DNA of 40,307 nucleotides. Source: Chloroflexota bacterium. GTDB taxonomy: Bacteria > Chloroflexota > Dehalococcoidia > Lucifugimonadales > UBA3495. Position 1 is the stretch's first letter. Each line of letters opens with the position of its first letter. The notes under the pieces were generated by a model. That model saw only the letters and a program-made list of their open reading frames with translations, had not been told where the DNA came from and made no database searches. The stretch spans positions 1 to 40,307 of the forward strand of contig VXOH01000009.1 of the NCBI GenBank assembly GCA_009840135.1. Direction: 5' to 3'. A program made the translations under genes and the position numbers. Below are positions 1 to 40,307 of this stretch, in pieces.

Positions 1-379
1 GCGTAGGGAATGACGCAACCCGACCAAATATTCCGGCTGATTTTCATTTTCCTTCTTTGCTTTCAGAATTTTGACTAAAATACTCCAAAACAGAAAGATG
101 AGGTAACAGGAAAGCCCCACCTAAACTTGAGGCAGGCCAATAAATGAGCGTTCCGAAAGAGGGAGGTCGGCCTCTTGTTCAGGTCTGCCGGCTAAAGGCC
201 GGCAGACAGTTGGCGGGTGGCCATGTCCCGACCCAGAACCAGCAGATCGCTATGGACTTGCCATTACGCAACAGGTATATTAGGTTGAACCGGACTACCG
301 GTCACCAGGAGAGACTTGGGACGCGTCCTGGCCGACAGTGTCCCCGATTAAATTGCCAGCGAAGATTAGGAGGAACCCC
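1..379. other. Gene-free left edge
   Basis: I see no supportable gene here. A short open frame at 144-383 runs into the cupin start and through a perfect hairpin, and resembles no known protein. The first 120 bases are AT-richer than the rest of the window. The cupin ribosome binding site AGGAGG lies at 368-373. No convincing -35/-10 pair was found. Confidence 0.5.
183..207. repeat. Short perfect inverted repeat
   Basis: GTCTGCCGGC and GCCGGCAGAC form a perfect 10-bp stem around the 5-base loop TAAAG. No T-run follows, so it is not a typical terminator. A related CCGG-CTAAAG-CCGG sequence occurs near 11588-11602, so it may belong to a dispersed short palindrome family. Confidence 0.6.
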
Positions 380-745
380 ATGAAGATTGTCAAGCTCAGT
401 ACCGTACCCACGGAAGAGGCCACCAGCGCGCTTTTCACCGGAAACGTGGTCACCCGCCAGGCCCCGTTTACCGCGGACGACAGCAACAACTTTAACTTCG
501 GCGTGGTGAGCTTCAGCGCCGGTTCCCGCAACAAGTTCCACAAGCACAGCGGCGACCAGATTCTCATCGTGACCGAGGGCACGGGGACCGTGGCCAGCGA
601 CGACGAAGAGGTCGAAATCACGGTAGGCGACGTGGTGATTATTCCCGCCGGAGAGAACCACTGGCACGGAGCCCCTGGCGACACCGCCATGGCCCACATC
701 ACCGTAACCGTCAAGGGCAGCCAGACGGAACAGACCGAAGCGTAA
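380..745 (+). CDS. Small single-domain cupin protein
   Basis: A 121-residue protein made of one cupin beta-barrel. Both cupin motifs are visible. Motif 1 is G48-x5-H54-x-H56-x3-Q60-x6-G67, and motif 2 is G83-x5-P89-x-G91-x2-H94. The likely metal ligands are H54, H56, Q60 and H94; the usual glutamate of motif 1 is replaced by glutamine. The ATG at 380 was chosen over an upstream in-frame ATG at 338 because AGGAGG (368-373) lies 6 bases before it and the family starts near here. Small cupins of this type bind a metal and act as enzymes or ligand sensors, but the substrate cannot be read from the sequence. It is followed by a strong terminator and appears to be a single-gene unit. Confidence 0.88.
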   Translation: MKIVKLSTVPTEEATSALFTGNVVTRQAPFTADDSNNFNFGVVSFSAGSRNKFHKHSGDQILIVTEGTGTVASDDEEVEITVGDVVIIPAGENHWHGAPGDTAMAHITVTVKGSQTEQTEA

Positions 746-773
746 TACCCGGTTTAAGATGATGAGAAATTTT

Positions 774-805
774 GGCCCCGGCGTCCTAAGACGCCGGGGC
801 CTTTT
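774..805 (+). terminator. Rho-independent terminator after the cupin gene
   Basis: A perfect 12-bp stem (GGCCCCGGCGTC with its complement at 790-801) closes the tetraloop CTAA and is followed by TTTT. It lies between convergent genes. The minus-strand copy lacks a proper T-run, so it mainly serves the cupin gene. Confidence 0.9.
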
Positions 806-842
806 CTATCCTGCGGGCCCGAACCATGCCCGGAAAACAGGC

Positions 843-1745
843 CTATCCTGCGTCTGGACCGCTGTTGACGTTGACGCTTTCCGCCAGGAGCCGGATGGTC
901 TCGGCGAAGGTACGCTCCCGGTCCCTGGACTCGGGGAATTCTTCGCCCAGGGGTGTGCTGCCGATTAAGCGGTACATGTCCGCCACCCCCTCGAACAAAT
1001 GAGGCGTCAACCCCAGGTGAGCGAACGTGTCCCGGATCTCTTCCATTTCGCTGACCCACCTGCGGGAACGCGGGGGCACGGTGGGTAGGTTCTTTTCCAT
1101 CCGCTGCAGAACCGCAGACTGTCCTGATTGAAACTCAGTCAGCAACGCATCGGTCAAGCCCATCAGCTCCGCGGCAATCAACAGCTCGCTGTAAAGCGCC
1201 GACGTTCCCTTGGTCATGGCGGCGTAGCACATCTTTATTCCCGAAGCCTGACCCGTATCGCCATCCAGCTTGATGACCTCCAGCCCAAAGTCGTTAAGCT
1301 GGGCAAATTCGTCGGCCTGCTCGCCGGAGGTATAGAAGTGGGGGCTATAGCCCGGCCGGGGAGGGCCGCCGATAATTGACACGTCCACAAACCTGCCGCC
1401 GGCTTCAACAATGACCGGCTCCAGTTCTCGGGTCAGCTGCGGCGCGATGGCGTTGCACTCGGCAAAAAGCAGGTCGGCGCCGGTGGCGCGGACGGCGTCG
1501 GCAACCTCCCGGCACAGGCTGGGCACTGCCGCAGAAACGGTCATGGACATTACCAAATCAGATTGCTCTACCAACTCCTCCATGGTCGCCACGTCCCGGA
1601 TTCCGGCCTTATCGGCCAGGGCCCGCGTGCGTTCGCTGCGGCCGGCCAGGCAGGTGACGACGTCCAGTTCGTTTTCCCGCAGGCGCTGCCCTACGGCATG
1701 CCCCATATCGCCGGGGCTCAGAATGGCTACGGTGCTGAATTCCAT
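843..1745 (-). CDS. NAD(P)-dependent dehydrogenase with DUF1932 C-terminal domain
   Basis: A 300-residue protein of the 6-phosphogluconate/beta-hydroxyacid dehydrogenase superfamily. The N-terminal Rossmann fold begins with VAILSPGDMG (residues 6-15), a variant of the GxGxxG dinucleotide loop. The hinge carries DVSIIGGPPRPG (from residue 121). K171, in GIKMCYAAMTKG, sits where the catalytic lysine of the superfamily lies. The C-terminal half matches the DUF1932 helical domain. The natural substrate of DUF1932 dehydrogenases is mostly unknown. GGGAG lies about 9 bases before the ATG, and an extended -10 promoter lies just upstream. It converges with the cupin gene; no operon partner is visible. 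Confidence 0.85.
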   Translation of the reverse strand: MEFSTVAILSPGDMGHAVGQRLRENELDVVTCLAGRSERTRALADKAGIRDVATMEELVEQSDLVMSMTVSAAVPSLCREVADAVRATGADLLFAECNAIAPQLTRELEPVIVEAGGRFVDVSIIGGPPRPGYSPHFYTSGEQADEFAQLNDFGLEVIKLDGDTGQASGIKMCYAAMTKGTSALYSELLIAAELMGLTDALLTEFQSGQSAVLQRMEKNLPTVPPRSRRWVSEMEEIRDTFAHLGLTPHLFEGVADMYRLIGSTPLGEEFPESRDRERTFAETIRLLAESVNVNSGPDAG

Positions 1746-1781
1746 TGATTGATACTCCCTGGGTAGGTTATTTGCCGAAAA

Positions 1782-1808
1782 ATTATAGCATGGGGCTGTT
1801 TATGTTAA
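1782..1808 (-). promoter_or_regulatory. Promoter of the DUF1932 dehydrogenase gene
   Basis: Read on the minus strand, TTAACA (1803-1808) and TATAAT (1782-1787) are 15 bases apart. The -10 is preceded by TGC, giving an extended -10 that can compensate for the short spacer. It lies about 36 bases before the ATG at 1745. Confidence 0.65.
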
Positions 1809-2037
1809 TAAACGAGCCAACAGTAGGCCACGCAATTGGTTAAGAACTCGTCCAATGGGCATAAAGGCAGGTAACGCCGCATTGAACCTGTCGAATGGCC
1901 CGGATTCCTCAAGGCCAGTCGCGGTTGGAGACCCGATTCGGAGCTGACAACCAGGGGTTTAGTTGCTTCCCCAGGCAGCGGACCCAAGTAATCTGGGCCT
2001 GCAAGGCACCGACGCCTTGTCATTTTCCGCCAGCCAG
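1809..2037. other. Divergent intergenic stretch between dehydrogenase and HAS-barrel genes
   Basis: This stretch separates two divergent promoters. A minus-strand open frame covering 1805-2458 runs through both the promoters and the next gene and has no recognisable domain, so I treat the stretch as non-coding. No tRNA or strong hairpin was seen. Confidence 0.5.
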
Positions 2038-2065
2038 TTCGACAAGCGCCCGATACGGTTATAAT
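2038..2065 (+). promoter_or_regulatory. Promoter of the HAS-barrel/HerA operon
   Basis: TTCGAC (2038-2043) and a perfect TATAAT (2060-2065) are separated by 16 bases. Transcription would start about 33 bases before the TTG start codon at 2105. Confidence 0.6.
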
Positions 2066-2104
2066 TGACTCCGACCAACTCAGCAAGGTATTTGAAGAGG
2101 AATA

Positions 2105-2704
2105 TTGGCAATCCCGGATTCTAACGAACAAGCGAGAATCGGCGAGGTAACGGCTGCCGATTCCCGAACCATCACAGCCCAGTGCTACGAACTGTACCAG
2201 GCGCCGCCCTTGGGGGCCCTGGTGGAGGCAGGACAACCCAGGGCCTTTGCCGTGGTCCAGGGAATCCGAACCGAGCCGGTGGACCCCGGACGGCCGGTGC
2301 TCGCCAGGGGGCGGCATGCCCTGTCGCTGGAGCAGATCTACCGCGACAACCCTCAAATCGAGCGGCTGCTCACAACCCGTTTCGACGCGCTGGTGGTGGG
2401 GCATGAGGGCGGCGAAGGTATCAGCCAATTGCTGCCACCCAGCCCGCCTCCAATACACTCCTTTGTGGTTGTCTCATCGCCTGGCGACGTCCGGAAATTC
2501 ACGGAGGGCCTGGACTTTCTCCGATTCCTGGTGAATGCCGGGCCGCCCCTGGCCGACGAGGTGGTGGTGGCCTGCCTGAGAGAGGCAGCCAAAGGCCAAC
2601 CGGACCGGGAGGAGTTCATAGTCAGGGCCGGCCGGGCCCTGGCGACGGAACTGGTGGGGGAATCGGCGAGACTGACTGCGCTGCTGCGGAGGATCAGGCT
2701 ATGA
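2105..2704 (+). CDS. HAS-barrel-like protein preceding a HerA-type ATPase
   Basis: A 199-residue protein starting at TTG, with GAAGAGGA just upstream. Residues about 11-70 (IGEVTAADSRTITAQCYE, then PPLGALVEAG) look like a small beta-barrel of the HAS type (HerA-ATP synthase barrel). The remaining ~100 residues look mainly helical and end in basic residues. No catalytic motif is visible, so it is more likely a structural or adaptor partner than an enzyme. It overlaps the next gene by 4 bases (ATGA), which suggests translational coupling and a shared complex with the ATPase. It is not NurA: the expected nuclease motifs are not seen. The HAS-barrel call rests on recognition by eye. Confidence 0.6.
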   Translation: MAIPDSNEQARIGEVTAADSRTITAQCYELYQAPPLGALVEAGQPRAFAVVQGIRTEPVDPGRPVLARGRHALSLEQIYRDNPQIERLLTTRFDALVVGHEGGEGISQLLPPSPPPIHSFVVVSSPGDVRKFTEGLDFLRFLVNAGPPLADEVVVACLREAAKGQPDREEFIVRAGRALATELVGESARLTALLRRIRL

Positions 2705-4401
2705 CCAACGGGCTGCCACATCAGGGGAACAACGACAGCAACCATTACAGCGGCGACCCGGCACCGCGGGATTCCATGGGCGTGGTTGTGGGCGGCTCCC
2801 TGACGCAGGGGGTTGAGGTACGACTCCATTCGTCGGGAGAGACCCTTATCGAGGACGTCAAGGTAGGCACCTTCGTCACGATTCACGGCCGGCGCTACCG
2901 ATTCTTCGGCGTGGTTACCGACCTGGAACTCAACAGTTCCGACGCACGCCTCCGGCACAGCCCACCGGGCACGGACGACCCGGTGCTTTCGGAAGCCATT
3001 TCCGGCACCATGGCCTACGGCGTCGTATCGGTTTTGCCCAGCCTGACCATGCCCCTGCTGGCGGGAAGCCATGATTCACCGGCGGCCGCCAAGACCGTAC
3101 CCTCCCACTTTTCCCAGGCCTTCCCCGCCTCGGCGGAAGACGTGCAATTGGTGTTCGGACAGGACGACGAGCAGCACTTCTGGATTGGCAATCCACTGGA
3201 CATGGACACCCGCGTATGCCTGGACTTGGACGAACTGGTCAAACGTTCAATCGGCGTGTTTGGCAAGAGCGGCACGGGCAAGACCTTCCTGACCCGCCTG
3301 CTGCTGGTGGGAATATTGCAGGGGGGCACTGCGTCGTCGCTGGTCTTCGATATGCACAGCGAATACGGCTGGAGCGGCCAGGACACTGACCACAAAACCC
3401 AGGTAAAGGGGTTGAAGCAGCTATTCCCCTCCCAGGTTTCCACCTTCACCCTGGACGAGGAGAGCTCCCGCAACCGAGGTTCCACCCCGGATGAAGTGGT
3501 GAAGATCGGCTACGGGGAAATCGAGCCTGAGGACATAGAGGCGCTGCGGGACACCCTCTCCCTGTCGGAAGTGGCGGCGGCGGCGGCCTACAACCTGGAG
3601 CGCAGGTTTGGCAAGAGCTGGCTCTCCGATTTCCTGAATTACGACGATATCAACACCCTGGCCCAGGAACTGAACATCAACGGTTCTGCCCTGGCCGCAC
3701 TGCACCGCCGCCTGGACGGGTTGACCCGGTTTGGCTTCCTGGAGGAGGGCAACCGCCACAATACCGCCGCCCGCATCATCGAGCACCTGGAACGGGGCCA
3801 GCACGTGGTACTGGAATTCGGCCGCTACGGCGACAACCTGACTGCCTACGTCCTGGTCAGCAACTTGTTGACCCGCCGCATCCACGACCGCTATGTAGAG
3901 TTAAAGGAACTGGCCATCGGCGGGCGGGGCCCCGAACCCCGTCCACTGGTCATAGTCATCGAAGAAGCCCACAAGTTTCTGGACCCCGGCGTGGCCCAGC
4001 AGACGACCTTCGGGACCATCGCCCGGGAGCTGCGCAAGTACAACGTGACGTTGATGGTGATAGACCAGCGGCCGGGCGGCATAGACTCGGAGGTGATGAG
4101 CCAGCTGGGCACCCGCCTCACCTGCCTGCTGGACAACGAGCGAGACATAGACGCGGTGCTGTCGGGAACCTCGGGCAGCCGGCAACTGCGGGGCGTCCTG
4201 GCGCGCCTGGAAGCCCGGCAGCAGGCCCTGATTTTCGGCCACGCCGTCCCCATGCCGGTGGTGGTCCACACCCGCGACTACGGCAGCGCCGAGTCCTACG
4301 CGCAGCTTACAACGGGCGTAAGGCCGGCAACCACGGAGGCCGTGCCTGGGGAGACAAGAGAGGAAAGGCTGGAGCGGGAGATTGGGGAGTTGTTTGGGTG
4401 A
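2701..4401 (+). CDS. HerA-type hexameric DNA-translocase ATPase
   Basis: A 566-residue HerA/FtsK-superfamily ATPase. The N-terminal ~120 residues form a HAS barrel (GVVVGGSLTQGVEVRL near 27-42). The P-loop is GKSGTGKT at 188-195. Walker B is PLVIVIEEAHKFLDP (about 417-431), followed by GTIARELRKYNVTLMVIDQRP, the sensor and arginine-rich region of DUF87/HerA proteins. A likely arginine finger lies near the end of the motor domain. Family members form hexameric rings that move along DNA, usually with the nuclease NurA in end resection. Here no NurA is present; the only partner is the HAS-barrel protein, which overlaps it by 4 bases. The role could be repair or defence. The ATPase assignment is firm; the pathway is not. 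Confidence 0.85.
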   Translation: MTNGLPHQGNNDSNHYSGDPAPRDSMGVVVGGSLTQGVEVRLHSSGETLIEDVKVGTFVTIHGRRYRFFGVVTDLELNSSDARLRHSPPGTDDPVLSEAISGTMAYGVVSVLPSLTMPLLAGSHDSPAAAKTVPSHFSQAFPASAEDVQLVFGQDDEQHFWIGNPLDMDTRVCLDLDELVKRSIGVFGKSGTGKTFLTRLLLVGILQGGTASSLVFDMHSEYGWSGQDTDHKTQVKGLKQLFPSQVSTFTLDEESSRNRGSTPDEVVKIGYGEIEPEDIEALRDTLSLSEVAAAAAYNLERRFGKSWLSDFLNYDDINTLAQELNINGSALAALHRRLDGLTRFGFLEEGNRHNTAARIIEHLERGQHVVLEFGRYGDNLTAYVLVSNLLTRRIHDRYVELKELAIGGRGPEPRPLVIVIEEAHKFLDPGVAQQTTFGTIARELRKYNVTLMVIDQRPGGIDSEVMSQLGTRLTCLLDNERDIDAVLSGTSGSRQLRGVLARLEARQQALIFGHAVPMPVVVHTRDYGSAESYAQLTTGVRPATTEAVPGETREERLEREIGELFG

Positions 4402-4410
4402 CCCTCATTT

Positions 4411-4440
4411 ATCCACGAATAGACACGAATGGGCACGAAT
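4411..4440. repeat. Three tandem 10-base CACGAAT repeats
   Basis: Three head-to-tail decamers share the core CACGAAT: ATCCACGAAT, AGACACGAAT and GGGCACGAAT. They lie in the gap between the ATPase stop codon and the panC start, inside an in-frame extension of panC that I judge untranslated. Confidence 0.75.
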
Positions 4441-4505
4441 ACTTTACGCAATTTAGACCACTTTCAAGTTGCGATACCAAGCCAAAAGAATCGGGCCAAC
4501 TAGCC

Positions 4506-5348
4506 ATGCAAACACTAAACTCCAACACCACCACAACCCAAGCCACTACTACCTGCCCCCGCCCCCTGGGCCTCGTACCCACCATGGGCGCGCTGCATGA
4601 GGGGCATTTGGCGTTAGTTAGGCGGGCGCGGGCGGAGTGCGCCACGGTGGCGGCGTCCATTTTTGTTAATCCTACCCAGTTTGGGGCCAACGAGGATTTG
4701 GCTACCTACCCACGGGACATGGAGCGGGATTTGGGCTTGCTGGAGGCGGAGGGGGTGGACCTGGTTTATGCGCCGACGCCAGAGGAAGTTTACCCGCCGG
4801 GTTTTGATACCTGGATTGAGCCGGGGGCCCTGGCGGAACGGTTGGAGGGCGCGGCGCGGCCGGGGCATTTTCGCGGGGTGGCTACCGTGGTTGCCAAGCT
4901 GTTCAACGTGGTCAGGCCGGACCGGGCCTATTTCGGGCAGAAGGACGGGCAGCAGTTGGCGGTGATACGCCAGATGGTGAGGGACCTGAACATGGGGCCG
5001 GAGATTGTGGCCGTGCCCACGGTGCGAGATGCCGACGGGCTGGCCCTGAGCAGCCGCAACGCCTATCTGACACCGGAGCAGCGGCAAGCCGCGCCGGTGA
5101 TTTACCGGGCATTGTCGGAGGCGCAACGCCTGTGGCTGGACGGAGAAACCGGGGCTGGAAGGCTGCGGGCAGCCGTCCTCGAAGTTCTGAAGTCGGAACC
5201 GTTGCTTGGGGGCATAGACTACGTCAGCGTGGCCGATGCTGGGACACTGGAAGAACTGGAGCAGGTTGCAGGGCCGGCGATGGTTTCCACGGCGGTGCGG
5301 CTGGGGCAGACAAGATTGATTGACAATGTGCTAATTGGCAGTGCTTGA
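4506..5348 (+). CDS. panC: Pantothenate synthetase (pantoate-beta-alanine ligase)
   Basis: A 280-residue enzyme that joins pantoate and beta-alanine with ATP in the last step of pantothenate synthesis. The class I nucleotidyl-transferase signature GLVPTMGALHEGHLALV is intact (HEGH at 31-34). Also visible are NPTQFG, the Y-P-R-D block, FGQKDGQQ and ALSSRN. The frame is open back to a GTG at 4398, but that extension contains a tandem repeat, so I start at the ATG at 4506. No good ribosome binding site precedes this ATG. The first 20 residues are threonine/asparagine-rich instead of the usual N-terminal helix, which suggests a remodelled or recently replaced 5' end. panB and panD are not in the window. 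Confidence 0.92.
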   Translation: MQTLNSNTTTTQATTTCPRPLGLVPTMGALHEGHLALVRRARAECATVAASIFVNPTQFGANEDLATYPRDMERDLGLLEAEGVDLVYAPTPEEVYPPGFDTWIEPGALAERLEGAARPGHFRGVATVVAKLFNVVRPDRAYFGQKDGQQLAVIRQMVRDLNMGPEIVAVPTVRDADGLALSSRNAYLTPEQRQAAPVIYRALSEAQRLWLDGETGAGRLRAAVLEVLKSEPLLGGIDYVSVADAGTLEELEQVAGPAMVSTAVRLGQTRLIDNVLIGSA

Positions 5349-5408
5349 CAGTATCCTGAAGCAACCAGCTTTCTGGCATTTGCCGTTCAACCCTGGGATC
5401 GGGCTGGA

Positions 5409-5870
5409 TTATCCTTCTCCTTCTGCATGGTGAGACCGGCTGCTTCTCTCATACAGCGTGATAACCTCGTCAACCTCGTCCGCCGCAATATCCCGCCAGT
5501 CCTCTATGGCCGAGTCGGCTATGGTCGAGCGCTCCTCGACGATGGCCTGGATCACATCCAGCCTTGGGTCTCTCTCCTCAACCTGAAACTCTTCTATCCG
5601 GTGGGACAGCCGGTGCCAACTGCCCCGTATGGCCAGGAGACGACGCACGGCGGAGCGGGCGTGAAGTCGCAGCAGGTCCGTGGCCGATTCCCGGGCCGCC
5701 TTTTGCCCCAGCAAATAGGAGCCGTACAATCCCGCTGCCAGGGTAATCAGCTGCCACAGGGCGGTCTCAAGGGTGGAAAGTGGACGGAAGGCCGATACGA
5801 TGACAATGCCCACTGATAGGACCACGGCCCCGCCGATGGCGCCAACGATGACTATTGTTGTCCTGTCCAT
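5409..5870 (-). CDS. Small two-helix membrane protein of unknown function
   Basis: A 153-residue protein not recognised as a known family. Two hydrophobic helices are visible at about 5-28 and 37-57, separated by a short turn (FRPLSTLE). The rest (58-153) is soluble, highly charged and probably helical, with many Glu and Arg residues. A hairpin membrane anchor with a cytoplasmic tail is the simplest model. It follows etfA on the same strand after a 67-base gap and may be co-transcribed, but nothing ties it functionally to ETF. It is convergent with panC. Confidence 0.6.
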   Translation of the reverse strand: MDRTTIVIVGAIGGAVVLSVGIVIVSAFRPLSTLETALWQLITLAAGLYGSYLLGQKAARESATDLLRLHARSAVRRLLAIRGSWHRLSHRIEEFQVEERDPRLDVIQAIVEERSTIADSAIEDWRDIAADEVDEVITLYERSSRSHHAEGEG

Positions 5871-5937
5871 AAAGCACCACGCCGCTGTGGATGCCTTTTG
5901 AAGAAACCGGAGTATTCAGGCCGAAACTCGGGCCGGA

Positions 5938-6936
5938 CTACTCCTGCACCAGTTCCCGTACGGTTTCCGTCATGGCGGCCAGGACCTTTTCCCAGTCGCC
6001 CACCACGCCGTAGCGGGCCTCCTTGAAGATGTTGGCCTCGGCATCCTTGTTGATGGCAACGATGGCCTTGGAGCCGGAACAGCCGGCCATGTGCTGGCTG
6101 GCGCCGGAAATGGCGATAGTGATGTAGAGGTCGGGGGTAATGGTCTTGCCGGTCAAACCAACCTGGTAGCTGGCGGGAACCCAGCCCGAGTCCACCGCCG
6201 CCCTGGATGCGCCCACGGCGCCGCCCAGCAGCTTGGCCAGTTCCTCCAGCTGAGAGAAGGGCTCGGGTCCACCCAGGCCGCGACCACCGGACACAACAAT
6301 GCTGGCGTCTTCCAGCTTGATGCCCTCGGCTTCCTCCTTAACCACTTCTAATACCCGGCTGCGCACCATGGAGGCGTCCAGGTCCACCGGGAAAGAAACC
6401 ACGTCGCCCTGGCGGGAAGCGTCGGCTTCCAGCGGGACATAGACCTTGGGACGAATCGCGGCCACCTGGGGAGTCTGGTTGCAGCTGATGACGGCGACAG
6501 CGTTACCGCCATAAACCGGGCGGTTGGCCAGGAGCTTGCCGGCCCCTGGATCGGCGGAGACTTCCAAGCAGTCCTGGGCAAGGCCCACGCCCAGGCGGAA
6601 GGCCAGCCTGGGAGCAACTTCCCGCCCCTGGTTGGTGCGGGCAATCAACACGATGGCCGGAGAAACTTCCTTGCACAGCGTTTCTGCCGCCGCCAGGTAC
6701 AGCTCAACCTGGAAATCGGCCAGCAGGGGGCTGGTAACCGAATAAACCCGGTCGGCGCCCTGGGAAATGGCCGCCTGCGCCGGCGCTTCCACGGAAGAGC
6801 CGAACAGGCCGATGGCCAGTTCCTGGCCCAGGTCGTCGGCGACCTTGCGCCCGGCCGCCAGTATCTCCTGGGTCGCCAGGGCCAGCTCATCTCCCTGGGA
6901 TTCACCAATTACCAGAACTCCGTTTCCCTCAGCCAT
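5938..6936 (-). CDS. etfA: Electron transfer flavoprotein alpha subunit
   Basis: A 332-residue ETF alpha subunit, the FAD-binding partner of EtfB, which passes electrons from acyl-CoA and other dehydrogenases towards the quinone pool or other acceptors. The C-terminal FAD domain is textbook: [12 protein letters not shown], then [37 protein letters not shown] and [13 protein letters not shown]. The frame is open back to 7005, but the ATG at 6936 has GGAGG 5 bases upstream and gives the usual length. It lies 78 bases downstream of etfB in the same operon. Confidence 0.95.
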
Positions 6937-7014
6937 TGGGGCCTCCATAAGACTCTCTGTCCAGGCAGAGGAGCTCAAAACCGTCGCCTCTACCTTTGAT
7001 TGCAATAGGGTTGG

Positions 7015-7815
7015 CTAGAAGAATTTCTCTTCTCGAAGGCGCAAAGCCAGGTTGCGCCCGGCCTCGGCCTCGTCGTCGCCTTCAATTATTTCGCACTCGG
7101 TATTGCTTACGGGAACGAACAGGTCATGCAGTGTAAGGCGAGGCTCAACCTGCCCACCGTCCAGCTCCAGGTCGGAGACACTCCAGATAGTGGGACGCTT
7201 CCTGGTGGCGGCCATTATCCCACGCAATGTGGGATATCGGGGCTGGCCCAGTTCGTTACTGACGGTAACCAGGGCAGGCAGGGACGCTTCCACCACCTCG
7301 TAACCGTCAGGAATCAGGCGTTCAACGACTACCTTGTCATCCTGCAGGTCCACCTTCTTGCCCAGGGCAACGCAGGAAACGCCGAGCAATTCGGCCACTC
7401 CCAGGGGCACCTGGGCGTTGTCCCAGTCCGAAGCCTGGCGGCCGCAAATTATCAGGTCAAAGCCGCCGAGCTTCCGGATGGCTGCCGTCAATAGCTGGGC
7501 GGTCTGGAAGCTGTCAACCGTGTTTTCGAAAGCGTCATCCTGGAGCAGGACCAGCTCGTCGGCCCCCATGGAAAGAGGCTTCTTCATAACATCAAGTGCA
7601 AAGGAAGAGCCAGCGGAAATGACAGTCACGCTGGCGTCTTGAGAGTCCTTTATCTGGAGCGCTGCTTCAACTGCATTTTCGTCGAAACCGTTAACAACCG
7701 GAGGTATGTTGGGTGGAGTAACGACACGCTTGGAATTGGCATCAATTTGAAAAGCGGCAATAGGCATTTCGGGGTCTATGACCTGCTTGGCCAGTACGGC
7801 TATCTTGGCTGGCAT
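7015..7815 (-). CDS. etfB: Electron transfer flavoprotein beta subunit
   Basis: A 266-residue ETF beta subunit, which binds AMP and forms the heterodimer with EtfA. The signature region is clear: ERLIPDGYEVVEASLPA followed by LVTVSNELGQPRYPTLRGI. Upstream lie ADELVLL, a typical nucleotide-domain strand, and LIICGRQASDWDNAQVP. The first gene of the etfB-etfA operon, preceded by GAGGAACC and a sigma70-type promoter. The substrate dehydrogenase is not encoded next to it. Confidence 0.95.
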   Translation of the reverse strand: MPAKIAVLAKQVIDPEMPIAAFQIDANSKRVVTPPNIPPVVNGFDENAVEAALQIKDSQDASVTVISAGSSFALDVMKKPLSMGADELVLLQDDAFENTVDSFQTAQLLTAAIRKLGGFDLIICGRQASDWDNAQVPLGVAELLGVSCVALGKKVDLQDDKVVVERLIPDGYEVVEASLPALVTVSNELGQPRYPTLRGIMAATRKRPTIWSVSDLELDGGQVEPRLTLHDLFVPVSNTECEIIEGDDEAEAGRNLALRLREEKFF

Positions 7816-7858
7816 TTCGGTTCCTCAAACGAAAATTAGCTACGTAAAAACCTTGTGA

Positions 7859-7888
7859 AATGTATCACCAACGGCCTTGAAGTGTCAA
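7859..7888 (-). promoter_or_regulatory. Promoter of the etfB-etfA operon
   Basis: On the minus strand a perfect TTGACA (7883-7888) is followed after 18 bases by TACATT (7859-7864), which carries an upstream TG (extended -10). Transcription would start about 35-40 bases before the etfB start codon. Confidence 0.65.
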
Positions 7889-8010
7889 TTGAAACGGGTG
7901 TAAGGACGGGGCGATTCGGTTTTCCGGCATGTCCTTTGCCCTCGGTATTGGTCAGGTCAAAAAGGAGTGAAATTACGACGCGATTATTCTACTGTCCAAG
8001 TAAAATTCCA

Positions 8011-8024
8011 CTCACCCTCACCCT
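8011..8024. repeat. CTCACCCTCACCCT repeat, copy 1
   Basis: A 14-base direct repeat CTCACCCTCACCCT, identical to bases 8400-8413. Similar C/T-rich units with nearby complementary G-rich parts form dispersed palindromic elements in many GC-rich genomes. Confidence 0.6.
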
Positions 8025-8122
8025 ATTCGCCGAGGGATACAGAATCCAACGGTCCTGGTCCAAGAAACACTTGCGTCAATATGCTTGTCGGCAGCTTTCC
8101 AGGAATCCTCTGAACAACTCCC

Positions 8123-8140
8123 TCGCCCCTTGAGGGGCGA
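8123..8140. repeat. Perfect hairpin TCGCCCC-TTGA-GGGGCGA
   Basis: A 7-bp perfect stem with loop TTGA. No T-run follows on either strand, so it is more likely part of a repeat element than a terminator. Confidence 0.55.
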
Positions 8141-8181
8141 ACAGGGGTATGTATATGCCAGAGACTTTACCTGGTTTGTAT

Positions 8182-8292
8182 GTCATTCTGGACGGAGTGA
8201 AGAATCTAATATGACAACCTTTTGACGACTTTCGGAGTGCCAAAGTCATCCTTGTTTGCGGTTCTAGATCCTTCACCGCGCCCAGGATGACA
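8182..8292. repeat. Imperfect inverted-repeat element (MITE-like)
   Basis: Two 27-base arms, 8182-8208 and 8266-8292, are inverted copies with 22 of 27 positions matching. Each arm begins TGTCAT and ends GATCT or AATCT. The 57-base centre has no coding potential. The architecture fits a non-autonomous dispersed repeat. Mobility is not shown: no target-site duplication was found and no transposase is near. Confidence 0.55.
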
Positions 8293-8399
8293 TTTACTTC
8301 CGCTTTTCTTCATTGCAAGGCGGGAATACCTGCCCCCGTCAGCCCTTGACCGGGGGAAGGTCAGAATGGGGGTGGATATCTTGCGGAGGACCTTTTCCC

Positions 8400-8413
8400 C
8401 TCACCCTCACCCT
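8400..8413. repeat. CTCACCCTCACCCT repeat, copy 2
   Basis: Identical to 8011-8024. It is flanked by CCTTTTCCCC on the left and AAGGGGGAAGG at about 8453-8463, so the copy sits inside an imperfect palindrome of about 70 bases. Confidence 0.6.
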
Positions 8414-8424
8414 ACCGGCACAGG

Positions 8425-8439
8425 TCCGCCGGAGGCGGA
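8425..8439. repeat. TCCGCC-N3-GGCGGA palindrome, copy 1
   Basis: TCCGCC-GGA-GGCGGA. The same arms recur at 20885-20899 and 20945-20959 with different central triplets, so it is a dispersed short palindrome family. Confidence 0.7.
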
Positions 8440-8554
8440 TTTCGCCACCATCAAGGGGGAAGGAATTTTGCAATGGCTTCCAACTGAGCCGCCTGAAGCG
8501 CATCAGGTGCTACAATCCCCTGGCTGGCCTACGATGTAATCGTCCGGGAGGGTT

Positions 8555-9910
8555 ATGTTCAATTGGATTCTCCGGGCCATTGCTTCTATTCTGCTAACCT
8601 TTGGCTTCTACGTAGCCATTGCCCTCCTCCTCTTTCACTTCAGCTTGAGAGCAATGCTTAACGACGAGTTTTACGCCGAAAGCCTGGCGGAACAGGACGT
8701 GTACCAGCGGTTCTATACCGACGTGCTTACGCCGGAAAACATGCAACAAATCTGGCAAGAAGTATCGGGAGACGCGAGAATTCTGACATCCGAGGAGCTA
8801 CGAGACCTTCTGCAGACGGTAGCGCCGCCTGAATATTTGCAGGCACAGGCGGAGGAGAATCTGGCATTGCTTTCCTCGTTTGCCGCTGGAGAATCAGAAG
8901 ACCTGGAGCTTTACGTGGAAATGGCTGGGCCCCTGGACCGGACGGTAACCTCCCTTGTTGATCTGATAGAGGTTCGTATCGATGAAACACCGGTATTATT
9001 CTCCCAACAAATCCAGAGTGAGGCAGCCCAAGCCATTGAGGCCGATTATTCTGAGGATATTGCTCTATCGTTAAAGTCACTAATGTCGGCTAGCTACGCC
9101 CTATCGTCAATCACAGATCTTACCGGCTCGAGTGAAGAAGAGGTTCTGGCAATCTTCGACCAGGCGGTAGCAACGGTCCTGGCCGAACCTTCCGTTGACC
9201 AGAGGTTTCGCGATGCGCTCGAGGAAGCCCGGCCCGAGCTTCGCCAGGCTTTCAAATCAGGCAACACCAGAGACTTGCTCAAGAAAGCCACCAGGACGGC
9301 TGTTGCCCCACCCCTGGAAATTGCCCTGGAAGACTTCAAAACGCGCCTGGACGAACAGGGACGGCTGGCGCTGGTTCCTATACTGGCCAATGAAGTCCTG
9401 GGGATTGAAGAGGCGCAATTCCAGGCCAAAGCCGACAGCTGGAGGCAACGACTGGATAGCCTGTTGACCCGTACATTAACCATCGCCCTCGTTGCTTTGG
9501 CAATCTCCTTTTCGCTCCTTACGGCTATCAATTGGGGAAAGCCAGGGAACTCAATGCGATGGCTCTACAGAGTGCTGATATCCAGCGGTGGGGCATCGTT
9601 GGCGTTGCTGACTATAGCTTATTTCGCTCTGCCCAACGCGTTTGATCGCATAGTCGGCGGCTTGTCGATGAACCAGGAAGTTGAGGTGAAAGGAATAGTT
9701 GAGCTGGTCATGGACATTGTGATTTCGCTCATTACGTCCAGATTGACGTCATTGATGTGGATTGCCGGCGCGGCCCTCTTGCTGGGTGTTGGTATTTGGG
9801 CCGCAATGTTGGCCTGGGAGCGTTCGCGCAGGAGACACGAAGAAGAAAAACCGACCGGGACGGAGTCGGTTATAGATAGCTACCCGGAAAATGCGGATAA
9901 CCCCGCATGA
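8555..9910 (+). CDS. Four-helix membrane protein with large soluble domain, unknown family
   Basis: A 451-residue protein I do not recognise. One N-terminal hydrophobic helix (about 5-29) is followed by a ~270-residue soluble, acidic, mostly helical domain rich in Glu, Ala and Leu (about 30-300). Then come three membrane helices at about 306-326, 340-360 and 400-421, and a charged tail rich in Arg and Glu. With the N-terminus inside, the large domain would lie outside the membrane and the tail in the cytoplasm. The ATG at 8555 follows GGGAGGG, a good ribosome binding site. Its last 41 bases overlap the 3' end of fmt on the opposite strand. No enzyme motif is visible. Confidence 0.75.
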   Translation: MFNWILRAIASILLTFGFYVAIALLLFHFSLRAMLNDEFYAESLAEQDVYQRFYTDVLTPENMQQIWQEVSGDARILTSEELRDLLQTVAPPEYLQAQAEENLALLSSFAAGESEDLELYVEMAGPLDRTVTSLVDLIEVRIDETPVLFSQQIQSEAAQAIEADYSEDIALSLKSLMSASYALSSITDLTGSSEEEVLAIFDQAVATVLAEPSVDQRFRDALEEARPELRQAFKSGNTRDLLKKATRTAVAPPLEIALEDFKTRLDEQGRLALVPILANEVLGIEEAQFQAKADSWRQRLDSLLTRTLTIALVALAISFSLLTAINWGKPGNSMRWLYRVLISSGGASLALLTIAYFALPNAFDRIVGGLSMNQEVEVKGIVELVMDIVISLITSRLTSLMWIAGAALLLGVGIWAAMLAWERSRRRHEEEKPTGTESVIDSYPENADNPA

Positions 9911-10823
9911 ACTCCTCCGCAGTGGCGGCCCTGCGCCCCTCCAGTTGTAGAGTCTTGATGCCAAGAATTCCATTGGCCGTACCCACCCCCAGCGGAACCT
10001 CCGTGAGACCCAGCCCTTGCACCAACCCGATTTGCCCAGGTTCGTATTCCAGTCCATCACCAGGTGGGTCCATAGCCTTCACATCCAATAGCCGGACAAT
10101 CTTGCCCTGCCACTGGGTAAAGAGCCCCGGCCAGGGGGTAAATGCGCGTTGCCGCCGTTCCAGTTCAGCGGCAGCAAGGTTCCAGTCTGCCCGCCCGTCC
10201 GTCCGCTCTACCTTCCTGGTGAGTGTGGCCTGGGATTCATCCTGTTTCGTTGCTTCAAGCTGCCCCCCAGCCCAGGGGCCCAGGTTCTCAACCAGCAGCC
10301 GGCCCCCGACCCGGAACAACTCCTCGGTTAAACTGCCGGCCGTTTCGTCTCCTCGAAGCCGATATTCCTCCTGAACCAGAATGGGACCCGTGTCCATCCC
10401 TTCATCCAGCAGCATCAACGTCACGCCGGTGGTTTCCAGTCCCTCCAACAGCGCGGTTACCACCGGGGAGGGCCCCCGATAGCGGGGCAACAACGAAGGA
10501 TGGATGTTCAGGCAACCGTGCCTGGGCAGGTCAAGGACATTGGCGGGAAGAAGCTTGCCGTAAGCCGCAACTACCGAAACGTCGGCATTCAGGCTGGCCA
10601 GTTCCTCCTGGACGTGAGATGGGCGAAGTGATGCGGGTTGGAAAACGGGGATGTCCGCCTTCTGTGCCGCTACCTTTACGGGGGTGGCCTCCATTGACTG
10701 TCCCCTGCCCCTGGGACGGTCCGGCGGAGTGACAACTGCTACAACGTCCAGGTCGGCCGAGAGTTGGAGAATTTCCAGCACGGGAACGGCGTAGGACGGG
10801 GTACCCATAAAGACGACGCGCAT
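9870..10823 (-). CDS. fmt: Methionyl-tRNA formyltransferase
   Basis: A 317-residue enzyme that formylates initiator Met-tRNA using 10-formyltetrahydrofolate. It begins with the family start MRVVFMGTPSYAVPVL. The catalytic core GCLNIHPSLLPRYRGPSP contains N106 and H108, and D144 lies in DEGMDTGPIL. The basic tRNA-contact loop PPDRPRGRGQ is at 34-42. The C-terminal OB-like domain is complete. The deformylase gene def, often its neighbour, is not here. The 3' end overlaps the membrane protein gene by 41 bases, tail to tail. Confidence 0.95.
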   Translation of the reverse strand: MRVVFMGTPSYAVPVLEILQLSADLDVVAVVTPPDRPRGRGQSMEATPVKVAAQKADIPVFQPASLRPSHVQEELASLNADVSVVAAYGKLLPANVLDLPRHGCLNIHPSLLPRYRGPSPVVTALLEGLETTGVTLMLLDEGMDTGPILVQEEYRLRGDETAGSLTEELFRVGGRLLVENLGPWAGGQLEATKQDESQATLTRKVERTDGRADWNLAAAELERRQRAFTPWPGLFTQWQGKIVRLLDVKAMDPPGDGLEYEPGQIGLVQGLGLTEVPLGVGTANGILGIKTLQLEGRRAATAEEFMRGYPHFPGSYL

Positions 10824-11243
10824 TTCGAAGTACCTTTACCCTGCTACAAGTCGCGGGTTAGCGACCTGTACGGATTCTACGGCAGAATCTACCGGCATCC
10901 TGATTCCGCACCAATTCCCGCAACCACCACAGAAACCCTGGCAGACGCCGGGTATTTCATTTGACGGCCAGTATATTGGCAGGGACTCCCCAATATTCTA
11001 CTGTACCCCCTGCCCGGCAACCACTCGTACCTCAGGTCGATATCGTGGTTTGCAATTGCGGATTTTGCCGGAACCGGCAGTTGCGACTCCGGCAAACCAG
11101 GCGGCGCGTACCCGCCTGGGCGATTGCGGCAAGGGAAAGGCCGGAAGGTCCAACGCGCAGGAATATCGACAGAGAAAATGCCATTACTGTTATTACCGGT
11201 TAATTCCTGCTAAGCAATCTTACTGAAACCGCAATTTTTCTTC
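10824..11243. other. Gene-free stretch between fmt and the structured RNA
   Basis: About 420 bases without a recognised gene. A weak open frame at 10961-11203 gives an Arg-rich product with no known domain. A 6-bp hairpin (GATTCT/AGAATC) lies at 10873-10889. A possible three-way-junction structure at 11052-11127 is listed separately. No confident fmt promoter was found. Confidence 0.5.
11052..11127. other. Possible three-way-junction structured element
   Basis: A closing stem GCAATTGC/GCGATTGC (11052-11059 with 11120-11127, one G-U pair) encloses two perfect 8-bp hairpins. The first is TTTGCCGG/CCGGCAAA (11064-11071 with 11089-11096). The second is CCAGGCGG/CCGCCTGG (11097-11104 with 11112-11119). 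The second hairpin abuts the first and the closing stem without unpaired bases. It could act as RNA from either strand or as a DNA palindrome element. It matches no riboswitch consensus I know. An alternative local hairpin TGCCGG-AA-CCGGCA competes with the first stem. Confidence 0.35.
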
Positions 11244-11272
11244 TTGACAAGCAATATTCAATATGCTAACAA
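11244..11272 (+). promoter_or_regulatory. Promoter of the structured RNA
   Basis: A perfect TTGACA (11244-11249) is followed after 17 bases by TAACAA (11267-11272), preceded by TGC (extended -10). Transcription would begin around 11279. The region is AT-rich compared with its surroundings. Confidence 0.55.
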
Positions 11273-11278
11273 TAATGC

Positions 11279-11513
11279 AACCGCTTGGCGGGAATCTGAA
11301 AAAAGGAGGTGATATGGCATGGAACATAGTTTAGTTTGCGGGGGCGATGGTAGGCATCAGTCTGGACACGACGGGGTGAGCCTGACCTAAAGGTCTCTAT
11401 AAACTCTGACCCGTCAGTCGGGCCCAGGCCAATGTCTACCATCGCCCCCGAGATTCTGATTATCTTAGGGCGGTGCCTAATCCAGATTGGCTGGGCCCGA
11501 ACCCTTTTTACCA
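11279..11513 (+). ncRNA. Candidate structured leader or regulatory RNA
   Basis: From the proposed start near 11279, the transcript carries a near-perfect ribosome binding site (AAGGAGGTGAT, 11303-11313) and then a long rod-like hairpin at 11339-11450. The base helix has 19 pairs (11339-11357 with 11432-11450): 18 Watson-Crick and one G-U. Above it lie TCTGG/CCAGG (361-365 with 424-428, adding 11000), GACGGG/CCCGTC (370-375 with 410-415), GAG/CTC and GACC-TAAA-GGTC at the tip. A small hairpin TTAGG/CCTAA (11465-11480) and GGG-CCCGAA-CCC-TTTTT (11493-11509) follow; the last is a weak terminator. tmRNA, SRP RNA, RNase P RNA and T-box signatures are absent. It lies about 200 bases before rpsP. 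The class is unknown to me. Confidence 0.45.
11319..11390 (+). CDS. Possible 23-residue leader peptide inside the structured RNA
   Basis: ATG at 11319 lies 9 bases after GGAGG in an almost ideal ribosome binding site. The frame encodes 23 residues rich in Gly and His (GGDGRHQSGHDG in the middle) and stops at TAA in the tetraloop of the apical GACC/GGTC stem. Translation would unwind the 5' arm of the large hairpin, as expected for an attenuator or a translation sensor. The alternative ATG at 11314 is too close to the binding site and meets a stop after six codons. The strength of the binding site is the main evidence. Confidence 0.35.
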   Translation: MEHSLVCGGDGRHQSGHDGVSLT

Positions 11514-11608
11514 CTGCGTTGCGGCCGCACCACTTCTCTTACTTGCCGCAGGATCGTGCTGTCACCTGAGCAACAAACAGCGCAAACCGGCCCTAAAGCC
11601 GGCTGCCT

Positions 11609-11627
11609 TACATCGTGTTGCGATGTA
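11609..11627. repeat. Inverted repeat upstream of the rpsP promoter
   Basis: TACATCG-TGTTG-CGATGTA is a perfect 7-bp inverted repeat ending 7 bases before the -35 box of the rpsP promoter. Its position suits an activator or repressor site, but no regulator is identified. Confidence 0.45.
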
Positions 11628-11634
11628 CGAGCAA

Positions 11635-11663
11635 TTGACAATTGGATACCCTGCTCTTAGAAT
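11635..11663 (+). promoter_or_regulatory. Promoter of the rpsP-khpA-rimM operon
   Basis: A perfect TTGACA (11635-11640), a 17-base spacer and TAGAAT (11658-11663). Transcription would start near 11670, giving a 45-base leader that contains the hairpin at 11681-11699. Confidence 0.85.
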
Positions 11664-11680
11664 GACGTGGCGAATTTATA

Positions 11681-11699
11681 GCCGGCCAGATTGGCCGGC
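11681..11699 (+). promoter_or_regulatory. Leader hairpin just upstream of rpsP
   Basis: GCCGGCCA-GAT-TGGCCGGC forms a perfect 8-bp stem in the rpsP leader, ending 15 bases before the ATG and right before the GGAGA binding site. It could modulate translation of S16 or protect the mRNA 5' end. No autoregulation of this kind can be shown from sequence. Confidence 0.5.
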
Positions 11700-11714
11700 A
11701 TTACTGGAGAAACA

Positions 11715-12008
11715 ATGCTGCGCATTCGGCTCAGGAGAGTAGGGAAAAAAGGAAGGCCTTACTACAGGATAGTTGTCGCGGATTCCGCCGCCCCCAGGGA
11801 CGGCGCCTACGTAGAGTGGATCGGCCAGTATGATCCGATGGCCGACCCCCCTGAAGCCGTTGTCAAGCAGGACCGGGCCATAGCATGGCTCAGCAAGGGC
11901 GCTCAGCCTTCCGACGCGGTAAAGCGAATCTTCGACAGAGACGGAATCTACGCCAAGCTCAGTTCGCCATCCGAAGAACTGGTCCCAGCGGAAGAGCAAT
12001 CTGAATGA
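11715..12008 (+). CDS. rpsP: 30S ribosomal protein S16
   Basis: A 97-residue S16 protein, a component of the small ribosomal subunit needed for its assembly. The N-terminus MLRIRLRRVGKKGRPYYR and the following IVVADSAAPRDGAYVEWIG are diagnostic. An upstream TTG at 11691 is in frame but lies in the leader hairpin; the ATG at 11715 has GGAGA 5 bases upstream and gives the canonical start. It overlaps khpA by 4 bases. Confidence 0.97.
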   Translation: MLRIRLRRVGKKGRPYYRIVVADSAAPRDGAYVEWIGQYDPMADPPEAVVKQDRAIAWLSKGAQPSDAVKRIFDRDGIYAKLSSPSEELVPAEEQSE

Positions 12009-12232
12009 AAGAATTGGTCGAATACATTGCCCGCTCCCTGGCCTCCAATCCCGATGCGGTCACGGTCACCGAAACTATCGAGGACGGGCAAGTAATTCTC
12101 CGGCTCGAAGTAGCCCCCGAAGATAAAGGCAAAGTAATTGGCAGACAGGGAAGGGTAGCTCAGGCTATCCGCGTTCTGGTACGGGTCGCAGCAATCAAAG
12201 AAGGTACCAGGGCGATGGTGGAGATCGTTTAG
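12005..12232 (+). CDS. khpA: KH-domain RNA-binding protein KhpA
   Basis: A 75-residue single KH domain protein (YlqC/KhpA family). The GxxG RNA-binding loop is seen in GKVIGRQGR. It normally pairs with KhpB to bind cellular RNAs, and in several bacteria affects cell division and sRNA biology. Its place between rpsP and rimM is the conserved bacterial arrangement. The ATG overlaps the rpsP stop codon (ATGA), so translation is coupled. Confidence 0.95.
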   Translation: MKELVEYIARSLASNPDAVTVTETIEDGQVILRLEVAPEDKGKVIGRQGRVAQAIRVLVRVAAIKEGTRAMVEIV

Positions 12233-12264
12233 GAACTCGCTCCACAGTTCTCTAATTTCGGAGC

Positions 12265-12840
12265 ATGAATTCTCAGGCGCCGCATTCCTACGGATTTTAC
12301 TTAAACCAGCCTTTGTCCGAACTTCAAACGAACAACCCGGAATCCCCGGACTCGTTGGTCGTTGTGGGAATTATTCTGGGTTCTCACGGCGTTTACGGCG
12401 AATTGCGGATTCGCGTATTGAGTGATGTTCCTCACAGGTTCGACCAGGGAGAGACACTTTACCTGGCCTCGCAACCCTTTCGAATCCTCTCCAGCTCCAA
12501 GGGTAGGTCTGACAACCTAATCCTCAAGCTCCAGGGCATTGACACTCCGGGCGCTGCCAGGGATGTGGTCGGGCAAGAGCTGTCCTGCAGGGCCGACTCG
12601 GCGCCAGCTCTCCCCGAGAACGAATACTTCCACTACCAATTGATGGGACTCCAGGTAATTACCGAAGAGGGCGAGCCGCTGGGTCGAATTGCCGAAATAA
12701 TTATTACCGGCAGCAATGACGTTTACGTGGTTTCGGGTCCCGACGGTGAAATCCTGTTGCCCGCGTTGTCCCAGGTTGTGCTGCAGGTCAATCTGGAAGC
12801 TGGGACCATGGTGGTACGCCTGATGGACGGTCTCCGCTGA
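12265..12840 (+). CDS. rimM: Ribosome maturation factor RimM
   Basis: A 191-residue RimM, which binds S19 and assists 30S head maturation. The N-terminal RimM barrel starts at VVVGIILGSHGVYGELRIR and the PRC-barrel-like second domain begins near FHYQLMGLQVITEEGEPLG. About 30 residues precede the conserved start, longer than usual; a TTG at 12355 is a possible later start but has no binding site. trmD and rplS, the usual next genes, are missing here, so the operon ends early. Confidence 0.92.
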   Translation: MNSQAPHSYGFYLNQPLSELQTNNPESPDSLVVVGIILGSHGVYGELRIRVLSDVPHRFDQGETLYLASQPFRILSSSKGRSDNLILKLQGIDTPGAARDVVGQELSCRADSAPALPENEYFHYQLMGLQVITEEGEPLGRIAEIIITGSNDVYVVSGPDGEILLPALSQVVLQVNLEAGTMVVRLMDGLR

Positions 12841-13008
12841 CGCTCTCCGGTCGACGACTTTACCTGCTGCCCGGCTGACTACTCTATCCGCTTGCCGTTG
12901 TTCCCCAATCATCCTCTTTGCATCCGTCACTTTATTGCCAGTTTCCCCGGGGCCTGAGCCACAGTCCCGCGGCGCCAGGGAGTTACATGTTTCACTGTCA
13001 AAACTGCT
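12841..13008. other. Short gap between rimM and the yebC promoter
   Basis: No gene is seen, and no convincing terminator after rimM was found. The usual trmD is absent without visible remnant. Confidence 0.4.
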
Positions 13009-13037
13009 TTGACCCTTCTTTGGGGCAATGCTAAAAT
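13009..13037 (+). promoter_or_regulatory. Promoter of yebC and probably ruvC-ruvA
   Basis: TTGACC (13009-13014), a 17-base spacer and TAAAAT (13032-13037) with TGC directly upstream (extended -10). Transcription would start near 13044, giving a leader of about 110 bases before yebC. Confidence 0.8.
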
Positions 13038-13153
13038 CCAGAGGCGACGTTAGTCTTATCCAACAAGAGCGCGTCAGTCTCCGGGAGCGAATCGCCGTTC
13101 CAAGTCTCCGAATAGCTTTTCACCTTCAGATTAAGGCGTGAAGAGGTGGCAGT

Positions 13154-13921
13154 ATGTCCGGACATTCAAAATGGTCAACCATCAAGAGAGCGAAGGGAGC
13201 AGCCGATGCCAAGCGGGGCGCGCTTTTCACCAAGCTGGCCAGAGACATAGCCCTGGCCACTTCCCAGGGCGGCGGCGGCGACCCCGACATGAACTTCCGC
13301 CTGCGCCTGGCCATAGACAAGGCCAAGGCCAACAATATGCCCATGGACAGTATCTCCCGGGCCATAAAGCGGGGCACCGGTGAATCGGGAGAGGGGCCGG
13401 AAAGCCTGGTGGAAATCACCTATGAAGGCTACGGGCCCGGCGGCGGCGCTATCCTGTTGCAGGCCGTAACCGACAATCGAAACCGTACCGCCGCTGAAGT
13501 CCGCTCGGCCTTTAACAAGGGCGGGGGAAGCCTGGGAGAGTCGGGCTGCGTGGCATGGAACTTCGAGAACAAGGGCGTCATCACCATAGAAATGGAAGAC
13601 GAAGAGAAGGCCGAGGAACTTGGGCTGGTAGCCATTGACGCCGGAGCCGAGGACGTAAAAATCGAAGACGGCATGGTAGAAATCCACACGGCGCCGGATG
13701 GCTTGCAGGCTACCCAGAAAGCCCTGGAAGACGAAGGCGTGTCCTTCTCCTCCTCGGACATCTCTCTGGTCCCCAAGGCCACCGTGGCGCTGGACGCCAG
13801 GGCGGCGGAACAGACCTTGCGGTTGCTGGACCTGCTGGAAGACCTGACCGATATTCAGAAGGCTTACACCAACGCCGACTTCCCCCCCGAGGTGCTGGAG
13901 CAGTACGGGGCGGCTTCCTGA
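13154..13921 (+). CDS. yebC: YebC/PmpR-family (TACO1-type) protein
   Basis: A 255-residue protein with the signature start MSGHSKWSTIKRAKGAADAK and the conserved block KANNMPMDSISRAIKRGTG. All three family domains are complete. The family is annotated as DNA-binding transcription regulators; the mitochondrial relative TACO1 and recent bacterial work point to a role in relieving ribosome stalling. Its position before ruvC is the widespread bacterial arrangement. GAGGTGG precedes the ATG. Confidence 0.95.
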   Translation: MSGHSKWSTIKRAKGAADAKRGALFTKLARDIALATSQGGGGDPDMNFRLRLAIDKAKANNMPMDSISRAIKRGTGESGEGPESLVEITYEGYGPGGGAILLQAVTDNRNRTAAEVRSAFNKGGGSLGESGCVAWNFENKGVITIEMEDEEKAEELGLVAIDAGAEDVKIEDGMVEIHTAPDGLQATQKALEDEGVSFSSSDISLVPKATVALDARAAEQTLRLLDLLEDLTDIQKAYTNADFPPEVLEQYGAAS

Positions 13922-14007
13922 ATCAATCCCCGTCAATGTATGGTTGATCTGGTTCTCCCTGCGTGGGGGCTTAACCCGTCAGCCATTTCGGTTTACGAAC
14001 TCCCAAG

Positions 14008-14029
14008 ACAGGAACCGGACAGGAACCGG
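14008..14029 (+). repeat. Tandem duplication carrying the ruvC ribosome binding site
   Basis: ACAGGAACCGG occurs twice in a row directly before ACATG of ruvC. Each copy contains AGGA, so the gene has two possible binding sites, 8 and 19 bases from the start. Confidence 0.75.
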
Positions 14030-14031
14030 AC

Positions 14032-14553
14032 ATGCGAGTGTTGGCAATAGACCCCGGCACCATCAAGATGGGCTATGGCTTCCTGACCAATGACTCCGAA
14101 ACGGAAGTTGTTGATTATGGCGTTGTGACCTTGTCCCGATATACGGACATTGGCGAACGACTGTTCCAGCTGTTTACCCACGTCAGAAACATGATCAGCA
14201 TTTTCCAGCCCGATGCCGTCGCCGTCGAGGAACCCTTCATCGGAAGGGGGGAACGCCAGTTCATAGGTCCGGCCATCGCAGTGGGGCAGGCCCAGGCCGT
14301 GGTGTTGATTGGGGCCGCCAGCGCCGGCGTCGAGGTGTTCCGCTACAGTCCCGCAGAGGTGAAACGGGCCGTGGCCGACTACGGCGCTGCCACCAAGGAC
14401 CAGATGCAACGGGCCCTGGCCGCCACCCTGCGGCTGGACACCCTGCCCGATTCGGATGCCGCCGACGCTCTTTCCGTGGGCCTCTGCCACCTTATCAAGA
14501 CCGGCGAGAGATCTGCCCTGGCCCGTGAAATTACCCCTGGCTCGGAAAGGTAA
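14032..14553 (+). CDS. ruvC: Holliday junction endonuclease RuvC
   Basis: A 173-residue resolvase that cuts Holliday junctions formed in recombination. It starts with MRVLAIDPGTIKMGYG, and the RNase H-like acidic residues are in place: D7, E66 (in AVEEPF), D142 and D145 (in SDAADALSVG). Length and layout are standard. It lies 110 bases after yebC and 3 bases before ruvA. Confidence 0.96.
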   Translation: MRVLAIDPGTIKMGYGFLTNDSETEVVDYGVVTLSRYTDIGERLFQLFTHVRNMISIFQPDAVAVEEPFIGRGERQFIGPAIAVGQAQAVVLIGAASAGVEVFRYSPAEVKRAVADYGAATKDQMQRALAATLRLDTLPDSDAADALSVGLCHLIKTGERSALAREITPGSER

Positions 14554-14556
14554 ACC

Positions 14557-15147
14557 GTGATAGTTGGTGTGTCCGGCCTTCTGAAGGCGGTGGGAGAAGA
14601 CTGGGTGCAACTGACCGTGGGCGGCGTCACGTTGCAGGCCTTTGTTCCGGTCTCCGAGATCATGACCCTGGGACCGGAAGGCAGCCAGGTCCACCTGTTT
14701 ACGCATTTGCGAATCCGAGACGAGCATCCGATTCTTTACGGTTTCACCAGCCAGGCGGCGCTGGAGCTCTTCCAGGTGACTCAGGGTGTTTCGGGAGTGG
14801 GTCCCCGCCTTGGACTAGCCCTGCTTTCCGGTCTGGGGGCCACAGGCCTGCAACAGGCCATAGCACTGGGAGACTCGGCCAAGCTGAGTGGAGTTTCCGG
14901 CGTGGGCCGCCGCACCGCCGAACGCATTATCCTGGAACTCAAGGGCAAGATGGACTCCGTGGAAGTGGCGGACGCCGATTCCGTCTCCGGTTCCGCTTCA
15001 GGCGACGGCGAACTGATAGAGGTCCTGACTTCCATGGGCTATACGAATGCCGAAATTCGCCGGGCGCTGGCCAGCCTTGATCGCTCACCCGACCTGACCA
15101 TTGAAGATTATCTGCGCCAGGCGTTGCAACAGATTGGGGGGTGGTAG
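14557..15147 (+). CDS. ruvA: Holliday junction branch-migration protein RuvA
   Basis: A 196-residue RuvA, which forms the tetramer that holds the junction and loads RuvB. It begins at GTG with AAGG upstream. The N-terminal OB fold is followed by two helix-hairpin-helix motifs (GVSGVGPRLGLALLS and LSGVSGVGRRTAERII), and the C-terminal RuvB-binding domain is at about 145-196. ruvB is not next to it but 11.5 kb downstream. Confidence 0.95.
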   Translation: MIVGVSGLLKAVGEDWVQLTVGGVTLQAFVPVSEIMTLGPEGSQVHLFTHLRIRDEHPILYGFTSQAALELFQVTQGVSGVGPRLGLALLSGLGATGLQQAIALGDSAKLSGVSGVGRRTAERIILELKGKMDSVEVADADSVSGSASGDGELIEVLTSMGYTNAEIRRALASLDRSPDLTIEDYLRQALQQIGGW

Positions 15148-15289
15148 GCTCCCCGGGCATGAGAGGGACCAGTCTTGTAGAATCCGGCGCCGGATGACTC
15201 ATTTCTGACCCGGCGCTTTCTTGAACGGGGTACGAGTGGTTCCTCCCGGGTGAGAGGGGTTAGCCGCAGGTTTAACCGCAGTTTGAGAC

Positions 15290-15313
15290 TCGAAGAATGC
15301 TGAAAATCTTCGA
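15290..15313. promoter_or_regulatory. Operator-like inverted repeat upstream of uvrB
   Basis: TCGAAGA and TCTTCGA are perfect 7-base inverted arms with a 10-base spacer, ending 13 bases before the uvrB ATG and overlapping a possible TTGAGA -35 (15283-15288). It does not match the GAAC-N4-GTTC LexA box known from Gram-positive bacteria. Confidence 0.35.
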
Positions 15314-15326
15314 ATAAGGTGAATAA

Positions 15327-17324
15327 ATGCCTGATTTTGAACTGGCTTCCGACTTCAGAATGACCGGCGACCAGCCCCGGGCGGTCGAACGCCTGGTGGA
15401 GGGCGTGAACGAAGGCCTCGTCCACCAGACCCTCATGGGCGTGACCGGCAGCGGCAAGACCTTCACCATGGCCAACATCATCCAGGAAGTTCAGCGCCCC
15501 ACCCTGGTTATAGCCCACAACAAGACCCTGGCCGCCCAGCTGGCAACCGAGTTCAAGGAGTTCTTCCCCAACAATGCCGTCGAGTACTTCGTTTCCTACT
15601 ACGACTATTACCAGCCGGAAGCATACGTTCCGCGTACCGACACCTACGTGGAGAAAGACGCCAGCGTTAACGAGGAACTGGACAAGCTACGTCTCTCCGC
15701 CACAACCTCGCTGCTGACCCGCCGGGATGTCCTGATAGTAGCATCCGTGTCCTGCATTTACGGTTTGGGCGACCCGCAGGACTACTTCAACCTGGTAGCC
15801 CAAATCCGGGTGGGCGACATTCGCGAACGCACCCGACTGCTGCGCCAGTTGATAGAAATGCAGTACGAGCGCAACGATATGGACCTGACCAGGGGAAAGT
15901 TCCGGGTCCGGGGCGACACCCTTGAGTTGGTGCCGGCCTATGAAGATGTTGCCATGCGTATCCAGTTTTTTGGCGACGAGGTAGAGCGCATAGTCACCCT
16001 TGACCCCCTGACCGGTGAAGTCCTGGGACAGCAGCAGGAGGCGGCCATCTACCCCGCCAAGCACTTCGTGACCAGCAAGGAGAAGCTGGCCCTGGCCTGT
16101 ACCGATATCAGGGACGAACTGGTAGAACGACTGGCGGAGCTAAAGCGGCAGGAAAAACTGCTGGAAGCGGCCCGGCTGGAGAGCCGTACCCATTACGACC
16201 TGGAAATGTTGCAGGAAACCGGCTTTTGCGCCGGCGTAGAGAATTACGCGCGGCACCTGTCTCGGAGAGGACCGGGCACCCCGCCCCACACCCTGCTGGA
16301 CTATTTCCCGGAAGACTACCTTCTGCTGGTGGACGAATCGCACATGACGCTGCCCCAGGTGCGCGGCATGTATCACGGCGACATATCCCGCAAGCAGACC
16401 CTGGTGGACTTTGGATTCCGGTTGCCTTCGGCCCTGGACAACCGTCCCCTGAATTTCGGCGAGTTTGAACGGCACGTCAACCAGGTAGTTTTCGTCTCCG
16501 CGACCCCCGGTCCCTACGAAATGGAGCACAGCGCCACCGTAGTTGAGCAGGTCATCCGGCCCACCGGCCTGCTGGACCCCACCATTGAAGTGAAGCCTTC
16601 CGCAGGCCAGATAGACGACCTGATGCAGCAGATCAAGCTGCGAGTTGAGCAACGGCAACGCTGCCTCGTCACCACGCTGACCAAGCGAATGGCTGAGGAA
16701 CTGGCCGACTTTCTGTCCGAAATGGGCATTCGCAATCATTACCTCCACTCAGACATTCACACCCTGGAACGGGTCGAAATTCTGCGCGATCTTCGCATGG
16801 GGGTTTATGACGTCGTGGTGGGAATAAACCTGCTGCGGGAGGGCCTGGACCTGCCCGAGGTCAGCCTCGTGGCCATCCTGGATGCCGACAAGGAGGGTTA
16901 TCTGCGCTCCACCACCTCCCTGATCCAGACCATCGGACGGGCGGCCCGGCATGCGGACGGACACGTGATAATGTACGCCGACCGGGTGACCGACTCCATG
17001 AAATACTCCATTGACGAGACTTACCGCCGCCGGGGCATCCAGGACGTTTACAACCGGGAGAACGGTATCGAGCCCCAGAGCATCCAGAAAGCGGTCCACG
17101 ACATTACAGAGAGCATCAAGGGCATTGGCGAAAACCGGGCAAGCTACCGGGTAATCCGGCAGGAAATGTCCCGGGAGGACATGTTCCGGGTAATCAAAGA
17201 CCTGGAATTGCAAATGAAGGAGGCGGCCAGGAATCTGGAGTTTGAAAAGGCCGCCCACGTGAGGGATGAGATTTACGAGTTGCGGCGGGTGCTGGCAGCA
17301 GAGGAGAAGACCTTTGCGGGGTAG
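15327..17324 (+). CDS. uvrB: Excinuclease ABC subunit B
   Basis: A 665-residue UvrB, the damage-verifying helicase of nucleotide excision repair. The Walker A motif GVTGSGKT is at 38-45. The damage-probing beta-hairpin region [20 protein letters not shown] is intact. Helicase motifs DESH and QTIGRAARH are present, and the C-terminal UVR motif ([18 protein letters not shown]) that binds UvrA or UvrC is complete. AAGGTGA lies 5 bases before the ATG. It follows ruvA by 179 bases, probably with its own promoter. Confidence 0.97.
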
Positions 17325-17472
17325 GAGGGACTGAACGTTGGCAAACCCTGTTCATTTTGCTGGTGTTAGTTTTCACGCGGTTTGAGCATTACCCAGAGGT
17401 AATCGCACGAAATCTCAGTTTACTGCTTTAATACAAGAGAATGATTCATGGTGGATAGGTTGGATCTAAGAT

Positions 17473-17661
17473 GTGCCTGGGGTTAACTCTCAAGGTGTTA
17501 CCCGGGAAGAATTTTTGGATAACTTACGCTCCGCCTTGATGGAACCATTTGAGATGAACTACGAAGCGGCGATGGGAGTAGCCAGAGGTTCCCTGGTAGT
17601 CCGGAATCTGGTGAGTACTGAAGCCTTGCAGCGATATCTGAATCTCAGATCCCAAGATTAA
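17473..17661 (+). CDS. Short HicB-like protein or fragment
   Basis: A 62-residue frame starting at GTG immediately after a stop. The segment PGVNSQGVTREEFLDNLRSA resembles the HicB antitoxin core (PGC-SQG-T-EEAL-NI-EA). The first two beta-strands expected before it are missing, so it may be a 5'-truncated HicB relic. No HicA toxin is adjacent. Its last 4 bases overlap the RelE-like toxin gene tail to tail. The match is by eye only. Confidence 0.35.
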   Translation: MPGVNSQGVTREEFLDNLRSALMEPFEMNYEAAMGVARGSLVVRNLVSTEALQRYLNLRSQD

Positions 17662-17906
17662 CGATAAGCCTCCGACCGAGGAAGTATACGCAGAACCAGC
17701 AGGGTTTTGCCACCGTCAACAAAGGTAACCCTGACTCGCCAGGCTCCTACCCGCAACCTCCACTCAGACTCGACACCCCGCAGTTTCCTGAAATCACCGT
17801 GACCAGTGGAAGCAAATAACATTACGGCTTGACGTACCCGGCGGGCTTGCTCTTGATCCATTCGCCTCATATCCCTTGTCGCAGGCGGGGTCCACTCCAC
17901 TTCCAA
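17658..17906 (-). CDS. RelE/ParE-type toxin
   Basis: An 82-residue basic protein of the RelE fold, typically an mRNA interferase acting in the ribosome. The core DFRKLRGVESEWRLRVGAWR and the closing strand LLVLRILPRSEAYR match the family pattern K-L-x-G, RvG-x-yR-V and R-x-x-a-Y. It starts at TTG 2 bases after the antitoxin stop codon; a GTG two codons later is an alternative start. The length is standard, so the toxin appears intact. Confidence 0.8.
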   Translation of the reverse strand: MEVEWTPPATRDMRRMDQEQARRVRQAVMLFASTGHGDFRKLRGVESEWRLRVGAWRVRVTFVDGGKTLLVLRILPRSEAYR

Positions 17907-17908
17907 GT

Positions 17909-18160
17909 TTATAGCCCTAGTTCTTTCGCCAACTCAGCATCAGGTATCATTCTTTCACCTCTGGCTATTGACTCATAGGCTTCCTCCACAGCCGCCCTCT
18001 CCTCCTCCGTTTCCGGCTCATCATCTTGAGGGGCGGTCAAAAGTGCGAACAATACGGGGTCTTCTTTTTTCAGAAAGTCCAAGAATACCTGTCCACCCGC
18101 GGCCAGAACGGAATCCGGCAGAAAATCAATGATGTTGTGCAGTTCTTCTCGCGTAACCAT
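17909..18160 (-). CDS. Antitoxin partner of the RelE-type toxin
   Basis: An 83-residue acidic protein directly upstream of the toxin. The C-terminal half, with DDEPETEEERAAVEEAYESI and the ending AELAKELGL, is the typical toxin-wrapping tail of small antitoxins paired with RelE. The N-terminal half (EELHNIIDFLPDSVLAAGGQVFLDFL) would be the dimerisation part. AGGAGAGG precedes the ATG. It begins 29 bases after the DUF4392 gene on the same strand, so it may be read from that operon as well as from its own promoter. Confidence 0.72.
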   Translation of the reverse strand: MVTREELHNIIDFLPDSVLAAGGQVFLDFLKKEDPVLFALLTAPQDDEPETEEERAAVEEAYESIARGERMIPDAELAKELGL

Positions 18161-18189
18161 ATGGTTCCTCTCCTAGCGGCTTTAGTCTA

Positions 18190-19050
18190 TTACGTCGCCC
18201 CTTCCACCACCTTATGCAGCAGTTCCAGCAGTTCCCCGTTTTCTTCCAGGGTGAAGTTGTCCACGTAGTAGCGGTTGATGCCCGACCCGCCATCCACGGC
18301 GCCGTCATCCACCATTTGCGTTATCAGCCGGGCCTCCTCTTCCACCGGGGGCAGCAGGTTTCGGCCAACCATTCGCGACATTGCGGCCACCAGTCCGTAG
18401 CCGCCCCAGTTGGATACGCTGGCAATCACCAGGCGGTCTACCTCGGTAATAGCCGGCTCGTCGGGCAGGCGGTCCACCGGCGGGATGTGATCCGCCAGGT
18501 TCCCCATGCCTATTTCGTTGCCGCCATCGCCGATGCCCACCGAGGGCACCCCCAATTCAAAAAGATAGTCCAGACGGGCGGTGTATTCGGTTATGTCCCT
18601 GGACAGCATATTGAGATAAACGTCACCAGCGTTGCGCCCGCATCTTTCAATGGTGATGAGCAGGTCAGGATTCAGCTCTTCTATCAGTCGCTGGGCCTCA
18701 AGCCTGCTTTCCGCCTCGTTCGCTATGGGAAACTCCACCACCCTGGCGGACTCTCCCAGCCATTCCCGCATCATCGGCGAGGTGTGCCGGTCTGTAACGT
18801 AGGTAACCTCTCTTCCCAATGACTGGAGGGCGTTCCCTATGGCAATCGCACCAGGCGGACCGTCGGTCTCGTGTTTTCCGGCGGTCAAAATGTAAAAGCC
18901 GGTGATAATAGCCACCTTGCCCGGATGATCGAGAATGTATTGGGCTGCCCTCTCACAGAAATCTCCAGGCAATAAGTGCCGCAACTCGGACACACCTCGC
19001 TTGTCCTCCGACAGGATGATGTCCTCGATAGTTTCGCCCTCGAAATTCAT
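18190..19050 (-). CDS. DUF4392 protein, D-glutamate cyclase-like
   Basis: A 286-residue protein of the DUF4392 family, the C-terminal half of the animal D-glutamate cyclase DGLUCY, which converts D-glutamate to 5-oxo-D-proline. Recognisable parts are ITGFYILTAGKHETDGPPGA (about 49-68), ERCGRNAGDVYLNMLSRDIT, and GIGDGGNEIGMGNL with acidic and glycine residues probably lining the active site. It lies 60 bases downstream of the DUF1445 gene on the same strand. The family assignment is good; the activity is inferred. Confidence 0.8.
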   Translation of the reverse strand: MNFEGETIEDIILSEDKRGVSELRHLLPGDFCERAAQYILDHPGKVAIITGFYILTAGKHETDGPPGAIAIGNALQSLGREVTYVTDRHTSPMMREWLGESARVVEFPIANEAESRLEAQRLIEELNPDLLITIERCGRNAGDVYLNMLSRDITEYTARLDYLFELGVPSVGIGDGGNEIGMGNLADHIPPVDRLPDEPAITEVDRLVIASVSNWGGYGLVAAMSRMVGRNLLPPVEEEARLITQMVDDGAVDGGSGINRYYVDNFTLEENGELLELLHKVVEGAT

Positions 19051-19110
19051 TAAGAGTACCTCGGTGTTTGAATGTCGGCCCGGTCAGCCCCATGAATTGA
19101 CCCGCGAAGC

Positions 19111-19905
19111 CTATAACACGGCGTAGTCAGCATCGCGCTGGGAGGTTACGAACATGTGACCGGGAGCGTGGGTAATCATAAGGGGCGGCTTGCAGTTCAA
19201 TGCCACAGCCTGAGGCGTGACGCCACAGGCCCAGAAAACGGGTTCCTCGCCCGGTCGGATTTCAACGGCGTCTCCAAAGTCAGGACGGGCAATGTCGTTG
19301 ATACCGATAACTGAGGGGTCGCCAATATGCACCGGAGCTCCGTGGGTGGCGGGAAAGCGCGAGGTAACCTGCACGGCGCGCACTATCTTGTCATGCTCCA
19401 CCGGTCTCATGCTGACTACCATGGGTCCCGAAAACACGCCGGCCGGATTGGTTGCCATGCTGGTGACGTACATGGGGACGTTGCATTGCATTTCCTGGTG
19501 GCGCAGGGGTATGCCGGCTTCGGACATGGCGGTTTCAAAGGAGAAACTGCAGCCCAGCAGGAAAGAAACCAGGTCATCCCGCCAGATTGCGGACAGCGAT
19601 TCCACCTCCTGGGTAAGCTCGCCGTTCTCGTAAACTCGGTAATAGGGAATGTCGGTCCGAATATCGGCGCCCGGAGCAGTGAGGCGGGGTTCTACCTCGC
19701 CTGCTTCAATGACTTCCAGCAACGGGCATGGTCGGGGATTTCGCTGGCAGAAAAGCAGGAAATCAAAGGCCAGGTCCTTGGGCAGAATTGCCAGGTTGGC
19801 CTGAACAAAGCCCGGGGCCACGCCGGAGGTCACACCCCGCCAGTGGCCGCTGCGAATCTGTTCCCAGGCCTCCCTGGGGGAATTGGGAAGGGTTTGAGTG
19901 GCCAT
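19111..19905 (-). CDS. DUF1445 (YcsI-type) putative hydro-lyase
   Basis: A 264-residue protein of the DUF1445/YcsI family, the N-terminal half of animal DGLUCY. Diagnostic stretches are SGHWRGVTSGVAPGFVQANL, RDDLVSFLLGCSFSFE, NPAGVFSGPMVVSMRP and WACGVTPQAVALN. The frame is open to 19983, but the ATG at 19905 has GGAGG a few bases upstream and gives the usual length. The first gene of a two-gene unit with the DUF4392 gene. The family is often annotated as a hydro-lyase without a proven substrate. Confidence 0.85.
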   Translation of the reverse strand: MATQTLPNSPREAWEQIRSGHWRGVTSGVAPGFVQANLAILPKDLAFDFLLFCQRNPRPCPLLEVIEAGEVEPRLTAPGADIRTDIPYYRVYENGELTQEVESLSAIWRDDLVSFLLGCSFSFETAMSEAGIPLRHQEMQCNVPMYVTSMATNPAGVFSGPMVVSMRPVEHDKIVRAVQVTSRFPATHGAPVHIGDPSVIGINDIARPDFGDAVEIRPGEEPVFWACGVTPQAVALNCKPPLMITHAPGHMFVTSQRDADYAVL

Positions 19906-19971
19906 ATAACCTCCAGTACGGCATGGCTCAATGTTATCGCCGATATCGTCCTTATCCCGAGCGTAATTCGG

Positions 19972-19994
19972 GTATTGGCTCAATTGTCCAATAC
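19972..19994. promoter_or_regulatory. Operator-like inverted repeat in a divergent intergenic region
   Basis: GTATTGG and CCAATAC are perfect 7-base inverted arms around a 9-base centre containing CAATTG. The site lies 67 bases upstream of the DUF1445 start, between divergent genes, a typical position for a dimeric regulator. Confidence 0.45.
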
Positions 19995-20079
19995 TATTAC
20001 CCCGGTTTCTTTACAGTCAATGAGAGTCTTCTTCGATTTTCCTCCGCCGGTAGATGCTTAATCCAGCCGGTGGGCGTAT

Positions 20080-20108
20080 TTGGTATAAGGTCAAAAAAAT
20101 AATATACT
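20080..20108 (+). promoter_or_regulatory. Promoter of the orphan response-regulator gene
   Basis: TTGGTA (20080-20085), a 17-base spacer and TATACT (20103-20108) in an A-rich stretch. Transcription would start near 20115, about 33 bases before the TTG start codon. Confidence 0.6.
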
Positions 20109-20147
20109 AAGCCATCCTTCCGCCAGGTATAGCCCAAAGGCAAAGCT

Positions 20148-20822
20148 TTGTACACCGTATTCCTCATCGCAACCCACGGCAACGGGCTGCACGGCCTGCT
20201 GGAAACCATGAGCCGAGCCGGTCTCTCCTGCCTGTTCGGGTCTGAATTCTCCCAGGTTGCCGACGCAGCGGGGTCCGATCAGAGTCACATGGATGCCGTT
20301 ATGCTGGATGTGGCTTCGTTCCCACAGACGGAATGCCAGAACATCATTGCCGGCTGTCGCGACCTGAAAGTGCCCGTGCTGGCAGTTGTACCAAACGAGT
20401 CGTTGCAGGAATATGACCCGTCCATAAATCCCGACGAGTTCATACTCAGTCCCATGCACCAGGATGAGCTGGTCGTACGAATCAAGCAGGCGATTTACCG
20501 GGTCAGCGGACCATCGGGAGCCGAACTCCTCAAGATGGGAGACCTGGTTATTGACCTGGAAAAGTACGACGTGATGATGGCTGGCAAACGGGTATCCCTG
20601 ACCTACAAGGAGTTTCAGCTGCTGGTGATGCTGGCCTCCAATCCCGGACGGGTGTATTCGCGGGACGTGCTCCTCAGCCAGGTGTGGGGTTACGACTACC
20701 TCGGCGGCACCCGAACGGTGGACGTACACGTAAGAAGGCTAAGGTCGAAGATTGAAGACCCGGACCACTCTTTCATCGAGACCATCTGGAACGTTGGCTA
20801 TCGTTTCAAGTCGCCGAATTAG
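20148..20822 (+). CDS. OmpR-family regulator with degenerate receiver domain
   Basis: A 224-residue protein with an N-terminal receiver-like domain (about 1-120) and a C-terminal winged helix (about 127-224), the latter classic: SLTYKEFQLLVMLASNPGRV, YSRDVLLSQVWGYDY, TRTVDVHVRRLRSKIE and IWNVGYRF. The receiver keeps an Asp at position 54 (VMLDV), but the acidic pair after strand 1 is replaced by T9-H10 and the conserved lysine of the K-P motif is replaced by Ser in ILSPM. Phosphorylation is therefore doubtful. No histidine kinase is adjacent. It starts at TTG with AAAGG upstream. It probably acts as a phosphorylation-independent regulator; its targets are unknown. Confidence 0.85.
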   Translation: MYTVFLIATHGNGLHGLLETMSRAGLSCLFGSEFSQVADAAGSDQSHMDAVMLDVASFPQTECQNIIAGCRDLKVPVLAVVPNESLQEYDPSINPDEFILSPMHQDELVVRIKQAIYRVSGPSGAELLKMGDLVIDLEKYDVMMAGKRVSLTYKEFQLLVMLASNPGRVYSRDVLLSQVWGYDYLGGTRTVDVHVRRLRSKIEDPDHSFIETIWNVGYRFKSPN

Positions 20823-20855
20823 CAGGTAAACAACATTGAAATAATGGGTTATATT

Positions 20856-20922
20856 CCGCTCGTCCTGAGCTTGTCGAAGGGCCGTCCGCCTCAGGCGGAT
20901 TCGACAAGCTCACCACGAACGG
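20856..20922. repeat. Long inverted repeat between convergent genes
   Basis: Arms 20856-20878 and 20900-20922 (23 bases each) are inverted copies with 20 matches; the shared core is GAGCTTGTCGAA. The loop contains the palindrome TCCGCC-TCA-GGCGGA. The element sits between the regulator and recG, which converge. It resembles widespread dispersed palindromes seen in many bacterial genomes and could also stop transcription through its secondary structure, although no T-run follows. Confidence 0.65.
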
Positions 20923-20944
20923 ACTCCAGCTTCAATCGTCAAAA

Positions 20945-20959
20945 TCCGCCTCTGGCGGA
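20945..20959. repeat. TCCGCC-N3-GGCGGA palindrome, copy 3
   Basis: TCCGCC-TCT-GGCGGA, 45 bases after copy 2 (20885-20899, inside the long inverted repeat) and 28 bases from the recG 3' end. Confidence 0.65.
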
Positions 20960-20986
20960 TTGGCCTACTGGAACAATCGCCGTTGT

Positions 20987-23491
20987 TCAGCTGAACTCAC
21001 TACTCACCCCTTCCAGGAATCTGGCTACCTGCGCTGACAGGGCGGCGTGTTCATCCCTCGCAAGTTCCGGGTCGGATTCGATGATCGCTGCCGCTTCTCT
21101 CCTGGCGATTTCCAACAGGTCCCGGTCAGAGAGGCGGGCCATCCTCAAGTTGGGCAGTCCGCTTTGCCGGGTACCGAAGAAGTCTCCCGGCCCCCTCAAT
21201 TCCAGGTCTATTTCCGCCAGTTGAAACCCGTCGCGGTTGTTTTCCAGGGCCTTGAGTCTTTCCCTGGCCGATTCCGAAGGGTCGTCCGACATCAGGATAC
21301 AATAGCTCCGGTGCTCTCCCCGGCCAACCCTCCCACGGAACTGGTGCAACTGGGACAACCCGAAGCGGTCGGCGCCCTCTATCAGCATTACTGTTGCGTT
21401 GGGCACGTCAATGCCTACTTCAACCACTGCGGTGGTAACCAGTATGTGCGATTCGCCGTCCCTGAACCTTCGCATCACCTTGTCCTTGTCCGCCGATGAC
21501 ATTCGGCCATGCAGGAGGTCCAGCTTCAGGTCCGGGAAAATCTCCCTGGCCAGCCGCTGGTGCTCATCGGCGGCTGCCTTGGCCACTATTGCCTCGGACT
21601 CGTCTATCAGGGGGCAAACGATGAATGCCTGGCGACCGTCGCCCACCTGCTGCCGGACAAAGTGATAGACGGCTTCCCGCTTGTCAGGCTCGGCCCAGCG
21701 GGTGGCTATCTCCTGCCGCCCTGGGGGAAGCTCGTCTATGGTGGAAATCTCCAGGTCGCCAAAGAAGGTCAATTGCAGCGTGCGAGGAATGGGCGTAGCC
21801 GACATTACCAGGATGTGCGGATTCTCTTCGCTTTTTAGCCGCAGCGCCGACCTCTGGTTGACGCCGAAGCGGTGCTGTTCATCCATTACCGCCAGGGCCA
21901 GGCGGGGCATTTCCACCCCGTCCTGAATGAGGGCGTGGGTCCCGATAAGCAGGTCCAGGGTTCCTTCGGCGGCAAGACCCTTCAGCCTTTCCCTGTGCCT
22001 GGCCCGGGTGCTTCCCGTGAGCAGTCCAACGGTCATGGGCCGTCCCAGCGATTCCAGGTAAACGGTTAGCTGATTTTCCGCCTGGGTGGTGTCAGCCATT
22101 CCGCCCAGGAGCCGTGTAACGGTCTGAAAATGCTGTTCCGCCAGAACTTCAGTTGGCACCATTATTGCGCCCTGGTATCCACTGGATATGACGGCCAGAA
22201 GCGCCAGCAATACCACGACCGTCTTGCCGCTGCCAACCTCGCCCTGCAACAGCCGGTTCATAGGCGGCGTTCCCTGCCGCAGGTCCGCCAGGATTTCCTC
22301 CAGGCTCCGAAGCTGCGCGCCGGTAAGCTCAAAGGGAAGCCTGGGAATCAGATCATGAAGCAGTTCAGAGTCGGCAGCTACTGACGGACCCTCCACTGCG
22401 CGGTTCTCCCTCTGGCGACGGGACAGAACCGACAATAGCAGGATGAGCAACTCATCAAAGGCCAGGCGGCGGCGAGCCCGGTCGGAGTGACCATGACTAT
22501 CGGGGTAATGGGCCTGCCGCACGGCATCCCTCAGAGGCATCAGATTGTTCCGCTTCCTAACCTCCTCGGGAAGAAGCTCCGGAAGCGTCTCAAGCGCCGC
22601 CTTCAGGCCTTGCCAGGTGTGACTCCTGAGAGTGCGCCCAACCAACCCGGAAGTCAGGGGATATACCGGTACCAGCCTGCCTGTGTTGAGAGCCGGTTGG
22701 CCGCCGCGAAGAAGGTCATATTCCGGCGACTCGAAAACGGGCCTGTTCTGAAAAGCGTCAACGCGGCCGCTGACCGCCACGCTGGCGCCGGCTTTCAGGG
22801 TTTTCGCCAGGAAACCCTGCCCGAACCAGGTGATGCGGACCTGTCCCGTTTCGTCAGACAGCGTGGCTACGGTGGCCTTCTTGCGACTTCGCCCCAAGGG
22901 AATTTCCTCCGCCTGCGTAATCTGCCCGGTGACAGTCACGTTCATCCCGGGCCAAAGCTCGGCAATCTGGGCTTGCCTGGAAAAATCGTCGTAACGATGT
23001 GGGAAGTGATAGAGCAGGTCGCGGACCGTCGCAATACCGAGGTTGGATAGCTGGCTAGTCTGCCTGGCGCTGACCCTGGGGAGATCGGTTACGGGGGAGT
23101 CCAGTTCTACAACGGTTGGCCGAGAAACTGAAGGAGCCCTGGGCCGGGCGGCGCCTGACTTTAACCTGTTCGGGGTCTTCCTTTTTTCCGTGGCTTCCTG
23201 GCGCTCAGTCTCCGGCAATGCAGGTGCATCGTCTCCGTTGAGCAATGATTGCCACCGGCCAACCCACTCCCGCCGCTCCGCAACGCTCATGCCGGAGTAG
23301 CCGGGCCTTATCAGGCTGCGGGACTCAGGCAGGGACTTTACCCGCGCCGCCATGTCCTGGGCCCACTGACGCACGAATCCGTCCATGCCGCCGATAACGG
23401 CCTTGTCGCTGAACCCGTTGGCGTTCTCCAGTGCCAGAATGTTCCGGAAGGAGCGAACCCACTGGGGCGTGTCTTTGGAAGGGGAAGTCAT
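20987..23491 (-). CDS. recG: ATP-dependent DNA helicase RecG
   Basis: An 834-residue RecG, which reverses stalled replication forks and branch-migrates junctions. An N-terminal extension of ~150 residues precedes the wedge/OB domain (near VTVTGQITQAEEIPLGRSRK). The Walker A motif LLQGEVGSGKT is at about 415-425. Walker B is DEQH, the RecG form. Helicase motif V/VI lies in QFRGRVGRGEHRS, followed by the RecG C-terminal hook. The frame stays open to a GTG at 23539; I prefer the ATG at 23491, although neither start has a strong binding site. It follows fakA and degV on the same strand, an order reminiscent of the Firmicute yloV-recG region. Confidence 0.94.
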   Translation of the reverse strand: MTSPSKDTPQWVRSFRNILALENANGFSDKAVIGGMDGFVRQWAQDMAARVKSLPESRSLIRPGYSGMSVAERREWVGRWQSLLNGDDAPALPETERQEATEKRKTPNRLKSGAARPRAPSVSRPTVVELDSPVTDLPRVSARQTSQLSNLGIATVRDLLYHFPHRYDDFSRQAQIAELWPGMNVTVTGQITQAEEIPLGRSRKKATVATLSDETGQVRITWFGQGFLAKTLKAGASVAVSGRVDAFQNRPVFESPEYDLLRGGQPALNTGRLVPVYPLTSGLVGRTLRSHTWQGLKAALETLPELLPEEVRKRNNLMPLRDAVRQAHYPDSHGHSDRARRRLAFDELLILLLSVLSRRQRENRAVEGPSVAADSELLHDLIPRLPFELTGAQLRSLEEILADLRQGTPPMNRLLQGEVGSGKTVVVLLALLAVISSGYQGAIMVPTEVLAEQHFQTVTRLLGGMADTTQAENQLTVYLESLGRPMTVGLLTGSTRARHRERLKGLAAEGTLDLLIGTHALIQDGVEMPRLALAVMDEQHRFGVNQRSALRLKSEENPHILVMSATPIPRTLQLTFFGDLEISTIDELPPGRQEIATRWAEPDKREAVYHFVRQQVGDGRQAFIVCPLIDESEAIVAKAAADEHQRLAREIFPDLKLDLLHGRMSSADKDKVMRRFRDGESHILVTTAVVEVGIDVPNATVMLIEGADRFGLSQLHQFRGRVGRGEHRSYCILMSDDPSESARERLKALENNRDGFQLAEIDLELRGPGDFFGTRQSGLPNLRMARLSDRDLLEIARREAAAIIESDPELARDEHAALSAQVARFLEGVSSEFS

Positions 23492-23638
23492 CTGCGCAAC
23501 TTTGGCCGCAAAGATAGGTGAGTGGTTCGGGCGTAGCACTTAGTCCCCGGGCATATGTCAGCCAGGATATCGGGACAGCGGCCGGGCTCGGGGCCTATGG
23601 CAGGGAAGCTGGCCGTGGGGCACAGCCCGACGCTCTGG

Positions 23639-24478
23639 TCAGCCCTCGGATACTATGGCAACGCCCACCGCCCTCGGCCCAACGTAGGTTCCCAGGGCGG
23701 GCCCGAACCTGGCAGTTACAATCTGCTCCCGGGGCAGCAGGTCGCTCAAGCTATCGCACAATTCTGCGGCCCACTCCTGCTCGGTACTGTAAATTACGCC
23801 CAGGCGCGAGGCCGGAGCCTTTTCGCTTACCAGTTCCACCAGCCGCCTCATGGCCCGCTGGTGATTGCGGGGCCTTTCCAGCGGGTGAACCTCCCCGTCC
23901 ATCAGGGTGAGAATTGGCTTTACGCTCAGCAAAGAGCCCACGAAGGCCTGGGCCTTGCCAATGCGCCCGCCCTTCTGCAGGTACTCCAGGGTGTCGACGG
24001 CAAAGGCCGCAAAAGTGCGGGAGAGGGTACCTCGGACCCGTTCGGCGATTTCTTCGCGGGACATTGACTGGCGCGCCAATTCGGCCGCCTCAATCGCTAC
24101 CAGCGCTACCGCTATTGACGCTGCTTGCGAGTCAATGATTTCAATGGGAGGGTCTTCCCCCAGGGAAGCCCTGGCCTGGGTAGCGGAGTTAACCGTGCCG
24201 CTGAGCTTGCCGGAAACATGAATGGATACAAGCTCGTGCCCCTGGTCCAGCAGTTCCTGGTAGGCGGTCTGGAAGGCGCCAACGGAGGGTTGAGAAGTAG
24301 TTGGCAAGGCTGTACCGGAAACGAGCCGGCTGTAGAAGTCATCGGGGGTAAGGTCTACTCCGTCCCGGTAATTTACGTCGTCTATGACCACGTTGGCCGG
24401 AACAATGGTTATGCCCAATTCTTCCACCACGGCCGGGGGCAAATCTGAAGTGCTGTCTGCGACTATGCGAACTGCCAT
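23639..24478 (-). CDS. DegV family fatty-acid-binding protein (FakB-like)
   Basis: A 279-residue DegV-family protein. In the Fak system, FakB binds a fatty acid and presents it to the kinase FakA. The family start VRIVADSTSDLPP, the lipid-contact segment TTSQPSVGAFQTAYQEL, and the SIHVSGKLSGTVNSA motif are present, as is the conserved ending GPRAVGVAI. It sits 23 bases downstream of fakA on the same strand, which supports FakB function over an orphan DegV. No regulator is visible nearby. Confidence 0.9.
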   Translation of the reverse strand: MAVRIVADSTSDLPPAVVEELGITIVPANVVIDDVNYRDGVDLTPDDFYSRLVSGTALPTTSQPSVGAFQTAYQELLDQGHELVSIHVSGKLSGTVNSATQARASLGEDPPIEIIDSQAASIAVALVAIEAAELARQSMSREEIAERVRGTLSRTFAAFAVDTLEYLQKGGRIGKAQAFVGSLLSVKPILTLMDGEVHPLERPRNHQRAMRRLVELVSEKAPASRLGVIYSTEQEWAAELCDSLSDLLPREQIVTARFGPALGTYVGPRAVGVAIVSEG

Positions 24479-24501
24479 CTGGGCTACTCCTCGGGAAACT
24501 G

Positions 24502-26166
24502 TTACTCCACCGCTGCAAAATAGGGGTAATGTGGCTGGCCTCCAAAGACGAGGTCAACCTGAATGCCGGGAATCTGCGCTTCCAGGTTCTCGGAAACCCC
24601 CTCGACCGTTGCCTGGTCGGTGTCGGCTCCCCAGTAAATCGTTACTATGTGGTCTTCCTCCAGGCCCACGCCATCCAGGGCCGCCATCAGGGCCGCTTCG
24701 GCGGAAGTCTCCACAACGGCCAGACCGCCCTCCACCAACCCCATGTAATCACCCTCATTCACCGCCTTGCCCTCGAGAACCGTATCTCTCACCGAGCGGG
24801 TGACCTCGATGGACACAACGGCTTCAACGGCCTCCCTCATGGCCTGCAGGTTCTGCCCGGTTTCAGCCTGGGAGTTGAAGGCCAGAGCGGCGGCAATGCC
24901 CTGGGGAACCGTGGAAGTCTCCACCACGTGCAGGTTCTGGCTCTCGTTCTCCCTTTCCGCCGCCTGGACAGCCGTTATGGAGACGTTCTTATTGTTGGGA
25001 AGAAGAATAACGTCCTGCCCGCCGGACTCCTCGGCCGCATTGATGAGCTGGGCAACGCTGGGGTTCATGGTCTGGCCACCGCTTACGATGGATGCCCCCG
25101 CCGTGTCCCGGAACAGTTGGGCCAGTCCCTCCCCGGGGGCCACCGCCACCAGGGTGATTCCATCCTTGGGGGCGCCCCTTTCCTGGTGACCGGAGGCCCA
25201 GTCCTGGTTCTGGAGGCTCATGTTGTCTATCTTTATCTGGTCCAGTTCGCCCAGGGAAACGGCGTAGGTCAAGGCGACCCCCGGATCCTGCATGTGAACG
25301 TGCACCCGTATGAAGCGGTCATCCCCCACGATAACCAGGGATTCGGAGGTTGCCGCCAGGTCGCTCCTGACCTTTTCGATATCCAGGTTTTCCCCCTGGA
25401 TGAGGAACTGGGTGCAATACCCCCACTCCGACTCCACCGAAGAGTCGAGAAAATCGCTTTCCACCGATATTGAGGCCAGCTGGGAGGGGTCAATCTGGCC
25501 GGCAGCCGTGGCCAGGCCTAGGTCGGCGGTGGCTGCGTCCCCACCCGTAAGGTGCAGTAAGGCGCCGCCGAGAATTACGACAATGCCCATTCCCCCGGCA
25601 TCCACCACGCCCGCCTCTCTAAGCTTGGGAAGCATGGTGGGCGTGGCCTCCAGGGCCGCCTTTGAAGCGCTGTAGCCCGTCTCCCAAAGTGCCAGCAAAT
25701 CTCCGGCGCCATTGCCTGAATTCGCCTCCACGGCGGCCTCCAGGGCCTCGGCTACCCACCGGATCACGGTCAGCATGGTACCCTCAACCGGGTTGCCCAC
25801 CGACCGATAGGCGGCATCGGTGGCCGAACGAAACGCCTGGGCCAAATCCTCTCCCGCACAGACTTCCTTGCCGTCCAGCCCCAGGGCAATTCCCTTGAAA
25901 AACTGGGAAAGGATTACTCCGCTGTTGCCCCGAGCCTCCCAGAAGGCCCCGTCGGCCACCTGGGCGGCGACCTCTCCGGCGGTGGCTCCGTTCAGTTGGG
26001 ACAATTTCTCCACGCCGGCCCGCATGGTCAGCAGCATGTTGGTCCCGGTATCGCCATCGGGAACGGGGTAAACGTTCAGGGCATTGAGCGGGTCCCTGTA
26101 ACGCTGCAAGCAATGGAACCCCGCGGTTAAGGCTGCGGCAAGACTGTCTCCACTAAGCGCTGTCAT
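24502..26166 (-). CDS. fakA: DAK2-domain fatty acid kinase FakA
   Basis: A 554-residue FakA-type kinase (YloV family) that phosphorylates FakB-bound fatty acids to acyl-phosphate. The DhaL/DAK2-like ATP domain is N-terminal: NVYPVPDGDTGTNML carries the three Mg-binding aspartates, and EARGNSGVILSQFFKG follows. The middle domain and the C-terminal FakB-interaction domain (from about 300) contain VILLPNNKNVSITAVQAA and the ending VDLVFGGQPHYPYF. A strong promoter precedes it. It is the first gene of the fakA-degV-recG run. Confidence 0.93.
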   Translation of the reverse strand: MTALSGDSLAAALTAGFHCLQRYRDPLNALNVYPVPDGDTGTNMLLTMRAGVEKLSQLNGATAGEVAAQVADGAFWEARGNSGVILSQFFKGIALGLDGKEVCAGEDLAQAFRSATDAAYRSVGNPVEGTMLTVIRWVAEALEAAVEANSGNGAGDLLALWETGYSASKAALEATPTMLPKLREAGVVDAGGMGIVVILGGALLHLTGGDAATADLGLATAAGQIDPSQLASISVESDFLDSSVESEWGYCTQFLIQGENLDIEKVRSDLAATSESLVIVGDDRFIRVHVHMQDPGVALTYAVSLGELDQIKIDNMSLQNQDWASGHQERGAPKDGITLVAVAPGEGLAQLFRDTAGASIVSGGQTMNPSVAQLINAAEESGGQDVILLPNNKNVSITAVQAAERENESQNLHVVETSTVPQGIAAALAFNSQAETGQNLQAMREAVEAVVSIEVTRSVRDTVLEGKAVNEGDYMGLVEGGLAVVETSAEAALMAALDGVGLEEDHIVTIYWGADTDQATVEGVSENLEAQIPGIQVDLVFGGQPHYPYFAAVE

Positions 26167-26204
26167 AAATGTACTCGAACCTGGATTAGCCAGTAATCGG
26201 GATT

Positions 26205-26220
26205 ATTCGGTATTCCGAAT
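26205..26220. repeat. Inverted repeat in the fakA leader
   Basis: ATTCGG-TATT-CCGAAT is a perfect 6-bp inverted repeat between the fakA promoter and its start codon. It could be a repressor site. It does not match the FapR operator known from Bacillus. Confidence 0.4.
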
Positions 26221-26240
26221 TAGCGGGAATTTATTGGTTC

Positions 26241-26268
26241 ATTATATCGGCATGCATGCCATTTTCAA
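26241..26268 (-). promoter_or_regulatory. Promoter of the fakA-degV-recG run
   Basis: On the minus strand TTGAAA (26263-26268), a 16-base spacer and a perfect TATAAT (26241-26246). Transcription would start about 68 bases before the fakA start. Confidence 0.7.
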
Positions 26269-26472
26269 CCGGAATAGATCACGGCTTGCCATCATAACTT
26301 GCTTTCGCAGTTTTCCAGCGCAGCAAGGTCATCGGTCTAAAATCGGCTTTCCAGTAATTTGCCGGCTTTCCCTCTGCACATGGAGAGCAAACACGGAAAA
26401 GGCTGTAACCTGGATTCACTCCGGCATCCCCTCAAATTACCCAGGCATAAGCTACGCGGAAAGCGCTTCAAG
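26269..26472. other. Gene-free stretch between divergent fakA and ruvB promoters
   Basis: No gene or RNA was recognised. A weak plus-strand frame at 26234-26494 crosses both promoters and is not convincing. Confidence 0.45.
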
Positions 26473-26498
26473 AGCGTCAATTAACCTTCCTTGACGCT
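26473..26498. promoter_or_regulatory. Operator-like inverted repeat over the ruvB -35 box
   Basis: AGCGTCAA and TTGACGCT are perfect 8-base inverted arms separated by 10 bases. The right arm is the -35 element of the ruvB promoter, so a bound dimer would block RNA polymerase. The pattern is not a known LexA box, but its placement before a recombination gene is suggestive. Confidence 0.5.
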
Positions 26499-26519
26499 AT
26501 ACCGGCCCTGGCCTAGAAT
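26491..26519 (+). promoter_or_regulatory. Promoter of ruvB
   Basis: TTGACG (26491-26496), a 17-base spacer and TAGAAT (26514-26519), very like the rpsP promoter. Transcription would start near 26526, leaving a leader of about 88 bases. Confidence 0.8.
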
Positions 26520-26613
26520 TAGCCGGCATCAACGACCGGCAATCCCCCAAGGGTGAAAAGAGTCTTTCCGGTAAACTGTTCCCTCTCCCACTTTCCGGTC
26601 CCAGGCAGGAATC

Positions 26614-27690
26614 GTGACGGAACCCAGCACCAACTCCGACCGGCTTGAGGCTTCCTACGAACGTATAGTGTCCGGCGTTTCCCAGGGTGACGACGAGCAT
26701 ACGGACCTTTCGTTGCGTCCCCGTCGTCTAAGCGAGTTTGTGGGGCAGGCTCCGGTCAAGGAAAATCTCGCCATCGGCATCCAGGCCGCCAAGATACGCA
26801 GCGAACCGCTGGACCACATTATCCTGTACGGCCCTCCCGGCCTGGGCAAGACCACCCTGGCCCACATAATCGCCAACGAAATGGGCGTCAATATCAAGGT
26901 GACCTCCGGGCCGGCCATCGAACGGGCCGGCGACATGGCTGCCATCCTCACCTCGCTGCAGGCTAATGACATTCTCTTCATTGACGAGATACACCGGCTA
27001 CATCGCGCCGTTGAAGAGGTCTTGTATTCGGCCATGGAGGACTTCTTCCTTTCCTGGATGGTGGGAAAGGGTCTGGCGGCAAGAAACATCAACCTGCGAA
27101 TAAACCCTTTCACCCTTATCGGCGCCACCACCCGTTTTTCCCTCATCAGCGCCCCCCTGCGGGACCGCTTCGGCTCCGTGTTTCGACTGGACTATTACGA
27201 GCAGCAGGACATGGAAGTTGTGGTCAAGCGGTCCGCGGATATACTCGCGGTGACAACTGATGATGAGGGCGTTGCCGAGGTAGCCGCCCGCTCCCGGGGA
27301 ACTCCGAGGATAGCTAACCGGCTGCTGAAACGCACCAGGGACTTTGCCCTGGTGGTTGCCGACGAGGAAATTACCGGTGAAGTAGCCCGGCAAGCCCTGG
27401 ACCGCCTGCGAGTGGATGGCCTGGGCCTTGACGAGACGGACCACCGGCTGCTGACAAGCATTATTGACAAGTTCAGCGGCGGGCCCGTTGGCCTTGAGAC
27501 CCTGGCCGCCTCGCTGAGCGAGGATTCGGACACGGTTATGGAAGTTTGGGAACCCTACCTGATGCAGTTGGGGTTCCTGGAGCGAACGCCCCGGGGCCGG
27601 GTAACCACCAGGCGCGCCTACGAACACCTGGGGCGGCCCGCACCCGGGGAAGTTGACCCCACGGACCAGGGCAGGCTGACGGGTTTCTAA
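26614..27690 (+). CDS. ruvB: Holliday junction branch-migration helicase RuvB
   Basis: A 358-residue AAA+ motor that drives branch migration with RuvA. It starts at GTG. The Walker A motif GPPGLGKT is at 73-80, Walker B is LFIDEIHRL, sensor 1 lies in LIGATTRFS, the arginine finger region is APLRDRFG, and the C-terminal winged helix ends with [13 protein letters not shown]. It has its own promoter and lies 11.5 kb from ruvC-ruvA. The next gene is 65 bases away. Confidence 0.96.
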
Positions 27691-27755
27691 CCCCCCATAG
27701 CGATTCACCTGCCGGCGCTCTTTACAAGGGCTCACGAAAGAAAATTGGAGGAAGA

Positions 27756-28079
27756 ATGATCTACGAACTGCGCATATATGACACGGTCCCCGGCCGACTG
27801 CCGGCCCTTAACGAACGGTTTGCCAACCACACCCTGGGGTTCTTCAAGAAGCACAACATCCACGTTGTCGGATTCTGGACTGAGGACATCGGTACCAGCA
27901 ACCGCCTGGTTTATATGCTGGGCTACGACAGCCTGGCTGACCGGGAGACCAAGTGGAGCGCCTTCCAGGCAGACCCGGGCTGGCACCAGGTCAGGGCAGA
28001 GTCGGAAAAGGACGGCCCCATCAATGCCCTGGTGAGAAACATGATCCTGCGGCCCACCGATTATTCACCCATGCAGTAG
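27756..28079 (+). CDS. NIPSNAP family protein
   Basis: A 107-residue single-domain protein of the NIPSNAP family, a dimeric alpha-beta barrel fold. The start MIYELRIYDTVPGRLPAL and the WTEDIGTSNRLVYMLGYDSLADRE stretch are typical. Bacterial members are common but mostly uncharacterised. GGAGGAAG precedes the ATG. It is followed by three hairpins and a strong terminator. Confidence 0.9.
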   Translation: MIYELRIYDTVPGRLPALNERFANHTLGFFKKHNIHVVGFWTEDIGTSNRLVYMLGYDSLADRETKWSAFQADPGWHQVRAESEKDGPINALVRNMILRPTDYSPMQ

Positions 28080-28324
28080 CAGGCCAGGCGGTCCGGTTTT
28101 TCCCGCATTCCTTCAGATCGGGAAACCCAACGGGAGAGAGCCGAGACTCTCCGGCAAGCATTACAGGGTACACCAGCATCAATGGAAAACCGGCTGGGTT
28201 TTTCCATCGTGATTTCATTAGCTGCTTTCTCCGGGGCAGCCCTTGTGGTTGCCCCGGTTTTTCTTTCTTTTCTGCCTGATTTCCGCCTTTCCGCTGAGGG
28301 AAGCCATCCCCTGCTCACCATTGG
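28080..28324. other. Gap with three successive hairpins after the NIPSNAP gene
   Basis: No gene is seen. Inverted repeats GGAGAG/CTCTCC (28133-28152) and ATGGAAAA/TTTTCCAT (28182-28207) precede the true terminator at 28231-28272. Confidence 0.5.
28231..28272 (+). terminator. Strong terminator after the NIPSNAP gene
   Basis: CCGGGGCA and TGCCCCGG form a perfect 8-bp stem around an 11-base loop and are followed by a long T-rich tract (TTTTTCTTTCTTTT). It separates ruvB-NIPSNAP from the F420 genes. Confidence 0.92.
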
Positions 28325-28353
28325 TTGATTGGCTACGAGGCAAACGCTACAAT
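28325..28353 (+). promoter_or_regulatory. Promoter of the F420 operon
   Basis: TTGATT (28325-28330), a 17-base spacer and TACAAT (28348-28353). Transcription would start near 28360, about 40 bases before cofG. Confidence 0.65.
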
Positions 28354-28399
28354 GAACATTCCCTTCGAGTCAGGGTAATCAAATCGGACTTAGCAGGAA

Positions 28400-29677
28400 T
28401 TGGCTCTTTTGAATCCCATAGTGGCGGACAACAGTACCAGGTCCGGCGCCTCCAGTGGTAGTAGCCTCGGAGCGGCAACCCATGAGCTTCAGGGAGACAA
28501 GCTCCTTGAAGGGGCCTTCGCGGATGGCGGGCTGACCGACGAACAGGCTTACTTCCTCGACGGCGACGGATGCCCGCCCACCGAGCAACTCTGCCGTGCG
28601 GCATCGGCCCTCAGGGACCTGGGCAAGGGAAAGGTCGTCACTTTTTCGCCCAAGGTGTTCATTCCCTTGACCCACCTATGCCGCGATTTTTGTGGCTATT
28701 GCACCTTCAGGCACAGTCCCCAGACCGCCGCCCAACTCTACATGACCCCAGAGGAGGTATTGGCTGTTGCCCGGGCCGGAGAGCGCCTGGGTTGCACTGA
28801 AGCCCTGTTCACCCTGGGAGAAAGGCCCGAGCAGCGCTATCCCGAAGCTCGTAGTTGGCTGGAAGACAAGGGGTATTCCACTACCCTGGAATACCTTACT
28901 GCCATGTGCCGGCTGGTCATGGAAGAGACCACACTCATGCCCCACGCCAACCCGGGCACCATGAGCCGACGGGAATTGGCAGCCCTGCAGCCCTTCAACC
29001 CATCCATGGGGCTCATGCTGGAAAGCGCCAGCCCCCGCCTGTATGAGCCCGGAGGTCCGCATGAGTTTGCTCCCAGCAAACGCCCCCGGGTGCGGCTTCG
29101 GACGGTGGAACTGGCCGGCGAACTGGGCATACCCTTCACCACCGGAATACTGGTGGGCATTGGAGAAACCAGGCGGGAAAGAATTGACGCCATCCTGGAG
29201 ATTCGCCAACTCCACCGCGCTTATGGGCACATCCAGGAAGTGATCGTCCAGAACTTCAGGGCCAAGCCGGCAACTCCCATGGAAGACACCGGTCATGCCC
29301 CCTCCGAAGAGTTGCTGTGGACCGTAGCGGTAGCCAGAATCCTGCTGGGACCGGATGTTAACCTGCAAGTACCGCCCAACCTGAGCGCCGACGACTATCC
29401 CACCTACCTGGCCGCCGGAATAAACGACTGGGGAGGGGTTTCGCCCTTGACCATTGATTTCGTAAACCCCGAGGCTCCCTGGCCGGGTCTGGGCGACCTG
29501 CAACGACACACCGAGGAAAAGGGATTTACACTTAGGCCGCGACTCCCGGTTTATCCTGAATATTTCAAGGGCGCCCAATCCTGGCTGCCCGGCTCCCTTC
29601 GCGACAAGGCCCTTTCGCTGGCCGACCACGAAGGATACGTTAGAGGAGGAATGGAGCGGTATGCCGGAAGAGACTAA
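28400..29677 (+). CDS. cofG: FO synthase subunit CofG
   Basis: A 425-residue radical SAM enzyme that, together with CofH, makes the deazaflavin FO from tyrosine and the flavin precursor 5-amino-6-ribitylamino-uracil. The iron-sulfur motif is C94-x3-C98-x2-C101 in THLCRDFCGYC. Downstream lie GERPEQRYPEAR, MPHANPGTMS and GILVGIGETRRERID, typical of CofG. The start is uncertain: TTG at 28400 opens the frame, but TTG at 28409 is better spaced from AGGA (28395-28398) and GTG at 28421 is also possible. It overlaps cofH by 17 bases. CofG and CofH are separate here, not fused as in the actinobacterial FbiC. Confidence 0.93.
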   Translation: MALLNPIVADNSTRSGASSGSSLGAATHELQGDKLLEGAFADGGLTDEQAYFLDGDGCPPTEQLCRAASALRDLGKGKVVTFSPKVFIPLTHLCRDFCGYCTFRHSPQTAAQLYMTPEEVLAVARAGERLGCTEALFTLGERPEQRYPEARSWLEDKGYSTTLEYLTAMCRLVMEETTLMPHANPGTMSRRELAALQPFNPSMGLMLESASPRLYEPGGPHEFAPSKRPRVRLRTVELAGELGIPFTTGILVGIGETRRERIDAILEIRQLHRAYGHIQEVIVQNFRAKPATPMEDTGHAPSEELLWTVAVARILLGPDVNLQVPPNLSADDYPTYLAAGINDWGGVSPLTIDFVNPEAPWPGLGDLQRHTEEKGFTLRPRLPVYPEYFKGAQSWLPGSLRDKALSLADHEGYVRGGMERYAGRD

Positions 29678-31001
29678 CGGAAACACCGCCGAAGTGACCG
29701 CAGCCAGCAGCCTTGACGCTATCGTCTCGCAGCTGGCGCCGCCGGTGGCAAGGATTCTCAACAGCGCGCTGGAAGGCGATGATGTCTCCGTGGATGACGC
29801 GGTGGTCCTGTTCGATACCACCGGCGCCGAGTTTGCGGCCCTGGGCATGGTGGCCGACGAATTGCGCCGCAGGACCGTTGGCGACCTGGTGACCTACGTG
29901 GTAAACCGCAACATTAACTTCACCAACGTCTGCATCAAGCGGTGTGGCTTCTGCGCCTTCAGTCGAGACTTTCGCGAGGAAGAGGGCTACTTCCTTCCGA
30001 TAAACGAAATAGTGCGCCGCGCCAGGGAAGCGTGGGATTACGGCGCCACCGAGGTGTGCGTCCAGGCCGGTCTCCCTCCGCAGATGGAAGGCGACCTCTA
30101 TATCAGGCTCTGCGAAGCCATCAAGGAAGAGTTGCCGGACATGCACGTCCACGGCTTTTCTCCCGAGGAGGTGCTCTACGGATCGGTGCGTTCCCGTTGC
30201 TCCATCAGGGAGTACCTGGAAGGCCTGCGTGATGCTGGCGTGGGGAGTCTTCCGGGCACCTCGGCGGAGGTGCTGGACCAGGATCTGAGGGACCGGATCT
30301 CACCAGGCCGCATTACCGTCGAACAATGGAAGGAGGTCATAACCACCGCCCATGAACTGGGCATTCCAACCACCTCCACCGTAATGTTCGGGCACGTGGA
30401 AACCAACGAGCAGATAGCGCGGCACATCGCCCTGCTTCGCGATATGCAAAAGAGCACCGGCGGCTTTACCGAGTTTGTACCGCTCAGTTTTGTGAATTCG
30501 GAAGCGCCGATGTTTCTTAAGGGTCTGGTGAATGACGTCCGTTCCGGCCCCACGGGGATGGACGTTATCAAGGTACACGCCATTGCCCGCATCATGCTGA
30601 ATAACTGGATTCCCAATATCCAGGCATCGTGGGTAAAGGAAGGCAGCCGCATGTCCCAGTTGTTGTTGACGACCGGCGTCAACGACCTGGGCGGCACCCT
30701 GATTAACGAGAGTATCTCCACCTCCGCCGGCGCCCAGCACGGCCAGTTGATGCGGCCGTCGGAATTCCGGCAGATGATCCGGCAGGCGGGACGCATTCCG
30801 GCAGAGCGATTTACCACCTACGGACTGAACCGTGTCTTCGACCGGGACGACGGGCAGGTGGATCCCCTGGACCTGGTGGGTGACAACGTGGAGGAGATTT
30901 TCGGTTCCTACCATCGCCTGGTGAAACTGGAAACTTACCGTTTCGAGCATCCCCGCCACGCCGCCGAATCCGCCGCCCAGATTTCTTCCGGTCACGGCTA
31001 G
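29661..31001 (+). CDS. cofH: FO synthase subunit CofH
   Basis: A 446-residue radical SAM enzyme that couples tyrosine to the ribitylaminouracil in FO synthesis. The motif is C91-x3-C95-x2-C98 in CIKRCGFCAF. Other family stretches are CVQAGLPPQMEGDLYI, HGFSPEEVLYG, GSLPGTSAEVLDQ, VMFGHVETNEQIARHI and NDLGGTLINESIS. About 40 extra residues precede the usual core. It begins inside cofG and ends 9 bases before cofD. Confidence 0.94.
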   Translation: MPEETNGNTAEVTAASSLDAIVSQLAPPVARILNSALEGDDVSVDDAVVLFDTTGAEFAALGMVADELRRRTVGDLVTYVVNRNINFTNVCIKRCGFCAFSRDFREEEGYFLPINEIVRRAREAWDYGATEVCVQAGLPPQMEGDLYIRLCEAIKEELPDMHVHGFSPEEVLYGSVRSRCSIREYLEGLRDAGVGSLPGTSAEVLDQDLRDRISPGRITVEQWKEVITTAHELGIPTTSTVMFGHVETNEQIARHIALLRDMQKSTGGFTEFVPLSFVNSEAPMFLKGLVNDVRSGPTGMDVIKVHAIARIMLNNWIPNIQASWVKEGSRMSQLLLTTGVNDLGGTLINESISTSAGAQHGQLMRPSEFRQMIRQAGRIPAERFTTYGLNRVFDRDDGQVDPLDLVGDNVEEIFGSYHRLVKLETYRFEHPRHAAESAAQISSGHG

Positions 31002-31010
31002 CCCACACCC

Positions 31011-31976
31011 ATGGCGCTCTTGGGCGGAAAGGTTGTGGCCCTGGCCGGAGGGGTGGGAGGCGCCAAGCTGGCCCTTGGCTTTGCTCGTCTCCTTCCTCCC
31101 GAGCGTCTCACCATTGTGGTCAACACCGGGGACGACGAAACTTTCCACGGCCTTCACGTATCTCCCGACCTGGACACGATGTTATATACTCTAGCCGGCA
31201 TTTCCAACGGAGAAACCGGTTGGGGCATAGCCGGCGAAACCTTCCATGCCCTGGGAATGCTGGGTCGTTATGGCGCCGATACCTGGTTCAACCTTGGCGA
31301 TCGGGACCTGGCAACCCATATCCGGCGCACCCAACGCCTCAGCGAGGGCGCTTCCCTGTCCGAAGTAACGTCGGAACTTTGCAGGAGCCTGGGAATTGAG
31401 CATCCGATTGTGCCTATGTCCGATCAACAGGTCAGAACTTATCTGAAAACCGGCGACGGCGACCTGGCCATGCAGGAGTATTTCGTCGGGCGTCGCAGTG
31501 AGCCGGTCGTGAATTGCGTGGAGTATCGCGGAGTGGCCGAATCTTCACCGTCCGGGGGATTTGCTCGTTCCCTGGATGGCGCGGAGATGATAGTCCTGTG
31601 CCCTTCCAACCCGTTGCTCAGCACAGGCCCCATCTTGTCGTTGCCCGGCATACGGGAACGCCTGTCTGAGAAGAACCCCGGGCGTTGCCGAATTGCCGTC
31701 AGTCCCATCATCGGTGGCGAGGCCGTCAAAGGGCCTGCCGCCAAGATTATGTCGGAACTCGGCCATGAGGCTTCTTGCCTGGGCGTCGCGAAAATGTACG
31801 GGGATATTTGTGACCTGTTCCTGATGGATGAAGTGGACAGGGACCGGGCGCCGGCAGTCGCCGAACTGGGGATAGAGCCCGTAGTTGCCCCCATCCTGAT
31901 GCATACCGAAGAGGACAAGATAGCCCTGGCGAAACTCATCCTTGAACTGGGAGGCAGCTTTCTCAATGGTGGATGA
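31011..31976 (+). CDS. cofD: 2-phospho-L-lactate transferase CofD
   Basis: A 321-residue CofD, which transfers the phospholactyl (or related) unit from the guanylated intermediate to FO. Glycine-rich LAGGVGGAKLALGFARLL is N-terminal. The substrate region NTGDDETFHGLHVSPDLDT, TWFNLGDRDLATHI, and the later CPSNPLLSTGPILSLPGIR and SPIIGGEAVKGPAAK are all family hallmarks. It overlaps cofC by 11 bases. Confidence 0.95.
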   Translation: MALLGGKVVALAGGVGGAKLALGFARLLPPERLTIVVNTGDDETFHGLHVSPDLDTMLYTLAGISNGETGWGIAGETFHALGMLGRYGADTWFNLGDRDLATHIRRTQRLSEGASLSEVTSELCRSLGIEHPIVPMSDQQVRTYLKTGDGDLAMQEYFVGRRSEPVVNCVEYRGVAESSPSGGFARSLDGAEMIVLCPSNPLLSTGPILSLPGIRERLSEKNPGRCRIAVSPIIGGEAVKGPAAKIMSELGHEASCLGVAKMYGDICDLFLMDEVDRDRAPAVAELGIEPVVAPILMHTEEDKIALAKLILELGGSFLNGG

Positions 31977-32658
31977 GAGCAGCATCGTACCCATAATTCC
32001 CATGAAACCCCTTGCCGACTGCAAGACCCGTTTGTCGCGCACGCTCACCGCCGAGGAACGGGGCGACCTGGTAATCGGCATGCTGCGGCGCGTAATCATG
32101 GCCATCAAGGGTGCCTCCATCGAGGTTTTCTGGGTGGTCGGAGGGGACTGGAGGATCCGTAACTTGACCCGGAATTTCGATGGCCTCTGGATGGAGGATT
32201 TTGGCCGCAATCTTAACGATACGCTGGACAAGTCCTTTGACCGGGCATCCGAGCGTGGTTACGGGTCGATGTACCTGCCCGGCGACCTGCCTTTCCTTAA
32301 GCCCTCGGACATCACCAGCATGCTCCGTTCCGCCGGACAGGGGCGTAACCTTGTCCTGGCGCCCGCCCGCCGGGACAGCGGCACCAATGGAATTCTGATA
32401 CCTCCCAAGCTGGCTTTCAAGCCTGAACTGGGCAATCGCAGCTTTACCAAGCACTTGAGCCAGGCGGGGAAGCTGGGCATTTCCGTGGCCATCTGCTACA
32501 GCGAAGGGCTGGGTTTTGACCTGGACATTACTGAAGACCTGGAATTTTTCCAGCAGAGAGAGCCGGGGCTGCTGGACAGGCTCACTCCCCATAAACCCGC
32601 CAATGCCGCTACCGAGTTTCCCAATTTGAGAGGCGAAGGTGACCCAACCGCAATCTGA
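31966..32658 (+). CDS. cofC: Phospholactate/PEP guanylyltransferase CofC
   Basis: A 230-residue nucleotidyltransferase that makes the GDP-activated C3 unit used by CofD. The nucleotide loop VPIIPMKPLADCKTRLS, the metal-binding MYLPGDLPFL and the later GTNGILIPP and FDLDITEDLE are visible. Members split between phospholactate (CofC) and phosphoenolpyruvate (FbiD) activity; this cannot be decided by eye. The frame opens at 31942, but I start at the ATG at 31966, 11 bases after GGGAGG and overlapping the cofD end. Confidence 0.9.
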   Translation: MVDESSIVPIIPMKPLADCKTRLSRTLTAEERGDLVIGMLRRVIMAIKGASIEVFWVVGGDWRIRNLTRNFDGLWMEDFGRNLNDTLDKSFDRASERGYGSMYLPGDLPFLKPSDITSMLRSAGQGRNLVLAPARRDSGTNGILIPPKLAFKPELGNRSFTKHLSQAGKLGISVAICYSEGLGFDLDITEDLEFFQQREPGLLDRLTPHKPANAATEFPNLRGEGDPTAI

Positions 32659-33646
32659 TTCAGTCCAAACCAACGGTCCCACCGGAACCAAGCTCGGCCT
32701 CCTGCTGCCCACCCGTGGCCTCCTCCTGGCCGAAGAACGGCCCCAAAGCGCAGACCGGATCCTGGATCTCGCTTGCCGGGCCGAAGACGCGGGCCTGGAC
32801 TCGGTGTGGGTTGGCGACAGCCTGACCGCCAAACCCCGCCTGGAGCCTTTAACCACCCTGGCCGCCGTTGCCGCTCGTACCAGCCGTGTGCGATTGGGGA
32901 CTGCCGTCCTGCTTATGGCCCTGCGCCACCCGGTGCTCCTGTCCCAATCCCTTGGCACGGTGGACCTCATTTCCAAGGGCCGTTTGATGATTGCCGCCGG
33001 TGTTGGCGGGGCCTTTAACGATGAGCAGCAGGCCGAATGGAAGGCAGCCGGCGTATCCGCGCGTCGCCGGGCCAGCCGAACGGAGGAAATGGCCCATATA
33101 GTGAAGGGCCTGGGCAGAGGCGAAACTGTGACCTTTGCCGGAAGACACTTCGACCTGGATTCCGTCACCGTCAAGCCGTGGCCGGTGCAGGATGGGGGCG
33201 TGCCCTTGTACCTGGCCTGTCACTGGCGTTCCGGTGCTCGAGACGCCCAGATTCGTCGCGCCGCCAGGTTTGCCGACGGAATCATTTCCATCTCAGATAC
33301 CCCGGAAGAGCACGCGAGGGTAATAGAAGCGGTAAGAGCCGAAGCGGCCCAGCTCGGCAGGGACCCGGCCTCCCTGGAATCGGTAATGTACCTCACCGTC
33401 AACATGGACTCGGACGTGGCCCGGGCCGAAGAAGAGGCGGAACGCTACCTGCTCGGCTATTATGGAGCCAACATTTGGGGTAGCCGCTGGGGTCCTTTTG
33501 GCGGTCCGGAGCGAGTCCGGGAACGAATCGCCGAATACGTTGAAGCGGGAGCGGACACGGTGGTAGTCCGATTTGCTTCCTTTGAACCGGAACGGCAGTT
33601 GAGCGCGTTCCTTGAACGGGTGGCGCCGGCTTTCGGTACCGTTTGA
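32639..33646 (+). CDS. LLM-class F420-dependent oxidoreductase
   Basis: A 335-residue luciferase-like monooxygenase-family protein, a TIM barrel that usually binds F420. It starts at GTG and overlaps cofC by 20 bases. Family marks are GLDSVWVGDSLTAKPRLEPL, RVRLGTAVLLMALRHPV, AQSLGTVDLISKGRL (given as SQSLG here) and the later GVPLYLACHWRSGARDAQI. Its physical linkage to the F420 genes supports F420 over FMN as cofactor. The substrate is unknown. Confidence 0.88.
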   Translation: MTQPQSDSVQTNGPTGTKLGLLLPTRGLLLAEERPQSADRILDLACRAEDAGLDSVWVGDSLTAKPRLEPLTTLAAVAARTSRVRLGTAVLLMALRHPVLLSQSLGTVDLISKGRLMIAAGVGGAFNDEQQAEWKAAGVSARRRASRTEEMAHIVKGLGRGETVTFAGRHFDLDSVTVKPWPVQDGGVPLYLACHWRSGARDAQIRRAARFADGIISISDTPEEHARVIEAVRAEAAQLGRDPASLESVMYLTVNMDSDVARAEEEAERYLLGYYGANIWGSRWGPFGGPERVRERIAEYVEAGADTVVVRFASFEPERQLSAFLERVAPAFGTV

Positions 33647-33707
33647 CCCCAAGGCTCAGGAGCAAAATCAGGCAGACAAGACCGGCAAGGGTTTATGGAG
33701 GTTATTC

Positions 33708-34481
33708 TTGTATCCGATTGACCTGAGCGGCAGGAAGGGCATCGTTTTTGGCGTCGCCAACGACCGCAGCATCGCATGGGCCATAGCCGGCATCCTGGGT
33801 TCGGCAGGAGCCCAGCTTGCCCTGACCTACCAGAACGAGCGCCTGAAAGACCGGGTGGTCCGGCTGGCGGGAGAACTGGAGGGCGCCATTGCCCTGCCCT
33901 GCGACGCCTCCGATGACGCTCAAATCCAGGAGGTGTTCGAGCAGGTCGGAAGCGCCTTCGGTGACATTTCCTTCATGGTCCACAGCATTGCCTTCGCCAA
34001 CCGAGAGGACCTGTCCGGTCGCTTCGCCGACACCGGAAGGGAGGGCTTTCGCGTCGCGCTGGACGTCAGCGCCTACACCCTGATTCCCCTGGTGAAGCAC
34101 GCCGCCCCGCTGATGAAAGAAGGCGGAAGCGTCATCGCCATGACCTTTGAAGCCTCGCAGAAAGTGTACCCTGGTTACAACGTCATGGGCACGGCCAAGG
34201 CGGCCCTGGAGAACAGCGTCCGGCAACTGGCTGCCGAGTTCGGCCAGGACAACATCCGTGTCAACGCCATATCAGCGGGCCCGCTGGACACACTGGCCGC
34301 CCGCGGCATACACGGCTTCCTGGACATGAAGAAAATCCACGCGGAACGGGCGCCCCTCAAGCGCAATATTGTCGCGGACGAAGTCGCCAAGACGGCGCTG
34401 TTCCTGTGCAGTGACCTGTCCAGCGGCATTACCGGCTCCATCATTCCCGTGGATGCCGGTTACCACATCATGGCCATCTGA
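33708..34481 (+). CDS. fabI: Enoyl-[acyl-carrier-protein] reductase FabI
   Basis: A 257-residue FabI, which reduces enoyl-ACP with NAD(P)H in the last step of fatty acid elongation. The divergent SDR cofactor loop GIVFGVANDRSIAWAIA is right at the N-terminus. The FabI-type catalytic pair Tyr-x6-Lys is in YNVMGTAKAAL. The frame is open back to 33612, but TTG at 33708 has GGAGG 6 bases upstream and gives the canonical start MYPIDLSGRK. It follows the LLM gene by 61 bases and may share the F420 operon transcript. Confidence 0.93.
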   Translation: MYPIDLSGRKGIVFGVANDRSIAWAIAGILGSAGAQLALTYQNERLKDRVVRLAGELEGAIALPCDASDDAQIQEVFEQVGSAFGDISFMVHSIAFANREDLSGRFADTGREGFRVALDVSAYTLIPLVKHAAPLMKEGGSVIAMTFEASQKVYPGYNVMGTAKAALENSVRQLAAEFGQDNIRVNAISAGPLDTLAARGIHGFLDMKKIHAERAPLKRNIVADEVAKTALFLCSDLSSGITGSIIPVDAGYHIMAI

Positions 34482-34587
34482 ATTTTGGCCATCCAGGTCG
34501 CGTACCCCACCAGTATTACTGCGGGCGGCGGTTTTCCTTGGCCTCTCCATCCACCGGACCTCCCCTTGTTGAAAGACCGGAACGAAA

Positions 34588-34614
34588 TTGGGGCGGGATT
34601 GAAGCCCGCCCCAA
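34588..34614. terminator. Bidirectional terminator-like hairpin between convergent genes
   Basis: TTGGGGCGGG and CCCGCCCCAA form a perfect 10-bp stem with loop ATTGAAG. On the minus strand TTTCGTT follows; on the plus strand AAACTCTT follows. It lies between fabI and the convergent zinc-ribbon/TPR gene and may serve both. Confidence 0.7.
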
Positions 34615-34641
34615 AACTCTTGTCACCCCGGTCCGGATGCC

Positions 34642-35613
34642 TTAGAAGGCTTCCAGCCGTCGCTGGTCTGCCTTCTGTCGTTCCGGGCGACCCAGGCGGC
34701 CATAGGCTTCCGCCCGCCGCTCCAAGGCCTCCTTGTAGTCGGGGTCCAGAGCGATTGCCTTGGTAAACTGGTCAATCGCTTCCTGAAACCGTCCCTGATT
34801 GAACAGGGAAATGCCTCTCTCAGTCATGTTGGCCGGCGTAGGAATTGGCCTGGGCGCCCGAGGAGCGCCAGCGGACGGGGAAGGCGGCACTGGCGCAGGT
34901 TCCGCGTCAGCCGCAGTGTGCGGAACCTGCTCAGGCGCCTGTCCTGGAGCATGCTCAACTGCCTGGGCCGACGCCTGGGCCGATACCGGCTCCGACATCG
35001 TCTCCTGGGCCAGCACGGGTTCCGGCGCTACGTCGGGAGAAGCCTCGGGGACACTTTCTGCGACAGAGTCCGGCGCGGGCTCAGAGGCTGCCTCCGGTAC
35101 CGATTCCTGCGCCGGCGGTTGGAACCTTTCTGCCGGTGCGACACCATCATGCCCGGTGGTTTCCGCCTCCGCCAAGCCCTTGCCCGGCGCCGATGAGGTA
35201 TCGGGAGCCGCTTCCTCTGCAACAGCCGTTTCCGCCACGCCCGCCGAGCTGAGGGTTGTCTGCCCCTGCTGGGAACTGTCCGAGGAAATGCGGGACAGGT
35301 CCCAGCCACACTGGACGCAGAAGTTCAATCCTCCTGTCTCAGTGGCCCCGCAGCTGGGGCAGGTCATGGATTCAGCTCTCTTCCCCCTCCGGAAAAGGGG
35401 ACTGCGGAAGAGCAGCAGGAAGATAAGCGGGGCAATGACCACCGGCGCCAGGAAGTTCGGGCTGAAATTCCAGGCCAGTGCAATGAGCAGGACAGATGCA
35501 ACTCCCCAGACCCAGGGATTCAGACCCTTGTTCCTGGCCAACCTGGTCGTCCATAGAACGATCACACCCAGGGAGACCAGTTGAAGAATTGTCTGTATAG
35601 ACAGTTCAGGCAT
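34642..35613 (-). CDS. Membrane-anchored zinc-ribbon protein with TPR domain
   Basis: A 323-residue modular protein. Two or three hydrophobic helices lie at about 7-24, 34-50 and 55-70. They are followed by a zinc ribbon C85-x2-C88-x10-C99-x2-C102 (CPSCGA, then CVQCGW). A long Ala/Pro/Glu-rich, low-complexity linker runs from about 110 to 260. The C-terminal 60 residues are a TPR unit (GISLFNQGRFQEAIDQFTKA, then LDPDYKEALERRAEAYGRLG). No catalytic motif is present. The layout suggests a membrane-tethered scaffold with a flexible arm. No close family is recognised, and it is alone on its strand. Confidence 0.8.
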   Translation of the reverse strand: MPELSIQTILQLVSLGVIVLWTTRLARNKGLNPWVWGVASVLLIALAWNFSPNFLAPVVIAPLIFLLLFRSPLFRRGKRAESMTCPSCGATETGGLNFCVQCGWDLSRISSDSSQQGQTTLSSAGVAETAVAEEAAPDTSSAPGKGLAEAETTGHDGVAPAERFQPPAQESVPEAASEPAPDSVAESVPEASPDVAPEPVLAQETMSEPVSAQASAQAVEHAPGQAPEQVPHTAADAEPAPVPPSPSAGAPRAPRPIPTPANMTERGISLFNQGRFQEAIDQFTKAIALDPDYKEALERRAEAYGRLGRPERQKADQRRLEAF

Positions 35614-36021
35614 ATAGTTAGCTACGTGGAGAACCTGTTATTGGACTGCTTTAGAGAGGTGAATATGGACACCTCCCATAGATAGAAATATACACGCAAA
35701 GGCAAGGCTAGACAATGGCTTGCGTCGCGAGGGATCCTTTCAGCCTCCGTTTGCCGAGTGACATCGCCAGCCTTAAGTTGCCGGGGAATTCCCTTCCCAC
35801 CCTTCCTCCGGCTGGCAACGAGCTGCGGATGCCGCTCAACCTGCCAGCCGCTGCCCCCGTCATTCCCGCCGTTGCCCCGGAAAACACTGCCTCTGCTTTG
35901 GCGCTTGATGCATATCCATGCAACCGGTTCGGGCGCAAGAGAGGCAATCCACTCCGGTTTTCGGTGCAGGAATGGCCCTTGAGCCCCGCACAGTCCGAAC
36001 CCTCGCCGCTTGTTCGCAAGT
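35614..36021. other. Gene-free stretch upstream of the FBPase gene
   Basis: About 400 bases with open frames on both strands (35622-36062 minus, 35715-36098 plus), neither with a recognisable domain or binding site. A TGCAT/ATGCA palindrome is at 35909-35922. The composition resembles dispersed GC-rich repeat debris. I consider it non-coding. Confidence 0.45.
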
Positions 36022-36050
36022 TTGACCCCAAATGGCAATGTTGGTATAAT
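36022..36050 (+). promoter_or_regulatory. Promoter of the class V FBPase gene
   Basis: TTGACC (36022-36027), a 17-base spacer and a perfect TATAAT (36045-36050). Transcription would start near 36057, giving a leader of about 105 bases. Confidence 0.85.
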
Positions 36051-36162
36051 CCCGGACTGCAAAACCGCTCTTCAAGACACCCTTTAGAGTACACCTGATC
36101 ATCGTTACTTTCCGCCAGCCCGAAAAATTAATTCGGTGGCTGCGCCTCAAGGAGTTTTGGGT

Positions 36163-37341
36163 ATGAAACTGACCATTTCGGTTCTGAAAGCTGACGTTGG
36201 TTCCATTGGCGGCCACACCAAGCCGTCCCAGCGGATGATGGAGGCCGTTGAGAAAGAGGTAGCCGATGCCATCAGCGGCGGCCTCCTGATCGACGGATAC
36301 GTGGGCCATACCGGCGACGACATCTGCATGACCACCACCCATACCCGGGGCGCCAACGATACGGACGTTCACCAATTCGCCTGGAGCACCTTCCTGAAGG
36401 CCACGGACATTGCCAGGCAGTACGGTCTCTACGGGGCCGGTCAGGACTTGCTGGCTGACGCCCCTTCCGGGAACATCCGGGGCGCGGGACCGGCGGTGGC
36501 CGAGGTTGAGTTTGATCATGACCCCATAAAGACCAACCCGGTAAGGCCGGCCGAGTCCTTCTTTGTGCTGGCCGCCGACAAGTGCGGCCCCGGCGCTTAC
36601 AACCTGCCCATGTTCCTGGGCTTTGCCGATCCCATGTATTGCGGCGGGCTGATGCTGCCCAGGCTCAGCGAAGGTTTTACCTTCAACGTCATTGACATGG
36701 ACAACACCGAGGGAGACAGCCTGATTGCCCTCAACGCTCCGGAAGACTACTACAAGCTGGCCGTACTGCTCCGGGACAATGAGCGGTTCGGCATAGACTC
36801 CATAGTGTCCCGGTACTCCGGTCAGACGGCCGCGGCCATTTCCGCCACCCGCCTCCACAACATCGCCGGAAGCTACACCGGCAAGGACGACCCGGTGGCT
36901 GTGGTGCGAAACCAGGGAATCTTCCCGGCGCCGGAGGAACTGACGTCCCCCTATGCCAAGGCCCACTACATCGGCGGTGACGCCCGCGGCTCTCACGTTA
37001 TGCCCCTCATGCCCGTGCCCATCAACACCCCGGTTACCGGCATGTATTGCCTGCCGCTGGTTTCCTGCGTCGGCTTCTCCATAGCCGCCGATGGGACCTT
37101 CTCCGACTCCAGCATCGACTTCTTTGACAATCCTTCGTGGGACCATGTACGCATGCTGGCCCAGCAGAAGGGCATCGAAATGCGGTCCCAGGGCTGGTCC
37201 GGCGCGGCCATGCTGCCCTACGGCGAGCTTGAATACTCCGGCTTCCGCCAGAGCATCGGCGACCTGGTTGACCGGTTTGCCTACCGCAACGGCCACGGCG
37301 CGGATGTACCGGAAAAGGCCGCCACCGCCGACAACGATTAA
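36163..37341 (+). CDS. Class V fructose-1,6-bisphosphate aldolase/phosphatase
   Basis: A 392-residue archaeal-type bifunctional enzyme (FBPA/P) that makes fructose 1,6-bisphosphate from triose phosphates and dephosphorylates it to fructose 6-phosphate in gluconeogenesis. Hallmarks are MKLTISVLKADVGSIGGHT at the N-terminus, GYVGHTGDDICMTTTH, FAWSTFLKATDIARQYGLYG, DKCGPGAYNLPMF, DMDNTEGDS and YCLPLVSCVGFS. The frame is open to 36136, but the ATG at 36163 has AAGGAG 8 bases upstream and matches the family start. It is a single-gene unit with its own promoter and terminator. Confidence 0.95.
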   Translation: MKLTISVLKADVGSIGGHTKPSQRMMEAVEKEVADAISGGLLIDGYVGHTGDDICMTTTHTRGANDTDVHQFAWSTFLKATDIARQYGLYGAGQDLLADAPSGNIRGAGPAVAEVEFDHDPIKTNPVRPAESFFVLAADKCGPGAYNLPMFLGFADPMYCGGLMLPRLSEGFTFNVIDMDNTEGDSLIALNAPEDYYKLAVLLRDNERFGIDSIVSRYSGQTAAAISATRLHNIAGSYTGKDDPVAVVRNQGIFPAPEELTSPYAKAHYIGGDARGSHVMPLMPVPINTPVTGMYCLPLVSCVGFSIAADGTFSDSSIDFFDNPSWDHVRMLAQQKGIEMRSQGWSGAAMLPYGELEYSGFRQSIGDLVDRFAYRNGHGADVPEKAATADND

Positions 37342-37379
37342 TTGCAAACAAGACCTTGAACGGTTGACCACAGCCTTTG

Positions 37380-37410
37380 GGGGCGCGCCACTACGCGCCC
37401 CTTTAGTTTT
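37380..37410 (+). terminator. Rho-independent terminator after the FBPase gene
   Basis: GGGGCGCG-CCACTA-CGCGCCCC forms a perfect 8-bp stem, followed by TTTAGTTTT. Confidence 0.9.
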
Positions 37411-37445
37411 CTCGTACTATTAGTTAAGGCTCGGGAGAGATTAGG

Positions 37446-37922
37446 ATGGAGAAGAGTCGCAACTTTGGTGGACGGGCTTTTACGTACATTGGTGCCATTA
37501 AGCCTGAACGTGACCTTAGCTGCGTAGTCGTTAGAGAATTCCCACAGGGCAGGTATCTCAACTCGAAAAATTTGGCCATGCATCGCTATGGAGCGGGTCC
37601 CTTTTGCCGATTTCAGGTTGCGACAGGATGGTCACAGGGTGGAGTCTACGTATTAACTAGGGAAGAAGAAATCCTCTATGTTGGCGAATGCCAGAACTTG
37701 GAGGAACGCTGGGGAACAAGAGGTTATGGCCGGATACATCCCCGGAATTGCTTTCAGGGTGGACAGCAAACCAATTGCCGAATCAATAACCTAATCTGTA
37801 TGGAATCCCCGACCAGCCCAGAGTTGGCCCTGTGGTTCTTTCAAATGAATGGAGATAAACAAGAGCGGGTAGCTGCCGAGACAGGCTTGATAGCCTCCAC
37901 TAAGCCCCCTTGGAATCGTTGA
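37446..37922 (+). CDS. Orphan GIY-YIG nuclease domain protein
   Basis: A 158-residue protein whose middle and C-terminal parts form a GIY-YIG domain. The two signature strands are G66-V67-Y68 (GGVYVL) and Y78-V79-G80 (ILYVGE). R88 fits the catalytic arginine, and E145 lies in ETGLIASTKPPWN, the usual end of the domain. The first 60 residues (with FTYIGAIKPERDLSCVV) are not recognised and may bind DNA or a partner. GGGAGAG lies before the ATG. Codon use is somewhat more AT-rich than in its neighbours, a hint of recent arrival. It is too short for UvrC; a stand-alone or defence-related nuclease is possible. Confidence 0.75.
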   Translation: MEKSRNFGGRAFTYIGAIKPERDLSCVVVREFPQGRYLNSKNLAMHRYGAGPFCRFQVATGWSQGGVYVLTREEEILYVGECQNLEERWGTRGYGRIHPRNCFQGGQQTNCRINNLICMESPTSPELALWFFQMNGDKQERVAAETGLIASTKPPWNR

Positions 37923-37981
37923 CATCCATGTCGTGCGATGGCGAATGGCGGTTCAAGCCCCCTAGAGCGCTATAAAGAACA

Positions 37982-38010
37982 GGCCCCGGCAATGTCACCG
38001 GGGCCTTCAT
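37982..38010. terminator. Bidirectional terminator between convergent genes
   Basis: GGCCCCGG-CAATGTCA-CCGGGGCC is a perfect 8-bp stem. TTCATT follows on the plus strand and TGTTCTTTAT on the minus strand. It separates the GIY-YIG gene from the aminotransferase gene. Confidence 0.8.
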
Positions 38011-38041
38011 TACATTGGAGAACATTCGTGCCTAAATAACC

Positions 38042-39241
38042 TTACCCCCTCAGCACCCCATGCCGCTCAAAGATGCGCGCCAGTTCCGCCACACCCTCGG
38101 ATACGGTTTCAGCGGTGGGGTGTCCGAAGCAAAGCCTGGCGCAATTGGCCCCCCTGCCCTCCGGTGAGAACATGGTGCCATTGTAATAGCCTACCCCTTC
38201 CTGGAAAGACTGCTCCTGCAGGGCCGCCAGGTCAACGTCCTCTGGCATCTCCAGCCACACGTAGAGGCCGCCTTCAGGTTTGCTCCACTGGGCCTGGTCG
38301 CCAAAATTTTCGCCCAGGGCCGAGAGCATGGCATCCCGCTTGACCCTCAAGGACTGGTTCTGCTCGTCAATGTGGTCGTCCATGCCCCCCTTGGCAAATT
38401 CCTGGACGGCCAGGGCGGCGAACTGGTTGACGCCCCCGCCACCCTTGAAGCTCATGGCACGCTGGATTACTTCTTGGGGAGCCACCATGTACCCCAGTCG
38501 CACCCCGGGCGCAACTATCTTGGAGAAGGAACCCACGTAGAGCACACGACCCGAATCGTCCATGGAATACATGGAGGTGACGTCCTCGCCTTCGAACCGC
38601 AGGTCAACGTAGCAGTCGTCTTCCAGCACGGGCACGCCGTACTTTTCCGTGATTTCCAGCGTCTTCAATCGTCGTTCCCGGGTCATGGTCCAGCCCAGCG
38701 GGTTCTGGAATACCGGTATGGTGTAGAGGAACTTCACCCTCTTGCCCTCGGCGGCCACCGATGCCAGGGTGCTTTCCAGGTCTTCCGGAATGATGCCCTC
38801 GTCGTCGCACCGGACGCTGCGCACGTCGGCGCCGAACCGGCGCATGGACCTCAGCGTCCCCAGGTAAACGTACTCCTCCGTCAGTAGCACGTCGCCCGGG
38901 TCGGTCAAGGCGGCTATCAGCATAGAGATTGCTTCTCCGGAACCCGAGGTCAAGACTATGTCATCGGGCGTGACAGTCATATTGCGGTCGCGGGCCAGCT
39001 TGTCGGCCACCCACTCCCTGAGGGAGGGCAATCCGGCGGAAACGGGGTAGAGGGCCAGGCCCTTCCCTTCCCGCTCCAGGGCTACCCGCAAGGAGTCTGC
39101 CAGCCCTTCCAGGGGCAGGGTGTCCGGGTCGGGATAAGCCACCGCAAAATCGTACTTGGCGTGACGATTCTCTCCCCGCACTACGGGAACGGAAAGCTGC
39201 GAATAAAGGCTGTCGTAGTTGAAACTATTCGAGGTTGCCAT
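38042..39241 (-). CDS. PLP-dependent class I/II aminotransferase
   Basis: A 399-residue fold-type I aminotransferase of the MocR-like/2-aminoadipate transaminase group, here without a GntR DNA-binding domain. Key residues are Y65-P66 in LALYPVSAG, N180-P181 in IPVFQNPLGW, D208/D209 and Y211 in VLEDDCYVDL, K241 in GSFSKIVAPGVRLGY (the Schiff-base lysine) and R248. The substrate is not predictable by eye; relatives act on 2-aminoadipate, aromatic or branched-chain amino acids. AAGGAGG lies about 8 bases before the ATG. It follows aspS on the same strand after a 103-base gap. Confidence 0.92.
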   Translation of the reverse strand: MATSNSFNYDSLYSQLSVPVVRGENRHAKYDFAVAYPDPDTLPLEGLADSLRVALEREGKGLALYPVSAGLPSLREWVADKLARDRNMTVTPDDIVLTSGSGEAISMLIAALTDPGDVLLTEEYVYLGTLRSMRRFGADVRSVRCDDEGIIPEDLESTLASVAAEGKRVKFLYTIPVFQNPLGWTMTRERRLKTLEITEKYGVPVLEDDCYVDLRFEGEDVTSMYSMDDSGRVLYVGSFSKIVAPGVRLGYMVAPQEVIQRAMSFKGGGGVNQFAALAVQEFAKGGMDDHIDEQNQSLRVKRDAMLSALGENFGDQAQWSKPEGGLYVWLEMPEDVDLAALQEQSFQEGVGYYNGTMFSPEGRGANCARLCFGHPTAETVSEGVAELARIFERHGVLRG

Positions 39242-39312
39242 GCTGGTTGCCTCCTTGTTGCCGGCGGTCCAAGTCTGTCTCCCGCCGCTGGTGTTTCGCC
39301 GGTTGAACCCGT

Positions 39313-39328
39313 GTCACCGAAGGGTGAC
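39313..39328. repeat. Small hairpin after aspS
   Basis: GTCACC-GAAG-GGTGAC is a perfect 6-bp stem 17 bases past the aspS stop. No T-run follows, so readthrough into the aminotransferase gene is likely. GTGACGGTTA is repeated directly just beside it. Confidence 0.45.
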
Positions 39329-39344
39329 GGTTACTGAGTGACGG

Positions 39345-40307
39345 TTATTCGGTAATTCTCAGGGCCAGGTCCCTCAATTGGGCCGCATCAACTTCTGATG
39401 GAGAACCAAAAAGCAGGTCGGTACCGCTCTGGGTCTTGGGAAATGCTATCACGTCACGGATGGAATCCGCGCCCGCCAGGATGGTTACCAGGCGGTCTAT
39501 GCCCGGCGCGATGCCTCCGTGGGGCGGAGCGCCGTATTCAAAGGCTTCTAGAATATGTCCGAATCGTGCTTCAACCTGGTCCGGCGAATATCCCAGTACG
39601 GCGAAGATTTTTTCCTGCAACTCCCGCCGGTGTATCCGAATGCTGCCACTGGCCAACTCGGACCCGTTGCAAACCAGGTCGTAGGCCTTGGACTCGATAC
39701 CCCCCAGTTCTTCCCCGTCCAGCAGGGATTCCTTGCCATCAGCGGGGGATGTAAAGGGATGGTGGGAGGAGTCCCAGCGGTTGTTGTTATCGTCCCATTC
39801 AAAGAGGGGAAAGCCGGTGATGAAGGCGAAGGACAGGGTGTCGTCATCCGGCAACTCCAGCCGCTCCCCGAAGTGGTTGCGCATGGAGCTGAGCCAGAGG
39901 TTGACCCTGCTGGGCGGCCCTGCCATGAGTATGATCAAGTCACCGCCGCTGGCGCCCATTTTTTCCATCAGGCGGCGGGACCATTCCACCGGCATCCGGA
40001 GGCCCGGGGAGAGCAAAATGCTTTTTTCTGCCATTTCAGAAGGGCCGCCCTCACCCTGTATACGAACGTGGCTCATGCCGGCGGCGCCGAACTCCTTGGC
40101 CGTTTCCTCGAGGCGGCGCATGTCCGAGCCGGTGTAGTGCCCCTGTCCAGGCACAACGAAGCCCTTAACGATTCCGCCCCGCTCGATGGTGGCCAGGAAG
40201 ACGCGAAATTCGGTCTCCCCCGCCAGGTCGGTCACGTCGGTCATTTCCAGGCCGAATCGCAGGTCAGGCTTGTCGCTGCCAAATCGGGCCATGGCCTCAT
40301 CATAGGG
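39345..40307 (-). CDS. aspS: Aspartyl-tRNA synthetase, C-terminal part (partial)
   Basis: 321 codons of the C-terminal portion of a bacterial-type AspRS; the 5' end runs off the right edge of the window. The frame enters with [19 protein letters not shown], the standard catalytic-domain segment. The bacterial GAD insertion domain follows ([16 protein letters not shown] onward). Class II motif 3 lies in [18 protein letters not shown]. Bacterial AspRS charges tRNA-Asp; whether it is also non-discriminating for tRNA-Asn cannot be judged, because the N-terminal anticodon domain is outside the window. Confidence 0.96.

Follow-up and report, generated by a model that had tools for sequence, protein, structure and literature searches.

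What kind of RNA is encoded upstream of the rpsP-khpA-rimM genes of a Dehalococcoidia genome, and does it serve those genes or stand alone? The window considered here is a whole contig stretch of 40,307 nucleotides from a Chloroflexota bacterium (VXOH01000009.1). The original prediction, made from the letters of this DNA, described a promoter-driven hairpin RNA carrying a short open reading frame (ORF), and proposed either that translation of the ORF would open the hairpin, as in an attenuator or ribosome sensor, or that the RNA belongs to a new class.

Anatomy of the rod RNA

The gene, promoter included, occupies approximately positions 11244-11509 of the window (Table 1), and the span originally delimited (11279-11513) matches the body of the transcript. 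Direct reading of the sequence bears out the TTGACA-N17 promoter, the Shine-Dalgarno (SD) sequence, the 23-codon ORF, and the 19-pair base helix with one G-U pair, and the stop codon of the ORF does lie in the apical tetraloop. The promoter spacer is 17 nt when counted to TAACAA; the scanner reports 18 nt to AACAAT. Two elements go beyond the earlier description, namely a short hairpin at the expected transcript start (P0) and a 3' tail complementary to the 3' arm of the rod. Both strands of P0 are altered in the homologues L122 (CCGAC..GTCGG) and L027 (GCCTC..GAGGC), as judged by eye. The SD core (GGAGGTGA) is almost unchanging among homologues; the standard 16S rRNA 3' end had no match in the draft assembly of the window genome. 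Additionally, a second ATG upstream (ATGGCATGG...) opens a 6-codon ORF (MAWNIV, then a stop; 11314-11334) that overlaps the main ORF in another frame and that is present in the window and in close relatives.

Table 1. Features of the rod RNA gene and its immediate context, in window coordinates.
Feature	Position	Strand	Remarks
Sigma-70-type promoter	11244..11273	+	TTGACA 11244-11249; TAACAAT 11267-11273
P0, short hairpin CCGC-TTG-GCGG	11281..11291	+	Expected transcript start; from alignment
Shine-Dalgarno sequence AAGGAGGTGAT	11303..11313	+	Direct reading
ORF MEHSLVCGGDGRHQSGHDGVSLT, 23 codons	11319..11390	+	ATG 11319; stop TAA 11388-11390 in apical tetraloop
AGT-TTA, codons 4 and 5	11328..11333	+	TTTA kept across the order, L029 excepted
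P1 (rod base helix), 5' strand, C + GGGGGCGATGGTAGGCAT	11339..11357	+	Pairs with 11432-11450
P2 (rod upper helix), 5' strand GTCTGGACACGAC	11360..11372	+	
Apical mini-hairpin GACC-TAAA-GGTC	11384..11395	+	Contains the stop codon (UAAA loop of GACC-UAAA-GGUC)
P2, 3' strand GTCGGGCCCAGGC	11417..11429	+	Second partner: 3' tail
P1, 3' strand, ATGTCTACCATCGCCCCC + G	11432..11450	+	Pairs with 11339-11357
3' tail ATTGGCTGGGCCCGA	11486..11500	+	Complementary to 11418-11433; alternative helix, pseudoknot if P1 persists
T tract	11505..11509	+	Probable transcript end (inferred); classical terminator instead in other clades
Separate promoter of rpsP, TTGACA-N17-TAGAAT	11635..11663	+	Context, outside the rod RNA

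Distribution and genomic context

The rod RNA occurs once in the window genome. A covariance model recovered it in 45 of the 49 genomes of the window's family (BLAST against relatives detected it in almost every member) and in a further 7 genomes belonging to families f4, f10, and f15 of the same order, such that the hairpin is conserved among relatives. Named records that carry it are SAR202 and other Dehalococcoidia metagenome-assembled genomes (MAGs), and this form is referred to below as SAR202-type. The genomes compared are mostly metagenome assemblies, and covariance-model matches L131 (phylum) and L116 and L117 (class) were left out as members. Among the 49 genomes of the family, G002, G212, G214, and G219 yielded no match; in the case of G212, which is 91% complete, this may be a true absence. 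L082, from another phylum, lacks the element. In L029 (with L078; a small-genome relative), the rod and tail are reduced, the TTA codon is absent, and the ORF is shortened to 10 codons, which gives the impression of an element in decay.

In the window's family, the RNA is almost always located between the divergent genes fmt and rpsP, and its neighbors in f4, f10, and f15 differ from these. A promoter-like TTGACA site precedes 46 of 48 homologues, including those in unrelated gene contexts. The separate promoter of rpsP, correctly noted in the original prediction, is kept in 38 of the 42 loci where rpsP was examinable; at L011, L029, and L083 the gap before rpsP is short and a separate rpsP promoter was not found there. 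Moreover, members in f4, f10, f15, f121, and f136 lie away from rpsP and mostly face convergent genes. The promoter of the RNA itself, the retained rpsP promoter, and the differing neighbors together indicate that the rod RNA is a stand-alone gene and not an rpsP leader.

Conservation of the hairpin and of the ORF

The RNA strand of the window folds at -98.6 kcal/mol (z -4.3), and none of 200 dinucleotide shuffles folded as low. In an alignment of 20 sequences spanning four families, 94.2% of rod pair cells are standard pairs; shuffling of the 3' letters lowers this figure to 92.5%, and sliding the strands against each other lowers it to about 40% or below. Most of this signal is conservation, because many rod pairs never vary; 14 cells are changed on both sides, a number reached in none of 500 shuffles (pair statistics here and below count sequences, not evolutionary events). 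In some f15 homologues, P2 forms 13 unbroken pairs with the 3' arm. Conservation within the family and compensatory changes thus confirm the hairpin as a structure beyond chance.

The ORF is constrained in an unusual manner. In the window's family, it comprises exactly 23 codons and stops at position +46 of the rod in all homologues examined bar L029; the codons preceding the stop vary, TAA and TAG interchange, and TGA is absent. The base of the rod is one nucleotide shorter in f15, which shifts the frame; the resulting peptides, of 19-20 residues, are unrelated, and their ORFs also end in the apical loop. The ORF of L027 has 20 codons. In f10 and L029, the third frame is used and the stop follows after 10-11 codons, within the base helix. 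The SD, the AUG, and the codon-5 TTA are kept throughout the order, with TTA missing solely in L029. Hence, start, SD, and stop position are conserved although peptide and frame differ between families, all three frames being represented. An open frame by itself would be weak evidence, because the sequence of the 5' arm leaves two of the three frames open; a stronger case for the ORF comes from the constant stop position and from the f121 data described below. These patterns indicate that selection acts on being translated and not on the peptide.

The identity of the stop codon is also biased. A total of 32 ORFs in the SAR202-type order end in TAG, 16 in TAA, and none in TGA. When f121 is included (TAA 61, TAG 8, TGA 1), TGA accounts for 1 of 118 stops, as compared to 30-35% in neighboring genes, and this near absence points to release factor 1 as the factor that would act at the tip. 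The conserved TTTA was also considered as a frameshift site and rejected: no canonical slippery heptamer is present and, as inferred from the sequences, frameshifted products are unconserved.

A competing helix in the SAR202-type RNA

The upper part of the rod's 3' arm (TCGGGCCCAGGCC) has a second partner in the 3' tail (GGCYGGGCCCGA). In the window, this tail helix is calculated at -31.7 kcal/mol versus -20.4 kcal/mol for the duplex of the same strand with the 5' arm, and the tail duplex is the stronger of the two in every homologue examined. Seven cells of the tail helix are changed on both sides, a number reached in 1 of 500 shuffles, and these rest on few evolutionary events. They include co-changes in f15 (C-G to U-A and A-U to G-C), and in f10 the helix is lengthened by GGUUGG/CCAACC. 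L027 has no clear tail and the tail pairing of L122 is weak. The tail is not merely a terminator, since it persists where a classical terminator follows. In one clade (L036, L042, L045, and L073), the sequence GCCCGGC occurs just 3' of the tail, approximately 60-110 nt past the rod, and can pair with the GCCGGGC of the tail, with a classical terminator thereafter; this would constitute a third competing helix in that clade.

For the free RNA, nested folding predicts the rod in all 47 SAR202-type sequences; covering the ORF over its full length makes the tail helix supplant the rod in 46 of 47. If one ribosome alone occupies the stop codon, the rod is predicted to keep its base in 45 of 47, in a calculation that cannot represent pseudoknots. 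The proposal that translation would open the hairpin is supported, in that the ORF is conserved and spans the 5' arm, its stop is at the tip, and the layout recurs across the phylum. One terminating ribosome is predicted to leave the rod base in place, and a switch would therefore need several ribosomes, kinetics, or a pseudoknot.

As a separate observation, made by eye, the 3' base strand of the window rod (ATCGCCCC, 11441-11448) is pairable with the SD (11305-11313, GG-A-GGUGAU) across one bulge, because the 5' strand of the rod (GGGGCGAT) resembles the SD. An SD-hiding state formed by ATCGCCCC is thus possible in SAR202-type RNA.

An independent family and recurrence across the phylum

Family f121 provides an independent case. 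Its version of the RNA was found in 131 of 150 genomes, including 82 of the 88 that are near-complete, and in 23 of 26 genera, with downstream neighboring genes that are mostly convergent. Alignment of the sequences leaves no doubt about the AUG site. The distance from the AUG to the conserved core takes the values 28, 31, 34, 37, and 46, and every one of the 70 fetched loci keeps the same frame, a count that is preselected in that an ORF open past the core was required; once the length of the tip is counted, a total of 11 length classes can be distinguished. The base helix is fully paired in 68 of 70 sequences and shows both-side changes at five of its ten pairs, with the caveat that its 3' strand was placed by best complementarity, which favors pairing.

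In f121 the competing helix takes another form. A segment of the ORF (GGCATCCCTCCTC) is complementary to the ORF's own SD region over 13 positions, at a mean of -23.6 kcal/mol, and in two sequences GATG/CATC is swapped for GTTG/CAAC in this pairing. This suggests a state in which the SD is hidden and which would compete with the rod, although the pairing is less well backed than the base helix. Of the two predicted switches, the tail switch is put forward for SAR202-type RNA and the SD switch for f121. A near-invariant GCCATCC is also found approximately 10 nt before the SD of f121 (L150-L219) and is a near copy of GGCATCC, the SD-pairing segment of the ORF.

Further afield, weak covariance-model matches in the distant family f136 show the same layout. 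A search of 350 genomes with a motif covering the SD, the start, and codon 4 gave 14 matches, of which 12 loci, the window counted, have the layout; the other two (L139 and L140) are ordinary coding sequence and were rejected. The motif selects for the SD and early codons, and not for the rod, the tip stop, or the terminator. A strong SD, an ORF of 14-23 codons along the 5' arm, a stop at the tip, and a terminator recur in f73, f121, f136, f137, and f147. The rod encloses the stop in 10 of the 11 loci outside of the window, and in f136 the stop falls exactly in the tetraloop; L145 lacks a tip stop, and the fold of L143 is no better than that of shuffles (z -0.5). Rod sequences are mostly unrelated between families, and common descent of the element across the phylum appears likely. 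At L143 (positions 1434-1530; family f73, of the window's class) the RNA is divergent from rpsB-tsf and lies just before a birA-like gene, and so again adjoins ribosomal genes.

Comparison with known RNAs

Searches against Rfam 15 at the gathering cut-off gave zero matches for the window and for eight loci sharing the anatomy. Relaxing the threshold to E 10 for the window region gave only chance matches to microRNA and lncRNA models, among them the animal microRNA mir-337 on the minus strand (11335-11463; 31.7 bits, E 7e-5, gathering score 80), which is a chance effect of a long hairpin. Identity with tmRNA or SRP RNA, for which the original prediction had found no signature, was rejected, as the genome encodes these elsewhere (G000:C2:10472-10824 and G000:C101:7935-8034, respectively). 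A literature search gave no description of such an RNA, although subscription journals were mostly outside its reach and a prior description is therefore possible.

The closest parallel in layout is the leader of a trp-type attenuator, with which the rod RNA shares an ORF on strand 1 of a hairpin, a stop near the loop, a strand 2 with an alternative partner, and a terminator. It differs from such leaders in that its peptides have no repeated codons for a sensed amino acid, its rod is far longer, the tail helix is kept even with a separate terminator behind it, and a co-directional operon is mostly absent. An identity as a trp-type attenuator of rpsP was rejected, as rpsP has a promoter of its own in 38 of 42 loci and most loci in other families have no co-directional downstream gene. 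In ermC-type translational attenuators, the position of a ribosome on the leader ORF picks between competing helices; the rod RNA differs in having no downstream gene whose SD is freed, the hidden SD of f121 being that of the ORF itself. Type I toxin mRNAs such as hok are metastable and combine a short ORF with an alternative fold that hides the SD, whereas rod RNA peptides are short, polar-looking, and not conserved between families. Like 6S RNA (RF00013), the rod RNA is a long, rod-like, and stand-alone RNA, but it has no match to that family, lacks a large central bubble, and carries an SD and an ORF; no 6S RNA was found at the Rfam cut-off in 20 relatives, which leaves a 6S-like role conceivable, if improbable. 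The rod RNA further resembles peTrpL/rnTrpL of Sinorhizobium, a free leader RNA with a leader peptide acting in trans (PMC7298713), in being a short, terminated transcript with a tiny ORF that could act alone, and differs in not deriving from a biosynthetic operon and in having a peptide that is unconserved between families. Dual-function small RNAs, such as SR1 (PMC8501984) and VcdRP (PMC8672173), are also stand-alone RNAs with a short ORF, and their peptides have functions of their own. In the rod RNA, the conserved promoter and ORF are compatible with a stand-alone translated transcript, but no peptide is conserved: families within a single order have different frames and peptides, while the ORF and the rod persist.

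For each known kind of RNA open to testing, the rod RNA was found to lack at least one defining feature, which indicates that it is new in kind. The suggestion of a new RNA class has gained in strength, given the conserved ORF, a layout that recurs across the phylum, and the lack of Rfam matches. Two outcomes that would have refuted the original prediction, a hairpin neither conserved nor covarying among relatives and a match to an Rfam family, did not occur. Should the RNA turn out to operate in trans by the logic of a classical attenuator, it would be less new in kind.

Proposed mechanism and alternatives

The gene, its promoter, the conserved ORF, the rod, and the competing helices are shown by evidence that is comparative throughout. 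We propose, with a probability of roughly 0.55, that they represent a free-standing, translated, two-state RNA of an undescribed phylum-wide class, the fold of which would be set by translation of its ORF. In this class, a promoter and a strong SD would be followed by an ORF of 10-23 codons along the 5' arm of the rod, usually a stop at the tip, the 3' arm, and a terminator. An RNA that is not translated would stay in the rod. In SAR202-type RNA, ribosomes on the ORF would remove the 5' arm and leave the 3' arm free for the tail; in f121, the ORF strand would alternate between the 3' arm (rod formed, SD free) and its own SD (SD hidden). The fold could then report on initiation and termination at the ORF, both their occurrence and their rate, so that being translated would matter and not the peptide. 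That the folds interconvert with translation, that this is their function, and that the output is in trans is inferred; the absence of a gene in cis is the reason for assuming action in trans, which may proceed through the stability of the RNA, a strand that becomes exposed, or the engagement of ribosomes. A more specific version is put forward tentatively and at somewhat below even odds: that these are phylum-wide autonomous sensor RNAs in which translation of a hairpin arm, up to a tip stop that release factor 1 can read, determines the fold and reports initiation or termination capacity to the rest of the cell independently of the peptide.

Several other explanations merit consideration. 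The locus could be a small-protein gene in which the peptide of 10-23 residues is the product and the rod and SD pairing only tune its expression. Consistent with this, the ORF is clearly held in frame, f121 peptides have SAVASLL in common, and most peptides begin with M[DEKN]xS; such a gene is nevertheless unlikely, given that the frame relative to the rod varies within one order to yield unrelated peptides, that conserved residues fall where the RNA is base-paired, that codon 5 across the order is invariably TTA and not just any leucine codon (L029 excepted), and that the ORFs of f10 and L029 end after 10-11 codons. Next in plausibility, and also improbable, is a ribosome decoy or trap, in which an optimal SD and a roadblock 22 nt after the AUG would hold initiating or early elongating ribosomes, refolding being incidental. 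The nearly perfect SD, the nearly constant spacing from AUG to rod in the order, and the very stable base helix would fit such a device, which leaves the tip stop, the avoidance of TGA, and the conserved competing helices unexplained. Less plausible again is a trans-acting, base-pairing small RNA in which the ORF controls only stability: its most conserved stretches are sequestered in the rod, even though the RNA is stand-alone, short, and terminated and its invariant 3' arm could serve as an exposed seed.

Control of the rpsP-khpA-rimM operon in cis is very improbable. The RNA is nearly always upstream of rpsP in the window's family, its anatomy is trp-like, and the three loci with short gaps and no separate rpsP promoter found would permit it; set against this are the promoter that rpsP has of its own in most loci, the placement of the RNA away from rpsP in five other families, and the ordinary terminator that follows the RNA in several clades, and the reading of the locus as a plain attenuator of rpsP is accordingly not upheld. 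Least probable of all is a divergent housekeeping RNA (6S, SRP RNA, or tmRNA) with a coincidental ORF. The lack of 6S matches among relatives makes a 6S substitute conceivable, whereas the conserved SD and ORF, the tmRNA and SRP RNA encoded elsewhere, and the lack of a meaningful Rfam match even at E 10 speak against it.

Implications

Of the readings considered, a free-standing RNA with a fold set by translation is the one favored here. The RNA is conserved and usually single-copy, being present in 82 of 88 near-complete f121 genomes and in most genomes of a distant family, and it appears to separate translation from its product, in that the peptide drifts whereas start, stop, and passage through the hairpin are retained. 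If the proposed mechanism is true, it would constitute a gene-independent sensor of translation in marine bacteria that are abundant and largely uncultured (SAR202).
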